Shown here in pieces: positions 1 to 64,000 of a stretch of DNA of 64,000 nucleotides. Below the pieces are notes generated by a model, which was not told where the DNA came from, did no database searches, and saw nothing but the letters and a program-made list of their open reading frames with translations. The stretch spans positions 868,001 through 932,000 of the forward strand of contig NZ_QYRP01000002.1 of assembly GCF_003600895.1 (NCBI RefSeq). The letters run 5' to 3'. Position 1 is the stretch's first letter. Each line of letters opens with the position of its first letter. This stretch comes from Nocardioides cavernaquae. GTDB taxonomy: Bacteria; Actinomycetota; Actinomycetes; Propionibacteriales; Nocardioidaceae. Position numbers and translations under genes: made by a program.

Positions 1-655
1 GGTCGTAGACGAGCTGGCGACCGTGGCAGGTCGGGCAGGTCTCGTTCATCGAGAACGCGCCACCCACACCAGCCACGACGTAGCCCGCGCCGTCGCACTC
101 GGGACAGACGTGCGGACGCGTGCCGGGCATGCCGCCCGTGCCGCCGCACTCAGGGCAGGCGCCATCGCTGGCCAGCCGCAGGCTGACCGTGGCGCCGTCC
201 ATCGCATCGGTGAAGCCGATGGTCGCGGTGGTCTCCTGGTCCTGGCCCTTGCGCGGCCGGGGCTGGCGCTGCCGGGCACCTCCGAAGAGGTCGCCGAACA
301 TGTCGCCGAAGCCACCGGCACCTCCGCCACCCGCACGCTCGCGGAGCAGGTCGTTCAGGTCGAAACCGCCTCCGCCGAAGCCACCGGCTCCGCCGCCGAA
401 GCCACCGGGATAGCCGGCAGAGACGGTGCGGAACTCGTCGTACTCCTTGCGCTTGTCGGCGTCGCCGACGACGTCGTAGGCCTCCGCGACGGACTTGAAC
501 TTCTCGTGCTTCCGCTCGTCGCCCGGGTTGGAGTCCGGGTGGTTGGCGCGCGCCAGCTTGCGGTAGGCCTTCTTGATCTCATCCTGCGACGCGTCCTTCT
601 TGACGCCGAGCTCGGCGTAGAAGTCCTTCGACGCCCAGTCTGCCTTCGCGCTCAT
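1..655 (-). CDS. dnaJ: Chaperone DnaJ (C-terminally truncated by window edge)
   Basis: Hsp40 co-chaperone that delivers unfolded clients to DnaK and stimulates its ATPase in the cytoplasm. The start ATG is at 653-655 (MSAKADWASKDFYAELGV). The J domain carries the HPD motif near residue 40 (ARANHPDSNPGDE). A Gly/Phe-rich stretch follows at about residues 80-125. Then come the first CxxCxGxG zinc-finger repeats (CPECGGTGG, CPECDGAG, CPTCHG). The layout matches the DnaJ1 paralogue found in actinobacterial dnaK operons. The rest of the gene, and probably hspR after it, lie to the left of the window. It is the last visible gene of dnaK-grpE-dnaJ. Confidence 0.95.
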   Translation of the reverse strand, partial: MSAKADWASKDFYAELGVKKDASQDEIKKAYRKLARANHPDSNPGDERKHEKFKSVAEAYDVVGDADKRKEYDEFRTVSAGYPGGFGGGAGGFGGGGFDLNDLLRERAGGGGAGGFGDMFGDLFGGARQRQPRPRKGQDQETTATIGFTDAMDGATVSLRLASDGACPECGGTGGMPGTRPHVCPECDGAGYVVAGVGGAFSMNETCPTCHGRQLVYD

Positions 656-692
656 GCGCGCTCCTCCCCTCCGCTACTCGAATGTGTGGCGA

Positions 693-1282
693 TCAGCTGT
701 CGGCCGGGTCGACGACCAGGACCTGCGCGGCACGCACGACCCGGTCACCGATCTTGTAGCCGACCTTGGCGACGTGCTGGCAGGTGGTGACCTCGACCGC
801 GGCGTCGGTGCCGAGGTGCGTGAGCGCCTCGTGCAGCGTCGGGTCGAAGGCATCGCCGGGCTCGCCGAAGCGGGTCAGCCCGAGGTTGCTGACGATGCGC
901 TCGAGCTGGTCGGCCACGGCCTTGAAGCCGCCGTCCAGCTCGCCGTGCTCACGGGCCCGGTCGATCGTGTCGAGCACGTCGATGATCGGGGCAAGGACCT
1001 TGTACGTCGCGTTCTGGGCGGTCAGCTCCCGGTCACGGTCGACCCGCTTGCGGTAGTTGGAGTACTCCGCCTGGAGGCGCTGGAGATCGAGCGTGCGCTC
1101 CTCCAGGGCCATCTTGGCGACGACGAGCTCGTCGGCCGCCGACTGCTCCGCCGTGTCGGACGCAGCGCCCTCGACCTCGGTCTCGTTGGCCATCTCACCC
1201 GCGGAGTCGCCGAAGCTGTGACCCTCCGGGGAGGGAGCCGCAGTCTCCTGCGGCTCCCCCTCCGGGGTGAGGTTTTCCTCGG

Positions 1283-1286
<4 letters not shown>
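693..1286 (-). CDS. grpE: Nucleotide exchange factor GrpE
   Basis: GrpE of 197 aa, the cytoplasmic ADP/ATP exchange factor of DnaK. It has an acidic disordered N-terminus (residues 1-50), then a long coiled coil ([19 protein letters not shown]), the characteristic [10 protein letters not shown] segment, and the C-terminal beta domain ([11 protein letters not shown]...[17 protein letters not shown]). Its ATG overlaps the dnaK stop in an ATGA junction, so the two are translationally coupled. The intergenic gap to dnaJ is 37 bases. Confidence 0.96.
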
Positions 1287-3124
<1,838 letters not shown>

Positions 3125-3229
3125 GTGTTCCTCCGTGTTGCTAGTGCTGGACCCGGTGTCTCTGTGTCGAACCGGGCGAAGTCTGGGATTGCGGCCATCC
3201 TGCCGCGATGCGGCCAGTCTGCCAAACAA

Positions 3230-3250
3230 GTTGAGTGTTGGCAACTCAAC
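3230..3250. promoter_or_regulatory. HAIR operator (HspR-associated inverted repeat)
   Basis: Inverted repeat GTTGAGT-7-ACTCAAC upstream of dnaK: left arm 3230-3236, spacer 3237-3243, right arm 3244-3250. It matches the known HAIR consensus CTTGAGT-N7-ACTCAAG at all core positions and at the 7-base spacing. HspR represses dnaK operons through this element in Streptomyces and Mycobacterium. The aldo/keto reductase start is only about 100 bases away on the other strand, so the site could affect both directions. Confidence 0.88.
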
Positions 3251-3348
3251 TTTGCTCACTCTGCCCAACGAAGGTCTGGGCGGTCTTGTTCCCGGATCCT
3301 CGAAGAAGATCTCCGGGGCAGTTGAACCGGGGTGGTTGGCTCGGAGTC

Positions 3349-4191
3349 ATGACGGTCCCGGCGCTCACGCTCAACGACGGTTCGACGATCCCGCAGCTCG
3401 GGTTCGGCGTCTTCCAGGTCCCGCCCGCGGAGACCGCACGCACGGTTCTCGAGGCTTTCGCGGTGGGTTACCGCCACATCGACACCGCGGAGATGTACGA
3501 GAACGAGGCCGGGGTCGGCGAGGCGATCCGCACCTCGGGCCTCGACCGCGACGAGATCTACGTGACCAGCAAGCTCAGCAATGCATTCCACCGGCCCGAC
3601 GACGCTCGCCGCGCGTTCGACAGGACCCTCAAGGACCTCGGCGTCGACCGGATCGACCTGTTCCTGGTCCACTGGCCGCTCCCCACCCTGTACGACGGGG
3701 ACTACTCCTCCACATGGCGCACGCTGGCCGAGTTCGTCGAGGACGGCCGCGCCCGCAGCATCGGTGTCTCCAACTTCCAGCCCGCGCACCTCGAGCGGAT
3801 CATCGGCGAGACCGGCGTGGTCCCGGCGGTCAACCAGATCGAGGTGCACCCCTACTTCACCAACGAGGGCGCCCGCGCCGCGTCGTACGCACACGGCATC
3901 GTGGTGGAGGCGTGGTCCCCGATCGCACGCGGCCGCGTGGCGGACGAGCCCTCGCTGGTGCGGCTCGGGGAGAAGTACGACAAGTCCGCGGCCCAGGTGA
4001 CGCTGCGCTGGCACATCGAGCGCGGCGACATCGTCTTCCCGAAGTCGATGCACACCCCGCGCATGCGGGAGAACCTCGAGGTCTTCGACTTCAGACTCAC
4101 CCCCGACGAGGTCGAGGAGATCAGTGCGCTGAACGAGGGAGCGAAGGGACGGACGGGTCCTGACCCGGACGTCTTCGACTACGTGCCCTGA
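3349..4191 (+). CDS. Aldo/keto reductase
   Basis: NADPH-dependent aldo/keto reductase of 280 aa, cytosolic (alpha/beta)8 barrel. The catalytic tetrad is visible: Asp45 and Tyr50 (HIDTAEMYENE), Lys75 (TSKLSN), His108 (LVHWPLP). SIGVSNFQ and NQIEVHPY are typical of the 2,5-diketo-gluconate reductase-like branch, and KSMHTPRMREN forms the cofactor phosphate-binding region. I chose the ATG at 3349 because family homology starts there; the open frame extends upstream to 3235 through the dnaK operator. Substrate cannot be told from sequence. It is divergent from dnaK. Confidence 0.92.
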   Translation: MTVPALTLNDGSTIPQLGFGVFQVPPAETARTVLEAFAVGYRHIDTAEMYENEAGVGEAIRTSGLDRDEIYVTSKLSNAFHRPDDARRAFDRTLKDLGVDRIDLFLVHWPLPTLYDGDYSSTWRTLAEFVEDGRARSIGVSNFQPAHLERIIGETGVVPAVNQIEVHPYFTNEGARAASYAHGIVVEAWSPIARGRVADEPSLVRLGEKYDKSAAQVTLRWHIERGDIVFPKSMHTPRMRENLEVFDFRLTPDEVEEISALNEGAKGRTGPDPDVFDYVP

Positions 4192-4204
4192 GGGCGCAGC
4201 GCCC
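4192..4204. terminator. Short hairpin between convergent genes
   Basis: GGGCG/CGCCC stem with a 3-base loop directly after the aldo/keto reductase stop, ahead of the convergent stop at 4211. It has no U tract, so terminator function is only plausible. Confidence 0.35.
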
Positions 4205-4210
4205 CCGGGT

Positions 4211-4858
4211 TCACTCGTCGCCGTGCAGGACCATGACCTCGTTGGACTCGAGGCCGGTCTCGGGGTCCTGGACGCGCCAGGCGATCCTGCCCGTCTGGTA
4301 GGTCGCAACGAAGACCTGGAAGACGCCGCCATAGACGTTGACGTCCAGGTTGAACTCCTTCCAGCCCGTGCCGTTGACGTCGTACCAGATGTCGAGGACC
4401 GAGCCCTCGCCCCGCGAGTAGGTGCCGCTGAGCATCAGCTCCTCGCCGGAACCGACCTGCGACGAGCCGGCGCTGAGTCCGATCCTGGCGTCTCGCGGCG
4501 CGGCCGACCCGGTCGGTGAGGACGAAGCGGTGGCCGACGCGGACTCCGTGGCCTCCGTGACAGCGGGGGTCTCGGTGACGGCCGGGGCCAGCGTCACGAG
4601 CAGGCCGGAGTCGAGCTCCGTCGGCTGGAGCGACGGCAGGTAGAGCGAGTCGCCGACGGCGACACCGTCACCGGAGCTGGAGCCACCCGACCCGTCCAGT
4701 CCGAACAGGCGCGTCCCGAGAAGCGCGATGATCGCCGCGAGCAGACCGATCACGAGCCCCACTGCGACGAGCGCAACCAGGCCGTTGGCGACCGGGTTCT
4801 CGTTCTGTTCGTCCACCGCTGCTCGCTCCACGCCTGTCGGGTCCTCGTGCCGGCCCAT
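4211..4858 (-). CDS. Membrane-anchored extracellular protein of unknown function
   Basis: 215-aa protein I do not recognise. A short cytoplasmic N-terminus is followed by one transmembrane helix at about residues 25-50 (LVALVAVGLVIGLLAAIIALLG). A Gly/Ser/Thr/Ala-rich low-complexity linker spans about 55-120. A compact C-terminal domain of about 90 residues follows (LMLSGTYSRGEGSVLDIWYDV...IAWRVQDPETGLESNEV) with beta-rich character, presumably outside the membrane. No enzymatic motif is evident. It is convergent with the aldo/keto reductase and divergent from the next gene. Confidence 0.7.
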   Translation of the reverse strand: MGRHEDPTGVERAAVDEQNENPVANGLVALVAVGLVIGLLAAIIALLGTRLFGLDGSGGSSSGDGVAVGDSLYLPSLQPTELDSGLLVTLAPAVTETPAVTEATESASATASSSPTGSAAPRDARIGLSAGSSQVGSGEELMLSGTYSRGEGSVLDIWYDVNGTGWKEFNLDVNVYGGVFQVFVATYQTGRIAWRVQDPETGLESNEVMVLHGDE

Positions 4859-4967
4859 CGTCGCACAGCCATCCCACCCGGGGAGGCACTCCCTCCGGTC
4901 CAGCCCGGTCTATCCGGGTCCACCGATTCCGCTCCGGGGCAGCGGGACGCGGCGTACAGTGACGGAC

Positions 4968-5759
4968 ATGGGAGGGGAGCCCGAAGTTCGAGCGATCAAT
5001 CATGCCCGCGCTGGCATGGACGTCCTGGCTGCGCTACGCGCGGAGCCGGTGCCTGCAGGTGTGCCCGTTGCGGCGCCCGAGGTGCCCGTCGGCAAGGACC
5101 GGGCGGCTCCGCCTGTGCCGAAGCGTCGACGGCGATCCGCCCCTGCTGCGCCCGCCGTCGAGCGGCCCGTTGCGCGAGCGGCCGAGCAGCCCGCGCCGGT
5201 CCGTGCGCCGGCACGTGCCCCTGCAGCGCCCGCGCCGGTTGCGGCCCAGGTTGTCGCACCTGCCCCGGTCACCGCACCTGCTCCGGTCACCACCGGTCGA
5301 CCCGAGGCTCCGGTCGCGCCCACCACACGCAGCACCCGCCTCGACTTCCGCACGCGGCGGGGTGCCCAGCGACTGGCGGGCGCCCTGGTCCTCGTGACGC
5401 TGCCTGCCACCGCGGCGGTCGGCTGGCTGGCCTACGACCAGCAGGACCCGACGTACGCCGGGCTCGCGCTGATCCTCGCGACCCTCACGCTGGGTCTGTG
5501 GTTCCTGCGCGTGATGACCGTCCCCGTCTCGGTCTCCGCGGTCGGCCCGATGCTCGAGGTGCGGCAGGGCGAGCGCCGGCTGCAGTGGGACCTGGCAAGC
5601 CAGTACTCCCCTGTTGACCACGTCCGCAGCCGCCCCGGGCGCTCGGGTTGGCGCGTCGTCATGCGCAACCCCGATGGCACGACGTTCGCGATCGACGGAA
5701 GCATGGTCCCGGCCGACACGTTCATGGAGCTGCTGCGCCGCTACCGGCCGGAGCTCTGA
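4968..5759 (+). CDS. Membrane protein with Pro/Ala-rich N-terminus and PH-like C-terminus
   Basis: 263 aa from the ATG at 4968 (MGGEPEVRAINHARAGM); the frame is open further upstream but overlaps the divergent gene. Residues ~25-110 are Ala/Pro/Val-rich and probably disordered. Two adjacent transmembrane helices follow at about 130-150 and 160-180 (GALVLVTLPATAAVGWLAY; GLALILATLTLGLWFLRVM). The last ~80 residues (VSVSAVGPMLEVRQGERRLQWDL...) resemble bacterial PH-domain membrane proteins in layout, which is an inference. Role unknown. Confidence 0.7.
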   Translation: MGGEPEVRAINHARAGMDVLAALRAEPVPAGVPVAAPEVPVGKDRAAPPVPKRRRRSAPAAPAVERPVARAAEQPAPVRAPARAPAAPAPVAAQVVAPAPVTAPAPVTTGRPEAPVAPTTRSTRLDFRTRRGAQRLAGALVLVTLPATAAVGWLAYDQQDPTYAGLALILATLTLGLWFLRVMTVPVSVSAVGPMLEVRQGERRLQWDLASQYSPVDHVRSRPGRSGWRVVMRNPDGTTFAIDGSMVPADTFMELLRRYRPEL

Positions 5760-5762
5760 GGA

Positions 5763-6635
5763 TCAGTCCACCCGCCAGGCGGTCGACGGCTTCTCCACCT
5801 CGTCGGCACAGCTCTGGCGCATCGGCGGCTCGTCGATCGCAGTGACGCGGACGCTGGCCTCGCCTCCAGCGTGCCGGAAGGTGACGATCGTGTGCGCGCC
5901 GACGACCTCGCTCGCCACCAGCGCGAGTGCGTCGATGGCGGTGAGCCCGAGCCGGTCGAGCAGCTCGACCTCGGCGGCCTGCACCGCGCCGTCGTACGCC
6001 GTGCGGCCCCGCAGGTACGGCGCGACCACGTGGCCCGAGGCCGACGCGCGGGCGATCTCGACCGCGGAGTCGGGATCCACACGGCCGTAGGAGAGCCCCG
6101 CCGGCAGGGTCAGCAGCGCGCCCGCGAACCGGTGCCCGCCCAGATGGGTGGTCTCCCAGGTCTCCGCCGGGTACGCCGACGCGAGGGCCGCCGCGATCGG
6201 GCGGCCACGTTCTGCACAGCAGACGTCGCGACGGCCGTTGGTGCAGACGAGGAACAGTGGCCCGTCCTCGAGCGCGAACCCCTCGGGGGCGCCGGCGTCG
6301 AGGGTGCCGAGCGCGAGGGTGAGCAGCTCTGCAGGGTCCTCGAGAACCGTCGCCGCGAGCCAGCGAGCCCCGGGAGAGGTGTTCGCGAGGAACACCCGGA
6401 AACCATCACCACGCGGCGTCGCGCCCGGGCGCCGGATCAGCTGGACGCGAACGCCCGCGTCCTCCGCACGCGCGGCGAGTGTCGTGCGCACGTCGTCCGG
6501 GAGCCATCGGCTCTCCGCCAACGCCTTGCGTCCCCATGGCCCCGGGTGCTCGATCAGCAGGAAGCCGCGGTCGTGGGCAGCCGTGCCCGCCATCGGTTGC
6601 TCCGCGGCAGCCACGGAGCACCGGTACGACGTCAT
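5763..6635 (-). CDS. Sucrase/ferredoxin-like protein (thioredoxin-fold Fe-S family)
   Basis: 290 aa, sucrase/ferredoxin-like family (PF06999 type, assigned from memory of motifs). Visible hallmarks: RCS near the N-terminus, FLLIEHPGPWG at about residues 25-35, the Cys-rich FLVCTNGRRDVCCAERG in the middle, and ETTHLGGHRFAGALLTLPAG followed by YGRVDP. The C-terminal ~60 residues form a small extra domain. The family's biochemical role is poorly defined; the thioredoxin-like fold with a 2Fe-2S site suggests redox work. Its stop is only 3 bases from the convergent gene before it. Confidence 0.85.
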   Translation of the reverse strand: MTSYRCSVAAAEQPMAGTAAHDRGFLLIEHPGPWGRKALAESRWLPDDVRTTLAARAEDAGVRVQLIRRPGATPRGDGFRVFLANTSPGARWLAATVLEDPAELLTLALGTLDAGAPEGFALEDGPLFLVCTNGRRDVCCAERGRPIAAALASAYPAETWETTHLGGHRFAGALLTLPAGLSYGRVDPDSAVEIARASASGHVVAPYLRGRTAYDGAVQAAEVELLDRLGLTAIDALALVASEVVGAHTIVTFRHAGGEASVRVTAIDEPPMRQSCADEVEKPSTAWRVD

Positions 6636-6733
6636 GGCGTCATCCTGCCCGATCGGTCAGTTCTTCCCACCCGCACGGGGGGATCGTGACGACGCACACG
6701 TGGAGAGTCGCACGATCTGGCAGACTGCCCGGC

Positions 6734-7699
6734 ATGGCTGAGAACGACGACAAGCCGCAGGACGTCAACCTCGAACTCCCCACTTTCGGCCTGCGCCGCA
6801 AGCGCAAGGAGAAGCAGGAGACGGACCCGGCCGATGAGACGACGCCCGCGGAGGACGCGAGCCCGACTCCTGTCCCCTCGTCCGACGTCACGCCCGCCGC
6901 ACCCGTCGTACCCGCGCCTGCCGTGACCCCGCCCGCGGCCCCGCCCGCGGAGACCACCCGGTTCGCTCCCCCGGCGGCTCCGGCGGCTCCGGCCGCTCCG
7001 GTTCCGGCTCCGGCGCGCCACGCAGCACCTGCAGCCCCGGCGCCCGAACCTGCGGCCTCACCGATCAGTGAGGTCGAGGCATTCGCACCGGTCACCCCGG
7101 CTGCGCCGCAGGCAGCGGCCCCCGTTCCGCCGCCGGCGCCGGTCACTCCGCCCGCACCCGTCACGCCGCCCGCAGCGGTAGCGCCCGCGCCCGCGACCCC
7201 GGTCGCATCGGCCCCCGCTGGTCCGCACCCGGCGTCACTTGCACCCGACCTCGCCGACGAGCTGACGGACGAGCCCGCCAAGCCCGGCGGCCCGCGCTTC
7301 CAGGCGCCGAAGATGCCCGAGCTCCCGCGCGTCTCCGGCGCGATTGCCGCTGTGATCACCGGCCTGATCATCGGTCTGCTCGCCTGCGGAGCAACATGGG
7401 TCAGCCTCCAGGGCTGCGAAGCGATCCGTGGCACGAGTTCCTGCGGCGGGCCTGGATTCCTGCTCCTCCTCGGGATCCTGATCATCCTCGTGCTGGCCGG
7501 TTCCGCGCTCCTGAGCCTCCTGCGCGTTCCCGAGGCGGCCAGCACCAGCTTCCTGGCCGTCGGTCTTCTGGCGATGCTGGTGCTGCTCGTGCTGACGAAC
7601 TGGATCTTCCACTGGTGGATGGTCCTGATCATCCCGCCGCTGGCCGCCGGCACCTACACGCTCGCGCACTGGGTCACGACCCACGCTGGCGAGGACTGA
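6734..7699 (+). CDS. Four-helix membrane protein with long disordered N-terminus
   Basis: 321 aa from the ATG at 6734 (MAENDDKPQDVNLELPTFGL). Residues ~35-185 are almost entirely Pro, Ala and Val, with repeated PPAPVT-like stretches, so a disordered cytoplasmic tail is likely. Four hydrophobic helices follow (IAAVITGLIIGLLACGATWV; FLLLLGILIILVLAGSALL; FLAVGLLAMLVLLVLTNWIF; WMVLIIPPLAAGTYTLAHWV). I recognise no family. The long N-terminal low-complexity tract recalls the preceding + strand gene at 4968, but the membrane parts differ. Confidence 0.75.
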   Translation: MAENDDKPQDVNLELPTFGLRRKRKEKQETDPADETTPAEDASPTPVPSSDVTPAAPVVPAPAVTPPAAPPAETTRFAPPAAPAAPAAPVPAPARHAAPAAPAPEPAASPISEVEAFAPVTPAAPQAAAPVPPPAPVTPPAPVTPPAAVAPAPATPVASAPAGPHPASLAPDLADELTDEPAKPGGPRFQAPKMPELPRVSGAIAAVITGLIIGLLACGATWVSLQGCEAIRGTSSCGGPGFLLLLGILIILVLAGSALLSLLRVPEAASTSFLAVGLLAMLVLLVLTNWIFHWWMVLIIPPLAAGTYTLAHWVTTHAGED

Positions 7700-7707
7700 C
7701 GATCTCA

Positions 7708-7770
7708 GATAGTCCCTAACGAAAAGCGCCCCATCCGAGTTGGATGGGGCGCTTTTCGTTAGGGACTATC
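7708..7770. terminator. Bidirectional terminator, perfect 29-bp stem
   Basis: Left arm 7708-7736, 5-base loop GAGTT 7737-7741, right arm 7742-7770; the arms are perfectly complementary over all 29 bases. The core is a GC-rich GCGCCCCATCC hairpin flanked by AAAA on one side and TTTT on the other, so U tracts occur in both directions. It sits between the convergent stops at 7699 and 7784. An outer AGTCCCTAACG arm makes it much longer than a normal terminator. Confidence 0.93.
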
Positions 7771-7783
7771 CAGAACCGGGGGC

Positions 7784-10106
<2,323 letters not shown>

Positions 10107-10280
10107 GGTTCTTCCCTCACGATTGCTGGACGACGGTCCGGGCGGCGCCACCCCGCACACGGCGGAGGCAGGACACACGACCCTCGTGACGGGATTCTAC
10201 CGGCGGCACCGCAGCGTCGCCGCTCGATATCTCAGGGGCGGGACAGCGGAGTACGCCGTCGCGCCGGCGCCGTCGACCGG

Positions 10281-10859
10281 TCAGTCGCCGAGGATCTCCT
10301 CGACGGCAGCGAGGTCCTCGTCCTCGCCGGTGAACTCCGCGTCCATGCGGTCGTGGGTGACGACCGACAGCAGCGCGTTGAGCGCAGCTCCAGCCAGGTT
10401 GCCCCAGCTCGAGACATAGGAGAACTGCCACCACCACAGGGCCTCGGCGACGTTGCCGCGGCGGTAGTGGCGCAGGCCGTTCTCGAGGTCCGTGGCGATG
10501 CTGGCGAAGTCGTCGGAGAGCTGGCTCTCGACCACGTCCGGCACATAGGGGTCGAAGACGAAGCTGTAGGTGTCGAGGTTGTCGAGCAGCTTGGCGAGCG
10601 CCAGGCGGAGCCCGTCGACCTCTGCCTCGGGGCCCACGTCGGGCTGGAACTCCTGGCCCGGGCTGAAGTCCTGCTGGGCGCCCAGGCGGGCACCGGCGAG
10701 CAGGATCTGCGAGACCTCGAGGAGCAGCAGCGGCACCGCGGCGCTCGGCGACTCCTCACGGGCGATGGCACCGAGGGCGATCAGGAAGCTCTCGACCTGG
10801 TCGGCGATCTGGACAGCGAACTCCTCGAGCTCGCCATCGATCACGAGTTGCTCAGTCAT
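10281..10859 (-). CDS. DUF5063 domain protein
   Basis: 192 aa, acidic and helical, no transmembrane segment or signal peptide. I place it in the DUF5063 family on overall sequence and position after recR. Function is unknown. Conserved-looking blocks are YSFVFDPYVPD and GLRHYRRGNVAEALWWWQFSYVSSWGNLAGAALNAL. The start MTEQLVID at 10857-10859 was preferred over the upstream open frame, which overlaps recR. It follows recR by 19 bases, so it probably shares the dnaX-ybaB-recR transcript. Confidence 0.82.
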   Translation of the reverse strand: MTEQLVIDGELEEFAVQIADQVESFLIALGAIAREESPSAAVPLLLLEVSQILLAGARLGAQQDFSPGQEFQPDVGPEAEVDGLRLALAKLLDNLDTYSFVFDPYVPDVVESQLSDDFASIATDLENGLRHYRRGNVAEALWWWQFSYVSSWGNLAGAALNALLSVVTHDRMDAEFTGEDEDLAAVEEILGD

Positions 10860-10878
10860 CGGCGGATCTCCACTCAAC

Positions 10879-11478
10879 TCAGTCGTCGGCGGAACGCCGA
10901 CCTGCGAACGCGCGTCCCAGGGTGACCTCATCGGCGTACTCCAGATCACCACCTACGGGTAGTCCACTGGCAAGTCGGGTCACGCGCAACCCCAAAGGCT
11001 TGAGATTGCGGGTGAGGAATGTCGCGGTGGCCTCGCCCTCGAGGTTGGGATCCGTGGCCAGGATGACCTCGGTGACCGCCCCGTCGGCAAGCCGGATCAA
11101 CAGCTCACGGATGCGAAGCTGGTCCGGACCGATGCCGTCAATGGGGCTGATCGCGCCCCCGAGCACGTGGTAGCGGCCGCGGAACTCACGCGTCCGCTCG
11201 ATCGCGGCCACGTCCTTGTACTCCTCGACGACGCAGATCACGCTCGGGTCGCGCCGCGGGTCGCGGCAGATCCGGCACTGCTCCTCCTCGGAGACGTTGA
11301 AGCAGATCGAGCAGAACTTCACCTTCGCCTTGACCTGGATCAGGACGTCAGCCAGACGGCGTACGTCGGCGGGGTCGGCCTGCAGCAGGTGGAACGCGAT
11401 GCGCTGCGCGCTCTTGGGACCCACGCCGGGCAGCCTGCCCAGCTCATCGATCAGGTCCTGGACGATGCCTTCATACAT
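10879..11478 (-). CDS. recR: Recombination mediator RecR
   Basis: 199 aa. RecR loads RecA at gaps as part of RecFOR. An N-terminal helix-hairpin-helix ([20 protein letters not shown]) is followed by a zinc finger C56-C59...C68-C71 ([16 protein letters not shown]), then a Toprim domain ([14 protein letters not shown]..., [18 protein letters not shown]) and a C-terminal Walker-B-like stretch. Length is normal. It sits 8 bases behind ybaB, in the conserved dnaX-ybaB-recR order. Confidence 0.97.
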
Positions 11479-11486
11479 CGGGTGGG

Positions 11487-11849
11487 TCAGCCGCCCATGC
11501 CGGGGATGCCACGGCCGAGGCCGCCGGTGATCATGCCGATGCTCTGCTCGGAGGTCGCATCGGCCTTGGCCTTCGCGTCGCGGAACGCAGCGACGATCAT
11601 GTCGCCGAGGTCAGCCAGCTCGTCGGCGTTGGACCCGTCGAACTCGCCCGCCTTGATCTGCACACCCAGCAGGGTGCCGACGCCGTTGACCGTCGCCGTG
11701 ACGGCTCCGCCCGCGACGGTGCCCTCGAACTCGGTGCTCGCGAGGGTCTCCTGCGCGATCTGGAGGTCTTCCTTCATCTGCTGGGCCTGCTGGAGGAGCG
11801 CTCCCATGTCGAAGCCTCCGCCGAAGGGGTTCTCCGGGCTCTCGGTCAT
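11487..11849 (-). CDS. YbaB/EbfC nucleoid-associated protein
   Basis: 120 aa, small DNA-binding nucleoid-associated protein. The middle shows the family pattern [23 protein letters not shown] followed by the beta-strand region [21 protein letters not shown]. Gly-rich tails flank the fold ([20 protein letters not shown]). Location between dnaX and recR is the classical context. A 30-base gap separates it from dnaX. Confidence 0.95.
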
Positions 11850-11879
11850 GCGTTGCTCTCGCTCTCAGTCTTGGCCACG

Positions 11880-14240
11880 TCAGTCATGTCGGATCTCATC
11901 GATGATGGTGGCGCCGAGCTCGCGCTGGATCAGCTCGGCACCGGACAGGCTCCCCGACTCGACGTCGGGGTCGTCGCGATGGGCATCCGCGTCGGCAGCG
12001 AAGCGGCTCTCGCGCGCCTGCGGAGCCGCACCGGGCTGGCGGGACTGCTCGAAAGCCTCGCGCGCCGGGTTGCGGACCTGTCCTGACGGGCCGGCGTCGA
12101 CCGCGGCTCCCCCTGCCGGGCCGTCGGGCTCCGGCGGCTCCGTCTCAGCGGGCGGCTCCGTCACCCAGTCTGCCGGTCCGCTGCCGACAGGACGGGGCGC
12201 GGCGGGCTCCGTGGTCGCGGCGTCGGCGGGCGCACCCGCGGGCGGCGGGGTGTTGACGCCCGAGCCGGTCGACGCTGCCGTGGCGATGATCGCCTCGATG
12301 CGCCACTCGTGGCCGACCACCTTGATCGCAGCCTTGCGGAGCAGGTCGCCGCTGCCGCTCTTGTCGAAGCTGTCGCGCGCGCCCGCGCTGTCGAAGCCGA
12401 GCGTCAGCGTGCGGTCGTCGACACTGACCACCTGGGCGTTGTTGCTGAGCAGCATCCAGGTCAGGCGGCGCATGCCCTTGACCTGCTCGACCACGTCGGG
12501 CCACAGCTTGCGCACGTCGGTGAGGCCGAGGCGGAAGGCGCTCGCAGCGGGCGCCTGCGCGGGTGCAGCAGCGGCCGGCGCGGGGGCGGCTGGCGCAGGC
12601 TCACCGGGACTCGGCGGGGTCCCCGGCCGCGCCTCATCAGTGTGTGGACTCTTCGTCACCGGCTGACCAGAAGTCCGCGTCTTGTCGACGGGTGCCGCCT
12701 CGAGAGGAGCCCCGGACGCGGACGGCCCTGACGGAGACCCGGATGCAGGCTCACCATCCGTCGAGGTCGACACGGGCGCAACCGGTGTCGAGGTCGCCGC
12801 GGGCGCCTGCTCAGCGGGACGGGAGGCACCCGGGACGACATTGGCCACCGAGCGCGCGGCAGCACGAGCTGCCGAGATGCCGGACTGCGCGGCCGCGATC
12901 CCGGAGGACGCGACAGCGGTGCCGGCTTCGGCGATCGCCTGGACGGGCGTCGCCGACGGAGGCACTGGCGCGGTGGCCGGTGCACCAGAGTGCTCGGCTG
13001 CCGGCACGGCCGCACGGGGAGCAGCGGGAGCGGCGGCGGGCGCGACGGCAGCGGGCGCGGGCGCTGATCCACCGATCGCGATCCGGCGCTCGAGCCGGTC
13101 GAGCCGCGCAAGCACCCCGTCGGAGGTGTCGTCGGCACCGGGCAGCAGCACGCGGGCGAGGATCAGCTCGAGGAGCAGCCGGGGTGCTGTCGCTCCGCGC
13201 ATCTCGGTCAGGCCGGACGCAACCAGGTCAGCAGCGCGCGAGAGCTCGATCGCACCGAACCTCTTGGCCTGGGCGATCAGCCGCTCCCCCGCGTCCTCGG
13301 CAACATCGAGAAGGCCCGTCGCGGGAGCGTCCGGGACGGCCGTGACGATGACCAGGTCACGCAGTCGGCGGAGCAGGTCCTCGGTGAAACGTCGCGGGTC
13401 CTGGCCGGTCTCGATCACCTTGTCGACGACGCCGAAGACGCCCGCGCCATCGCGCGCGGCGAACGCGTCGACGACCTCGTCGAGGAGCGAGTCGGGGGTG
13501 TAGCCGAGCAGGCCAGCGGCCAGGTCGTAGGTGACTCCGGCGGGACCGGCGCCGCCGAGCAGCTGGTCGAGGACGGAGAGCGTGTCGCGGGCCGAACCGC
13601 CACCGGCGCGCACGACGAGCGGGAGCGCAGCAGGCTCGATGGCGACACCCTCGGCGTCGCAGAGCTGAACGAGGTAGGTGGTCAGCAGCCGCGGCGGGAT
13701 CAACCGGAACGGGTAGTGGTGCGTGCGCGAGCGGATGGTCGGCAGGACCTTGTCCGGCTCGGTCGTCGCGAAGACGAAGCGCAGGTGCGGCGGGGGCTCC
13801 TCGACGAGCTTGAGCAGGGCGTTGAAGCCCTGCGTCGTGACCATGTGGGCCTCGTCGATGATGTAGATCTTGTAGCGGCTCTTGACCGGGGCGTAGAACG
13901 CCTTCTCGCGCAGGTCGCGCGCGTCATCGACGCCACCGTGCGAGGCCGCGTCGATCTCGATCACGTCGATCGAGCCCGGGCCGCCGCGGGCCAGGTCGCG
14001 GCAGGACTCGCACTCGCCGCACGGATCGGCGATCGGAGCCTTCTCGCAGTTCAGCGCCCGCGCCAGGATCCGGGCAGAGGTCGTCTTGCCGCAGCCGCGC
14101 GGACCGGAGAAGAGATAGGCGTGGTTGACCCGGTTGTTGGCCAGCGCAGCACGAAGCGGGTCGGTGACGTGGTCCTGGCCGATCACCTCGGCAAACGTCT
14201 CCGGTCGGTACCGGCGGTACAGAGCGAGGGGTGCATCCAC
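11880..14240 (-). CDS. dnaX: DNA polymerase III subunit gamma/tau
   Basis: 786 aa clamp-loader ATPase. Start is GTG at 14238-14240 (VDAPLALYRRYRPETF). P-loop GPRGCGKT at residues 46-53, zinc module Cys65/74/77/80 (CEKAPIADPCGECESC), Walker B IIDEAHM at ~128-133. AAA lid and collar domains continue to about residue 385. An Ala/Pro-rich linker of ~230 residues follows, then a C-terminal tau-like domain from ~residue 600 (FRLGLTDVRKLWPDVVEQVKGMRRLTWMLL cut here into motif RKLWPDVVEQVK). No programmed-frameshift signal for a separate gamma form was noticed. Confidence 0.96.
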   Translation of the reverse strand: MDAPLALYRRYRPETFAEVIGQDHVTDPLRAALANNRVNHAYLFSGPRGCGKTTSARILARALNCEKAPIADPCGECESCRDLARGGPGSIDVIEIDAASHGGVDDARDLREKAFYAPVKSRYKIYIIDEAHMVTTQGFNALLKLVEEPPPHLRFVFATTEPDKVLPTIRSRTHHYPFRLIPPRLLTTYLVQLCDAEGVAIEPAALPLVVRAGGGSARDTLSVLDQLLGGAGPAGVTYDLAAGLLGYTPDSLLDEVVDAFAARDGAGVFGVVDKVIETGQDPRRFTEDLLRRLRDLVIVTAVPDAPATGLLDVAEDAGERLIAQAKRFGAIELSRAADLVASGLTEMRGATAPRLLLELILARVLLPGADDTSDGVLARLDRLERRIAIGGSAPAPAAVAPAAAPAAPRAAVPAAEHSGAPATAPVPPSATPVQAIAEAGTAVASSGIAAAQSGISAARAAARSVANVVPGASRPAEQAPAATSTPVAPVSTSTDGEPASGSPSGPSASGAPLEAAPVDKTRTSGQPVTKSPHTDEARPGTPPSPGEPAPAAPAPAAAAPAQAPAASAFRLGLTDVRKLWPDVVEQVKGMRRLTWMLLSNNAQVVSVDDRTLTLGFDSAGARDSFDKSGSGDLLRKAAIKVVGHEWRIEAIIATAASTGSGVNTPPPAGAPADAATTEPAAPRPVGSGPADWVTEPPAETEPPEPDGPAGGAAVDAGPSGQVRNPAREAFEQSRQPGAAPQARESRFAADADAHRDDPDVESGSLSGAELIQRELGATIIDEIRHD

Positions 14241-14299
14241 GTCCTGAACCCTAGTTGCCCCTTCCGACAGAGGCCATGGCAGTGCCGAACCCGCCCACA

Positions 14300-14338
14300 T
14301 TGCGCCGTGTCGACGTCAAGGTTGCGCCGTGTCGACGT
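14300..14338. repeat. Tandem 17-base direct repeat upstream of dnaX
   Basis: TTGCGCCGTGTCGACGT occurs at 14300-14316 and again at 14322-14338, exactly identical, with a period of 22 bases (two helical turns). It lies in the ~100-base gap between the lipoprotein gene stop and the dnaX start, so it may be an operator or part of the dnaX promoter. Confidence 0.8.
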
Positions 14339-14340
14339 GG

Positions 14341-15300
14341 TCAGGGGCGGACGAACCACTCGCCCAGACGACCGCCGTGCCCGGGGCAGGTGACGTTGCG
14401 ATCGCGGTCGTCCTCGACCCACTGGGCCAGCACCGCGCGCCCACCGCCGAAGGACCAGTCCTCGCTGCACCGGTCCAGCGCAGCCGTCAGGGAGGTCTGC
14501 CCTGCCGCGCGCCACTCGGGGGCGTTGACACGCAGGTCGCCCACGACCCGCTGCCACAGTGACTTCACCGAGTAGTAGCCGATCCGCAGGCCGGCATCGC
14601 GATAGCCACGGGCCGTGCCCTCGACCACGGCAGCGTTGGCTGCCAGATCAGCACTCCAGTCGAAGTCGGGCACCGGCTCGACGTCGATCCAGACCGCGGG
14701 AGTCCGCAGGCCCGCCTCGCGCATCGTCGCGATCGTGAAGAGCGCCGCCTGGTAGCCGGCGTTGCGGAGCGCCCCGAGGCGGGTCGCCCCGTCGTACGGA
14801 CCCTTCTTCCCGACCTTCGCGAGCTGGGCGTCCGTGGGCCACGAGACGACGGCGTACGCCCCGACCATCAGGTCGCGCTCCCGCACCCACGCGAGCTGGT
14901 CGGCAAGGCACGGGTTGGGGGTGAAGCTCGGGCCGTTGGTCAGGCCGAGCACGACGAACTCGGCGGCGTCGGTGGGCATCGGGGCGCCCTTCGACTGCTT
15001 CTGCGGGATGCCCATGCCTCGGGGGCACTGGGGCCAGCTCGCGTCCGCGCCGAGGACCTGGCGGTCCGGCCCGTTGGGGATCGACCCGGCGTTGGCGTTC
15101 GCCGAGGCGACCAGGTCGTCGAGGTTGCTCGGCACGTCGATGGCGGTCTCGGTCGGACGGTTGCCCGGGAGCGCGGCACCGGGAGTGAACGAGTCCGACG
15201 CACCCGCAGGGACCTCCGGCGCTGCCGGCTCACGCGGCGTACCGCCGCAGCCCGCGACTGCGAGCAGGACAGCCGACGCGGCGAACAGGCTCCGGATCAT
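14341..15300 (-). CDS. Lipoprotein with GH25/DUF1906-like domain
   Basis: 319 aa. The ATG at 15298-15300 begins a lipoprotein signal peptide with lipobox LAVAGC, Cys18 being the lipidated residue, so it should be anchored on the outer membrane face. The mature part (VLGADASWPQCPRGMG..., FVVLGLTNGPSFTPNPCLADQLAW..., PAVWIDVEPVPDFDW, GIYYS-like IGYYSVKSLWQ) has the TIM-barrel pattern of glycoside hydrolase family 25/DUF1906, with the acidic DVEP in the expected active-site strand. Substrate is uncertain; peptidoglycan is a guess from family. Confidence 0.75.
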   Translation of the reverse strand: MIRSLFAASAVLLAVAGCGGTPREPAAPEVPAGASDSFTPGAALPGNRPTETAIDVPSNLDDLVASANANAGSIPNGPDRQVLGADASWPQCPRGMGIPQKQSKGAPMPTDAAEFVVLGLTNGPSFTPNPCLADQLAWVRERDLMVGAYAVVSWPTDAQLAKVGKKGPYDGATRLGALRNAGYQAALFTIATMREAGLRTPAVWIDVEPVPDFDWSADLAANAAVVEGTARGYRDAGLRIGYYSVKSLWQRVVGDLRVNAPEWRAAGQTSLTAALDRCSEDWSFGGGRAVLAQWVEDDRDRNVTCPGHGGRLGEWFVRP

Positions 15301-15367
15301 CACCGGCCCCACGCTACGTCGCACGATCCATCCGGGTGGACGAAATGAAGGACGACCCGGAAATGCA

Positions 15368-15462
15368 GAGGCCCCCCATGCACCCGACAGAGCTCACCTG
15401 CCCTTGCTGCCTTCCGGCCCTGGGGGAGTTCAGCGAGATGCCGCCACATGGGGGGTTGCCCC
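15368..15462 (-). ncRNA. ffs: Signal recognition particle 4.5S-type RNA
   Basis: On the minus strand the region reads CCCAGGGCCGGAAGGCAGCA then AGGGCAGGTGAGCTC, which is the conserved SRP helix 8 core (symmetric loop plus GGAAG tetraloop cap). The ends pair: 15372-15380 with 15447-15455, forming a CCCCCCATG/CATGGGGGG stem. Length of about 95 nt fits the small bacterial SRP RNA. Exact ends are estimated. Location upstream of dnaX is typical of actinobacteria. Confidence 0.93.
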
Positions 15463-15565
15463 GAAGTCTAGAGGGCACGCTCCGAGCGCCCAAATGGTGG
15501 GTCCCGAGCCGATGGATGGTGGACCGATTTCAGGCGAACACCCAACCACGGGTAACCTCCTCCAC

Positions 15566-15653
15566 GGATCTGTCGCCTAGTGGCCTATGGCGCTCGCTTG
15601 GAAAGCGGGTTGGGTTAACGCCCTCGGGGGTTCGAATCCCCCCAGATCCGCCA
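15566..15653 (+). tRNA. tRNA-Ser (anticodon GGA)
   Basis: Class II tRNA of 88 nt. Acceptor stem GGATCTG (15566-15572) pairs with CAGATCC (15643-15649), discriminator G, and CCA is encoded at 15651-15653. Anticodon stem CTCGC/GCGGG closes loop TTGGAAA with GGA at positions 34-36. A variable arm and T arm (GGGGGTTCGAATCCCCC) are visible. Confidence 0.97.
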
Positions 15654-15658
15654 TGTGA

Positions 15659-15693
15659 AGCGCCGCCCCTGCCGTCAAGGCCGGGGCGGCGCT
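15659..15693 (+). terminator. Terminator after tRNA-Ser
   Basis: Perfect 11-bp stem AGCGCCGCCCC (15659-15669) / GGGGCGGCGCT (15683-15693) with a 13-base loop, starting 5 bases after the tRNA 3' end. No long U tract. It could also end the convergent RimK-like transcript whose stop is at 15709. Confidence 0.7.
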
Positions 15694-15708
15694 CTGCGTT
15701 GCGGGGGT

Positions 15709-16899
15709 TCAGGCCTCGTGGAGCGGCTGCTTCGGCAGCTTCTTGACCTTCGACCGGCGCTTCGGGCGGGCCGGGATCATCGAGCGCATCTCCTCGAGCT
15801 TGCCGAAGCAGAGCAACCGGTCCTCGGCCTCGAGCACGTTGCGCGGCCGCGGGTTGGGGATCACCAGGGTGCCCCGGTGCAGGGTCAGGACGGTGATGTC
15901 CTTGTCGCGGAGTCCGGACTCGGCGATCGTCTTGCCGACGAGGTCGGCATCGCCGTGGACCACGAGCTCGGCGACGCCGTAGCCGGTGGAGACCGACAGC
16001 CGCTCACGCACGTCGATCTGCGGGAACGCGACCTGGTTGTCGATGTGGTCGATGATCGCGCCGGCCACGTCGAGCTTGGTCGCGGCCTCGATGCCCTCCA
16101 GCCCGGGCGAGGAGTTGACCTCCATGACCAGCGGTCCGTCGACACCCTCGAGCATGTCGACGCCGGCGACCTTGAGGCCCATGATCTGCGCGGCGCGCAC
16201 CGCGACCCGCTCGTACTCCGGATCCAGATCGACCCTCTCCACGGACCCGCCGCGGTGGACGTTGGAGCGGAACTCGTCGCCCTTCGCCGTACGCCGCATG
16301 GCAGCGACGACGCGGTCGCCGACGACCAGCGCGCGGATGTCGCGCCCCTTCGACTCCTTCACGAAGGACTGGATCAGCACGTTCTGCTTGGTGCTCTGCA
16401 GGGTCTCGATGATCGCCTCGGCGACCTTGATGTCCGGAGCCAGGATCACGCCGATGCCCTGGGTGCCCTCGAGCAGCTTGATGACGACCGGAGCTCCACC
16501 GACCCGCTCGATCGCCGGGATCACGTCGCCGCGGTCCTGCACGAACGTGGTCGCCGGCATGCCGATGTTGTGCCGCGACAGGATCTGCGTCGCCCGCAGC
16601 TTGTCGCGACTGTTGGCGATGCCGTTGGCGGTGTTGGGCGTGTAGACGTCCATCTGCTCGAACTGCCGCACGACGGCGGTGCCGAAGTAGGTGATGGAGT
16701 TGCCGATGCGTGGCAGCACCGCGTCGTAGTGCGACAGCTGCTTGCCGCGGAACTGGAGGTCAGGTTGGTCGCCCGACAGGTCGATGCTGAACCGCAGCGT
16801 GTTGAGCACCTTGACGTCGTGCCCGCGGTCGAGGGCTGCTGTGCGCAGCCGCTGGGAGCTGTAGCAACGCGGCGCGCGGGAGAGGATCGCTAGCTTCAC
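15709..16899 (-). CDS. RimK-family ATP-grasp ligase fused to a TrkA-C (RCK-C) domain
   Basis: 396 aa. Start GTG at 16897-16899 (VKLAILSRAPRCYSS), matching RimK N-termini. Residues ~1-300 are the ATP-grasp ligase: NSRDKLRATQILSRHNIGMP, GGAPVVIKLLEGTQGIGV, RDIRALVVGDRVVAAMRR, and metal-binding MEVNSSPGLEGIE. RimK adds glutamates to ribosomal protein S6 or other acceptors. The C-terminal ~80 residues (GVAELVVHGDADLVGKTIAESGLRDK...VLTLHRGTLVIPNPRP...EDRLLCFGKLEEM) form a TrkA-C-like ligand-binding domain, not part of E. coli RimK. It is divergent from the RimB-like gene, start codons 24 bases apart. Confidence 0.9.
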   Translation of the reverse strand: MKLAILSRAPRCYSSQRLRTAALDRGHDVKVLNTLRFSIDLSGDQPDLQFRGKQLSHYDAVLPRIGNSITYFGTAVVRQFEQMDVYTPNTANGIANSRDKLRATQILSRHNIGMPATTFVQDRGDVIPAIERVGGAPVVIKLLEGTQGIGVILAPDIKVAEAIIETLQSTKQNVLIQSFVKESKGRDIRALVVGDRVVAAMRRTAKGDEFRSNVHRGGSVERVDLDPEYERVAVRAAQIMGLKVAGVDMLEGVDGPLVMEVNSSPGLEGIEAATKLDVAGAIIDHIDNQVAFPQIDVRERLSVSTGYGVAELVVHGDADLVGKTIAESGLRDKDITVLTLHRGTLVIPNPRPRNVLEAEDRLLCFGKLEEMRSMIPARPKRRSKVKKLPKQPLHEA

Positions 16900-16923
16900 T
16901 GTTTGCCTGCTTGGATGGGGGCC

Positions 16924-17406
16924 GTGACGGACTCCCATCTAACCAACCAGCCGCACACGGCCGGGTGGCGCGAGTGGGTGAGTCTCCCGGATCTCGGCGT
17001 GCCGTGGATCAAGGCGAAGCTCGACACTGGCGCCCGTTCGTCGGCGATCCACGCCTTCGACCTGGAGGAGTTCGAGCGCGACGGCCAGGCGTGGGTCCGG
17101 TTCTCGATCCATCCCTGGCAGCGCACCTCCGAGGAAGCGGTCGTCGTCGAGCTCCCGGTCCACGACCGACGAGCGGTGCGCAGCTCGTCGGGCCACGCCG
17201 ACGAGCGCTACGTCGTCCTCATGGACGTGCGCCTGCTCGACCGGGTCGTCACCACGGAGATGACCCTGAGCCGACGTGACGAGATGGGGTTCCGCCTGCT
17301 GATCGGCCGTGAGGCGCTGCGCCAGGGCTTCCTCGTCGACGCCGGCCGCTCCTACCTCGGCGGCCGCCCGAAGCGCGCCGTGCGCCGCAAGAACCGGGGC
17401 GTCTGA
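16924..17406 (+). CDS. RimB-like ATP-dependent zinc protease family protein
   Basis: 160 aa from GTG 16924. It belongs to the retropepsin-like family often labelled ATP-dependent zinc protease (RimB of the Pseudomonas rimABK operon). GWREWVSLPDLGVPWIKAKL followed by DTGARSSAIHA carries the DTG catalytic-type motif at residues 34-36; GFRLLIGREALRQGFLVD is the second conserved block. RimB is reported to trim glutamates added by RimK, so the divergent ligase is its expected partner. An alternative start at 16903 overlaps the ligase start region. Stop is 1 base before the next gene. Confidence 0.88.
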   Translation: MTDSHLTNQPHTAGWREWVSLPDLGVPWIKAKLDTGARSSAIHAFDLEEFERDGQAWVRFSIHPWQRTSEEAVVVELPVHDRRAVRSSSGHADERYVVLMDVRLLDRVVTTEMTLSRRDEMGFRLLIGREALRQGFLVDAGRSYLGGRPKRAVRRKNRGV

Positions 17407-17407
17407 C

Positions 17408-18358
17408 ATGGCACGCGAGTCCTTCGCCATCGGCAACGTGCGCGTGCGCGCCGGCTCCGCCAAGGAGGTCGAGCTCCCGATCACCCGGCTGGTCACCGGC
17501 GGTGACGTCACCCTGCCTGTGCGGGTGATCCACGGCCGCGAGCCGGGTCCGGTGATCTGGGTCAACGCCGCCATCCATGGTGACGAGGTGCTCGGCGTCG
17601 AGGTGATCCGGCGCGTGATGGCGGGCCTCGATCCGAAGAGCCTGCGTGGCACGCTCGTGGCCGTGCCCGTGGTCAACGTGCTCGGCTTCATGACTGGCGA
17701 CCGCTACCTCCCCGACCGCCGCGACCTCAACCGGTCCTTCCCAGGCTCGGCCCGCGGGTCGCTCGCCAGCCGGATCGCGCACCTGTTCATGACCGAGGTG
17801 GTCTCCAAGTGCGAGCTCGGCATCGACCTGCACACCGCCGCCGACAGGCGTGACAACTACCCGCAGATCCGCGCCGACCTCGATGACCCCGTGACGCACC
17901 GGCTCGCGCTGGCGTTCGGCGCGCCGGTGATGGTGCACGCGAAGATCCGCGACGGCTCACTGCGACAGGCCGGCCTCGACGTCGGTGCCCGGGTGCTGCT
18001 CTACGAGGCTGGCATGGCGATGCGCTTCGACGAGGAGCCGATCCGGGTCGGCGTCGAAGGGGTGCGTCGGGTCCTGGTCCAGCTGGACATGCTCGACTGC
18101 CCGCCCGAGCTGATCGATCCGCCGTACGTCGAGGAGTGCCGGACCAGCGGCTGGGTGCGCGCCCGCGGCACCGGGATTCTGCACCTCGAGGTGAACCTGG
18201 GCGCGGAGGTCTCCGCCGGCCAGCGGCTCGGCGGGCTCTCCGACACGTTCGGTCGCCGGGTGCGGCTCGTGCACGCCGACCGGTCGGGCGTCGTCATCGG
18301 CCTGACCCGCGCCCCGATCGTCAACGCCGGCGACGCCCTGGTGCACATCGCCCAGTAG
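17408..18358 (+). CDS. Succinylglutamate desuccinylase/aspartoacylase family (M14) protein
   Basis: 316 aa zinc-dependent deacylase of the AstE/AspA group. Zinc ligands His57 and Glu60 are in AAIHGDEVLG; the third is the His of GIDLHTAADRRDNYP (about residue 142). NGRD-like DRYLPDRRDLNRSFPG is the substrate-binding block. The C-terminal ~90 residues form the usual beta domain (GILHLEVNLGAEVSAGQRLGG). Relatives frequently sit beside RimK/RimB-like genes, as here. The natural substrate is unknown; a role in removing or recycling a glutamyl/acyl tag is inference. Confidence 0.9.
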   Translation: MARESFAIGNVRVRAGSAKEVELPITRLVTGGDVTLPVRVIHGREPGPVIWVNAAIHGDEVLGVEVIRRVMAGLDPKSLRGTLVAVPVVNVLGFMTGDRYLPDRRDLNRSFPGSARGSLASRIAHLFMTEVVSKCELGIDLHTAADRRDNYPQIRADLDDPVTHRLALAFGAPVMVHAKIRDGSLRQAGLDVGARVLLYEAGMAMRFDEEPIRVGVEGVRRVLVQLDMLDCPPELIDPPYVEECRTSGWVRARGTGILHLEVNLGAEVSAGQRLGGLSDTFGRRVRLVHADRSGVVIGLTRAPIVNAGDALVHIAQ

Positions 18359-18392
18359 GGCCTGAACCCCGCGGCCGGCGCGGCGTACGACG

Positions 18393-18866
18393 TCAGGCGG
18401 GGTGCTCCCCCGTCGCCGCGGCGATGACCTCGGTCAGCCGCCGGTGCATCTCCATCAGCTCCGGCAACGGCATGCCCAGCCGCTGAACGACAGCCGGGGG
18501 AATGGCCAGGGCGTCCTCGCGCAGCGCGCGGCCCTTCTCGGTCAGCACGACCGCCAGGGCACGCTCGTCGTGCGGGTCCTTGTCGCGCCGGAGGTAGCCG
18601 AGAGCCTCCAGCCGCTTGAGCAGCGGGGAGAGCGTGCCGGGGTCGAGCTGGAGCAGCTTCGACAGCTCTCCGACGCGCAGCGGCTCGTGCTCCCAGAGAG
18701 CGAGCATCACGAGGTACTGCGGGTGGGTCAGACCGAGCGGCTCGAGCAGTGGACGGTAGAGCGCGATCACGCTGCGCGAGGCGATCGCCAGCGCGAAACA
18801 GACCTGCTGCTCGAGGGCCAGCGGGTTCTCGATGCCGGGAAGGGCCGGCGGCGTCTTGCTCGTCAC
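18393..18866 (-). CDS. MarR-family regulator, OhrR type
   Basis: 157-aa winged-helix repressor. Start is GTG at 18864-18866 (VTSKTPPALPGIENP). Helix 1 contains LEQQVCFALAIASRSVIALY, with Cys23 at the place of the peroxide-sensing Cys of one-Cys OhrR proteins. Recognition helix region LDPGTLSPLLKRLEALGYL and wing RDKDPHDERALAVVLTEKG are clear. It is divergent from the sulfurtransferase gene, and a palindromic operator lies between them. No ohr gene is in the window, so the usual partner is replaced by the sulfurtransferase. Confidence 0.93.
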   Translation of the reverse strand: MTSKTPPALPGIENPLALEQQVCFALAIASRSVIALYRPLLEPLGLTHPQYLVMLALWEHEPLRVGELSKLLQLDPGTLSPLLKRLEALGYLRRDKDPHDERALAVVLTEKGRALREDALAIPPAVVQRLGMPLPELMEMHRRLTEVIAAATGEHPA

Positions 18867-18884
18867 ATTGCGAGCGTACCAAAT

Positions 18885-18913
18885 GTTGGTGTACAAACTG
18901 TTAGTACACCAAC
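18885..18913. promoter_or_regulatory. Operator for the MarR/OhrR-type regulator
   Basis: Perfect inverted repeat GTTGGTGTAC (18885-18894) / GTACACCAAC (18904-18913), spacer 9 bases (AAACTGTTA). It lies between the divergent starts at 18866 and 18933, where both promoters must be. Autoregulation and control of the sulfurtransferase by the adjacent MarR protein are inferred from position and symmetry. Confidence 0.78.
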
Positions 18914-18932
18914 TACCTACAGGAGGAACCCC

Positions 18933-19769
18933 ATGGCCCGCACCGACGTACTCGTCGAAGCCGCCTGGCTGGAGGCCCACCTCGATGAGGCCGGCCTCGT
19001 CGTCATCGAGGTCGACGAGGACACCGCAGCCCACGGCATCGCCCACATCCCGGGCGCGATCCAGCTCGACTGGCGCCGCGACCTGCAGCACCCGCAGCGC
19101 CGCGACGTCATCGACCGCGCCGGCTTCGAGGCGCTGCTCTCCGCCAAGGGCGTCTCCAACGACGACACCGTCGTGCTGTACGGCGGCGACAACAACTGGT
19201 TCGCCGCGTATGCGTACTGGTACTTCAAGATCTACGGACACCGTGACGTCCGCCTGCTCGACGGTGGCCGGAAGAAGTGGGAGCTCGACCGCCGCCCGCT
19301 CGAAGGTGCCCCGGTCACGCGGCCCACGACGTCGTACGTCGCACAGGAGGCCGACCTGTCGATCCGCGCCTTCCGCGATGACGTCATCAACGCCATCGGC
19401 ACGACGCCGATCCTCGACGTGCGCTCCCCCGCGGAGTTCAGCGGCGAGATCCTCGCCCCCGCGCACTTCCCGCAGGAGCAGCCGCAGGTGCGCGGCCACG
19501 TCCCCACCGCGGTCAACGTCCCCTGGGCGAAGTCGGCAGCCGACGACGGGACGTTCCGCCCCGACGCCGAGCTCCGCGAGCTGTACGCCGAGGTGCTCAG
19601 CCCCGCGGCGCCCGGAAGCGACGAGGTGATCGCCTACTGCCGCATCGGCGAGCGGAGCGCGCACACCTGGTTCGTCCTGCGCGAGCTGCTCGGCGTCCCG
19701 AACGTGCGCAACTACGACGGCTCCTGGGTCGAGTACGGCTCGCTCATCGGTGCACCTGTGGAGGTCTGA
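18933..19769 (+). CDS. Thiosulfate/3-mercaptopyruvate sulfurtransferase
   Basis: 278 aa, two tandem rhodanese domains, the CysA2/SseA class of mycobacteria. The N-terminal domain (HIPGAIQLDW, VLYGGDNNWFAAYAYWYF, LLDGGRKKW) lacks a cysteine and is structural. The C-terminal domain holds the active-site loop CRIGERS with Cys236, plus LDVRSPAEFSGE. It transfers sulfane sulfur from thiosulfate to thiophilic acceptors in the cytoplasm. AGGAGG at 18921-18926 is a strong ribosome-binding site. The OhrR-like neighbour suggests thiol or peroxide-responsive expression. Confidence 0.93.
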   Translation: MARTDVLVEAAWLEAHLDEAGLVVIEVDEDTAAHGIAHIPGAIQLDWRRDLQHPQRRDVIDRAGFEALLSAKGVSNDDTVVLYGGDNNWFAAYAYWYFKIYGHRDVRLLDGGRKKWELDRRPLEGAPVTRPTTSYVAQEADLSIRAFRDDVINAIGTTPILDVRSPAEFSGEILAPAHFPQEQPQVRGHVPTAVNVPWAKSAADDGTFRPDAELRELYAEVLSPAAPGSDEVIAYCRIGERSAHTWFVLRELLGVPNVRNYDGSWVEYGSLIGAPVEV

Positions 19770-20110
19770 TGTCCGCGAGTCCGACGGCCCGTCCGCGCCG
19801 CCACCTCATGGATCCGGCACGCCCGGTCCGACTGGTCAACGATGTCTCGCTGACCAGGGTTCAGCAGTGGGTGGCGTCGGTCCTGACCGTGACCACCGTC
19901 GGTCACCTTGCCGTCGGGCTCGTCGTCGCGGCCTTCGCACTGCCAGCAGGGCACACCGGAGGTCGTGCGGGGTTGGCGGTGATCGCCGGCGCGTTCGGCA
20001 TGCTCGGAGTTGCCGGGGCGCTGGCGATTCACCGCCGCCCGATCATCAGCCCGTGGTTGCTCTGCGGCTTCCTGCCGGGGGCGGTCGGACTGGCGCTCGT
20101 CGCGCGGTGA
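19769..20110 (+). CDS. Small membrane protein of unknown function
   Basis: 113 aa. It starts at an ATG overlapping the sulfurtransferase stop (TGATG), so it is translationally coupled. Three hydrophobic helices are visible: VASVLTVTTVGHLAVGLVVAAFAL, LAVIAGAFGMLGVAGALAI, WLLCGFLPGAVGLALVA. No family recognised. Coupling suggests a membrane function connected to sulfane-sulfur metabolism, but that is only context. Confidence 0.75.
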   Translation: MSASPTARPRRHLMDPARPVRLVNDVSLTRVQQWVASVLTVTTVGHLAVGLVVAAFALPAGHTGGRAGLAVIAGAFGMLGVAGALAIHRRPIISPWLLCGFLPGAVGLALVAR

Positions 20111-20182
20111 GGCGAGGCGGGAGGCAGGCCCATCTTCGTGGAACACACCACACTCCTGCCCGCGTCACGAATCCGCTGGAGA

Positions 20183-20221
20183 GCCGTTGTTCCTGTAACG
20201 GCCGCGCACTCGGGCGCGGCC
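20183..20221 (+). promoter_or_regulatory. Two overlapping hairpins ahead of a small ORF
   Basis: GCCGTT (20183-20188)/AACGGC (20197-20202) and GGCCGCGC (20200-20207)/GCGCGGCC (20214-20221) are both perfect stems that share bases 20200-20202, so they compete at the junction. They could be a weak terminator or a structured leader of the 43-aa ORF. No U tract. Confidence 0.4.
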
Positions 20222-20240
20222 CGGACCACGAGGATCCACC

Positions 20241-20372
20241 ATGACCGTCATCCCCGAACGCCTTCGACCGCCGACGACGCGAGCCGACGAGCAGCCCGAC
20301 GAGCGGCTGGGCCTGGCGCTGGTGCTCGCGATCATCCTGCTCATCGTGGCCTGCAGCTTCCTGCTGGCCTGA
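20241..20372 (+). CDS. Small single-helix membrane protein (43 aa)
   Basis: Open frame MTVIPERLRPPTTRADEQP... of 43 aa with a hydrophilic N-terminal half and one transmembrane helix (LGLALVLAIILLIVACSFLL). An ACGAGGA sequence lies 6-8 bases before the ATG as ribosome-binding site, and the region would otherwise be an unexplained 270-base gap. No homologue recognised. It could also be chance, since such short frames are common in high-GC DNA. Confidence 0.5.
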   Translation: MTVIPERLRPPTTRADEQPDERLGLALVLAIILLIVACSFLLA

Positions 20373-20384
20373 CGCTCCACCGGC

Positions 20385-21182
20385 TCAGGGCGTGACGGCG
20401 AGCCCTGCCGCGACCTGACGACCCAGGTCCTCGTTGCCCTCGATCGCGACGGCAACCTCCTCCGCCGACCGCCGACCACCCGCGAGGACGATGAACGCCT
20501 CACGGTCCAGCGAGATCGTCGTGGTCGGTTCGGCGACCTCCGCCGGCTTTGCGCGGCCGTCGTCCCCGACCAGCACCGTCACCGGTGCGCACCCCTCGAC
20601 GACGAGCCGGACCGAGTCACCCGGTGCCGCGTCGGTGCGCTTCCCCACGACGTACCCGAGGCTGCGCTGGAAGACCCGGATGACGTGCTCCGCGACGGGT
20701 CCGGCAAGCCCACCGGGGCGGCCGGTCGCACGCCGCACGTCCTGCTCGTGCATCCAGATGTCGAAGGGTCGGTTGCTCAGCAGGGTGCGGTTGTCCCAGC
20801 CCATCAGCCCGAAGACGTCCGGAGCCGGCGCCGTCGGGTCCGGCGGGGCCAGGAGCAGCTCCGAGTGGCGCGTCGCCGTCGCCAGCGCGATCTCCTCGAG
20901 CAGCTCCTCCCGAGTGCGCTCGCGCCGGGCCACGACCCCCTGCTCCGTGTAGGTGCCCATCGGATTGGCCACGTGCGCGGCCTCGCCGATGTCGACCGGC
21001 TCGTGCGGCGTGCCGGCGAGGACCCCCTCGAGGTGGGCGATGTGCGCGACGACCGCCGCGACGTCCCACCCGGGCAGGTCGGTCGGCTCGTGCCACTCCG
21101 AGGGCTCGATCTCGCGGACGTACGCCGAGAAGTCGGCGACGGCGTTCCACCACAGGTCCACCAGGGGACGAAGGTCAGTCAT
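20385..21182 (-). CDS. Maleylpyruvate isomerase-family mycothiol-dependent protein
   Basis: 265 aa with the DinB-like MDMPI N-terminal four-helix domain: WWNAVADFSAYVREIEPSEW, GWDVAAVVAHIAHLEG with metal-ligand-type His47 and His50, and FDIWMHEQDVRRA with a third His. A C-terminal SCP2-like domain follows (VRLVVEGCAPVTVLVGDDG...TISLDREAFIVLAGGRRS). Members use mycothiol, a thiol specific to actinobacteria, as cofactor. Specific substrate unknown. The ATG at 21182 was chosen over an upstream frame of 10 residues. Confidence 0.87.
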   Translation of the reverse strand: MTDLRPLVDLWWNAVADFSAYVREIEPSEWHEPTDLPGWDVAAVVAHIAHLEGVLAGTPHEPVDIGEAAHVANPMGTYTEQGVVARRERTREELLEEIALATATRHSELLLAPPDPTAPAPDVFGLMGWDNRTLLSNRPFDIWMHEQDVRRATGRPGGLAGPVAEHVIRVFQRSLGYVVGKRTDAAPGDSVRLVVEGCAPVTVLVGDDGRAKPAEVAEPTTTISLDREAFIVLAGGRRSAEEVAVAIEGNEDLGRQVAAGLAVTP

Positions 21183-21298
21183 GGGAGCCATGCCTATCAC
21201 GCCGGCCAGCACGCGGGGCGGACATCAAGCGGCCGACTCACAGCATCCGCACAGGCCGGCCGAAGGGCTGCCACATCCGGCGCCGACAGGGTCACGGC

Positions 21299-22465
21299 AT
21301 GCGATTCCTCAAGGTGCCCTTCGCGACTCCGCGACGGCGACTGATCCTGGCCGCGGCGGCGGTCCTGCTCGCGGGCTGCATCTGGTTCCTGTGGCCCTCC
21401 GACGCCCGGACCGCCTCGACCACCGTCACGGCCGAGGCCACATCGTCCACCATCAAGGACACCGTGACCGGCTCCGGAACCCTCGAGGCAGCCCGCTCCG
21501 AGGACCTGTCGTTCGCGTCCAGCGGCACGGTGACCGCGGTGAACGTGAAGACCGGCGACCGGGTGAAGAAGGGCGATGTCCTCGCCAGGATCGACACCGC
21601 GTCCCTCCAGGCGGCGCTGACTTCCGCCCAGGCCCAGCTCGACTCCGCAGAGACCACGGCGGCCAACGACGGCAGCGAGACAGCCTCACGCCGGGCGGCC
21701 AACACGGCGGCCGTCGCCAGCGCCCGGGCCGGCGTGGCCGAGGCACAGGATGCGCTCGACGCAGCCACGCTGAAGGCGCCGTTCACCGCAATGGTGGCGA
21801 CCGTCGACATCGCGGTCGGTGACCAGGTCAGCGCGTCCAGCGGTGCCCCGACAGGATCGGCCGGATCGACCGGGACCACCGCCGCGATCACGGTGATGAC
21901 GCCCCGCTCGTTCGTGGTCACCGCCGACGTCAGCGCCGATGACGTCGCCCGGCTCACGACCACGATGCAGGCCGAGGTCACACCCGCCGGCGCGACCGAC
22001 CCCCTCTACGGAACCGTCACGGCGGTCGGCAAGGTGGCAGAGGTGTCCGACTCCGGCACCGCGACCTTCCCGGTGACCGTCACGCTGACCGGCAAGCAGG
22101 ACGACCTCTACGCCGGCACGAGCGTCGACGTCGCCATCACGGTCTCCAGCCGTGACGACGTCCTCACGGTGCCCACAGCGGCAGTCACCACCGAGGGCGA
22201 CGCAACGTACGTCCAGAAGGTCAGCGACGGCTCCACGACGAAGACGGAGGTCGAGATCGGCGAGACCTACGGACCGACCACCGAGATCGTGTCCGGCCTG
22301 GCGGCGGGCGACACCGTCAGCTACACCCGTGAGACCCGGATGCCGGGCGGCGGAACCGGTGGTGTGACCTTCCCGGGCGGCGGCGAGCTGCCGCCCGGGT
22401 TCGAGGGCGGCACGTTCCCGGGTGGCGGAACCTTCGCCGGCGGCAGCCTCGGCGGCGCCCGATGA
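21299..22465 (+). CDS. Efflux periplasmic-adaptor-like protein (MacA/HlyD family)
   Basis: 388 aa. An N-terminal hydrophobic segment (LILAAAAVLLAGCIWFLW) ends in a possible lipobox LLAGC, so membrane anchoring by lipid or helix is expected. Lipoyl/barrel-sandwich halves (ASSGTVTAVNVKTGDRVKKGDVLARI; LKAPFTAMVATVDIAVGDQV) bracket a shortened coiled-coil hairpin (ALTSAQAQLDSAE). A beta-barrel and membrane-proximal domain follow, ending in a Gly/Pro-rich tail. Partner of the MacB-like ATPase and permease downstream, whose ATG overlaps its stop. Confidence 0.9.
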   Translation: MRFLKVPFATPRRRLILAAAAVLLAGCIWFLWPSDARTASTTVTAEATSSTIKDTVTGSGTLEAARSEDLSFASSGTVTAVNVKTGDRVKKGDVLARIDTASLQAALTSAQAQLDSAETTAANDGSETASRRAANTAAVASARAGVAEAQDALDAATLKAPFTAMVATVDIAVGDQVSASSGAPTGSAGSTGTTAAITVMTPRSFVVTADVSADDVARLTTTMQAEVTPAGATDPLYGTVTAVGKVAEVSDSGTATFPVTVTLTGKQDDLYAGTSVDVAITVSSRDDVLTVPTAAVTTEGDATYVQKVSDGSTTKTEVEIGETYGPTTEIVSGLAAGDTVSYTRETRMPGGGTGGVTFPGGGELPPGFEGGTFPGGGTFAGGSLGGAR

Positions 22466-23151
22466 GCGCGCTGCTGGAGCTCCGCGACGTCCGGAAGATC
22501 TACCAGACCGGCACGGTCGAGGTCGCTGCGCTCCGCGGCGTCGACGCCCGGATCTCGGCGGGCGAGTACGTCGCCGTGGTCGGCCCGTCCGGCTCCGGGA
22601 AGTCGACGCTGATGCACATCCTCGGCTGCCTCGACGTGCCCACCAGCGGCAGCTACCTGCTGGCCGGCGAGGATGTCTCGACGCTCCCCGAGACGCGGCT
22701 CGCCGACGTGCGCAACCGGCTGATCGGCTTCGTCTTCCAGCAGTTCAACCTGCTCCCCAGCCTGCCTGCCTGGCGCAACGTGGAGCTGCCCCTGGTCTAC
22801 GCAGGGGTTGGCCGGGACGAGCGACGGGAGCGGGCGCTGCAGGCTCTCGACCGGGTCGGCCTGGCCAACCGCGCCGACCACCGCCCGGGTGAGCTCTCCG
22901 GCGGTCAGCAGCAACGCGTGGCCATCGCGAGGGCCCTCGTCACCGACCCCGCCCTGGTGCTCGCCGACGAGCCGACCGGCAACCTGGACAGCCAGTCGAC
23001 CGCCGATGTGCTCGGCCTGCTCGACGAGCTCTCCGCCATGGGTCGCACGATCGTCCTCATCACGCACGAGCACGACGTCGCCGCGCGCGCCCACCGCCAG
23101 CTGCTGGTGCGTGACGGCGAGATCGTGCTTCCGGCCGGGAGTCCCGCGTGA
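22462..23151 (+). CDS. ABC transporter ATP-binding protein (MacB/LolD type)
   Basis: 229 aa ATPase. Walker A GPSGSGKS at residues 41-48, Q-loop FVFQQFNLLPSLPAWRNVELPL (motif FQQFNLLP), signature LSGGQQQR, Walker B ALVLADEPTGNLDS, H-loop LITHEHD. It energises the permease that follows; the two overlap by GTGA. ATGA overlap with the adaptor upstream indicates tight operon coupling. Confidence 0.95.
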   Translation: MSALLELRDVRKIYQTGTVEVAALRGVDARISAGEYVAVVGPSGSGKSTLMHILGCLDVPTSGSYLLAGEDVSTLPETRLADVRNRLIGFVFQQFNLLPSLPAWRNVELPLVYAGVGRDERRERALQALDRVGLANRADHRPGELSGGQQQRVAIARALVTDPALVLADEPTGNLDSQSTADVLGLLDELSAMGRTIVLITHEHDVAARAHRQLLVRDGEIVLPAGSPA

Positions 23152-24371
23152 ACTGGGCGGAGACGATCCGGACCGGTCTCGAGGCGATCCGGCACCACGC
23201 GCTCCGGTCGATCCTGACGATGCTCGGCATCATCATCGGCGTCTCCTCGGTCATCCTGACCGTCGGACTCGGGCAGGGCGCGCAGGACCAGGTCGCCGAG
23301 CAGATCGACGCCCTCGGCAGCAACCTCCTGGTGGTGTCCCCGGGCAGCACGACGAGCGGCGGGATGCGCGGCGGCTTCGGATCGGCGACCACACTGACGC
23401 TCTCCGACGCCACCGCGATCGCTGACGACTCGGTTGCTCCGGATGTCGCCCACGTGGCTCCCGCGACCTCTACCCAGACCTCCCTGGCCAACGGCACGAC
23501 CAACTGGACCACCTCCCTCGTCGGCACCACCGCAAGCTGGGCCGGTGTCCGCAACCGCGGCCTCGAGGCCGGGCGGTTCTTCACCTCGAAGGAGGTCGAG
23601 GCCCACTCGCGTGTGATGGTGATCGGTCCGGACACGGCCGACGAGCTCTTCACCGGCTCCGCGGTCGGTGAGCAGGTCACCGTCGACGGGACGAAGTTCA
23701 CCGTCATCGGGGTCCTCGCCTCGTCCGGCGGATCGTCGTCGGAGACCAGCCAGGACGACACCGCAGTGGTGCCGCTCGGGGCAGCAGCCGACGTCACCGG
23801 CTCAACCGGCACGACGCTCTCGACCATCTACGTCGAGGCGGCCTCCGCCGACCGGCTCTCCGCGGCGTACCAGGAGATCGAGGCGGCGCTCACGAACCTG
23901 CACGGCATCACCGGCGCAGCCGAGGCGGACTTCACCATCACCAGCCAGGAGTCGCTGCTCGAGACCGCGAACTCCACCAACGAGACACTCACGGTCCTGC
24001 TGGGCGGGGTCGCCGCGATCTCATTGCTGGTCGGCGGCATCGGCGTCATGAACATCATGCTGGTCTCGGTCACCGAGCGCGTGCGCGAGATCGGGCTGCG
24101 CAAGGCCCTCGGCGCGACGCCCTCGCTGATCGGGCGACAGTTCCTGATCGAGGCCTCGATCCTCGGCCTGGCCGGCGGACTGGTCGGGGTCGCCGTCGGC
24201 GTTGTCGGCGCGTTCGCGCTGCCCCCGCTGATCGGGCAACCCGTCTCCCTCTCGCTCCTGGCCACCGCCGTCGCGGTCGCCACCTCTCTCGCCCTGGGCC
24301 TCGGTTTCGGGGTCTACCCCGCGACCCGCGCGGCCCGCCTCACCCCCATCGAAGCCCTCCGCAGCGAATGA
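23148..24371 (+). CDS. ABC transporter permease (MacB/FtsX family)
   Basis: 407 aa with GTG start at 23148. MacB topology: TM1 near the N-terminus (ILTMLGIIIGVSSVILTVGLG), a large extracytoplasmic domain of ~220 residues (MacB_PCD), then three TMs in the FtsX core (LLGGVAAISLLVGGIGVMNIMLVSVTERVREIGLRKALGA includes the coupling segment TERVREIGLRKALGA). MacB-type transporters act as mechanotransmitters that export peptides, lipids or drugs. Together with the adaptor and ATPase it forms a MacAB-like complex. Confidence 0.94.
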   Translation: MNWAETIRTGLEAIRHHALRSILTMLGIIIGVSSVILTVGLGQGAQDQVAEQIDALGSNLLVVSPGSTTSGGMRGGFGSATTLTLSDATAIADDSVAPDVAHVAPATSTQTSLANGTTNWTTSLVGTTASWAGVRNRGLEAGRFFTSKEVEAHSRVMVIGPDTADELFTGSAVGEQVTVDGTKFTVIGVLASSGGSSSETSQDDTAVVPLGAAADVTGSTGTTLSTIYVEAASADRLSAAYQEIEAALTNLHGITGAAEADFTITSQESLLETANSTNETLTVLLGGVAAISLLVGGIGVMNIMLVSVTERVREIGLRKALGATPSLIGRQFLIEASILGLAGGLVGVAVGVVGAFALPPLIGQPVSLSLLATAVAVATSLALGLGFGVYPATRAARLTPIEALRSE

Positions 24372-24390
24372 ACCCTCCAGGAGATTCCCC

Positions 24391-25185
24391 ATGAAGACGC
24401 CCCTCGCTCCCACCCTCGCTGCAGCGGCCCTCGCGCTCTGCCTGACCTCGTGCGGCTCCGAGGACCCAGTGGTCAGCAACACCACCGCAGCAGCGGGCCA
24501 GGAGGCCGCCGCTCCTCCGATGCGCGAGCAGCCCGGCTCCGGCAAGGTCGCGGCGGTGCAGGGATCGACCGCCCAGGTGCAGGGTGCTGACGGTCAGACC
24601 GCGGTCTCGTGGACCAGCTCCACCAACTTCACCCAGCAGGTCACCGGCGCCCTTGCCGACGTCAAGGTCGGCGCCTGCGTGATGGTGATGAGCAGCGCAG
24701 CCGCCACCGACGACGCGGCCGCAGTCGCGGCCTCGACGGTCCGGATCACCCCCGCGAGCGACGACGGCACCTGCGAGGCAGGCCCGGGTGGCGCGGGTGG
24801 TCCCCGCGGCGAGCGTCCCGCGGGGATGCCCACCGATCGCCCGACCGACCTGCCCAGCGGGATGCCGGACGGCGGCCCGGGTGGTTTCGGCGGGTTCGTC
24901 AGCGGCGAGGTCACCGCGGTCAGCGCGACCGGCTTCACGATCGACGCCGTGGCACCTGGGTCCGAGGACACCACCTCGCGCACCGTGACGGTCTCCGGCG
25001 ACACCGCGTTCACCACGACGGCCACGGCCACGGCCGCCGACGTGAAGGTCGGCGTCTGCGTGACCACCCGCGGTGACACCGACGACACCGGCGCGGTCAC
25101 GGCGACGTCGATGCAGATCAGTGAGGCTGCCGACGGCACCTGCCTGATGGGCGGCGGCATGCGGCGGATGGGCTCGAACCCGTGA
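24391..25185 (+). CDS. Lipoprotein with two DUF5666-like domains
   Basis: 264 aa. Signal peptide with lipobox LCLTSC predicts lipidation at Cys20. The mature protein has two similar beta domains (GKVAAVQGSTAQVQGADGQTA...DVKVGACVMV and GEVTAVSATGFTIDA...DVKVGVCVTT), each ending in a DVKVGxCV motif, separated by a Gly/Pro/Met linker. The repeats resemble DUF5666. It lies inside the export operon, 19 bases after the permease and overlapping the second adaptor, so it is probably an accessory surface component. Function unknown. Confidence 0.82.
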   Translation: MKTPLAPTLAAAALALCLTSCGSEDPVVSNTTAAAGQEAAAPPMREQPGSGKVAAVQGSTAQVQGADGQTAVSWTSSTNFTQQVTGALADVKVGACVMVMSSAAATDDAAAVAASTVRITPASDDGTCEAGPGGAGGPRGERPAGMPTDRPTDLPSGMPDGGPGGFGGFVSGEVTAVSATGFTIDAVAPGSEDTTSRTVTVSGDTAFTTTATATAADVKVGVCVTTRGDTDDTGAVTATSMQISEAADGTCLMGGGMRRMGSNP

Positions 25186-26831
25186 GCGGCCGGGCCCGAC
25201 GGCGTACGGCGCTGGCGGCTGTCGCCGCGATCGTCGCGCTCGTGATCGGCCTGGTCGCCGCGACCTCGTCGGCGGGGGCGTCCCGCTACCGGACCGCGAC
25301 AGCGGTGACCGGCGACGTCGAGCAGACGGTGGGGTACGACGGCACGATCGCTGCGTCCCGCCGTCGTGACCTGTCCTTCGGTGCTGGCGGGACCGTCGCC
25401 TCGGTCGGGGTCGAGCCGGGCGACAGGGTGAAGGCCGGCCAGGTCCTCGCGCGGCTCGACACCACCGATCTCTCCGCTGCGGTCACGGAGGCGCAGGCTG
25501 ACCTTGCGGCCGCGAAGGCCACCCTCGAGGACGTCGAGGACGGCCAGGTGGACGCCGTGACCGGGGACGCCTCGACTGCGTCGGCTTCCCCCGCGAGCGC
25601 GACCGGTTCCCTGCGCGTGGTGGCAGCCGTCGCCACGCGGAGCACCACCACCCAGGCGGACCAGGCCGCGACCTCGCCCGAGCTGGCCGCCCAGCTCGCG
25701 GCCCTCGCGAAGCAGCAGGCCGCGGTGACGTCCTCACAGACGGCGGCCACCGAGGCGATCGCCGCCGCGAAGGACGCACTCGCGGCCCAGACCAGCGCGT
25801 GCGCCAGCCCGGAGACGGACCCGACCGGGGCCGTGGGCATCGCCGAGGAGTGCTCTGCCGCACTCGCGGCCGTGCAGGATGCCCAGGAGGTCGTCGCCGC
25901 CAGGCAGGAGGCACTCCAGTCCGCCCTCGACGCCCTGTCGTCGACGCTCAACGAAGCAGTCGCTGCACTCGGGAAGTCGACGACCGAACCCGGCGGGCCC
26001 ACACCGGAGACCCCGGGCGCACCGTCCGGGAAGGCACCCGAGGCTGCACCACAGACCCCCGACGCGCCCAGCGGCAACCAGGGGTCCGGCGACAACTCCA
26101 GCCGCAGCGCGACCGCGGCCGACCTGGCCAGTGCTCAGGCCGCGATCGACGTGGCACGCGCCAAGGTCACGCAGGCCGAGGCCGACCTCGACGCCGCCCT
26201 GCTCACGGCTCCGTTCGCCGGAACGATCCGAGCGGTCGACATCGCCGCCGGTGACGACGTCGCGACCTCCGACCGCGCGATGGTGCTGATCGGCACCGGC
26301 GACACGACCGCGACCGCCAGCGTGCCGGTCGACGATCTTGCCGCCCTCGAGGTCGGCCAGCGGGCCCGGGTGGTCGCTGGCACCGGCGACCCGATCGCGG
26401 CGACCGTGTCGAGCATCGGGCTCGCGCCGGAGCCCACCACCGACGGCTCCTCAGCGACCTACCGCGTCACCGTGACCCTCGACGACGAGACGACCGCACC
26501 TGAGGGCACCACGGTCCGGGTCGAGGTCGTGACGGAAACGGCCGCGAAGGCAGTCACGGTTCCGGTCTCGGCGGTCACACCCCTCAGTGCCGCGACCGGC
26601 ACGGTCCGCCTCGTCCAGGGCGAACAGGTCACCCGGACCCGGGTCACCCTCGGTGCGCGCGGCGACACGTCGGTGGCGATCACCGACGGGCTCGCCGCGG
26701 GGGACCTCGTCGTGCTCGCCGACCTGGAGGCAGAGCTGCCCAGCGGAGGCACGCAGACGCGATCGACGCTCCGCATCGGAGGCGGCGGCACCATGACCGG
26801 TCCCCCACCCGGGATGGGCAGCGTGCGGTGA
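25182..26831 (+). CDS. Second HlyD/MacA-like adaptor protein with extended hairpin
   Basis: 549 aa, GTG start at 25182 overlapping the previous stop (GTGA). One N-terminal TM helix (ALAAVAAIVALVIGLVAATSSAG) then barrel-sandwich halves AGGTVASVGVEPGDRVKAGQVLARL and LTAPFAGTIRAVDIAAGDDV. Between them lies a very long Ala/Gln-rich coiled-coil stretch (~residues 105-320), including a Pro/Gly/Ser segment around 265-305. C-terminal beta-barrel domains follow. It is much longer than the adaptor at 21299, so it is not a simple duplicate. Confidence 0.86.
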   Translation: MSGRARRRTALAAVAAIVALVIGLVAATSSAGASRYRTATAVTGDVEQTVGYDGTIAASRRRDLSFGAGGTVASVGVEPGDRVKAGQVLARLDTTDLSAAVTEAQADLAAAKATLEDVEDGQVDAVTGDASTASASPASATGSLRVVAAVATRSTTTQADQAATSPELAAQLAALAKQQAAVTSSQTAATEAIAAAKDALAAQTSACASPETDPTGAVGIAEECSAALAAVQDAQEVVAARQEALQSALDALSSTLNEAVAALGKSTTEPGGPTPETPGAPSGKAPEAAPQTPDAPSGNQGSGDNSSRSATAADLASAQAAIDVARAKVTQAEADLDAALLTAPFAGTIRAVDIAAGDDVATSDRAMVLIGTGDTTATASVPVDDLAALEVGQRARVVAGTGDPIAATVSSIGLAPEPTTDGSSATYRVTVTLDDETTAPEGTTVRVEVVTETAAKAVTVPVSAVTPLSAATGTVRLVQGEQVTRTRVTLGARGDTSVAITDGLAAGDLVVLADLEAELPSGGTQTRSTLRIGGGGTMTGPPPGMGSVR

Positions 26832-26838
26832 TCGCCGG

Positions 26839-27345
26839 TCAGCCGAAGAGCGCCTGGATCCGGTCGATGGCGGGGCCGAGCTCCGGGAACGCTTCCTCGT
26901 CGAAGCTGGGTCCCTTCAACGGGACGGCATCGCCCGGGCGCACGGGGGCGCCACACTTGTCGCAGCAGACCGTCGGATTGCTGATCTCGCCGCACCCGAG
27001 ATGGCGCCACAGCACCGGCGGGCCCTCCTGCGCGAACGACCACCTGTCGCCGAACTGCTGCAGCGCGAGCACGACCATGGCGAGGTCGTTGCCCTTCTCG
27101 GTGAGCGTGTAGTCGAACCGCGGCGGATTGTCCTGGTACGCCGTCCGGGCGATCACCTCGTGATCGAGCAGCGACTGCAGGCGCTGGGTCAGCACCTTGC
27201 GCGAGAGGCCGAGGTTGCGCTGGATCGCGTCGAAACGGGAGATGCCGAGCGCCACGTCGCGCACGATCAGCGAGGTCCACCGGTCGCCGACGACGTCGAG
27301 GGTCCGGGCGACCGAGCAGTGCTGGTCTTCGAAGGATCGAGCCAT
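26839..27345 (-). CDS. HxlR-family transcriptional regulator
   Basis: 168 aa winged-helix regulator of the HxlR group. CSVARTLDVVGDRWTSLIVRDV with the early Cys10 is the family hallmark, followed by GISRFDAIQRNLGLSRKVLTQRL (recognition helix) and the wing YQDNPPRFDYTLTEKG. The C-terminal extension has CxxC (VCCDKCGAPVRPGD), possibly metal or redox sensing. Divergent from the MMPL transporter with 59 bases between starts, so it probably controls that exporter. Confidence 0.92.
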   Translation of the reverse strand: MARSFEDQHCSVARTLDVVGDRWTSLIVRDVALGISRFDAIQRNLGLSRKVLTQRLQSLLDHEVIARTAYQDNPPRFDYTLTEKGNDLAMVVLALQQFGDRWSFAQEGPPVLWRHLGCGEISNPTVCCDKCGAPVRPGDAVPLKGPSFDEEAFPELGPAIDRIQALFG

Positions 27346-27368
27346 GGATCACACTCTAGGCGAAGTAG

Positions 27369-27383
27369 GTTCCCAAAGGGAAC
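27369..27383. promoter_or_regulatory. Putative HxlR operator
   Basis: Perfect inverted repeat GTTCCC-AAA-GGGAAC between the divergent starts at 27345 and 27405. Symmetry, spacing and position fit an HxlR-family binding site that represses both genes. Assignment is by context. Confidence 0.7.
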
Positions 27384-27404
27384 TCGCCCTGCTACGTTGC
27401 CGTC

Positions 27405-29564
27405 ATGTTCGATGGAATCCTGCGGCGCACGTCGTCGCTCACCTGGCGGCATCCCCGTGCGCTGCTCGCCGCGATCCTGCTCTTCGCCGCCGTCGCGGGC
27501 TTCTTCGGCCACGACGTCGAGCGGCACCTCTCCGCAGCCGGGTTCGCCGATCCGGCTTCCCCGAGCGAGAAGGCCAGCCGGGTGCTGGCCGACGAGCTCG
27601 GCCACTCAGCAGAGCCCGGCCTGGTCGTGCTGGTCCGGCCCGCGGACGGCGACGTGCTCGACGTGGCAGACCCCGCCATCCGCGCGGAAGTGGGACGGCT
27701 CGCCGGCCAGGTGGCCAAGGGCGAGTACATCGGGCGCGTGGACAACCCGCTCACCGCACCCGACCCGGCAGCCACCGGTCTGGTCTCGACCACCCCAGAC
27801 GGCAAGGTGACCTCGCTGGTCCTCGCCGCCTACCTGACCGACCCTGACGTCGAGGACAAGGGCGGCGTCGCCGACGAGTCCGTGCGCAAGCTCGTGAAGT
27901 CGGACCTGGTCGACGTCGGTTTCGGTGGCTACGCCCCGAGCTTCAACGAGGTCAACGACCAGACCCGCGAGGACCTCACCAAGGCCGAGCTCATCGCCTT
28001 CCCGATCCTCGGCATCCTGCTGCTGCTGGTCTTCCGATCCCTGATCGCGATGTTCATCCCGCTCGTCGTCGGCGGTCTCTCGATCATCGGCACCCTGCTC
28101 GCACTGCGCATCATGTCGTCCTTCGTCGACACCTCCCTCTTCGCGCTGAACATCGCCACGGCGCTCTCACTCGGCCTGGCCGTGGACTACGCCTTGCTGA
28201 TCGTGTCGCGCCACCGCGAGGAGGTGGCGAAGCACGGCTACACGGAGACGGCCCTGCGCAACACGATCTCCTCGGCCGGGCGCACCGTGCTCTTCTCCGG
28301 CCTGACGGTGGCGGGTGCGATGACGGCCCTCGTCCTCATGCCCCAGCGTTTCCTCTACTCCATCGGAGTAGCGGGCGGCGTGGTCGGCATCCTCTCGGCA
28401 GTCATGGCCGTGCTCGTCGTTCCGGCCGTGCTGGCCTGGCTCGGGCCGAACGTCAACAAGTTCTCGATCCGCACGGGCCCGGCGGTCTCGGATGCGTCGA
28501 CCGGCTGGCTCCGGCTCGCGCGTGGCGTCATGCGCCGTCCGGTCCTGGTCGCGGTGGCCACGACAGTCGCCCTGCTCACGCTGGCCTGGCCCCTGGCCGA
28601 CACCCACCTGACCGGCCCGAGCTCACAGGCGGTCCCGCCCGGAGCACAGGCCTACGGCGTCACGCAGTACCTGAACGCGAACTACCCGCGCGCTGTCATG
28701 GAGGGCGTCTCCCTCACCGTCACCGGCGAAGTCAGCGACGCCGAGCTCGAGCGGCTGACCCGGGAGGTCGGCGCCGTCGCACACGTCGACGGAGCGGTGC
28801 CGCCGTTCCAGCGTGTGTCGGACGACCTCGCCGTGACCACGCTCGCACTCGACGGACCGGCCCTGTCCGAGACCTCCCAGGACGCCGTCCGCGAGATCAA
28901 GGACCTCTCCGTCGGCAGCGGGGAGCTGCTGGTGTCCGGCAACACCGCGCGGTTCATCGACCAGAAGGTTTCCCTCGCCCAGAACGCACCCATGGTCGTC
29001 GGACTGATCGTGCTGCTCACCCTGGTCCTGCTCTTCCTGCTGACCGGCTCGGTGCTGCTGCCGCTCAAGACGCTGGTCATGAACGCCCTCACACTCTCCG
29101 CGGTGCTGGGCATCCTGGTCATCGTCTTCGAGAAGAAGGTGGGCGCCAGCCTGCTCGACTACCCCGGCCCGTATGCCGTCGAGGTGACCAGCATGGTCTT
29201 CCTGTTCGTCGTGACCTTCGCACTCGCCACCGACTACGCAGTGCTGGTCATGGCGCGGATCAAGGAGCTGCGCGACGGTGGCATGACGAACGAGGAGGCC
29301 GTCGCCCAGGGTGTCGCCCGCACCGGCCGGATCATCAGCGCTGCAGCACTCATGATCGCGGTGGTCTTCGCCGCCTTCGCGGTCAGCCCGGTCTTCTTCA
29401 TGAAGCAGATCGCGGTCGGCATGGCCCTGGCGGTGATCATCGACGCGACCGTCGTACGCGCACTGCTGGTGCCGTCGCTCATGCGCCTGCTCGGTGAGGC
29501 GAACTGGTGGGCGCCGAAGCCGCTGCGGCGGTTCCACGAGCGGTTCGGCATCCGCGAGGGCTGA
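27405..29564 (+). CDS. MMPL-family RND transporter
   Basis: 719 aa, MmpL/RND-type exporter. A first TM (LLAAILLFAAVAGFF), an extracytoplasmic loop of ~150 residues, a cluster of TMs with the MMPL core (LSLGLAVDYALLIVSRHREE; GLTVAGAMTALVLMP), a second large loop, and a second TM cluster (FALATDYAVLVMARIKELRD). Proton-relay-type Asp residues occur in both DYA motifs. Actinobacterial MMPL proteins move lipids or hydrophobic drugs. Probably regulated by the divergent HxlR protein. Confidence 0.94.
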   Translation: MFDGILRRTSSLTWRHPRALLAAILLFAAVAGFFGHDVERHLSAAGFADPASPSEKASRVLADELGHSAEPGLVVLVRPADGDVLDVADPAIRAEVGRLAGQVAKGEYIGRVDNPLTAPDPAATGLVSTTPDGKVTSLVLAAYLTDPDVEDKGGVADESVRKLVKSDLVDVGFGGYAPSFNEVNDQTREDLTKAELIAFPILGILLLLVFRSLIAMFIPLVVGGLSIIGTLLALRIMSSFVDTSLFALNIATALSLGLAVDYALLIVSRHREEVAKHGYTETALRNTISSAGRTVLFSGLTVAGAMTALVLMPQRFLYSIGVAGGVVGILSAVMAVLVVPAVLAWLGPNVNKFSIRTGPAVSDASTGWLRLARGVMRRPVLVAVATTVALLTLAWPLADTHLTGPSSQAVPPGAQAYGVTQYLNANYPRAVMEGVSLTVTGEVSDAELERLTREVGAVAHVDGAVPPFQRVSDDLAVTTLALDGPALSETSQDAVREIKDLSVGSGELLVSGNTARFIDQKVSLAQNAPMVVGLIVLLTLVLLFLLTGSVLLPLKTLVMNALTLSAVLGILVIVFEKKVGASLLDYPGPYAVEVTSMVFLFVVTFALATDYAVLVMARIKELRDGGMTNEEAVAQGVARTGRIISAAALMIAVVFAAFAVSPVFFMKQIAVGMALAVIIDATVVRALLVPSLMRLLGEANWWAPKPLRRFHERFGIREG

Positions 29565-29577
29565 GCCCCGCGGCGCC

Positions 29578-30006
29578 TCAGTCGTCCTTCTTGCCCTTGC
29601 CCTTGCTCTCGTCGTCATCGCCGTCGTCGTTGCCCTTGCCGGACTTCTCCTCGCCCTGGTTGCCGCCGCCCGACTGGTCAGGCGGGGTGGCGGTCCGGGT
29701 GGGCGTGGGCGACGGGGTCACGGCCGGCGGCGGGGTCGGGAGCGCGTTGAGCATCCGCGTCGCCGCGGCGATCACACGGTCGGCATCGGCATGATCGAGA
29801 TCGCCCGCGGCACGGGCCTCCTCGGTCGAGGTGATCAGGGCGCGCAGCGCGGCACGCGCCTGGCGCCAGTGACCGTCGGCAATGAGCCCGTCGATCGCCT
29901 CCAGCTGTGTGCCGAGGGCAGGCACGGCCTCGGCAGGTGTGGGTTCGGCATCGCCGCAGCCACCGAGCAGGAGGACGGTGGCGAGCGCGAACGCGAGGCG
30001 CTTCAC
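29578..30006 (-). CDS. Small lipoprotein with charged low-complexity tail
   Basis: 142 aa. Lipobox LLGGC gives a lipidated Cys17. The mature region is helical for ~75 residues (LGTQLEAIDGLIADGHWRQARAAL), then Pro/Thr-rich, ending in a strongly charged Gly/Lys/Asp tail (GNDDGDDDESKGKGKKDD). Its ATG overlaps the kinase stop (ATGA), so it is the kinase's translational partner. The kinase's own extracytoplasmic tail also contains HEAIHG/LAGL helical material, so the two may interact. Function unknown. Confidence 0.78.
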   Translation of the reverse strand: MKRLAFALATVLLLGGCGDAEPTPAEAVPALGTQLEAIDGLIADGHWRQARAALRALITSTEEARAAGDLDHADADRVIAAATRMLNALPTPPPAVTPSPTPTRTATPPDQSGGGNQGEEKSGKGNDDGDDDESKGKGKKDD

Positions 30007-31067
30007 GGCGTGCTCCCGTGGATCGCCTCGTGCAGGCCGGCGAGCGGCGCCCGCAGATCCGTGCGTACGTCAGTGGGCACGGGCGGCACCATCGGGTTGT
30101 CGTCCTCTGCACCTCCGACCACGAACCAGCCAGCGACGAGCGCGATGGCGGCGACCCCGACCCCGGCCATGACCTGGAGGCGCCTGGGCCGGCCCGGCAC
30201 CTGGAGGGGTGGGGGTTCCCGCAGGACCTGGGTCTCCGTAGCGAGGTCGAAGGGAGCGGTCCGCTCGGCGTCACTCCCGTCCAGGGCGGCGACGACCCGG
30301 TCCGCTGTCGGCCGCGCCGATGGGTCAAGAGCGGTCATCGCGGTCAGCAGCTCGACCCAGCGCTCGCCGAGCCCGGACGGGACGAGGGGCGGAGCCTGGA
30401 GGCGCGCGTAGACGACCTCGGACGTGGTGCCGCGGAAGGGTCGCTCCCCCGTCAGCGCCTCGAGCAGCATCAGCCCGAGCGAGTAGACGTCAGCAGCCCC
30501 GGAGAGGTCGCCTCCACTCACCTGCTCCGGCGCGAGGTACGCCGGCGAGCCGATCGCCTGCCCCATCGCCGTGTGGCGGGTGGCACCGTCGACCAGCTGC
30601 GCGATGCCGAAGTCGGCCAGCAGCACCCGGTCGTCATTGCCGAGCAGCACGTTGCCCGGCTTCACGTCACGGTGCACGATGCCCTGCTCGTGCGCATAGG
30701 CGAGGGCCGCGGCGACTTCACGGCCGATCCGGGTGACCTCGGCGTGCGCCAGAAGTCCCTCTGCGAAGCGCCGGCTCAGCGTCGTACCGTCGACGAGCTC
30801 CATCACCAGGAACATCTGCTCGTCGTTCAGCCCGGCGTCGAGGAGAGTCACGATCCCGGGGTGGCTCAGCCGGGCGACCGTCCGCGCCTCGGTGGCGAAC
30901 CGGAGCCGGCCCGTCTCGCCCTCCGCCTGCTCGCGCAGAGCCTTCACGGCGACGGGCCGATGGAGCTGCACGTCCGTCGCGCGGTAGACATCGGCCATGC
31001 CACCCCGGCCGATGAGCTCCTCGAGGAGGTACCGGTCAGCGACCCGTGACCCGACTTCCCACGTCAT
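30003..31067 (-). CDS. Serine/threonine protein kinase (Pkn type)
   Basis: 354 aa eukaryotic-like receptor kinase. Gly loop IGRGGMADVY (residues 19-28), catalytic Lys42 (VAVKAL), HRDVKPGN with Asp134, DFG at 152-154, APE at 179-181. A juxtamembrane linker leads to one TM helix at about 298-319 (LQVMAGVGVAAIALVAGWFVV) and a short outer segment of ~35 residues without PASTA domains. It senses something at the membrane and phosphorylates cytosolic targets; the ligand is unknown. Confidence 0.95.
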   Translation of the reverse strand: MTWEVGSRVADRYLLEELIGRGGMADVYRATDVQLHRPVAVKALREQAEGETGRLRFATEARTVARLSHPGIVTLLDAGLNDEQMFLVMELVDGTTLSRRFAEGLLAHAEVTRIGREVAAALAYAHEQGIVHRDVKPGNVLLGNDDRVLLADFGIAQLVDGATRHTAMGQAIGSPAYLAPEQVSGGDLSGAADVYSLGLMLLEALTGERPFRGTTSEVVYARLQAPPLVPSGLGERWVELLTAMTALDPSARPTADRVVAALDGSDAERTAPFDLATETQVLREPPPLQVPGRPRRLQVMAGVGVAAIALVAGWFVVGGAEDDNPMVPPVPTDVRTDLRAPLAGLHEAIHGSTP

Positions 31068-31076
31068 GCATCCAGC

Positions 31077-31802
31077 CTACGGAGTGTCTTCACCACGCCA
31101 GGTGACACCCTCACGGATCACCCGGGCGGGGACTCCCGCGACGGCCGTCCGCGGCGGGACCTTCTGGCCGCGGACCATGCTCCGCATGCCGACGACAGCA
31201 CCGTCACCGATCTCCACGTGGCCGCTGATGATCACGTCGCGCCCGAGCCAGACGTGCCGGCCGAAGCGCACGTGCGCGCCGTACGAGTTGATGCGGGCGC
31301 CGGTCTCGACGTCCTCGAGGCGGTGCATGTCGTCGGTGACGATGTAGACGTAGGCCGCCCAGAGCTGGTCGGGCTGGCAGACGATCGAGCCGCCGTTGCG
31401 CGCGTCGACGACAGCACCGCGGGTCGCCACGACGCCCTCGTTGAGCACGATCGTGGACTCGCCACCGCAGTAGATGTCGGCGGCGGTCATGAAGGTGTTG
31501 GGGCCGATGAAGACAGTCGCGCTGTCGCCACCGATCAGCAGGCTCGAGAACCACTCCATGCCGGTGCCGAGCACGATCAGCACGTCGCGGAACGGGTAGG
31601 TCGCCATGACCTCGATCAGCTTCTCGGGCACGGTCATGCCGTCGCGCAGGTAGAGCGCGTTGCCGTGCTCGTGCCACCACTCCGGCAGCGGACCGGTCAC
31701 GTTGCGAAGCGTGAGGTCGTCGAGGACCTCCGGCAGGACGCCGCTGTTGACCAGGCGCGAGCGGTGCTCGGCGGTCAGCGGCTCGCCGCGGGTCCAGGAC
31801 AT
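31077..31802 (-). CDS. Hexapeptide-repeat acyltransferase-like protein
   Basis: 241 aa. The C-terminal half shows left-handed beta-helix hexapeptide repeats (VRFGRHVWLGRDVIISGHVEIGDGAVVGMRSMV) and the closing motif AVAGVPARVIREG typical of O-acetyltransferases of the LacA/NodL type. The N-terminal ~110 residues are atypical (MSWTRGEPLTAEHRSRL...FIGPNTFMTAADIYCGGESTIVLNEG), with a less regular beta-helix. Acceptor unknown; cell-wall or polysaccharide acetylation is a guess. Confidence 0.85.
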   Translation of the reverse strand: MSWTRGEPLTAEHRSRLVNSGVLPEVLDDLTLRNVTGPLPEWWHEHGNALYLRDGMTVPEKLIEVMATYPFRDVLIVLGTGMEWFSSLLIGGDSATVFIGPNTFMTAADIYCGGESTIVLNEGVVATRGAVVDARNGGSIVCQPDQLWAAYVYIVTDDMHRLEDVETGARINSYGAHVRFGRHVWLGRDVIISGHVEIGDGAVVGMRSMVRGQKVPPRTAVAGVPARVIREGVTWRGEDTP

Positions 31803-31844
31803 GCCGCTCAGGATACGGGTACGACGCGTCCCCAGCGTCGGTGA

Positions 31845-32444
31845 TCAGCTCGCAGGACCTGCGCGGTCGGCCGCCGCCACGAGCATGTCGACGCAGTGCT
31901 CGACCAGCCGGTCGCGGCCGACGTCCAGCGTGCCTCCCAGGAACTGGGTGAACAGGGCCGTCAGCGCACCGACGAGCTCCACGGAGAGCAGCCGCCTGGC
32001 GTCCTCGGCGACATCACCCTGGAAGGCCGTGGCGACGAGGTCGAAGAACTCCGGCTGGTGACCGAGTCCGACCTCGACCAGGACCTGCTCCCGATACGGC
32101 GCGAGCATGAGCACCCGGCCCTTCTCCGGACTGTCGATCACCAGGCTCACGAAGGCGTCGACGGCCGCCGACGCGAGCGCGCGGTAGTCGCCACCGCTCT
32201 CGGCCGCCTCCACCAGCGCAACCCGAGCCTGCGCCGTGACGTCCTCGAAGACCGCGCGGACGAAGTCGTCACGGTTGCCGAAGATCTCGTAGAAGTAGCG
32301 CTCCGTCACACCGGTCGAGCGACAGACTGCCCGCACGTTGACAGCACCACCCTCGATCGCGCCGAGCAGCCCGACGCCCGCGTCGAGCATGGCGCGACGG
32401 CGTACGGCGTTGCGGTCGGGCTGAGCGTCAGAGGGAGCGGGCAC
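31845..32444 (-). CDS. TetR-family transcriptional regulator
   Basis: 199 aa. N-terminal helix-turn-helix: NAVRRRAMLDAGVGLLGAI, then VNVRAVCRSTGVTERYFYEIFGNRDDFVRAVF, which contains the usual Y-F-(Y/H)-x-F recognition pattern. The C-terminal ligand domain is not assignable. It stands between the hexapeptide protein and the cobalt-uptake genes on the same strand, so its target could be either; no clear palindrome was found next to it. Confidence 0.9.
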   Translation of the reverse strand: MPAPSDAQPDRNAVRRRAMLDAGVGLLGAIEGGAVNVRAVCRSTGVTERYFYEIFGNRDDFVRAVFEDVTAQARVALVEAAESGGDYRALASAAVDAFVSLVIDSPEKGRVLMLAPYREQVLVEVGLGHQPEFFDLVATAFQGDVAEDARRLLSVELVGALTALFTQFLGGTLDVGRDRLVEHCVDMLVAAADRAGPAS

Positions 32445-32470
32445 CGGGTCAGGCTAGCGAGTCGGGCCGG

Positions 32471-32845
32471 TCAACAGGGATCGACTGTCAGCAGCTCGGG
32501 ACGCTCGCCGATCTTCGCGCGGATCAGCAGCGGCGGCTCGACCACACCGGGGCCACCCGCCTGCACCCAGTCGATCACCGCCTGGGTCTCGCGCGGGAAG
32601 AGGATGCGCGCCAGCCAGACGGGCTTCACGCCAGCCGCGCGCTGGGCGGGCGCGGGCGACACGACGACCACGTTGGAGCGCTCACACGCCAGGAGGCACT
32701 GCGAGACGACGACCCGGCCGAAGCCGGCAACGCCCTCTCGCAGTGCCTCCAGCTGAGCGTCATGATCGGCGCTCGGGTGCTTGCGTGTGGTGCCGCAGCA
32801 GCAGTCACGGCAGACCGTGACTGCTGGCCCGGCAGTGGAGCTCAC
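32471..32845 (-). CDS. Thioredoxin-like [2Fe-2S] ferredoxin associated with cobalt uptake
   Basis: 124 aa, GTG start at 32843-32845 overlapping the cbtA stop (GTGA). Cysteines at residues 12, 15-17 (VCRDCCCGTTRK) and 50 and 54 (VVSQCLLACERSN) fit the thioredoxin-fold 2Fe-2S group (C-x4-C...C-x3-C). Similar ferredoxins follow cbtBA in B12 loci. It may supply electrons for corrin or cobalt chemistry; this is inferred from context. Confidence 0.83.
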   Translation of the reverse strand: MSSTAGPAVTVCRDCCCGTTRKHPSADHDAQLEALREGVAGFGRVVVSQCLLACERSNVVVVSPAPAQRAAGVKPVWLARILFPRETQAVIDWVQAGGPGVVEPPLLIRAKIGERPELLTVDPC

Positions 32846-33612
32846 GCTGCGACGGTCGCCCGGTCCGGCTCGACAGCTGCAGCCTTGCGGCTGACCAGCA
32901 GGCCGAAGACCAGGCCGATCACCGCGAAGACGGCCGCGCGCAGGCCGATCGAGGCGATCCGGAAGTCCCACACGATCTGTGCGCCCATGTCGGAGGCGAT
33001 CGAGTCCGGCGAGTCCGGGATCGCGACCAGCGCGGCCGCGAGCACCACGACGAACGACACGGCAACGATCGAGATCCGGGCAGGGGCGGACAGGTTCTTC
33101 TCGGAGAGGAACCTGTCGAACGAGAACGCAGCGATGAGCAGCGCGACCGAGATGATGATCGTGAGCAGGAAGACCAGCTCGCGCTGGTTGACCGAGCCCG
33201 GGTCGCCGACGGCCGGCGGGTTGGCCGGGATGGTGAGCATCGGGGCGAGGGCGAACGCGAGGAAGCCGAGCGCCGCGAGCGCCAGCGAGCGACCGAAGTC
33301 CGTCGCACCGGGCAGGCGGTGCCGGGTAGCTGCGAAGACGACCGCGAACACCACACCGAACAGCAGGCCGATGATCAGCGCGGTGCCCATGCCGCCGATC
33401 ACCTGCAGGGTGCGGGAGACCAGCGGGTCCTCGGTGTGAACGTGGCCACCGGCGGCGATGAGCGCCTTCGTCTCCTCGGCACCTCGCGCGTCCTCGACCT
33501 TGAGGGCTTGGCGCAGGACCGGCTCGACGACGAGCCAGAGCATCAGCGCGGCGGCGCAGCCCGCAGCAGCTCCGGCCGCAAGTCCGCGGCGGAGCAGGTC
33601 ACCCAGGCTCAT
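32842..33612 (-). CDS. cbtA: Cobalt transporter subunit CbtA
   Basis: 256 aa integral membrane protein with about six TM helices (LRRGLAAGAAAGCAAALMLWLVV; IGGMGTALIIGLLFGVVFAVVFA; LALAALGFLAFALAPML; LVFLLTIIISVALLIAAF; ISIVAVSFVVVLAAALVAI; AAVFAVIGLVFGLLVS). The His-containing HVHTEDPLV loop is compatible with metal handling. CbtA is the predicted cobalt importer found downstream of cobalamin riboswitches, as here. Translationally coupled to cbtB (TGATG) and to the ferredoxin. Confidence 0.92.
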   Translation of the reverse strand: MSLGDLLRRGLAAGAAAGCAAALMLWLVVEPVLRQALKVEDARGAEETKALIAAGGHVHTEDPLVSRTLQVIGGMGTALIIGLLFGVVFAVVFAATRHRLPGATDFGRSLALAALGFLAFALAPMLTIPANPPAVGDPGSVNQRELVFLLTIIISVALLIAAFSFDRFLSEKNLSAPARISIVAVSFVVVLAAALVAIPDSPDSIASDMGAQIVWDFRIASIGLRAAVFAVIGLVFGLLVSRKAAAVEPDRATVAA

Positions 33613-33791
33613 CAGTGACAGGGAACGCCGAGCGCGTGACGCGCGTCGTGCGTGAGCTCGTGGAGGTACTCGGCCTGGCCGGCGCTGAGCAGCGCGCCGT
33701 TCTCCTGCGTGAGCAGGTAGAAGGCAAACAGGGCGACGACCGCCAGGGCCCAGGCCCAGGCGGGAACGCGAATCGCGGTGAGGTTGGTCAT
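33612..33791 (-). CDS. cbtB: Cobalt transporter subunit CbtB
   Basis: 59 aa. One TM helix (VPAWAWALAVVALFAFYLL) followed by a short His-rich C-terminus (YLHELTHDARHALGVPCH), the CbtB hallmark for metal binding. The ATG at 33789-33791 follows AAGAGGG; the longer frame runs through the riboswitch and was rejected. It is the first gene after the riboswitch and overlaps cbtA. Confidence 0.93.
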   Translation of the reverse strand: MTNLTAIRVPAWAWALAVVALFAFYLLTQENGALLSAGQAEYLHELTHDARHALGVPCH

Positions 33792-33827
33792 TGGTGACCC
33801 TCTTTCTTCCATTTCCTCGTGGGTGTG

Positions 33828-34005
33828 TGCCGCAGCCGGTCTCCTGGCTTCCGGATCAACGCCCCACCTCGCCTTCCCAGCCGAAGCCAGTGGCAGGTTG
33901 AGGAGGGGCTCCTCGGTCACAGTGGCGAGGACCACGCCGGAATCTCACCGGCTTCCCGTGCACTGCAGCAAGGCCACCTTCTCACGAGAGGGGGTGCAGC
34001 TGTCC
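33828..34005 (-). promoter_or_regulatory. Cobalamin riboswitch controlling cbtBA-ferredoxin
   Basis: Read on the minus strand the region contains GGAAGCCGGTGAGATTCCGG, CGCCACTGTGA and the B12 box AAGCCAGGAGACC (33836-33848), in the order and spacing of adenosylcobalamin riboswitches. It ends about 40 bases before the cbtB start, so control is likely at translation initiation or by a terminator in that gap. High B12 should shut off cobalt uptake. Confidence 0.95.
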
Positions 34006-34124
34006 ATGCGATCGGGGGACGGAACGCGTCGTGCACATGTGATGCAGCCCTCCGTCCGGCTTACCTGCCTGTAACCAAAAGTGCACTTGCTCGCTACTCA
34101 TTGAGTTCACCATGGATCCAACGC

Positions 34125-34172
34125 CCGGCGAGACCCGCCGGCGCCGACAAAACGGGGGAACCGCGAGTCGGC
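34125..34172 (+). promoter_or_regulatory. Structured leader upstream of the 68-aa gene
   Basis: Two consecutive perfect stems: CCGGCG (34125-34130)/CGCCGG (34136-34141), and GCCGAC (34143-34148)/GTCGGC (34167-34172) enclosing AAAACGGGGGAACCGCGA. A weaker CTCAG/CTGAG pair (34172-34176, 34186-34190) reaches the ribosome-binding site. The purine-rich loop is reminiscent of riboswitch cores, but I cannot assign a known class. Confidence 0.4.
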
Positions 34173-34200
34173 TCAGCGACCCACACTGAGGAGGCCCACC

Positions 34201-34407
34201 ATGACGATTCACCAGATCGACCAGAACGCCGCCACCCGCGCCGGCTCCAGCCCCGCCACCCGCGCGGCCACGGAAGTCAGCAAGCGCACCGATTCCCAGG
34301 TCCGCCACGCGCGTGAGCTCGTTTCGCTCTTCGACCGGCACCGCGAGCTGCGCGGCGTGAGCGCCATGGCCGACTTCTTCGACGACGCAGTGCGCTGGAC
34401 TGCCTGA
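34201..34407 (+). CDS. Small hypothetical protein (68 aa)
   Basis: 68 aa, soluble and charged: MTIHQIDQNAATRAGSS..., Ala/Thr-rich N-terminus, then an amphipathic helix VRHARELVSLFDRHREL and a C-terminus ADFFDDAVRWTA. A strong GAGGAGG ribosome-binding site precedes the ATG and a 20-bp-stem terminator follows, so it is a self-contained transcription unit with a folded-looking leader. No family recognised. Confidence 0.75.
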   Translation: MTIHQIDQNAATRAGSSPATRAATEVSKRTDSQVRHARELVSLFDRHRELRGVSAMADFFDDAVRWTA

Positions 34408-34415
34408 TCCAGCCA

Positions 34416-34458
34416 CGCAGCAGCGGCGGTCCCGGTCTCCGGGACCGCCGCTGCTGCG
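34416..34458 (+). terminator. Strong intrinsic terminator, perfect 20-bp stem
   Basis: Arms 34416-34435 and 34439-34458 are perfectly complementary over 20 bases with a 3-base TCT loop; a short TTCCT run follows. It sits 9 bases after the stop of the 68-aa gene and before the DUF421 gene. Confidence 0.88.
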
Positions 34459-34485
34459 TTCCTGCCCGGGCGCCACAATGAACGC

Positions 34486-35082
34486 GTGACCGACGAGATC
34501 AGCCAGGGCCAGTTCGCCGACGGGGTGCTGGCCGACGTGCTGCTCGCGATCGCGATGACGATCATCGCGACGACGGTGATCTACCTGGTCTTCGTCGCCC
34601 TGGTCCGGGTGCTGGGCACCCGCACGATGGCGAACCTCTCCACCTTCGACTTCGCCTGCATGGTCGCCGTCGGCGCCGTCGTCGGCCGCACCGCCGTGCT
34701 CGCCAAGCCCAACCTGCTCACCGGCGTGGTCGCCCTGATCACGCTCTTCTGCCTCCAGGGCACGTTCGGCTTCATCCGCGCCCGTGAGCGCGGCAACCGT
34801 TGGGTCAACCCGCGACCGGTCGTCCTGGCCCGCGACGGGGTCGTCGACCACGACGCCCTGCGCCGCGTGCACCTGGTCGAGGATGAGCTGCGCTTCGCCG
34901 TACGCCGCGCAGGCCTGCCCGGCCTGGCTGCCGTCGGCCTGGTGGTGCTGGAGTCGAACGGATCGATCAGCGTGATCCGGGCGGCCCACCGCGAGGCCTG
35001 GCTCGAGGCTGACCTCCCTGGTGCGATCGTCCCCGTTGCCGACGAAACCGCCTCAGACGAGGCCGGTACGCCGCAGGGCTGA
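34486..35082 (+). CDS. DUF421 (YetF-like) membrane protein
   Basis: 198 aa with GTG start at 34486. Three TM helices at the N-terminus (LLAIAMTIIATTVIYLVFVAL; FACMVAVGAVVGRTAVL; GVVALITLFCLQGTFGFI) are followed by the DUF421 cytoplasmic domain (PRPVVLARDGVVDHDALRRVHLVEDELRFAVRRAGLPGLAAV...LESNGSISVI). The RxLGKR-like VRVLGTRTMANLSTFDF motif is present. Function of the family is poorly known. Its 3' end overlaps the convergent cobC by 30 bases. Confidence 0.92.
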   Translation: MTDEISQGQFADGVLADVLLAIAMTIIATTVIYLVFVALVRVLGTRTMANLSTFDFACMVAVGAVVGRTAVLAKPNLLTGVVALITLFCLQGTFGFIRARERGNRWVNPRPVVLARDGVVDHDALRRVHLVEDELRFAVRRAGLPGLAAVGLVVLESNGSISVIRAAHREAWLEADLPGAIVPVADETASDEAGTPQG

Positions 35083-36495
35083 GGTCAGCGCCGCGACGTC
35101 GGTGCTGTCCCGCGCCGCGAAGCGCAACCACTGGTCGTCGAGACCGGGGAACGTGTCGGCCCGTCGCACGGCGACTCCCTGCTCACGGAGCCTGGCGCGG
35201 ATCAGTCGTGCGTCGGGGTGGCGGGCGAGCACGAATGGACCGCGCGGGTCGTCGACGACCGTGAAGCCGTGGGCGCTCAGCGTTGTTGCCATGTCGGCGA
35301 GCTTGCGCGGGAGCTCAGCGCGGACCTCGTCGGCATGGGCGAGGCCGACCGGCGAGAGACAGGTCCGGGCCGCGACCGCAGCGAGCGTGCCGACGGGCCA
35401 GGGGTTCCTTCGGGCAGCGAGGCGGGCGAGCAGGTCGGGGTGGCCGATCAGGTAGCCGATCCGCAGTCCCGCGATCGAGTAGGTCTTGGTGAGGCTGCGC
35501 GCCACCAGGTAGCCCTCGTCGGCGGCCGCACGCCTGGCGAGCGAGTCGACCGGAACGTCGACCGGTTCCACCGCGTCGAGGAACGCTTCGTCCACGAAGA
35601 CCAGGCGGCCGGGGGCGGCCAGCGACTCGATCTCGGAGCGGGGGTGGAGACGGCTCGTCGGGTTCGTCGGGTTGCCGATCACGACCAGGTCCGCGTCACC
35701 TGGGTCGAGGCCGGCCAGCCGGAATCCGCTTGCCTGGTTGAGGATCAGGCGCGCTGGCTCGTGTCCCGCGGCCCGGAGTGCGGCCTCAGGCTCGGTGAAC
35801 TGGGGGTGCACGATCGCCGGGCTGCGCCACGGCTGCTGCGCGACCAGCGTGAATGCCTCCGCCGCTCCGTGGGTGAGCAGCACACTCTCGGGCGCGACAC
35901 CGTGCGCAGCAGCCACCACAGCGGTCGCGGCACGCGGATCCGGGTAGCGCGCCAGGTCCCCGATCGCCTCGCGGAGCGCCTCGGCCAGGAACTCCGGCGG
36001 CTCCTCGCTGTGCACGTTGACCGCGAAGTCGAGCATCCCCCGGGTGACCTCGACATCCCCGTGGTGCCCCAGCTCATATCCGCCGAGACGCCAGGTTTGG
36101 TGTGCCGAGAGGTCAGGTCTGGCGGGCTGAGAGGCCAACAATTGCGCGACCACGACGACCCACCCGTCCGCCTTCACCGGCGAAGCGAGCGGGGTCGCGC
36201 CACAGGCCCGGACCGCGGCCTCGGCGACGCTCGGCGTACCGATGTGGCGGGCGACGGTCGAGCTCGGGTGGTCGACCGGCTGGGTGGCGAGCTCGTCGGC
36301 GGTGAAGTCACGGATCCCGGCCTCGGCGACGACCGCGAGGAGCTGGATGCCGGGGTGGGACGCCCGTGCGTCGATGGTCGCCAGGCACTCGACATCGGTC
36401 AGCGCCAGCCCGTGATCGGCCAGCGCCTTGGCGGCGAGGTCGAGCAGCGCGGACGGCTCCGCCCCCTCGCGCCCGCCGATGCCGAGGACAGTCAT
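35053..36495 (-). CDS. cobC: Fusion: CobE/CbiG-C domain + CobC-like PLP aminotransferase
   Basis: 480 aa. Residues 1-~120 form a CobE/CbiG C-terminal-type domain (MTVLGIGGREGAE, LATIDARASHPGI). From ~140 a class I/II aminotransferase fold appears: LLTHGAAEAFTLVAQ, GNPTNPTSR, VFVDEAFLD, and the PLP-Lys motif ARSLTKTYSIAGLRIGYLIG. Such proteins make (R)-1-amino-2-propanol O-phosphate (threonine-phosphate decarboxylase, CobC/CobD) for the nucleotide loop. Linker residues 121-138 are encoded by an interspersed repeat also present in cobB, cobN and cobG. Overlaps cobB by ATGA. Confidence 0.88.
   Translation of the reverse strand: MTVLGIGGREGAEPSALLDLAAKALADHGLALTDVECLATIDARASHPGIQLLAVVAEAGIRDFTADELATQPVDHPSSTVARHIGTPSVAEAAVRACGATPLASPVKADGWVVVVAQLLASQPARPDLSAHQTWRLGGYELGHHGDVEVTRGMLDFAVNVHSEEPPEFLAEALREAIGDLARYPDPRAATAVVAAAHGVAPESVLLTHGAAEAFTLVAQQPWRSPAIVHPQFTEPEAALRAAGHEPARLILNQASGFRLAGLDPGDADLVVIGNPTNPTSRLHPRSEIESLAAPGRLVFVDEAFLDAVEPVDVPVDSLARRAAADEGYLVARSLTKTYSIAGLRIGYLIGHPDLLARLAARRNPWPVGTLAAVAARTCLSPVGLAHADEVRAELPRKLADMATTLSAHGFTVVDDPRGPFVLARHPDARLIRARLREQGVAVRRADTFPGLDDQWLRFAARDSTDVAALTSALRRTGLV
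36080..36133 (-). repeat. Intragenic ~54-nt repeat, copy in cobC
   Basis: Copy 1 of the B12-gene repeat, read on the minus strand from 36133. It begins CTCTCAGCCCGCC, continues AGACCTGACCTCTCGGC and ends TCTCGGCGG. Aligned by eye without gaps it matches the cobG copy at 46 of 54 positions and the cobB copy at 44 of 54. It encodes residues 121-138 (ASQPARPDLSAHQTWRLG) at the junction between the CobE-like and aminotransferase domains. Confidence 0.9.
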
Positions 36496-37934
36496 GCGGT
36501 GACGCTCGCGGCGTACTCCGTCGCTGCGGCAACCAGGCGCTCCGCGTGCTCCGGGTGCCCGGCCCCGTGCACATGCAGGTACGACGCGTGGACGTTGCCG
36601 CTGACCCAGCCCTCGGTGGCGGGGGTGCCGTCGTGGAGATCCCAGCGCCAGGCCGGGGCGGCCGAGCCGTCGTCGTAGGTGACGGCGGTCTTGTGGAACT
36701 CGTGACCGGTCACTTCCTCACCGGCGCGGACCATCGGGCCATCGACAAGTGCCGTGGCGCGCCGGTAGCCGAGGGTGAGCCGCCTGGTCATCGCGGCGGT
36801 CATCGGGACGACCTCCGCCATCGGCACCCCGTCGAGCGCGCGGCCGAGGTAGAGCAGGCCGGCGCACTCGGCGACGACCGGCCCACCTGCACTGGCGAAG
36901 GCAGCGACATCGGCGAGGAGCTCGGCGTTGGCAGCGAGCGCGTCGAGGTGCATCTCCGGGAAGCCACCGCCGATCACCAGCGCAGACGCGTTGGCGGGCA
37001 GCCGGTCGCCCCGGAGTGGATCAACGGTCACGACCGACGCGTCAGCCGCCGCGATCTGCTCGACGTTCTCGGCGTAGGTGAAGGAGAAGGCCGGGCCACC
37101 GAAGACGGCGACGACCGGGCCACCATTGCTGGCCTCTCGGCCCGCCAAACCTGGCCCCTCGGCGCGCAAGGCCTGGCCTCTCGGCGGGGAGGGAGACCAG
37201 GGATCGGCGTCGAGGTCGGGGGCGGCGGCAGCCAGGGAGAGGAGCAGGTCGAGGTCGACGTGGGCACCGATCAGATCGGCCAGCGCGGAGACGGCGGCGA
37301 CTGCTTCGGGGGTGCGCTCAGCGACCGGGATCAGGCCGAGGTGGCGCGACGGGACGACGATCTCGGGCAGGCGCGGGACGACGCCGAGGATCGGCACGCC
37401 GACGATGGAGGCGCGGACCTCGGCCTCGTGCCGGGGAGAGGCCACGTTGTTGAGGATGACCCCGGCGACACGGACGTCAGCGTCGTACGTGGTGAAGCCG
37501 TGGACGACCGCACCGACCGAGCGGGAGGCGGCGGCGCAGTCGACGACCAGCACCACGGGGGCCGCAACGAGCCGCGCGACGTGGGCAGTCGAGGAGAAGC
37601 CGGAGCCGCCGAGCTGACCGTCGAACAGGCCCATGACGCCCTCGATCACGGCGACATCCGCCAGCGACGGGGTGGAGGCACCGTGCAGCAGCAGCGGCAC
37701 GATCCGCCCCTCGCCCTGGAGCATCGGGTCGAGGTTGCGACCGACCCGCCCTGCGGCCAGGCCGTGATACGAGGGGTCGATGTAGTCGGGCCCGACCTTG
37801 TGCGGCGACACCTTCAGCCCCCGCGCACGCAGCGCGGCCATCAGCCCGGTGGCGATCATCGTCTTGCCGTGGCCACTCCCCGGAGCGGCCACGACAAAGC
37901 GAGGAAGTCGCGTCACCACGCCCTCACCATTCAA
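36492..37934 (-). CDS. cobB: Cobyrinate a,c-diamide synthase (hydrogenobyrinate type)
   Basis: 480 aa glutamine-dependent amidotransferase that amidates the a and c side chains of the corrin ring. N-terminal ATPase domain with P-loop APGSGHGKT (residues 17-25) and KVGPDYIDPSYHGLAAGR. C-terminal class I GATase domain with nucleophile Cys357 (VVAECAGLLYLG). The region between, residues ~249-267, is encoded by a repeat element on the opposite strand. Start ATG at 37934 overlaps cobO by 11 bases; GTG at 37916 is an alternative. Confidence 0.94.
   Translation of the reverse strand: MNGEGVVTRLPRFVVAAPGSGHGKTMIATGLMAALRARGLKVSPHKVGPDYIDPSYHGLAAGRVGRNLDPMLQGEGRIVPLLLHGASTPSLADVAVIEGVMGLFDGQLGGSGFSSTAHVARLVAAPVVLVVDCAAASRSVGAVVHGFTTYDADVRVAGVILNNVASPRHEAEVRASIVGVPILGVVPRLPEIVVPSRHLGLIPVAERTPEAVAAVSALADLIGAHVDLDLLLSLAAAAPDLDADPWSPSPPRGQALRAEGPGLAGREASNGGPVVAVFGGPAFSFTYAENVEQIAAADASVVTVDPLRGDRLPANASALVIGGGFPEMHLDALAANAELLADVAAFASAGGPVVAECAGLLYLGRALDGVPMAEVVPMTAAMTRRLTLGYRRATALVDGPMVRAGEEVTGHEFHKTAVTYDDGSAAPAWRWDLHDGTPATEGWVSGNVHASYLHVHGAGHPEHAERLVAAATEYAASVTA
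37134..37187 (+). repeat. Intragenic ~54-nt repeat, copy in cobB (antisense to gene)
   Basis: Copy 2, on the plus strand, opposite to cobB transcription. Begins CTCTCGGCCCGCC and ends CTCTCGGCGG. Same 54-base length as the others but here read as its complement, giving Pro/Arg/Gly-rich residues ~249-267 (PPRGQALRAEGPGLAGRE) between the ATPase and GATase domains. Confidence 0.85.
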
Positions 37935-38538
37935 TGCCTCGCTGGCCCTTCTGGCCCGCGTCCATCGGATGCTTGATCTTGGTCATCTCGGTGACCAGGT
38001 CGGCCACCTCGATGATCTCGGGTGCGACGTTGCGACCGGTGATGACGACGTGCTGGTGGCCCGGGCGGTTCTTCAGGAAGTCAGCGACCTCCGCCGCGTC
38101 GATCCATCCCCACTTCACCGGGTAGGCGAACTCGTCGAGGATGTAGAGGTCATGCTCCTCCGCCAGCATGCGGCGCTTGATCTCCTCCCAACCGTCGCGC
38201 GCGACCTGGGCGTGGTCCTCGTCCTCGCCCTTCTTGCGCGACCACGACCACCCGTCGCCCATCTTGTTCCACTGGACGGGGCCGCCAGCGCCAGTCTCCT
38301 CGTGCAGCTTGCCGAGGGCGACGTAGGCGGCTTCCTCGCCGACCTTCCACTTCGCCGACTTCACGAACTGGAAGACCGCGACGTTCCAGCCCTGGTTCCA
38401 GCCACGGAGGCCGAGGCCGAAGGCAGCCGTCGACTTCCCCTTGTTCTCACCGGTGTGGACCATCAGCAACGGCCGGTTGCGGCGCTGACGCGTGGTCAGG
38501 CCGTCGTCGGGGACGGTTTCGGGAACTCCCTTTGGCAT
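37924..38538 (-). CDS. cobO: Cob(I)yrinic acid a,c-diamide adenosyltransferase
   Basis: 204 aa CobA/CobO/BtuR family. P-loop-like GENKGKST at residues 30-37, conserved FGLGLRGWNQGW, ILDEFAYPVKWGW, and VVITGRNVAPEIIEVADLVTEM. Transfers the adenosyl group of ATP to reduced cobalt. The C-terminus HPMDAGQKGQRGIEW is the usual family ending. Start ATG overlaps the chelatase stop (TGATG). Confidence 0.96.
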   Translation of the reverse strand: MPKGVPETVPDDGLTTRQRRNRPLLMVHTGENKGKSTAAFGLGLRGWNQGWNVAVFQFVKSAKWKVGEEAAYVALGKLHEETGAGGPVQWNKMGDGWSWSRKKGEDEDHAQVARDGWEEIKRRMLAEEHDLYILDEFAYPVKWGWIDAAEVADFLKNRPGHQHVVITGRNVAPEIIEVADLVTEMTKIKHPMDAGQKGQRGIEW

Positions 38539-40628
38539 CAGGCTGCACCCTTCTTCTCGTTCACGATGTTCTTGAGGGTGGACGCAGCGACCTCGCCGAG
38601 CGGCAGGTGGTCGGCGCCGAGACGGACAGCCAGGTCCTGCGCCAGCCCGAGGCGTACGACGGCGCGCTGGTCCTCGGCGTCGACGACGACCCAGGGGGTG
38701 CCGTGGGTTCCGAGCAGGTCGGCCGTGCGCTGGGCACGGGACAGCGCGCCCTTGCCGGAGGTCGCGCGGCCGTCCGTCACGAGTACGACGAGGGGCCGGC
38801 GCTGCGGGTCGCGCGCGCGTTCGCGGCGTACCACCTGCTCGGCGGCGACAAGTGCCTCGGCCAGCGGCGTGCGGCCACCGGTCGGGACATCGCCGAGCAT
38901 GCGCTCCGCGCGGTCGACGGAGCTGGTCGGCTCGAGCGCGACCGTGGCCTTGTCACCACCGAAGGTCACCACGGCGACCTTGTCGCGGCGCTGGTAGGCG
39001 TCGAGCAGCAGGCTGACCACCGCGGTCTTGATCTCCTTGACCCGGCGGGCGGCGCCCATCGAGCCGGAGGTGTCGACCACGAAGACGACGAGGTTGCCCT
39101 CCTTGCCCTCCTTCAGCGAGCGCCGGAGGTGCTCGGGTCGCAGGCTGACGCCCGGCGTGGACTGGTCCACCGCCGAGGCGAGCAGGGTGCCCGTCACGGA
39201 GAGGCCCTGGCCCTGCGGGTTCTTCAGCGGTACGGCGCGCAGGTGACGGCCGACCGCGGTGATCGCGGTGCTGCGGCGGCCGGTGACCCCCTGCCCGACG
39301 CGGTCGACGGTGAGCAACCGGGCGGCGTACGGGGTGCCGGCGACCTCGCGGGTGCGCTCGGCGGCGTCGTTGCTCAGGTCCGTGCCGCGGTCCTTCGGCT
39401 CGCGGGCTTCGGGGGGCTGCGGGGCGGAGGACTGGGGAGGGTTCTGCGGGAGCTCGACATCTGTTGAGCTGTCCGGAGCCTCGACGGATGTTGAGGTCGC
39501 GGGCGACCCTTCCGGAGAACCCTCATCCCCACCATCGGGGCCACCCTCCGGGCCACCGTCGGGGCCAGCGTCGGGGTCGGTCGGGTCCGGGTCCGGCTCA
39601 TCGTCGGGCGACTCGGGGGCGTGCTCGTCGAGCAGCTCCTCGAGGTCGGCGCCGGAGTCGTGCGAGTCGAACGGGTTGCGCCGGCGGCGGTGCGGGAGCG
39701 CCAGCCGGGCGGCCACACGGACGTCCTCAGCAGTGACCACGGTGCGACCGCACCAGGCCGCGTGGGCGACAGCGGTGCGGGCGGTGACCAGGTCGCCACG
39801 AAGACCGTCGACGTCATAGGCAGCACAGAGGGTCGCGATCTGGAGCAGCACCTCATCCGGCAGCTCGACCGACGGCAGCAGCGTCTGAGCGGCTGAGATC
39901 CGCGCGGCCACATCCGCATCGGCCGGACCGTGCTTGGCGACGAACGCCTCCGGGTCGGCCTCGAACGCCATCCGCGATCGGATCACCTCGACGCGCGACT
40001 CGGGGTCACGCGAGGCAGCAACATCCACGGCCAGCCCGAAGCGGTCCAGCAGCTGCGGACGGAGCTCGCCCTCCTCGGGGTTCATCGTGCCGACGAGCAC
40101 GAAGCGCGCCTCGTGGGTGACCGAGACGGCCTCGCGCTCGACGCGTGCACGGCCCATGGCCGCGGCATCCAGGAGCGAGTCGACCAGGTGGTCGGGCAGC
40201 AGGTTGACCTCGTCGACGTACAGCAGGCCGCGGTGGGCGCGGGCGAGCAGGCCGGGCTCGAAGGCGACCTCGCCGGAGGCGACCAGCTTGTCGAGGTGCA
40301 GCGAGCCGACGACACGGTCCTCGGACGCACCGACCGGCAGCTCCACGAGCGCTACGGGCCGCTCGACGACAACGGAACCGTGGACAGCGACGTCCGGGCA
40401 GGACAGGTCAGGAGCGTCCGGCGCGCAGGAGAACCGGCAGCCGTCGATCACGGAGAGGGGCGGCAGCACCGAGGCCAGGCCCCGGACCATCGTCGACTTC
40501 GCGGTGCCCTTCTCGCCGCGGACCAGCACGCCACCGATGGCGGGGCTCACGACGGCCAGCGAGAGCGCAAGGCCGAGGTCGTCCTGGCCGACGACGGCGG
40601 AGAAGGGGAAGACCGTCGAGTCGCTCAT
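38538..40628 (-). CDS. Fused ChlI/ChlD-type chelatase (AAA + VWA) for cobalt insertion
   Basis: 696 aa. N-terminal AAA+ ChlI-type module with Walker A GEKGTAKST (residues 38-46), Walker B LLYVDEVNLLPDHLVD, and GTMNPEEGELRPQLLDRFG. A ~100-residue acidic/Pro/Gly linker (DEPDPDPTDPDAGPDGG-type) follows. The C-terminal VWA domain has the MIDAS motif DTSGSMG and TDGR. In actinobacterial B12 operons this single protein is thought to replace CobS and CobT beside CobN; that role is inferred from context. Start ATG 40628 overlaps the cobN stop (ATGA). Confidence 0.92.
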   Translation of the reverse strand: MSDSTVFPFSAVVGQDDLGLALSLAVVSPAIGGVLVRGEKGTAKSTMVRGLASVLPPLSVIDGCRFSCAPDAPDLSCPDVAVHGSVVVERPVALVELPVGASEDRVVGSLHLDKLVASGEVAFEPGLLARAHRGLLYVDEVNLLPDHLVDSLLDAAAMGRARVEREAVSVTHEARFVLVGTMNPEEGELRPQLLDRFGLAVDVAASRDPESRVEVIRSRMAFEADPEAFVAKHGPADADVAARISAAQTLLPSVELPDEVLLQIATLCAAYDVDGLRGDLVTARTAVAHAAWCGRTVVTAEDVRVAARLALPHRRRRNPFDSHDSGADLEELLDEHAPESPDDEPDPDPTDPDAGPDGGPEGGPDGGDEGSPEGSPATSTSVEAPDSSTDVELPQNPPQSSAPQPPEAREPKDRGTDLSNDAAERTREVAGTPYAARLLTVDRVGQGVTGRRSTAITAVGRHLRAVPLKNPQGQGLSVTGTLLASAVDQSTPGVSLRPEHLRRSLKEGKEGNLVVFVVDTSGSMGAARRVKEIKTAVVSLLLDAYQRRDKVAVVTFGGDKATVALEPTSSVDRAERMLGDVPTGGRTPLAEALVAAEQVVRRERARDPQRRPLVVLVTDGRATSGKGALSRAQRTADLLGTHGTPWVVVDAEDQRAVVRLGLAQDLAVRLGADHLPLGEVAASTLKNIVNEKKGAA

Positions 40629-43600
40629 GACTGCGACCGACCCTCGATCTCGCCCTCGGTCTCGAGCATGATCTCCGCGAGCGCCTGCTTCATCTCCGCC
40701 GACGGCTGCTCCCACAGGCCACGAGCCTGCGCCTCGAGCAGTCGTTCGGCCATGCCGTGCAGCGCCCAGGGGTTCGCCTCTTCGAGGAACGCACGGTTCT
40801 CCTCATCGAGCACATAGGTCTCGGTGAGCTTCTCGTACATCCAGTCGGCGATGACGCCCGTGGTGGCGTCGTACCCGAAGAGGTAGTCGACGGTCGCGGC
40901 CATCTCGAACGCGCCCTTGTAGCCGTGGCGACGCATCGCCTCGATCCAGCGCGGGTTCACGACACGAGCGCGGAAGACGCGGGACGTCTCCTCGACCAGC
41001 GTGCGGGTGCGGACCGACTCGGGACGGGTCGAGTCACCGATGTACGCCGCGGGGGCCGTGCCCGTGAGCGCACGAACGGTGGCGACCATGCCGCCGTGGT
41101 ACTGGAAGTAGTCGTCCGAGTCGGCGATGTCGTGCTCGCGGGTGTCGGTGTTCTTGGCCGCCACCGCGATGCGCCGGTACGCCGTCTCCATGGCGTCGCG
41201 GGCCGGCTCTCCGTGCAGGTCGCGACCGTAGGCGTAGCCACCCCAGGTCGTGTAGACCTCGGCCAGGTCGGCGTCGGTGCGCCAGTCCTTGGAGTCGATC
41301 AGCTGCAGCAGGCCGGCGCCGTACGTGCCCGGCTTGGAGCCGAAGATCCGGCTGGTGGCGTCACGCTCTCCAACACCCGAGGCGAGGTCGGCCTGGACAT
41401 GGGCCCGGACGTAGTTGTCCTCAGCGCTCTCCTCCGCGGACGAGGCGATGCGGACGGCGTCGTCCAGCATGGAGACGACGTGCGGGAAGGCGTCGCGGAA
41501 GAAGCCGGAGATGCGCATCGTGACGTCGACGCGCGGCCGGCCGAGCTCCTCCAGGGAGATCGCCTCGAGGTGGGTGACGCGACGCGAGGCCTCGTCCCAG
41601 ACAGGGCGAACGCCCAGCAGGGCAAGGCACTCGGCGATGTCGTCACCGGAGGTGCGCATGGCCGACGTGCCCCACATGGAGAGGCCGACCGACTTCGGGT
41701 AGGCGCCGGTGTCGGCCTTGTGGCGCTCGAGGAGCGAGTCGGCCAGCAGCTGGCCGGTCTCCCACGCGAGCTGCGACGGGATCGCCTTCGGGTCGACGGA
41801 GTAGAAGTTGCGACCGGTCGGCAGCACGTTGACCAGGCCACGCAGCGGCGAACCGCTCGGGCCGGCCGGCACGAAGCCACCACGCAGCGCGTTGACGATG
41901 TTGTCCAGCTCGTCCGTGGTCTTGTCCATGCGCGGGGAGACCTCGGCGATGGCGAACTCCAGCACACGCCTGACCTCGACCGCGTCGGAGTCCGCGGGGA
42001 TCAGTTCGAGAGCCTTGTCGATCGCGGAGTCGGACCAGCCGCCCGCGTCAATGGTCGAGATGAGCTCGCGAGCGATCGCCTCGAACTTGTCGGCACCCTT
42101 GCGGTCGCGAGCGTCCTCGTCGAGGCCGAGCGCCTCGCGCAGGCCGACGACGTGGCGGTTGCCGCCCCAGAGCTGGCGGGCCCGCAGCACCGCGAGGACC
42201 AGGTCGATCTTCGGCTCGCCGGCCGGGGCCTGGCCCAGGACGTGCAGGCCGTCGCGGATCTGGGAGTCCTTGATCTCGCAGAGCCAGCCGTCGATCTGCA
42301 TGATGATGTCGTCGAAGCGCTCTTCGTCCGGCTTGTCGATCAGGCCGAGCTCGCGGTCCATCTTCGCCGCCTGGAGCAGCGTCCAGATCTTGCCCTGGAG
42401 CGCCGGCACCTTGGCCGGGTCCATCGTTGCGACGTTGCCGTATTCATCGAGCAGCTGCTCCAGCCGCGAGATGTCGCCGTAGGACTCCGCGCGCGCCATC
42501 GGCGGCACCAGGTGGTCGACGAGCGTGGCGTGCGCGCGGCGCTTGGCCTGCGTGCCCTCGCCCGGGTCGTTGACGAGGAACGGGTAGATCAGCGGCAGGT
42601 CGCCGAGGATCGCGTCAGGCGCGCAGTCGGCGGAGAGACCGGCGTTCTTGCCCGGGGTCCACTCGAGGTTGCCGTGCTTGCCGAGGTGGATGATCGCATC
42701 GGCACCCCAGCCGCCCTCGCTCTCGGGAGCTTCGAGCCAGCGGTAGGCAGCCATGTAGTGGTGGCTCGGCGGCAGGTCGCCGTCGTGGTAGATCGCGATC
42801 GGGTTCTCGCCGAAGCCGCGCGGCGGCTGCACGAGCACGACGATGTTCTGGCTCTGGATGGCAGCGAGGATGATGTCGCCGCCATCCTTGCCCCCGTCCT
42901 TGGCAGCGTCGACGAAGAGGGAGCCCGGTGCCTCGCCCCAGTGCTCGACCATGTCGTCGCGCAGACCGGACGGGACCTTCTCGAACCACTTCTTGTAGGT
43001 GGCCGCAGGCACGCGGTTGGTGTTGGCGTCGAGCTGGCCCTGGGTCAGCCAGTTCTCGTCGTAGCCACCGGCCGCGATCAGCGCGTGGATCAGGGCGTCG
43101 CCGTCCTTCTCCTTGACGCCGGGGAGCTGGTCCGCACCGACCCAGCCCTCGTCCGAGAGCCGCTGCAGCAGCGCCATCGCCGAGGCACCGGTGTCGAGCC
43201 CGACCGCGTTGCCGATGCGGGCGTGCTTGGTCGGGTAGGCCGACAGCACCAGCGCGATGCGGTGGTCCGCAGGATCGATGTGGCGCAGGCGGCCGTGGCC
43301 GATCGCAAGACCGGCGACGCGGAGAGCGCGCTCCGGATCCGCGACGTACGCCGGGAGGCCCTCCTTGTCGAACTCCTTGAAGGAGAACGGCACGGTGATG
43401 ATGCGGCCGTCGAACTCGGGCACGGCGACCTGGGTCGCTGCGTCGAACGGCGAGACGCCCTCGTCGCTCTCCTCCCACGTCGCGCGGGAGGAGGTCAGGC
43501 AGAGCGCCTGCAGGATCGGGCGGTTCAGGTTGGCCAGCGCGCCGGCGTCCCAGGCCTCGTCGTCGCCGCCGGCCTGGGCCTTGGCGGGCGTGGTGCCACC

Positions 43601-44299
43601 GGCCGCGAGCACGGTGGTCACGATGACGTCGGCCTCGGCGAGTGCCTCGAGCAGCGTGGCGTCGGCATCGCGGAGTGACGCACACCAGATCGGGAGGGCG
43701 ACGCCGCCCTTGGCCTCGATCGCGTCGCAGAGCACCTCGACGAACTCGGTGTTCCCGGACATCTGGTGGGCGCGGTAGTAGAGCACCGCCACCTTCGCCG
43801 AATGGTCAAGATTGGTGCGCCCAGAGGTCAGGTTTGGCGCGTCGAGAGGTCGGGCCTGGCGCTCGAGCCGCCCCCACGCCGGCGACGCGGCCGGCGCGTC
43901 GAAGCCCTCGCCGGTCAGCAGCACGGTGTCGGAGAGGAAGCGCGCCAGGTGCGCGAGGTTGGCCGGGCCACCGTGGGCCAGGTAGGCGTGCGCCTGCGCA
44001 GCGACTCCGGCAGGCACGGTCGAGTGGCCCATCAGGTCGGCGTCGGGCGCCTGCTCACCGGTCAGGACGACGACCGGCTTGCCGCTCGCCAGAAGGGCAT
44101 CGAGGCCCTCGGCCCAGGCCTGGCGGCCACCGAGCAGGCGTACGACGACGAGCTCGGCGCCGTCGAGCAGATCGGGAAGGTCCGCCAGCGCGAGCCGCGC
44201 AGGGTTGGAGTAGCGCCACTCGACAGTGCCTTCGTCGGTGACGTTGGCAGCGCGGGCGCTCATCAGGTCCGTGTCGGAAGTCGACAGGAGCAGCAGCAC
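40625..44299 (-). CDS. cobN: Cobaltochelatase large subunit CobN
   Basis: 1224 aa, normal CobN length. Inserts cobalt into hydrogenobyrinic a,c-diamide with the ChlI/D-type ATPase downstream. Family blocks: LYYRAHQMSGNTEFVEVLC, VLSAYPTKHARIGNAVGLDTGASAM (motif SAYPTKHARIGNAVGLDT), HLGKHGNLEWTPGKN, GLSMWGTSAMRTSGDDIAE, RHGYKGAFEMAATVDYLFGYDATT. Start GTG at 44297-44299 is preceded by GGAAGAGG. Residues 151-168 are encoded by a repeat element. First gene behind the second cobalamin riboswitch. Confidence 0.96.
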   Translation of the reverse strand: MLLLLSTSDTDLMSARAANVTDEGTVEWRYSNPARLALADLPDLLDGAELVVVRLLGGRQAWAEGLDALLASGKPVVVLTGEQAPDADLMGHSTVPAGVAAQAHAYLAHGGPANLAHLARFLSDTVLLTGEGFDAPAASPAWGRLERQARPLDAPNLTSGRTNLDHSAKVAVLYYRAHQMSGNTEFVEVLCDAIEAKGGVALPIWCASLRDADATLLEALAEADVIVTTVLAAGGTTPAKAQAGGDDEAWDAGALANLNRPILQALCLTSSRATWEESDEGVSPFDAATQVAVPEFDGRIITVPFSFKEFDKEGLPAYVADPERALRVAGLAIGHGRLRHIDPADHRIALVLSAYPTKHARIGNAVGLDTGASAMALLQRLSDEGWVGADQLPGVKEKDGDALIHALIAAGGYDENWLTQGQLDANTNRVPAATYKKWFEKVPSGLRDDMVEHWGEAPGSLFVDAAKDGGKDGGDIILAAIQSQNIVVLVQPPRGFGENPIAIYHDGDLPPSHHYMAAYRWLEAPESEGGWGADAIIHLGKHGNLEWTPGKNAGLSADCAPDAILGDLPLIYPFLVNDPGEGTQAKRRAHATLVDHLVPPMARAESYGDISRLEQLLDEYGNVATMDPAKVPALQGKIWTLLQAAKMDRELGLIDKPDEERFDDIIMQIDGWLCEIKDSQIRDGLHVLGQAPAGEPKIDLVLAVLRARQLWGGNRHVVGLREALGLDEDARDRKGADKFEAIARELISTIDAGGWSDSAIDKALELIPADSDAVEVRRVLEFAIAEVSPRMDKTTDELDNIVNALRGGFVPAGPSGSPLRGLVNVLPTGRNFYSVDPKAIPSQLAWETGQLLADSLLERHKADTGAYPKSVGLSMWGTSAMRTSGDDIAECLALLGVRPVWDEASRRVTHLEAISLEELGRPRVDVTMRISGFFRDAFPHVVSMLDDAVRIASSAEESAEDNYVRAHVQADLASGVGERDATSRIFGSKPGTYGAGLLQLIDSKDWRTDADLAEVYTTWGGYAYGRDLHGEPARDAMETAYRRIAVAAKNTDTREHDIADSDDYFQYHGGMVATVRALTGTAPAAYIGDSTRPESVRTRTLVEETSRVFRARVVNPRWIEAMRRHGYKGAFEMAATVDYLFGYDATTGVIADWMYEKLTETYVLDEENRAFLEEANPWALHGMAERLLEAQARGLWEQPSAEMKQALAEIMLETEGEIEGRSQS
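43795..43848 (-). repeat. Intragenic ~54-nt repeat, copy in cobN
   Basis: Copy 3, minus strand from 43848. Begins CTCTCGACGCGCC and ends CCATTCGGCGA. Matches the cobG copy at 49 of 54 positions (aligned by eye). Encodes residues 151-168 (PLDAPNLTSGRTNLDHSA), between the N-terminal ~140-residue domain of CobN and its main body. Confidence 0.9.
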
Positions 44300-44345
44300 G
44301 GGAATCCTCTTCCTGGGGTGTCCTCGCCCCGGGTTCAGGGTTTTG

Positions 44346-44460
44346 GGTGACGGGAGTTCCTGACTCGGCCGCGTTGCTCACGCGGCGTACACAGTGGCGG
44401 GACCGTGCCGGAATCACACCGGCTTCCTCCGCGTGTCACCTTCAACTTCGGGCGGGCACC
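44346..44460 (-). promoter_or_regulatory. Cobalamin riboswitch controlling the cobN operon
   Basis: On the minus strand: GAAGCCGGTGTGATTCCGGC, then GGTCCCGCCACTGT, a hairpin ACGCCGCGTGAGCAACGCGG, and the B12 box GAGTCAGGAACTC (44353-44365). This is the standard cobalamin riboswitch order, compact form. About 50 bases separate it from the cobN GTG. It should repress cobN, chelatase, cobO, cobB and cobC when B12 is plentiful. It does not face the divergent cobG. Confidence 0.95.
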
Positions 44461-44593
44461 CGGACGGGCGCACGCCCGACGAGCATAAACCGGGCGCGGG
44501 CGGGCCTCAGACCGTCACCAGATGGCAGTCGCTCCGCCCCCGCGTACCAGCGCTGCTGCAGGCTGAGCGCGGCCCGCGCCCGAGGACGTAGCC

Positions 44594-45775
44594 TTGTCGA
44601 TCGTGATCCCCTCCCCTGACCGCCCGAGCAGCGACGACAGCTGCCCCGGTGCCGTGCGCCTCCACGCCGCCGACGACGGGTACGTCGCGCGGGTGCGCAT
44701 CCCGGGTGGGCGGGTTTCGCCGGCGCAGCTGGTTGCGCTGGCTGATCTCGCGGAGTCCGCGGGCGACGGACACCTCTACCTGACCTCACGCGGCAACGTG
44801 CAGCTGCGCGGGCTCGGCTCCGGGTGTGGCCAGGACGTCGCCGATGCCCTGTACGCCGCGGGCCTGTTGCCGTCGGTCAGCCACGACCGCGTGCGCAACG
44901 TCGTCGCCTCGCCGCTGTCCGGAGTGGTCGGACCCGACATCGAGAGCTTGCTCTCCGAGCTCGATGCAGCGCTCCTCGAGGACGAAGCACTGGTTGCCCT
45001 GTCGGGGCGCTTCTTGTTCGGCATCGACAACGGGACAGGCGATGTCCTGGCGCTGAAGCCCGACGTTGCCGTCATCGTCGAGGCGGGCGACACGGTCCGC
45101 CTCGCCATCGCAGGCCAGCCCACGGCCGTTGCCGCCCCGACCGATCTGGCCGTTGACCTGCTGATAGGCGCCGCCCACCGGTTCCTCGCGCTCCGTGCCG
45201 AGCACGGCCCGACAGCCTGGCGGGTCAGCGACCTTCCGGATGCTGCGCTGGTGGAGTTGGCTCCGGGGCGCCCCGGTCCAACTCTCGGCGCGCCAGACCT
45301 GACCTCTGGGCACACCAATCTTGACCTTTCGGCGGGGGAGGCGGCGGGGCTGGGCAATCACGGGTCCACGGTCGTCGCGGGGGTTCTCCTCGGCAGCGCA
45401 CCGGCAGAGGCCTGGCGCGCGATCGCGGCTCTCGTCCCCGCGGACGCGGCCGGCGCGATCCGGCTGACGCCGTGGCGTTCGGTCGTCCTGATCGGCCCGA
45501 CCCCGGACGCCATCGACGTCCTCGCGTCGCACGGATTCCTGCTCGACGACGCCGACCCGCTCGCCCCGGTCACCGCCTGCATCGGCCGGCCCGGCTGCGG
45601 CAAGGCGCTGGCCGACGTACGCACCGACGCCCTCACCCTGGCCACAGATCCGACGTTGGCCACCCCGGGCGCGCGCCTCCACGTCTCCGGCTGCGACCGC
45701 CGCTGCGGCCACCCGACCGGACCCCACCTCTCGGCCGTCGCCACCGGTGACGGCTACCAGATCCAGGAGCTGTGA
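44594..45775 (+). CDS. cobG: Precorrin-3B synthase CobG
   Basis: 393 aa sulfite-reductase-like enzyme that uses O2 to make precorrin-3B, a step of the aerobic pathway. Two ferredoxin-like/SiR halves: GGRVSPAQLVALADLA and YLTSRGNVQLRGL near the N-terminus, and the Fe-S Cys set CIGRPGCGKALADVRTDAL with VSGCDRRCGHP near the C-terminus. Start TTG at 44594 has GAGGA 7 bases upstream; GTG at 44603 is an alternative. Residues ~230-247 are encoded by a repeat element. Overlaps cobH (TGATG). Confidence 0.93.
   Translation: MSIVIPSPDRPSSDDSCPGAVRLHAADDGYVARVRIPGGRVSPAQLVALADLAESAGDGHLYLTSRGNVQLRGLGSGCGQDVADALYAAGLLPSVSHDRVRNVVASPLSGVVGPDIESLLSELDAALLEDEALVALSGRFLFGIDNGTGDVLALKPDVAVIVEAGDTVRLAIAGQPTAVAAPTDLAVDLLIGAAHRFLALRAEHGPTAWRVSDLPDAALVELAPGRPGPTLGAPDLTSGHTNLDLSAGEAAGLGNHGSTVVAGVLLGSAPAEAWRAIAALVPADAAGAIRLTPWRSVVLIGPTPDAIDVLASHGFLLDDADPLAPVTACIGRPGCGKALADVRTDALTLATDPTLATPGARLHVSGCDRRCGHPTGPHLSAVATGDGYQIQEL
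45282..45335 (+). repeat. Intragenic ~54-nt repeat, copy in cobG
   Basis: Copy 4. Unit structure is clearest here: CTCTCGGCGCGCC-AGACCTGAC, then CTCTGGGCACACC-AATCTTGAC, then the partial CTTTCGGCGG, so 2.45 copies of a 22-nt unit. Encodes residues ~230-247 (LGAPDLTSGHTNLDLSA) between the two repeats of the SiR-like fold. Confidence 0.9.
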
Positions 45776-46407
45776 TGCAGTACGAGAAGGACGGCAACGC
45801 GATCTACGCGGAGTCGTTCGCGACCATCCGTCGCGAGGCTGACCTGTCCCGGTTCGACGCCGACACCGCCCAGGTCGTCGTACGCATGATCCACGCGTGC
45901 GGCCAGGTCGACCTCGCCGCCGACGTCGCCCACACGCCCGGGCTGGTCACGGCCGCGCGCGAGGCACTGAACGCCGGCGCGCCGATCCTCACCGACGCCA
46001 ACATGGTCGCCTCGGGCGTCACCCGTGCCCGGCTGCCGAAGGACAACGAGGTGCTCTGCGCCCTGCGGGACCCCGCGGTCCCCGCGCTCGCCAAGGAGCT
46101 GGGTACGACGCGGTCCGCTGCCGCGCTGGAGCTGTGGCGCGACAAGCTCGAGGGCTCTGTCGTCGCGATAGGCAATGCCCCCACCGCGCTCTTCCACCTG
46201 CTCGAGATGATCGCCGCCGGCGCCCCCAAGCCCGCCGCGATCATCGGCATCCCGGTGGGATTCGTCGGCGCGGTCGAGTCCAAGGTCGCGCTCGCCGAGA
46301 GCAACCTCGGCCTCGACTGGATCGTCGTGCACGGCCGTCGCGGCGGCTCCGCGATCACCGCTGCCGCCCTCAACGCGCTGGCGACCGAGCAGGAGATCAT
46401 GCGATGA
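45775..46407 (+). CDS. cobH: Precorrin-8X methylmutase CobH
   Basis: 210 aa. Moves the C11 methyl group to C12, giving hydrogenobyrinic acid. N-terminal YEKDGNAIYAESFATIRREADLSRF, catalytic-type His40 (VVVRMIHACGQ), DANMVASGVTRARLP and PAAIIGIPVGFVGAVESK are all typical. Coupled to cobG upstream (TGATG) and to cobIJ downstream (ATGA). Confidence 0.97.
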   Translation: MQYEKDGNAIYAESFATIRREADLSRFDADTAQVVVRMIHACGQVDLAADVAHTPGLVTAAREALNAGAPILTDANMVASGVTRARLPKDNEVLCALRDPAVPALAKELGTTRSAAALELWRDKLEGSVVAIGNAPTALFHLLEMIAAGAPKPAAIIGIPVGFVGAVESKVALAESNLGLDWIVVHGRRGGSAITAAALNALATEQEIMR

Positions 46408-47945
46408 CCCACTCCGCGATCGAACCGGGTCATCTCTACGGCGTGGGCCTCGGCACCGGCGACCCGAAGCTGATGACGCTGCGCGCGGTCGAGGTCATCG
46501 AGGCCGCCGATGTCGTCGCCTACCACTCCGCGAAGCACGGCCGCTCCAACGCGCGTCGCATCGCCGCCGCGCACATCCGCGAGGACCACATCGAGGAGCA
46601 CCTGGTCTATCCGCTGACCACGGAGACCACCGATCACCCGGGGGGCTACCGCGGCGCGATCGAGGAGTTCTACGAGGAGGCCGCGGCTCGGCTGGCAGCC
46701 CACCTCGATGCAGGTCGCTCGGTTGCGATCCTCTCCGAGGGCGACCCGCTGATCTACTCGTCGTACCAGCACATGCACAAGCGCCTCGCGCACCGCTACC
46801 CGACCGAGACCATCCCCGGCGTCTCGTCGATCCAGGCCTCCGTCGCCGCGCTCGGCGTACCGCTCACGGAGGACCGCGAGGTGCTCACCGTCCTCCCCGG
46901 CACGCTGCCGATGGAGGAGCTCGCCGCACGGCTGGCCTCCACCGACTCGGCCGTGATCCTCAAGATGGGCCGCACGTTCCCCGCGATCCGCGAGGCCCTC
47001 GAGAAGGCCGGACGCCTCGACGACGCCTGGTACGTCGAGCGGGCGACGATGCCTGAGCAGCGGGTCGAGAAGTTGGCCGACGTCGACCCCGAGAGCGTTC
47101 CGTACTTCTCGATGGCCGTCCTCCCCTCCAAGGTCGCCGGCATGCACGTGCCCAACCACGGACGTCGAGACGTCGCTACTTCGGCGCTCGACAAGCCTGC
47201 TGGGAAGGTCACGGTCATCGGCACCGGCCCGGCCGGCCCGATGTGGCTGACGCCTGAGGCGAAGGGGGCACTCTCCGTTGCGGATGACCTCGTCGGCTAT
47301 ACGACGTACGTGAAGCGGGTGCCGGAACGTCCCGGTCAGGTCCGCCACCTCTCCGACAACAAGGTCGAGTCGGAACGGGCCGAGTTCGCGCTCTCGCTGG
47401 CGCGCGAAGGACGCAACGTCGTCGTCGTCAGCTCCGGCGACCCGGGGGTCTTCGCGATGGCCACAGCGGTGCTCGAGGTGGCCTGCGAGGAGCAGTACTC
47501 CGACATCGAGGTGAAGGTCCTGCCCGGCATGACCGCCGCGCACGCAGCCGCCTCCCGCGTCGGCGCACCCCTCGGTCACGACTACGCCACGATCTCCCTG
47601 AGTGACCGGCTCAAGCCGTGGGACGTCATCGCCCAGCGCATCCGCGCCGCCGCGGAGGCCGATCTCGTGCTCGCGATCTACAACCCGGCCTCGAAGGAGC
47701 GCCGGCACCAGGTCGTCGCGCTCAAGGAGCTGCTGCTCGAGGTCCGCAAGCCGAACACCCCGGTGGTGCTGGCCCGTGACGTCGGCGGGCCGACCGAGGT
47801 GATCCGCATCGTCGAGCTCGGCGAGATGGATCCCGAGGTCATCGACATGCGGACGCTGATCCTGGTCGGCTCGAGCCAGACACAGATGGTTGCCCGCGCG
47901 ACCGGCGAGACCGTCGTCTGGACTCCGCGCCGCTACCCCGACTGA
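46404..47945 (+). CDS. cobIJ: Fused precorrin-2 C20-methyltransferase / precorrin-3B C17-methyltransferase
   Basis: 513 aa bifunctional SAM-dependent methyltransferase, as in mycobacterial CobIJ. CobI domain residues 1-~248: GVGLGTGDPKLMTLRAVEVI, LSEGDPLIYSS, IPGVSSIQASVAALG. CobJ domain from ~265: VIGTGPAGPMWLTPEAK, VVSSGDPGVFAMA, LPGMTAAHAAASRVGAPLGHDY. The linker at ~249-266 (GRRDVATSALDKPAGK) is encoded by a hairpin-bearing sequence. Its stop abuts the convergent cobK stop with no gap. Confidence 0.96.
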   Translation: MTHSAIEPGHLYGVGLGTGDPKLMTLRAVEVIEAADVVAYHSAKHGRSNARRIAAAHIREDHIEEHLVYPLTTETTDHPGGYRGAIEEFYEEAAARLAAHLDAGRSVAILSEGDPLIYSSYQHMHKRLAHRYPTETIPGVSSIQASVAALGVPLTEDREVLTVLPGTLPMEELAARLASTDSAVILKMGRTFPAIREALEKAGRLDDAWYVERATMPEQRVEKLADVDPESVPYFSMAVLPSKVAGMHVPNHGRRDVATSALDKPAGKVTVIGTGPAGPMWLTPEAKGALSVADDLVGYTTYVKRVPERPGQVRHLSDNKVESERAEFALSLAREGRNVVVVSSGDPGVFAMATAVLEVACEEQYSDIEVKVLPGMTAAHAAASRVGAPLGHDYATISLSDRLKPWDVIAQRIRAAAEADLVLAIYNPASKERRHQVVALKELLLEVRKPNTPVVLARDVGGPTEVIRIVELGEMDPEVIDMRTLILVGSSQTQMVARATGETVVWTPRRYPD

Positions 47946-48677
47946 TCAGAGCAGGCGGGCTGCCCAGTCGACGGCAGCCTCGACCTCACCGATCATGTCG
48001 GCGCCCTCGGGCACCGGCGGCCGGGCAATGACGATCACGCGCATGCCCAGCTGAGCGGCTGCGTCCAGCTTGGCTGCGGTGGCGGACCCGCCCGAGTCCT
48101 TGGTGACCAGGGTGTCGATGCCATGGCGCTGCATCAGCTCGACCTCGTCCTCGAGCGCGAACGGACCCCGGTCGAGCAGGAGCACGTGGTGGTGCGGCAG
48201 CACCGTCGGTGGGTCGATCGCCCGGATCAGGAATCGCGCATCCACGTGCGCGAAGGCGGCCACGTGCTGCCGCCCGATCGTCAGGAAGACGTGGGCACCG
48301 GGCTCGATCGCGGCTGCCGCGTGGTGCACGTCCGGGACCACCTCGAACTCCGGATGCAGGATGAATCCGGGCCGGCGCAGCAGCAGGTGGTGCGCGCCGA
48401 CGTCGCGCGCCGCGGCGTACGCGTTGGCGCTGATGTGCTCGGCGAAGGGGTGCGTCGCGTCGACGACCGCGTCGACCTTCTCGTCGCGGAGGTACGCCGC
48501 GAGGCCGGCGGAGCCGCCGAACCCCCCGATCCGCACGTCGCCCGCGGGCAGCACCGGCTCGGCAACGCGGCCGGCAAGGGACGAGACGACATCGAAGCCG
48601 AGGGCAGTCAGTCGGGGGGCGAGTTCACGGGCTTCGGTGGTGCCGCCCAGCAGCAGGATCCTCACCCGCGCCATCAT
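47946..48677 (-). CDS. cobK: Precorrin-6A reductase CobK
   Basis: 243 aa NADPH-dependent reductase of precorrin-6A. N-terminal Rossmann-like ILLLGGTTEARELA, DATHPFAEHISANAYAA, FLTIGRQHVAAFA, and LVTKDSGGSATAAKLDAA are the CobK/CbiJ signatures. Length is typical. Convergent with cobIJ; upstream is a small membrane gene in the same direction. Confidence 0.96.
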   Translation of the reverse strand: MMARVRILLLGGTTEARELAPRLTALGFDVVSSLAGRVAEPVLPAGDVRIGGFGGSAGLAAYLRDEKVDAVVDATHPFAEHISANAYAAARDVGAHHLLLRRPGFILHPEFEVVPDVHHAAAAIEPGAHVFLTIGRQHVAAFAHVDARFLIRAIDPPTVLPHHHVLLLDRGPFALEDEVELMQRHGIDTLVTKDSGGSATAAKLDAAAQLGMRVIVIARPPVPEGADMIGEVEAAVDWAARLL

Positions 48678-48693
48678 GCCGCGTCGAGGCGCC

Positions 48694-48930
48694 TCAGAAC
48701 GGAAGCAGGCCGATCATGTACAGCGGCCAGAGGAAGATCTGCGCGAGATAGTCGATCGCACCGAAGGGCGTCAGCAGCTCGATCGAGGACGCGTGCGAGT
48801 TCATGTACAGCAACCCGGCCACGAGGTACGGAATGCCCAGGATCACCGCGACCGTCATCCACCCCGGCGCGTGATGGTGGGCGATCGGGTCCCAGTCGGA
48901 CTCCGGCGTGGTCTTGTCCTTCATCTCCAT
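48694..48930 (-). CDS. Small two-helix membrane protein in the B12 cluster
   Basis: 78 aa: MEMKDKTTPESDWDPIAHHHAPG, then two hydrophobic helices (WMTVAVILGIPYLVAGLLYM and LAQIFLWPLYMIGLLPF). GGGAGG precedes the ATG at 48928-48930 at good spacing. The HHH stretch could bind metal, and the gene is 16 bases upstream of cobK on the same strand. Family not recognised; a link to cobalt or B12 is only positional. Confidence 0.7.
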   Translation of the reverse strand: MEMKDKTTPESDWDPIAHHHAPGWMTVAVILGIPYLVAGLLYMNSHASSIELLTPFGAIDYLAQIFLWPLYMIGLLPF

Positions 48931-48974
48931 GAGGTCCCTCCCGTGGGTCAATGCACCGACGATAAGGGAGTTCG

Positions 48975-49008
48975 CGACCAATTACTACAGTTAGGTAGTA
49001 ATTGGTCG
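48975..49008. promoter_or_regulatory. Perfect 14-bp inverted repeat between divergent B12 genes
   Basis: CGACCAATTACTAC (48975-48988) / GTAGTAATTGGTCG (48995-49008), 6-base spacer AGTTAG. AT-rich in very GC-rich surroundings, located between the starts at 48930 and 49035. It looks like a dimeric repressor operator for both genes. The regulator is unknown; the nearest regulator is the TetR gene at 31845. Confidence 0.8.
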
Positions 49009-49034
49009 GGGCACCGGTGGGCAACAATGTCCGC

Positions 49035-50171
49035 GTGACCAGCGAGCAGTCGTCCCCGAGCGGGCGCCCGGCCCAGCTCGAGCGCACCGGACTGCGCTCC
49101 GGCTGGACGACAGGCGCCTGCGCGACGGCCGCGACCACTGCGGCGTACACCGCGCTGCTGACCGGCGAGTTCCCCGATCCGGTCACCATCAACCTCCCGA
49201 CGGCCTCCCCCGCCTTCGCGCTCGCCGTCGAGGCCGTGTCGACCGGTCCGAGCGACCGGTGGGCGATGGCCGGCATCGTCAAGGACGCCGGCGACGACCC
49301 CGACGTCACCCACGGCGCGCTGGTCCGCGCGACGGTACGCCGCGGCGCGCCGGGCTCCGGCGTGACCTACGTGGCGGGTCCCGGTGTCGGCACCGTGACC
49401 AAGCCCGGACTGCCGCTCGCGGTCGGCGAACCCGCGATCAACCCGATGCCGCGGCAGTTCATCGCCGAGCATGTCGCCGCAGTCGCCGCGGCACACGGGG
49501 ACGCCGGCGACGTCGTCGTCGAGATCTCGATCGACCACGGCGAGCTGCTCGCCACCAAGACCTGGAACCCGCGCCTGGGCATCCTCGGGGGGCTCTCCGT
49601 GCTGGGCACGACCGGCGTCGTCGTGCCCTACTCCTGCTCAGCCTGGATCGACTCGATCCGCCGCGGCATCGACGTCGCCAGGGCGGCCGGCCACACCCAC
49701 GTCGCCGGGTGCACGGGGTCGACCTCGGAGAAGGTTGCCGTGTCGACCTATGACCTGCCCGATGATGCACTGCTGGACATGGGCGACTTCGCCGGAGCGG
49801 TCCTGAAGTACCTCCGCCGGCACCCGATCGACCGGCTCACCATCGTCGGCGGCTTCGCGAAGCTCTCCAAGCTCGCCGCCGGCCATCTCGACCTGCACTC
49901 GGGGCGCTCTCAGGTGTCGGTCGCGCACCTGACCTCACTGGCAGCTGCCGCAGGTTTCGCGCTCGACCTGACCGACTGCAACACCGGCCTCGAGGCGCTG
50001 CACCGGGCCCAGGCCTCGTCCGTGCCGCTCGCCGACCTGGTGGCTTCGGCTGCGGCATCCGAGGCGCTCGCCGTGCTGCGTGAGGCGCCCGTCGTCGTCG
50101 ACGTGATCTGCATCGACCGCGCCGGCACCATCGTGGGCCGCTGCGAGCCGCGCAGCCGGGCTCAGTCCTGA
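49035..50171 (+). CDS. cbiD: Cobalt-precorrin-5B C1-methyltransferase CbiD
   Basis: 378 aa, GTG start at 49035. Signature blocks: LRSGWTTGACATAATTAAYTALL, VKDAGDDPDVTHGA, GPGVGTVTKPGL, INPMPRQFI, NPRLGILGGLSVLGTTGVV, GGFAKLSKLAAGHLDLHS. CbiD belongs to the oxygen-independent pathway, methylating C1 after ring contraction. Here it coexists with CobG and CobN, and probably takes the place of CobF. It is alone on its strand, behind a palindromic operator. Confidence 0.94.
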   Translation: MTSEQSSPSGRPAQLERTGLRSGWTTGACATAATTAAYTALLTGEFPDPVTINLPTASPAFALAVEAVSTGPSDRWAMAGIVKDAGDDPDVTHGALVRATVRRGAPGSGVTYVAGPGVGTVTKPGLPLAVGEPAINPMPRQFIAEHVAAVAAAHGDAGDVVVEISIDHGELLATKTWNPRLGILGGLSVLGTTGVVVPYSCSAWIDSIRRGIDVARAAGHTHVAGCTGSTSEKVAVSTYDLPDDALLDMGDFAGAVLKYLRRHPIDRLTIVGGFAKLSKLAAGHLDLHSGRSQVSVAHLTSLAAAAGFALDLTDCNTGLEALHRAQASSVPLADLVASAAASEALAVLREAPVVVDVICIDRAGTIVGRCEPRSRAQS

Positions 50172-50175
50172 GCGG

Positions 50176-50928
50176 TCAGCTCAACGAGCGGTCCCGGTCG
50201 CAGCTGTAGAGGTGCGAGTCGCGGAAGCCCTCGGCGGCGAGCGACCGGCCGACCATGATGACGGCCGACCGCTTGAGGCCGGCGTCCTTCACCTGCTGTG
50301 CGATGTCGCCGAGCGTGCCGCGCAGGATCACCTGGTCGGGCTGCGAGGCCTGGAAGACGACAGCAGCCGGGCAGTCGAGACCGTAGTTGGGAAGCAGCTC
50401 GCGCACGACCTCGTCGACCAGGTGCGTGGCGAGGTGGAGCACGATCAGCGCACCGGCCTTGCCGAGGTTGTCGAGCGTCTCGCGCGGCGGCATCTTGCTT
50501 GCCTCCCGAGACAGCCGGGTCAGCACGACCGACTGGTTGACCTCGGGGACTGTGAGCTCTAGACCGAGCGCAGCCGACGCGGCCGCGAAGGCCGGGACAC
50601 CCGGCACCATCGTGGAACCGATGCCGAGCTCGTTCAGTCGACGGACCTGCTCGGCGACGGCCGAGTAGATCGACAGGTCACCCGAGTGCAGCCGCACGAC
50701 GTCCAGGCCGGCGTCGCGCGCCGCGGCGTACTCGGCGGTGATCTGCTCCAGTGTCAGGTGCTGCGTGTCGACGCGCCTGGCGTCGGCGGGCACCTCGGCG
50801 AGGAGCTCCTCGGGGACCAGCGCACCGGCGTACATCACGACGCGGGCGGACTGCAGCAGGCGCAGGCCGCGCACAGTGATCAGGTCCGGGGCACCGGGTC
50901 CAGCACCGACGAAAAATACGGTTGTCAC
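50176..50928 (-). CDS. cobM: Precorrin-4 C11-methyltransferase CobM
   Basis: 250 aa, GTG start at 50926-50928 overlapping the cobL stop and preceded by AAGGGAG. SAM methyltransferase: FFVGAGPGAPDLITVRGLRLL, VVMYAGALVPEELL, VVRLHSGDLSIYSAVAEQ, VPGVPAFAAASAALGLELTVPEV, and LYSCDRD near the end. Methylates C11 of precorrin-4. The longer open frame upstream lies within cobL and was rejected. Confidence 0.96.
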   Translation of the reverse strand: MTTVFFVGAGPGAPDLITVRGLRLLQSARVVMYAGALVPEELLAEVPADARRVDTQHLTLEQITAEYAAARDAGLDVVRLHSGDLSIYSAVAEQVRRLNELGIGSTMVPGVPAFAAASAALGLELTVPEVNQSVVLTRLSREASKMPPRETLDNLGKAGALIVLHLATHLVDEVVRELLPNYGLDCPAAVVFQASQPDQVILRGTLGDIAQQVKDAGLKRSAVIMVGRSLAAEGFRDSHLYSCDRDRSLS

Positions 50929-52151
50929 TTCGCTCCCTTTTCGGCGCTCCACTGCACCACGGTCATGGCCGCGCGCCATCCGGTGAACGCGCCGACCGGA
51001 GTCGAGCGCGCCACATCGATCTTCACGAGCTCGCCGCCGCGCTCGGCGCGGAGCCGGGTGACCAGCGCCTGCGACTCGAGCGTGACGGCGTTGGCCACGA
51101 ACCGACCGCCGGCCGGCAACGCCGCCCAGCACGCGTCGAACACACCGTCCGCGGTCAGCCCACCGCCGACGAAGACGACGTCCGGGGTCGGCAGACCGGC
51201 CATCGCCTCGGGCGCGCCGCCGGTCACCACCTCGAGCGCGGGTACGCCGAGTGCCGCGGCGTTGGCGACGATGCGCTCCGCACGAACCGGGTCCTTCTCG
51301 ACGCAGACCGCCCGCATCGACGGGTGGGCGCGCAGCCACTCGATGGCGATCGAGCCCGACCCGCCGCCGATGTCCCAGAGCAGCTCACCAGGGCGGGGTG
51401 CGAGCGTCGACAGGGTGAGTGCGCGGACGTGGCGCTTGGTCAGCTGGCCATCGCTCGCGAAGGCCTCGTCGGGCAGCCCGTGGGTCTCCGGCAGGGAGGG
51501 CGCGCCGGCGAACTCGACCGCGCTCACGCTGACCCCACCCACCGCCTGGCTGCCCCAGTAGTCCACCTGGTCGGCGAACCCGCGCAGGCTGCGCTCGCGA
51601 CCGCCGAGGTCGGACAGGACCGTGATCCGGGAACCGCCGAAGCCCGCCTCGGTCAGCAGCCCGGCAAGCGCTGCGGGTGTGCCGGCGTCGCGGTTGAGGA
51701 CGAGCAGGCGCCGACCCTGGCCTGCGTGACGCAGCACGGCGGCCAGCGGAGCGGTCAGCGTCGAAGCCACGGGCGTCGACTCGACCGCCCAGCCCATGCG
51801 GGCACAGGCGAGCGAGACCGAACCAGGGTGCGGGATGACCTTCACGTTGGGCTGGCCCAGCTCGTCGATGAGCGTCCGGCCGATGCCGTGGTGCATGGGG
51901 TCGCCGGAACCGAGGACCACCAGACCGGCGTCGCGATGTGCCTCGACCAGCTGTCGCACGGCGGGGCGCAAGGGCGTCGGCCAGGTGACGCGCTGCGCGG
52001 TCACGCTGGCGGGCAGCAGCTCGAGCTGGCGGGCGCCGCCGATGACCACGCCCGCCTCGTCGATCGCGGTGCGCGCGGAGGGCGCCAGCCCGTCGTAGCC
52101 GTCGACACCGATGCCGACCACGATCACCCTGTTCCTGAGGTGCTCGGTCAT
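50925..52151 (-). CDS. cobL: Precorrin-6Y C5,15-methyltransferase (decarboxylating) CobL
   Basis: 408 aa, two domains. N-terminal CbiE-like tetrapyrrole methylase (VIVVGIGVDGYDGLAPSAR, VLGSGDPMHHGIG, VIPHPGSVSLACARMGW). C-terminal CbiT-like class I methyltransferase with LLWDIGGGSGSIAIEWL and PDVVFVGGGLT. It methylates C5 and C15 and decarboxylates the acetate at C12. ATG 52151 overlaps the cobQ stop by ATGA. Confidence 0.96.
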   Translation of the reverse strand: MTEHLRNRVIVVGIGVDGYDGLAPSARTAIDEAGVVIGGARQLELLPASVTAQRVTWPTPLRPAVRQLVEAHRDAGLVVLGSGDPMHHGIGRTLIDELGQPNVKVIPHPGSVSLACARMGWAVESTPVASTLTAPLAAVLRHAGQGRRLLVLNRDAGTPAALAGLLTEAGFGGSRITVLSDLGGRERSLRGFADQVDYWGSQAVGGVSVSAVEFAGAPSLPETHGLPDEAFASDGQLTKRHVRALTLSTLAPRPGELLWDIGGGSGSIAIEWLRAHPSMRAVCVEKDPVRAERIVANAAALGVPALEVVTGGAPEAMAGLPTPDVVFVGGGLTADGVFDACWAALPAGGRFVANAVTLESQALVTRLRAERGGELVKIDVARSTPVGAFTGWRAAMTVVQWSAEKGAK

Positions 52152-53614
52152 GAGGTGCCTCCCGCCTGCTCGCACAGGTCCATCAGCGACGTGAACCCGA
52201 CGTTGTCATCGAGTGCATCCGCGAGCCGGTCCAGCATCTGCTCCCGCCGGTCCGCATAGCCAGCGGCGTCGGGCACGGGCTGCCACGACGAGCCCGCACG
52301 CTGCGCGACCTCGGTCAGGAACGCACGCCGGAAACCATCGTTCTCGAAGGCGCCGTGCCACGTCGTCCCCCAGACGGAGCCGGAGGTGAACCCGTCGAGG
52401 AACTCCTCGGCATCTCCCCCGGACGTGAGCGTGGTGACGCCGTGATGGATCTCGTACGCCGTGACCGGCTGTCCGCGCCACTCGCCGGTCGGGCGGCCGA
52501 GCAGCTTGTCGGCGCCGAAGAGCACTCGCGTCGGCAGCAGGCCCAGGCCCGCAACGGTGCCTCCGCCCTCGATGCCGTTCGGGTCCTCGATCACCTGGGC
52601 GAGCATCTGGTTGCCGCCGCAGATGCCGAGGACAGGACGGCCGTCCGCGACCCGCTTCGCGATCACCTCGTCGAGTCCGCGCTCGCGCAGCCAGGCCAGG
52701 TCGGACATCGTCGCGCGTGAACCGGGAAGGACGACCAGGTCAGCGTCGGCCAGGTCGCCGCCGCGGACGGTGAAGGAGACGTCGAGGCCGGGCTCGGCGG
52801 CGAGCGCGTCGATGTCGGTCGCGTTGGAGATCCGGGGGAACCGCACCGCCGCCACCGTCAGCTTCGGTCCGCTGCGGGTGTCCTTGCTCCAGCCGCCGAT
52901 CGCGAGCGCGTCCTCCGCGTCGAGCCACAGGTCGGGCAGCCACGGGAGCACGCCGAGCACGGGCCGCCCGGTGCGCTCCTCGAGCGTGACGAGCCCGGGC
53001 CGCAGGAGGTCGAGCGAGCCGCGGAACTTGTTCACTATCCAGCCCTTGAGGTGCGCCTGGTCCTCGGGGTCGAGCAGCGCGAGCGTGCCGTACATCGCCG
53101 CGAGCACGCCGCCCCGGTCGATGTCACCGACCACCACGACCGGGAGGCCGACCTCGCGGGCCAGCCCCATGTTCACGTAGTCGCCGCCGCGCAGGTTGAC
53201 CTCGGCCGGAGACCCGGCGCCCTCGGCCAGGATCACGTCGTAGCGGCTGGCGAGATCGCGGAACGCCTCGAACGCGGCCGCGGCGAGATGGCGCCGGCCG
53301 GTGGCGAACTCGCCCGACTCGAGCGTGCCCGCCGGCTGTCCCATCAGCACGATGTGGCTGCGGCGGTCGGAGCCGGGCTTGAGCAGCACCGGGTTCATGG
53401 CCGCCTCGGGCTCGACGCGCGCTGCGATCGCCTGCAGCCACTGGGCCCGGCCGATCTCGGCGCCGTCCGCGCAGACCATCGAGTTGTTGCTCATGTTCTG
53501 GCTCTTGAACGGCGCGACCCGCACCCCGTTGCGCGCGAAGAGCCGGCACGCGGCCGCGGTCACCAGGCTCTTGCCGGCATCCGAGGTCGTGCCGGCAATC
53601 AGGAGGCCCTTCAT
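52148..53614 (-). CDS. cobQ: Cobyric acid synthase CobQ
   Basis: 488 aa glutamine-dependent amidotransferase that amidates the b, d, e and g side chains. ATPase domain: GLLIAGTTSDAGKSLVTAAACRL (P-loop-like residues 8-16), PFKSQNMSNNS. GATase domain with nucleophile Cys332 (VLGICGGNQMLA) and catalytic His in GAFENDGFRR / YEIHHG region. ATG at 53612-53614 was chosen from homology; overlaps cobD stop. Confidence 0.96.
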   Translation of the reverse strand: MKGLLIAGTTSDAGKSLVTAAACRLFARNGVRVAPFKSQNMSNNSMVCADGAEIGRAQWLQAIAARVEPEAAMNPVLLKPGSDRRSHIVLMGQPAGTLESGEFATGRRHLAAAAFEAFRDLASRYDVILAEGAGSPAEVNLRGGDYVNMGLAREVGLPVVVVGDIDRGGVLAAMYGTLALLDPEDQAHLKGWIVNKFRGSLDLLRPGLVTLEERTGRPVLGVLPWLPDLWLDAEDALAIGGWSKDTRSGPKLTVAAVRFPRISNATDIDALAAEPGLDVSFTVRGGDLADADLVVLPGSRATMSDLAWLRERGLDEVIAKRVADGRPVLGICGGNQMLAQVIEDPNGIEGGGTVAGLGLLPTRVLFGADKLLGRPTGEWRGQPVTAYEIHHGVTTLTSGGDAEEFLDGFTSGSVWGTTWHGAFENDGFRRAFLTEVAQRAGSSWQPVPDAAGYADRREQMLDRLADALDDNVGFTSLMDLCEQAGGTS

Positions 53615-54576
53615 CGCCGCGCTCCCCGGCTCGCGCCGATGGTGAGCGCCAGCCCGGCCGCAGTGAACAGTGCCGCCGACGACACCTGGCGCGAGAGCCG
53701 GTTGGCGCGAGCGACGTCGGCAACGGCGACCTCGCGCCCGTCGCCGAGTACGCCGCGCTGCTCGGTCACGCCCTCGTAGGTGTTGCTGCCACCGAGTCGC
53801 ACCCCCAGCGCCCCTGCGTACGCCGCCTCCACCGGGCCGGCGTTGGGCGAGGGGTGGAGTCGCGCATAGCGGCGCCACGTCGTGAGCGCCTCGCGGCGAC
53901 CCGTGACGATGAAGACGAGGAAGGCAGCGATGCGCGCAGGGACCAGGTTGAGCCAGTCGTCCAGGCGCGCGCTCGCCCAGCCGAACTGCTCATACCGCGG
54001 CGACCGGTAGCCCACCATCGCGTCGAGGGTGTTTGCAGCGCGGTAGCCGAGCAGGCCGGGAGCGCCCAGCAACCCGCCCCAGAGGAGCGGTGCGACCACG
54101 GCGTCGGAGGTGTTCTCGGCGATCGACTCGACCGTTGCCCGGGCCAGGTCCGGCTCGCTGAGGTTCGAGGCATCGCGTGCGCAGAGGTGGGAGAGCCGCT
54201 GACGGGCGCCGGGCAGGTCGCCTCCGTCGAGCAGGCCAGCCATGGCGTCGCCCTCCCGGACCAGGGAGGTGCCGCCGAGCGCGATGAAGGTCGTCGCCGT
54301 GGTGAGTCCGAGCTCGGCGAGAACGGGCCCGACGCCAGGGAGGCGCTGGAGACCGGCACGCGCGCCGAGGGTCGCGGCGGTGGTGCCACCGACGAGGGCA
54401 GCGGAGTAGGCGGCACCGCGAGCTCGCGAGTCGGCGTAGACGCCGTGCTCCAGTCGCCGGGCGAGGGTGCCGAAGAGCGCGACCGGGTGGTGGCGCCGCG
54501 GATCGGCGAACGCGAGGTCGAGAGCGAAGCCGGCGCTCAGTCCTGCCGCGCGTGCCGCCATCACCTTGCCGCTCAT
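53611..54576 (-). CDS. cobD: Adenosylcobinamide-phosphate synthase CobD/CbiB
   Basis: 321 aa integral membrane protein that attaches aminopropanol (phosphate) to adenosylcobyric acid. Hallmarks: DPRRHHPVALFGTLARRLE, ARATVESIAENTSDAVVAPLLW, YRAANTLDAMVGYRSPRYEQFGWASARLDDWLN, HPSPNAGPVEAAYAGALGVRLGG. Multiple hydrophobic helices. First gene of the cobD-cobQ-cobL-cobM operon; its product uses the CobC-made side arm. Confidence 0.96.
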   Translation of the reverse strand: MSGKVMAARAAGLSAGFALDLAFADPRRHHPVALFGTLARRLEHGVYADSRARGAAYSAALVGGTTAATLGARAGLQRLPGVGPVLAELGLTTATTFIALGGTSLVREGDAMAGLLDGGDLPGARQRLSHLCARDASNLSEPDLARATVESIAENTSDAVVAPLLWGGLLGAPGLLGYRAANTLDAMVGYRSPRYEQFGWASARLDDWLNLVPARIAAFLVFIVTGRREALTTWRRYARLHPSPNAGPVEAAYAGALGVRLGGSNTYEGVTEQRGVLGDGREVAVADVARANRLSRQVSSAALFTAAGLALTIGASRGARR

Positions 54577-54638
54577 GGTGCCCGAGCCTAGTTGCCCCGC
54601 GCGGCCTGATCCTGCGCAGCCCCAGCGGAGAGACGGGC

Positions 54639-55916
54639 TCATCGAAGAGGCAGCGTCCGCACGACGTCGAGCACGCCCGCGCTGACCACCAGGAGCGGGA
54701 GCAGCGCGATCATCAGCCATGCCTCCGCCTGGTCCAGCGCCAGCGCCATCCGCGGAGAACTGCCGCGGTCGCACAGGACGTGGACCGGAACGAACAGGCC
54801 GATCAGCGCCGCAGCCACTCCGAGGTACGCCGCCCAGGCCGGCCAGAAGAGCAGCGCCGAGCCGCCTGCGACGGCCAGCCCGGCAACTCCGAACCCGAGG
54901 CCGAGCAGCACCTCCGCGGCGCTGTGGTGATGCCGCGCACGGACGATCGGGAGCAGCGCGGCGGTGACGGCCAGGAGTGCGCCCGCCCAGCCAGTCCGCA
55001 CCGCCGCCGGGATGAGGACCAGGGCGAGCAGTCCGGTGGTCGCCTGGAGGGCGCGGAGGATGTCGTGCCCCGTCGCCACTGTCGCGGCAAGGCCGGGCGA
55101 CCGGTCCCCGGACGCCAGGCCGCTCTCCGCGATCGTCAGGGCCACCCGCGGCAACCCCGGCGCAACGACGACCGTGGCCGCGAGCGCCACCGCAGCCAGG
55201 AAACCGGTGTCGAGCGACGTGTGCGCCTCCAGGGCACCCAGGGCGCTGAGCACACCGCCGGCAACGACCGCGGGAAGGACCAGCAACCACCGGTCGGTGA
55301 GCGCACGCGTGAGGAGCCCACCTGCGATGCACGCAGCGGCACCCGCGAGGGCAGCACCGCCGATCAGCTGGCCCCCTGCAGCCGCGTAGGCGATGCCCGC
55401 CCATCCGGCCAGGAGAGCCACCAGGCCCTCCTGGCGTCGGCGATCGAGCGCCGCGGCCGCCACCACGAGGACGGATGACACCGCGAGCGCCGCGGCACCC
55501 GTCCACGCCACAGCACCGAGCAGCAGGGCAGCGAGCCCGATCGCCAGGGCGAGCGCTCCCGTCGCGAGGGCGGCTGGGCGCGCAAGCGCCTGGTGCCACG
55601 GCAGACAGGTCTGCACGACGGCGTCGGCCATCTCCTCGACCGGGTCATCGAAGCGGGTCCGCGCCAGGTCGTCATCGGGGACCAGCGACAGGACCTGCCC
55701 GTCCCGCACTCCCTGGGCCTCGAGCCCAGCCTCCGCACGGAGCACCTTCCCGGCTGGATCGACCAACCGATGCGCCCGGGCCGATCCGGATGGCTCCTGC
55801 AGCCCCACCGCGGCCGCCAGGTCCGGGAGCAGCTCAGCGACGGCCAGCGTGCCGGGCACTGCCAGGTCGGCCCGACCCTCTGCCCCTGCGACCGTGACCC
55901 GCACCAGCTGCCCCAT
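54639..55916 (-). CDS. eccD: Type VII secretion channel protein EccD
   Basis: 425 aa. N-terminal ubiquitin-like YukD domain (residues 1-~80: VRVTVAGAEGRADLAVPGTLAVAELLPDLA...) followed by about 11 TM helices, the EccD architecture; actinobacterial EccD is usually somewhat longer. It forms the membrane pore of T7SS. It ends an operon whose upstream genes are two WXG100 proteins (gap of 3 bases to the first). No eccB or eccE is beside it. Confidence 0.9.
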   Translation of the reverse strand: MGQLVRVTVAGAEGRADLAVPGTLAVAELLPDLAAAVGLQEPSGSARAHRLVDPAGKVLRAEAGLEAQGVRDGQVLSLVPDDDLARTRFDDPVEEMADAVVQTCLPWHQALARPAALATGALALAIGLAALLLGAVAWTGAAALAVSSVLVVAAAALDRRRQEGLVALLAGWAGIAYAAAGGQLIGGAALAGAAACIAGGLLTRALTDRWLLVLPAVVAGGVLSALGALEAHTSLDTGFLAAVALAATVVVAPGLPRVALTIAESGLASGDRSPGLAATVATGHDILRALQATTGLLALVLIPAAVRTGWAGALLAVTAALLPIVRARHHHSAAEVLLGLGFGVAGLAVAGGSALLFWPAWAAYLGVAAALIGLFVPVHVLCDRGSSPRMALALDQAEAWLMIALLPLLVVSAGVLDVVRTLPLR

Positions 55917-55919
55917 CTC

Positions 55920-56213
55920 TCAGCCGCCGAACCTTCGGGCGTTGGCGGTCTCCGCCGCCCGGTAGTCGTCCGCCGCACCGTCGACGGCCTGACCAATCGC
56001 CTGCAGCACCTCCTTCATGTCACGCATCGCAGCGCCCCACTGCAGGCGCGCCTGCGTGAATGACTCGGAGGCGGCACCGGTCCAGTCCGGCGCGCGACCC
56101 TGCATGCGCTGCTCGAGACCGGTCAGCTGCTCCTCGATGGCTGCGGCCGCTGAACGGAGCCCCGCGCCGGCGTCGCCGAGTGCGGCGTACCCGACCTTGA
56201 GTGTCCCAGTCAT
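55920..56213 (-). CDS. WXG100 family secreted protein (Esx-like) 1
   Basis: 97 aa helical hairpin protein. The turn motif WTG lies at residues 44-46 (APDWTGAASESF), between helices LRSAAAAIEEQLTGLEQRM and ARLQWGAAMRDMKEVLQAIGQAV. Likely secreted by the adjacent T7SS, probably as a heterodimer with the neighbouring WXG protein 12 bases upstream. C-terminal YRAAETANARRF contains an A-x3-Y-R-x-A-type tail rather than a strict YxxxD. Confidence 0.92.
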   Translation of the reverse strand: MTGTLKVGYAALGDAGAGLRSAAAAIEEQLTGLEQRMQGRAPDWTGAASESFTQARLQWGAAMRDMKEVLQAIGQAVDGAADDYRAAETANARRFGG

Positions 56214-56225
56214 GATCCCAGCCCC

Positions 56226-56543
56226 TCAGCCCAGCAGCCCGGCATAGCGATTGAGCGCAGCGGCAACGCCACCGTCGGTTTCTGCATAGGTGCCCTCGGT
56301 CGCCCGGAGCTGTGACTCGAATCCGTCGAGCGCGGCGATCACCTGGTCGGCGCTGCGCTGCCATGCCTCGATCGCGCCGCGGAACGCACGCTCCCCCTGG
56401 CCCTCCCACTGCCCGGAGAGCTGCTCGAGTCGCGTCCTCAGCCCACTGAGGTCACCGGTGAGATCGGCGCGCGTGCGCGCGACGTCGGCAGCAGCCGCGA
56501 CGAGGACGTCGTCGGTCTTGCTCAGTCCAGCCATGTTGCTCAT
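56226..56543 (-). CDS. WXG100 family secreted protein (Esx-like) 2
   Basis: 105 aa (MSNMAGLSKTDDVLV). WEG turn at about residues 47-49 (LSGQWEGQGERAF) between two amphipathic helices. I chose the ATG at 56541-56543 because AAAGGG lies 6 bases upstream of it; an ATG two codons earlier has no room for a ribosome-binding site. Together with protein 1 it forms an esx pair, divergent from eccC. Confidence 0.92.
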   Translation of the reverse strand: MSNMAGLSKTDDVLVAAAADVARTRADLTGDLSGLRTRLEQLSGQWEGQGERAFRGAIEAWQRSADQVIAALDGFESQLRATEGTYAETDGGVAAALNRYAGLLG

Positions 56544-56681
56544 GGTCATCCCTTTCCACGCCAGCGGTCGCGGCGTCGTACTCGGTGACTCCCCTTCATC
56601 CACGCCACCCAAACCCGGTTGTCCACAGGCCCGGGAGGTAGCCCTCCCCAGATGTCCGTACGTCGACCTACCGTCGTCGGC

Positions 56682-59600
56682 ATGTCCCCGGAAACGCTCC
56701 GCCTCTCCCCGCCTCCGGCCCTGCGGCCGCGCGAGGGGAGCGGCTCCGCGCTGCTCCTGGCGCTGCCCGCGCTCGGTGGCGTCGCCTCGGTCGCGCTGGT
56801 CGCGAGCATGGGCATGGGTGCGAGCGGCACTCTGCGGACCCGCAGCCTGCTCGCCGCCGGCGTCGTCCTGGTGACCACGGTCGGGTTCGTCCTCGTGCAG
56901 CTCGACCGGCAGCGACGGCAGCAGCAGCTCCAGCGGGGCGGATCCCGGAGCGACTACCTCGACTACCTCGGTGGGATCCGGGAGACGGTGCGCGAGGCAG
57001 CGGCACTGCAGCGTGCCTCGTTGATCGCGGCGTTCCCCGATCCGTCGGCCCTGCCCTTCCTGACTCGGGCCCCGACCGCACCGGCGGCAGCCGGGGCCGG
57101 CCCGTTGCCGGTGCGCGTCGGGCTGGGCAGCCGCCCGCTCGACCTGCTCCTGGTCCCGCCCGAGCGGACTCCGGGCGAGCCGCCGGATCCCGTCGCCGCG
57201 ACGGCGCTCGAGCGGCTCCTCCACCTTCACCGGACCCAGCCCGACCTGCCCGTGACCGTCGACCTCGATGCGCTCCGACGGATCGAGGTCGACCGATCTG
57301 GGGCCCGGGCACTCGTCTGCTCGGCTGCCGCGCGCTACGGCCCCGGCCGCCTGCGGATCGCCGTGCTCGCCAGCCCCGAGCTGCTCGGCCGGTGGGAGTG
57401 GGCCAAGTGGCTGCCTCACGCCGGCTCCCTCAGCGAGGACGACGAGACCGGGCCGGCCCGCCTCATCGCCACCGACCCGTCCGCCCTCGCTCTCGCGTCG
57501 AGCGATCCGGGGCATCTGGTGATGGTCCTCGACGGCGTCCCGCATGACCAGGACGTGACGACCCTGCTGGGGCGGATGAGCTCCCACTCGGTGATCGAGA
57601 TCAATGCCGAAGCCGCACCACTGGCCACAGCGCCCGACCGGTGCAGCGTGGCGACAGCTGAGGTCATCGCCCGTCGGCTCAGCTCACGGCACCCGCAGAC
57701 GGCGGGCTCCCCCGACACCCTGGCGGACCTCCTCCGCGCAGATGCCGGTTCGCGGCAGCGGCTCCGGGTGCCGATCGGAGTGACCCACTCCGGCGCGCCG
57801 CTCCTCCTCGATCTCCGCGAGTCGGCAGAGGGAGGCGACGGACCCCATGGGCTGGTGGTGGGCGCCACCGGATCGGGCAAGTCCGAGCTGCTGCGCACGC
57901 TGACCGTCGCTCTCGCGCTCGTCCACCCGCCGGAGGAGCTCAACCTGGTCCTCGTCGACTTCAAGGGTGGGGCCACCTTCGCCGGTCTGGGCACCCTCCC
58001 CCACACCTCTGCCCTGATCACCAACCTGAGCGACGACCTCGCGCTCGTCGACCGCATGCACGATGCGCTCGCGGGTGAGCTGGTCCGCCGCCAGGAGGTC
58101 CTCCGTGCGGCCGGTGACTTCGCCTCGCTCCGCGACCTCGACGCCGCGCGCGCCTCCCGCGCGGACCTCCCGTCGCTGCCAGCCCTCCTCGTCGTCATCG
58201 ACGAGTTCTCCGAGCTGCTGACCACCCGTCCCGAGCTGGCCGAGCTCTTCGCCGGCATCGGCCGACTGGGTCGCTCGCTCGGCATCCATCTCCTGCTGGC
58301 CACCCAGCGCCTCGACGAAGGCCGCCTGCGCGGACTCGAGGCGCACCTCGGATTCCGGATCGCGCTCCGCACCTTCTCCGCGGCCGAGTCCCGCGCAGCG
58401 ATCGGCGTCACTGACGCGCACGACCTGCCACGCACGCCGGGTGTCGGCTACCTCTCGACCGGCCCGGGGGCTCTGGTGAGGTTCCGCGCCGCTCATGTCT
58501 CCTCTCCGGTCGCACCGCGCGACACGACCCCGCCGCGCGTGCTGCCGTTCACGGCGGCGCCAGTGGTCGCACCTGATCCGCCGGCCATGCCGGGCCAGCC
58601 CGCCCCTTCCTTCCTCGACTCCGCCGTCGCCGCGGCATCCGAGCAGGCAGGGGAGGACCGCCGAGCCCACCGCATCTGGCTCCCGCCGCTCCGCGGCACG
58701 GTCCCGCTGACGGCGCTGGTGCCCGATGTTGCCGCGGACCCCGACCTCGGGCTGGTCTCGCCGGCGTGGCGCAGCGTTGGCCCGCGGACCTTCCCCATCG
58801 GCGTCGTCGATCGCCCGCGGGAGCAGCGTCATGAACCGCTCGTGGTCCGGCTCGACGGCGCCACTGGCCATGCTGCGGTCGTCGGCGCACCACGATCGGG
58901 CACCAGCACCCTCCTGCGCACGCTGGTCACCGGGCTTGCTCTGACCGGCACGCCTGCAGAGACGCAGTTCCTCCTGGTCGACCTGGCCGGGGGTGACCTG
59001 ACCTCGCTCTCCGGCCTTCCCCATGTCATCGCCACGGCGGATCGCCGGCAGCCCGAACGCGTCCGCCGCATCCTCTCCGAGGCGATCACGCGGGCAGATG
59101 GCGACAACCCGTCCGAGCTGTTCCTCGTCATCGACGGCTGGGGTGGTGTCCGCGAGCTCTTCCCGGACCTGGAGGCCGACCTGGCCGCGCTCGCTCAACG
59201 GTCGCTCTCCTCGGGCGTCCACCTGATCGTCTCGGCGACGCGGTGGGGTGACCTGCGCCCGGCGTTGCGCGACGTCATCGGCACCCGGCTCGAGCTCCGC
59301 CTCGGCGACCCGTCGGAGTCCGGGCACGGCCGCCAGCTGGCCTGCCTGGTGCCGGTCGAGCCCGGGCGAGGGCTCGCTCCCGGCGGTCACCACTTCCTCG
59401 CCGCCCATCCCGGTGATCCTGGCGAGTTCACCGCACGGGTGCGCGAGGCCTGGCGGGGACCGGATGCACCTCCGCTGGTCGACCTGCCCTCTCAGGTCGA
59501 CCTCGCGCGGCTCCTCCACGAGCACGCCCCAGGTTCCGCAGACACCCTCACCCTCGGCGTCGGCGAGGACCTGGCACCCCTCAGGTTCACTCCCGCCGAG

Positions 59601-60224
59601 CTCCCCCACCTGATCGTCTACGGCGACAGCGGATCCGGAAGGAGTGCGCTGCTCCGGACCATCGCCAGCGAGGTCGTCCGCACGCACGAGCCCGAGGAGG
59701 CGCGGATCGTGGTGGTCGATCCGCGCCGATCACTGCTGGGCGAGGTGCCCGAGCGCCATCTGCTCGACCATGTGGCGACCCCCGACGCGATCACGTCGGC
59801 GATGACGGACCTGGCCGAGGTGCTCCGCGGCCGACAGCCACGGCCCGACGTCAGCCGGGCAGAGCTCCGGGCCCGCAGCTGGTGGACGGGGCCCGAGGTC
59901 TGGCTGCTCGTCGACGACCACGACCTGCTCACGGCCGGCGCGGCACTGATGCCCCTCCACGACCTGCTGCCGCACGCACCCGAGATCGGCCTGCACCTGG
60001 TGGTGACCCGGCGGGCGCACGGGGCCGCGCGGGCCCAGCACGAGCCCACCCTCCGGATCCTCCGCGACAGCCGTGCGCCGGTCCTGCTCCTCGACGGGCC
60101 ACCCGAGGAGGGCCCGCTCGCCGGGCCGCACCGTGCCGCGCCGCAACCGCCCGGTCGGGGACTCCTCGTCACCGGCCGAGCGGCCAGGCAGGTGCAGCTC
60201 GCCTGGCTCGATCCTGCGGAATGA
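56682..60224 (+). CDS. eccC: Type VII secretion ATPase EccC (FtsK/SpoIIIE)
   Basis: 1180 aa. Two TM helices near residues 20-60, then three FtsK-like ATPase domains. Domain 1 has a canonical P-loop GATGSGKS (394-401) and Walker B LLVVIDEFSEL. Domain 2 has GAPRSGTS (735-742) with Thr in place of the P-loop Lys. Domain 3 has GDSGSGRS (~981-988) with Arg instead of Lys. So only domain 1 looks catalytically intact, as is common in EccC. Start is uncertain: ATGs at 56652 and 56682 and a TTG at 56619 are in frame. Confidence 0.93.
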   Translation: MSPETLRLSPPPALRPREGSGSALLLALPALGGVASVALVASMGMGASGTLRTRSLLAAGVVLVTTVGFVLVQLDRQRRQQQLQRGGSRSDYLDYLGGIRETVREAAALQRASLIAAFPDPSALPFLTRAPTAPAAAGAGPLPVRVGLGSRPLDLLLVPPERTPGEPPDPVAATALERLLHLHRTQPDLPVTVDLDALRRIEVDRSGARALVCSAAARYGPGRLRIAVLASPELLGRWEWAKWLPHAGSLSEDDETGPARLIATDPSALALASSDPGHLVMVLDGVPHDQDVTTLLGRMSSHSVIEINAEAAPLATAPDRCSVATAEVIARRLSSRHPQTAGSPDTLADLLRADAGSRQRLRVPIGVTHSGAPLLLDLRESAEGGDGPHGLVVGATGSGKSELLRTLTVALALVHPPEELNLVLVDFKGGATFAGLGTLPHTSALITNLSDDLALVDRMHDALAGELVRRQEVLRAAGDFASLRDLDAARASRADLPSLPALLVVIDEFSELLTTRPELAELFAGIGRLGRSLGIHLLLATQRLDEGRLRGLEAHLGFRIALRTFSAAESRAAIGVTDAHDLPRTPGVGYLSTGPGALVRFRAAHVSSPVAPRDTTPPRVLPFTAAPVVAPDPPAMPGQPAPSFLDSAVAAASEQAGEDRRAHRIWLPPLRGTVPLTALVPDVAADPDLGLVSPAWRSVGPRTFPIGVVDRPREQRHEPLVVRLDGATGHAAVVGAPRSGTSTLLRTLVTGLALTGTPAETQFLLVDLAGGDLTSLSGLPHVIATADRRQPERVRRILSEAITRADGDNPSELFLVIDGWGGVRELFPDLEADLAALAQRSLSSGVHLIVSATRWGDLRPALRDVIGTRLELRLGDPSESGHGRQLACLVPVEPGRGLAPGGHHFLAAHPGDPGEFTARVREAWRGPDAPPLVDLPSQVDLARLLHEHAPGSADTLTLGVGEDLAPLRFTPAELPHLIVYGDSGSGRSALLRTIASEVVRTHEPEEARIVVVDPRRSLLGEVPERHLLDHVATPDAITSAMTDLAEVLRGRQPRPDVSRAELRARSWWTGPEVWLLVDDHDLLTAGAALMPLHDLLPHAPEIGLHLVVTRRAHGAARAQHEPTLRILRDSRAPVLLLDGPPEEGPLAGPHRAAPQPPGRGLLVTGRAARQVQLAWLDPAE

Positions 60225-60234
60225 CGCGGTCCGC

Positions 60235-61917
<1,683 letters not shown>

Positions 61918-62009
61918 GCGCGCAGCGTAATCGCGGATCCCTCGCTGCGGCAGGGTCCGCCGCGAACCAGCACGGGGGTCTTGGCGACACACGCGTGCGG
62001 GTTCGGCGC

Positions 62010-62660
62010 CTAGTGCGACGAGGTGCCGGTGGTCGCCAGGGTGGCGCCGAGGCCGATCATCATCACGCCACCGGTCGCACCGAGGCGGTCCAACCGCTGC
62101 GGCTCCCGGGCGAACCACTCCCGGGCACGGCTGGCCGCGAAGACCCAGACCGAGTCGGACGCGATCGCGAGGACCGAGAAGACCAGGCCGAGGAAGACCA
62201 GCTGAAGACCAGCTGACCCCGACGGAGAGACGAACTGGGGCAGGAAGGCGGCGAAGAAGACGATGGTCTTGGGGTTGGTCACTCCGACGATCGCGCCGGT
62301 CCTGATCGAGCCCCAGGTCGACATGCCACGCACGGCAGCCTCGGCCCCGCCCAGCATCGCGGCACGCGCATCACCGCGGTGCCGGATCGCCTGGATGCCG
62401 AGATAGACGACGTAGGCCGCGCCGGCCAGCTTGAGCGCGGTGAACGCCGCGGCCGACGTGGCCACGAGCGCCCCAAGTCCCAGCGCCACTCCGAGCACCT
62501 GGCCGAGCAGCCCGAGGGCATTGCCGACGACCGAGAGGAGCGCGTCGCGGCGGCCGACCGTCAGCGCCCGACCGATCGTGAAGAGCAAAGAAGGTCCGGG
62601 CACCTGGATGAAGATGAGCGACGCGAGCAGGAACGCGGCGAAGTGACCGGAAGTGGGCAT
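62010..62660 (-). CDS. LysE/RhtB family amino-acid exporter
   Basis: 216 aa, six predicted TM helices. N-terminal FLLASLIFIQVPGPSLLFTIGRALTVGRRDALLSVVGNALG with the PGPS motif and the middle GVTNPKTIVFFAAFLPQFV are LysE hallmarks. Start MPTSGHF at 62658-62660. Substrate unknown. The operon context is not informative; it is divergent from the next gene. Confidence 0.93.
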   Translation of the reverse strand: MPTSGHFAAFLLASLIFIQVPGPSLLFTIGRALTVGRRDALLSVVGNALGLLGQVLGVALGLGALVATSAAAFTALKLAGAAYVVYLGIQAIRHRGDARAAMLGGAEAAVRGMSTWGSIRTGAIVGVTNPKTIVFFAAFLPQFVSPSGSAGLQLVFLGLVFSVLAIASDSVWVFAASRAREWFAREPQRLDRLGATGGVMMIGLGATLATTGTSSH

Positions 62661-62750
62661 GTCCTCGATTGTCCGGACCGTCCGCTTCTGTGGCAACTGC
62701 AATAGCCGGACCGGGCCTCGCCCCGGCCGCGCTGCCCTAAGATCGGCGGC

Positions 62751-63047
62751 GTGATCTTCAAGCGCGTCGGCGAGAGCCGCCCCTACCCCGAGCACGGGAC
62801 GACCTCCCGCGCCTGGAGCCAGGTGCCGCCGCGTCAGGTGCGTCTGGACCAGCTCGTCACGACCAAGGACACCCTCAAGCTGACCTCGTTGCTCGATGAG
62901 GACTCCACCTTCTACGGCGACCTGTTCGCGCATGTCGTGCAGTGGCAGGGCGATTACTACCTCGAGGACGGCCTGCACCGCGCACTGCGGGCGGCTCTCC
63001 AGCAGCGCCACGTCATCCACGCCCGTGTGCTCGTCCTGGAGGACTGA
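62751..63047 (+). CDS. Conserved small actinobacterial protein (ParB-like fold hint)
   Basis: 98 aa, GTG start at 62751. Reads MIFKRVGESRPYPEHG...VPPRQVRLDQLVTTKDTLKL...FYGDLFAHVVQWQGDYYLEDGLHRALRAALQQ. The EDGLHRALRAAL block resembles the ParB/sulfiredoxin DGxHR motif. I recall near-identical conserved proteins in many actinobacteria, sometimes labelled VapB-type antitoxin, but no toxin gene is adjacent. Function not known. Directly followed by the LytR_C gene. Confidence 0.8.
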   Translation: MIFKRVGESRPYPEHGTTSRAWSQVPPRQVRLDQLVTTKDTLKLTSLLDEDSTFYGDLFAHVVQWQGDYYLEDGLHRALRAALQQRHVIHARVLVLED

Positions 63048-63578
63048 ATGGCCACCGACACGGACCACAAGGACACCTCGGGTCCGACCATGATCACGCT
63101 GGTCCTGATCACCCTCGTGATGCTCTTCCTCGGCCTGCACTGGGTGCGGCAGAGCTTCCCCGACCTCGCGTCGTACGCCGATGACTCGGCGTGTGTCGAC
63201 ACCCGGGTGGAGGCGGGTCAGACGCTGCACACCCGCGACATCCTGGTCAGCGTCTTCAACGCGGGCCAGAAGTCCGGCACGGCGAGCGCCACCATGAAGA
63301 GGCTCGAGAAGCGTGGGTTCGTCGCTGGCGACACCGGCAACACGAGCGTTGCCGGCGGGGTGCGCGGTGTCGAGATCTGGGCCGACTCGGTCAACCCGGC
63401 GGCGCTGCTGGTCGCGAAGCAGTTCGGTGCCGGCACGCAGATCGTCGCTGGTCACGATCAGCTCGGCGACGGCGTCGTGGTCGTCATCGGTGACAACATG
63501 AGGCGGATGAGCGCGCCCGTCGAGTCGCTCGTGGCCGAGGAGCAGGCCTACATCTGCGGCCCGCCGGTCCTGCAGTAG
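63048..63578 (+). CDS. LytR C-terminal domain membrane protein
   Basis: 176 aa. One N-terminal TM helix (TMITLVLITLVMLFLGLHWV) and an extracytoplasmic LytR_C domain (ILVSVFNAGQKSGTASATMKRLEKRGFVAGDTGN...VEIWADSVNPAALLVAKQFG). LytR_C domains accompany cell-envelope proteins; this one has no LCP catalytic domain. Starts immediately after the preceding stop, so the two form an operon. Confidence 0.9.
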   Translation: MATDTDHKDTSGPTMITLVLITLVMLFLGLHWVRQSFPDLASYADDSACVDTRVEAGQTLHTRDILVSVFNAGQKSGTASATMKRLEKRGFVAGDTGNTSVAGGVRGVEIWADSVNPAALLVAKQFGAGTQIVAGHDQLGDGVVVVIGDNMRRMSAPVESLVAEEQAYICGPPVLQ

Positions 63579-63579
63579 G

Positions 63580-64000
63580 TCACTCCTCGACGGGAGCCGG
63601 GCCCTTGCGTGGGTCGCTGCTCAACCACTGGGCGAGGCGGCCGGAGCGCGACACGACGCGCAACCGCTCCTCGGTCGCCGTCCGGAGCTTGCGCGGCGTC
63701 ACGACGAGAAGGTCGTCGCCGTGGCGCAGCACCGTGCGCCGCTCCGGGACGATGGACTCCCCGTTGCGGATGATCAGCGAGATCGACGCCCCCTGGGGCA
63801 GGCGGAGCTCGCCGACCTCGACGCCGTGCATCAGCGACTTGCTGCTGATGTGCACCTGGAGCAGGTCGGCCGCGATGCGCTCGAGCGGCGCGGCCTCGAT
63901 GCCGAGCTCGCGCGGCTCGGAGCGCCGGGCGACGCCGAGGAACCGCGCCATGCGGGGCAGGGTCGGCCCGGTCAGCATCGTGAAGACGACGACCAGCACG
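63580..64000 (-). CDS. Potassium/proton antiporter C-terminus (partial, N-terminus outside window)
   Basis: About 140 residues of the C-terminus. The last TM segment (VLVVVFTMLTGPTLPRMARFLG) is followed by a TrkA-C-like and CorC_HlyC-type tail (VHISSKSLMHGVEVGELRLPQGASISLIIRNGESIVPERRTVLRHGDDLLVV). This matches CPA2/NhaP2-type K+/H+ antiporters. The gene continues to the right beyond base 64000. Confidence 0.85.
   Translation of the reverse strand, partial: VLVVVFTMLTGPTLPRMARFLGVARRSEPRELGIEAAPLERIAADLLQVHISSKSLMHGVEVGELRLPQGASISLIIRNGESIVPERRTVLRHGDDLLVVTPRKLRTATEERLRVVSRSGRLAQWLSSDPRKGPAPVEE

Follow-up and report, generated by a model that had tools for sequence, protein, structure and literature searches.

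Short tandem repeat arrays within cobalamin biosynthesis genes of Nocardioides cavernaquae: an apparently undescribed kind of spreading DNA associated with an AbiEi-Vsr-like nuclease gene

In Nocardioides cavernaquae, four genes of vitamin B12 biosynthesis carry short tandem arrays of a 22-nt unit within their coding sequences, and our analysis suggests, with a probability of roughly 0.68, that these inserts represent one family of a Nocardioides system of repeats plus enzyme, whose economy resembles that of REPIN/RAYT systems but whose enzyme is unrelated. The association of such arrays with a nuclease gene is well supported, and we infer that the nuclease is what moves them. The fuller proposal, which seems on balance probable, posits a class of bacterial selfish DNA whose enzyme, an AbiEi-type DNA-binding module fused to a homing-endonuclease-like nuclease, would recognise tandem 21/22-bp arrays and spread them as non-autonomous units; each nuclease would have its own family, several families would coexist per genome, and independent families would have landed in the same B12-enzyme linkers in different species. 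This is apparently spreading DNA of an undescribed kind in Nocardioides.

The window, the whole stretch of DNA from which the analysis started, comprises 64,000 nt of N. cavernaquae (GCF_003600895.1, NZ_QYRP01000002.1, positions 868,001-932,000), and includes four array hosts: cobC (35053..36495, minus strand), encoding an Rv2231c-type aminotransferase with a CbiG-like N-terminal part (PRK07908, 417 bits); cobB (36492..37934, minus strand), encoding cobyrinic acid a,c-diamide synthase, whose start codon is uncertain (37859 in the gene call); cobN (40625..44299, minus strand), encoding a cobaltochelatase subunit (TIGR02257, 1109 bits); and cobG (44594..45775, plus strand), encoding precorrin-3B synthase (TIGR02435, 233.5 bits against a cut-off of 234.8), with a start codon that is also uncertain (44654 in the gene call). 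The original prediction had placed 54-nt copies at 36080-36133 (-), 37134-37187 (+), 43795-43848 (-) and 45282-45335 (+), and both places and orientations are correct. Their pairwise ungapped identities are 40, 41, 41, 44, 46 and 49 of 54, so that the actual range of 40-49 is wider than the 44-49 put forward; the similarity itself is real, lying far above the best match in the reversed window (31-32 of 54). The earlier figure of 2.45 units per copy has to be replaced: in the unit phase CCANNNNTGACNNNTCGGCNNN, each B12 copy consists of approximately three units, or 66 nt (22 codons), the inner unit being the most diverged. Three 22-nt units are thus present in cobC (36079..36144, -; sense, phase 0), cobB (37123..37188, +; antisense) and cobN (43794..43859, -; sense), and two clear units plus a diverged one in cobG (45271..45336, +; sense). 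As had been claimed, reading phase and sense differ among cobN/cobG, cobC and cobB, the DNA being kept while the peptides differ. Unit divergence grows away from the outer end of the arrays, with mean profile scores of 26.0, 25.9, 21.5 and 19.1. When up to three mismatches are allowed, the 22-nt unit has five matches in the window, every one within the four copies, and no match in 100 shuffles; a looser profile scan also recorded a lone unit-like match at 4479-4500 (score 14.2). The four B12 arrays form two close inverted pairs, and may therefore represent fewer independent events.

Confinement to B12 genes, which is true inside the window, does not extend to the genome (3.467 Mb, 2 contigs; G000), where at least 56 arrays exist. 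The whole-genome search that had been recommended found the 22-nt unit at 38 places at up to three mismatches, versus none for the reversed pattern. A sequence model of 66 positions, derived from 32 copies, yielded 89 matches at E <= 10; it was used to score 150 of 2482 first-look candidates, so some copies may be missed. Profile scanning of the window and of 35 stretches around model matches of E up to ~0.006 identified at least 56 arrays of two or more units, plus five single units, while 397 kb of reversed sequence gave no units at an equal score threshold. Fifteen of the 56 arrays lie within called genes and 41 between genes. The intragenic arrays, to which B12 genes contribute 4 of 15, are single direct-repeat arrays of 44-88 nt that occur in all three phases, nine in sense and six in antisense. 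All units are contiguous, with no unique spacers, and the arrays do not qualify as CRISPR arrays. Array neighbours at most 2.5 kb apart are arranged as '-+' in 11 cases, '+-' in none, '++' in three and '--' in none, whereas a control with 100 kb position jitter and random orientation gave a mean of 0.95 and a maximum of 4 '-+' pairs. The halves of these close pairs, including those of cobC/cobB and cobN/cobG, are separated by 0.2-2.2 kb with host DNA between them. The spans of four of ten nuclease-free pairs (1109, 1110, 1199 and 1253 bp) are within the size range of the full, nuclease-bearing units described below, and may be coincidental, follow from gene length, or retain a trace of paired-end action. 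It was also observed that the half of the chromosome around dnaA contains 46 of the 56 arrays.

Protein alignments show that all four B12 inserts occupy linkers that vary in length and sequence among species; the placement at domain junctions in the original prediction is borne out to that extent only. The proposed alignment of orthologues revealed that the inserts are absent, or replaced by other sequence, in close relatives, three of the nearest genomes being those of N. phosphati (G119), N. jejuensis (G097) and N. limicola (G054). With respect to CobN of N. cavernaquae, N. phosphati and N. jejuensis lack 13 residues and two distant species lack 12-13, while G099, G205 and N. limicola have other sequence at the site. 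In CobC, 19-20 residues are missing from G205 and N. limicola, N. phosphati and G099 have other sequence, and N. jejuensis carries, at the same place and in the same orientation, a 22-nt array of different sequence. The CobB linker is variable in relatives, with 14 residues missing in N. phosphati; in CobG, G205 lacks 17 residues and N. limicola carries four 22-nt units whose sequence is different again. The linkers of CobC and CobG have thus received different families in different species, and this explains why the arrays had appeared to mark domain junctions. Seven array sites outside the cob genes were also compared with N. phosphati, N. jejuensis and G099, at 69-86% flank identity. The array at 1398944 is absent from all three; that at 1883842 is absent from N. 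phosphati and G099, while N. jejuensis carries there a 22-nt array with a sequence of its own; at 1403061, N. jejuensis has 23 bases instead of 80, and the other two have ~670 other bases; the remaining four sites are variable or not alignable in every species. Conversely, in five relatives 21 of 30 array-like places, weak ones included, have no array nearby in N. cavernaquae. Together, the relatives' arrays at other places and the empty state of N. cavernaquae sites in relatives indicate that sites turn over. Genome-wide dispersal, differing peptides on conserved DNA, and absent or replaced inserts uphold the notion of a spreading element that is tolerated in protein linkers.

The family extends throughout the genus, the N. 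cavernaquae model matching 58 of 215 genomes at E <= 1e-3. Ten loci were opened in eight matching genomes, several having been picked for close opposite matches: in eight, a '-' array is followed by a '+' array (seven with a short centre, one with 1 kb between), and in two only the '-' array was found. Unit sequence varies by species, while the period is constant at 21 or 22. No clear dyad covariation was detected within units, the best value (z 2.9) involving one position pair in other species.

What ties the arrays to an enzyme is that one pair in N. cavernaquae (1243686 '-' / 1244798 '+') and one in G068 bracket members of the same protein family. The N. cavernaquae gene (G000:C2:1243840-1244796) lies outside the window, which is why this link was invisible there. 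Tblastn over the loci collected by then located relatives beside arrays in three further genomes, and a weaker relative (L200) that is not beside arrays; all five nuclease cases have arrays on both flanks, as judged by period or profile, and one of them has period 21. The protein, of ~310 residues, is predicted from its sequence to combine an AbiEi-like DNA-binding half of winged-helix type with a nuclease that resembles Vsr and the homing endonuclease I-Bth0305I. Pfam matches of the five proteins to AbiEi_1/AbiEi_4, DUF559 and MTES_1575 are weak and straddle the curated cut-offs; PADLOC AbiEi models match the N-terminal half, which resembles AbiEi (6y8q) and for which DNA binding is predicted, while the nuclease half displays a Vsr-like / PD-(D/E)XK fold with invariant acidic residues. 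Relatives are named in databases as 'type IV toxin-antitoxin system AbiEi family antitoxin domain-containing protein' or 'DUF559 domain-containing protein', and a profile of the five proteins matched 180 of 215 genomes at E <= 1e-30.

The association was examined at 70 high-scoring loci (30 given by the search and 40 picked down its list; four of the 70, from N. cavernaquae, N. limicola, G068 and G156, had shaped the hypothesis) through a periodicity measure that employs no repeat sequence, namely the best self-identity at periods 15-30 over 420 nt per side. A value of 0.72 was reached by 108 of 140 sides, with period 21 in 44, period 22 in 64 and no other period, and by none of 140 dinucleotide shuffles of the sides. 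At this threshold 63 of the 70 loci have at least one array side and 45 have both, always with equal period; the seven loci without an array side speak against the preferred explanation. Only 5 of 20 lower-scoring relatives have any array (nine sides; period 22 in five, 26 in two, and 15 and 18 in one each). Both arrays are present at 0.69 in 52 loci; the pair is inverted in 50 and direct in two, and its span is 1084-1261 bp in 48. All of 20 further loci showed a period-22 array at >= 0.67 when only periods 21 and 22 were asked; overall, once one cut-off locus had been left out, the set comprised 89 loci, of which 82 carry an array on at least one side and 62 on both at 0.70. There is space for no more than one gene in the bracketed unit, and thus none for an AbiEii (DUF1814) partner; in the five units scanned that gene is AbiEi plus DUF559/MTES_1575-like, and no DDE transposase was found. 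No 21/22-nt array was found in the tested flanks of five distant plasmid-borne relatives from other genera. Nuclease copies within a genome are 38-60% identical over 31 pairs; the lack of near-identical copies among those compared implies that movement of whole units is not recent. In addition, only 20 context clusters account for all 70 loci, 20 of them in the largest cluster, which indicates much vertical inheritance. These three observations likewise speak against the preferred explanation.

Units with and without the gene were found at orthologous places. In an interval bounded by genes for an M16 peptidase and a methyltransferase, G068 has the arrangement array-nuclease-array, N. limicola has only approximately five units that begin at the stop codon, and N. 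cavernaquae has a diverged period-22 stretch of other sequence (self-identity 0.76). At a second locus the nuclease is present in eight cases (L220, L225, L233, L235, L237, L240, L242 and L245) and G031 has arrays only; at a third it is present in L238, L253 and L257, and G159 has arrays only, three loci having been opened at each. Gene loss would be the simpler reading of the arrays-only states.

Dispersed arrays mostly resemble the nuclease arrays of their own genome. In a first pass over 20 genomes, mean similarity was 0.485 within the same genome and 0.238 with other genomes, and the own genome ranked first in 33 of 50 cases; several failures arose because a further nuclease of the genome was absent from the comparison set. 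With further nucleases added, 29 genomes covered and the nuclease-array cut lowered from 0.70 to 0.67, the own genome ranked first for 39 of 52 dispersed arrays and in the top three for 46, the period agreeing in 49; these 52 arrays are non-independent, 13 coming from one genome and most having been found with the N. cavernaquae-derived model. The cobG and cobB arrays of N. limicola match its third nuclease at 1.0 and 0.79 (against 0.62 and 0.61 for the best-matching other genome), and its 21-nt array within the next cobaltochelatase gene matches its 21-nt nuclease at 0.68 versus 0.38; for arrays of G051 and G208 and for one of G061, the match is to the second nuclease of their own genome. The 13 arrays not ranked first include two of G152 (ranks 24 and 29), two of G049 (rank 4), one each of G062 (6), G061 (5) and G159 (3), and six at rank 2. 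Array-like repeats occur in N. phosphati and G099 though both lack a match to the main nuclease subfamily; like the 13 arrays that rank lower, they count against the preferred explanation. Array similarity rises with similarity of the whole protein (Mantel r 0.40), and by region r is 0.41 for approximately residues 1-80, 0.38 for residues 81-185 and 0.29 for the nuclease (0/999 permutations each).

These data can be assembled into a scheme in which a core locus, mostly of ~1.1-1.3 kb, would consist of a 21- or 22-nt tandem array, the ~310-aa gene, and a second, inverted array. The AbiEi-like half would bind the 21/22-bp sites, which correspond to two helical turns, so that bound copies could line up on one face; the nuclease would cut arrays and targets, or close to them, and new places would receive array copies through repair or strand transfer. 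Surviving arrays mostly adjoin stop codons, a position that could reflect preference or purifying selection, and intragenic survival would be expected only for ~66 nt (22 codons, in a frame without stop) in a tolerant linker. Arrays would spread and turn over while the nuclease gene seems mostly to stay put, diverge and remain low-copy, much as RAYT genes stay put and diverge. No transposition event, excision product or target duplication was seen, the boundaries of empty sites being inexact at 69-86% flank identity.

An alternative, which we regard as unlikely, is that the arrays are operators of the AbiEi-like protein and that the dispersed copies form a regulon or chromosome-organising sites, with no mobilisation by the nuclease. 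AbiEi proteins autoregulate by binding 23-bp repeats (PMC7319586), arrays are present on both sides of the gene, and the bias towards the dnaA half (46/56), together with 11 '-+' pairs and no '+-' pair, looks organised. However, of the 41 intergenic arrays only 6 have a start codon at most 30 nt away, and 33 have a stop codon that close, with the TGA of the first unit doubling as stop codon of the preceding gene at several places. The turnover of sites (21 of 30 places in relatives not shared, and N. cavernaquae sites empty) also argues against regulation, and copies in linkers of unrelated protein genes are hard to account for as operators.

Much less probable is a role in defence or self/non-self discrimination, where the nuclease would attack incoming DNA that chromosomal arrays mark or titrate. 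Conflict systems are known to include AbiEi-like as well as Vsr-like domains, and the PADLOC match to the N-terminal half is in keeping with such a role. The MTES_1575 Vsr-like domain is described in PMC3710099. Nevertheless, the unit has one gene, no relative of the nuclease was found in phage records or viral contigs, and the inverted ends, fixed span and linker insertions are left without explanation. Very improbable, too, is an action at the RNA level, with arrays as locally duplicated terminators or Rho-loading sites at gene ends: proximity to stop codons, the location of 16 of 41 intergenic arrays between convergent genes, and the hairpins that inverted pairs of other species could form would fit, but there is no clear compensatory pairing within units, 15 arrays are intragenic, and arrays between tandem genes (11 co-oriented, 11 anti-oriented) prefer no RNA strand. 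That the arrays are ordinary conserved Cob linker sequence, or chance repeats in GC-rich DNA, can practically be discounted in spite of the location of all four in linkers, given identical DNA in different phases and antisense, absence or replacement in relatives, and no control matches.

The spread of arrays by the nuclease, as we prefer to read the data, is comparable with several known systems. REPIN/RAYT, described in PMC3116915 as REP doublets plus a REP-associated tyrosine transposase, shares short extragenic repeats, inverted doublets and singlets, and a family tied to an adjacent enzyme gene. Differences lie in the enzyme, an AbiEi-Vsr-like nuclease instead of a Y1/HUH transposase (PF01797, detected in 1 of 215 genus genomes and not in N. 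cavernaquae), and in the halves, which are 21/22-nt direct-repeat tandem arrays rather than one palindrome, with 15 of 56 intragenic in N. cavernaquae. REP repeats are short palindromes bearing a tetranucleotide tag, and RAYTs exist as few, non-identical enzyme copies, a trait shared by the nuclease. To our knowledge, REPIN/RAYT is the only bacterial case of tiny repeats paired one-to-one with a resident enzyme that has been well described. Arrays-only units whose ends are inverted, occurring alongside gene-bearing units, recall MITEs of DDE transposons, but the unit gene is no DDE transposase and the ends are tandem arrays. I-Bth0305I is a Vsr-like homing endonuclease, a phage intron enzyme, for which we know of no tandem arrays; the Borg elements, which differ in being archaeal and extrachromosomal, share with the present system fast-evolving tandem repeats that reportedly also add protein segments. 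AbiE, a type IV toxin-antitoxin system whose AbiEi antitoxin has 23-bp repeat sites (PMC7319586; 21/22 here), offers a parallel to the N-terminal half with its predicted binding, but not to the nuclease fusion, the lack of room for AbiEii inside the unit, or arrays that are both flanking and dispersed. RPEs, presented in PMC10969869 as ~150-bp palindromic elements of ten families inserted in frame in protein genes, likewise give rise to new peptide segments in unrelated proteins. The original prediction's likening to Rickettsia RPEs nonetheless fails, in that the arrays are 21/22-nt direct repeats, usually of 44-88 nt and mostly intergenic (41/56), with families tied to cognate, bracketed nuclease loci. 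We know of no cognate enzyme for RPEs.

A literature search, in which subscription literature was thinly covered, never found DUF559 and AbiEi together in one paper and showed nothing on this system in the titles and abstract openings listed; on that basis the system is taken as new, though analogous to REPIN/RAYT. The proposal accounts for species-specific inserts in Nocardioides proteins. If true, it would provide a function for many proteins annotated as 'DUF559' or 'AbiEi family antitoxin domain-containing', 1715 relatives being present at E <= 1e-20 among 7998 candidates scored, as well as naturally matched DNA-binding domains and target arrays (at least one array being present at 82 of 89 loci) from which a recognition code could be read. 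It would also mean that, with a second, unrelated enzyme, a REPIN/RAYT-like way of life has evolved more than once.

Tandem arrays of repeat units that lie close together in the window's genome are mostly arranged in inverted pairs: among the 14 neighbouring pairs separated by at most 2.5 kb on its contig G000:C2, 11 have the left array on the minus strand and the right array on the plus strand, the remaining three having both on the plus strand. The two close pairs of the window, at 36079-37188 (cobC/cobB) and 43794-45336 (cobN/cobG), both show the minus-left, plus-right arrangement. Most close pairs in this genome enclose host genes, and spans of 1109, 1110, 1199, and 1253 bp correspond to the size of full nuclease units, in which inverted arrays bracket a gene for an AbiEi-like and Vsr-like protein. 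A single unit-like match outside the B12 genes was also detected in the window, on the plus strand at 4479-4500 (profile score 14.2).

The chromosome half centred on dnaA (G000:C2, position 1190807) holds 46 of the 56 arrays, or 34 of 42 when these are counted as clusters. At G000:C2:767591-767788 there is a single array of nine units, eight of which are identical, which suggests recent tandem growth.

Within the genus, the cobaltochelatase gene of N. limicola, another B12 gene, contains an internal 21-nt array of a third family (locus L154, 6598-6722) that matches the 21-nt nuclease of the same genome. The cob locus of genome G205 carries a different inverted repeat in the CobN linker, with a second copy approximately 4.3 kb away (L153, 4035-4087 and 8338-8433). 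In genome G118, inverted arrays of 26-nt units bracket a more distant nuclease relative (L296, 1200-1367 and 2408-2599).

Triplet recurrence was assessed across families in the arrays of 89 nuclease loci (L207-L276 and L297-L316). Right arrays repeat TCG at the array period in 55/75 cases and CGA in 38/75, while left arrays repeat CGA in 64/77 and TCG in 43/77; a core and a polarity common to the array families are therefore possible.
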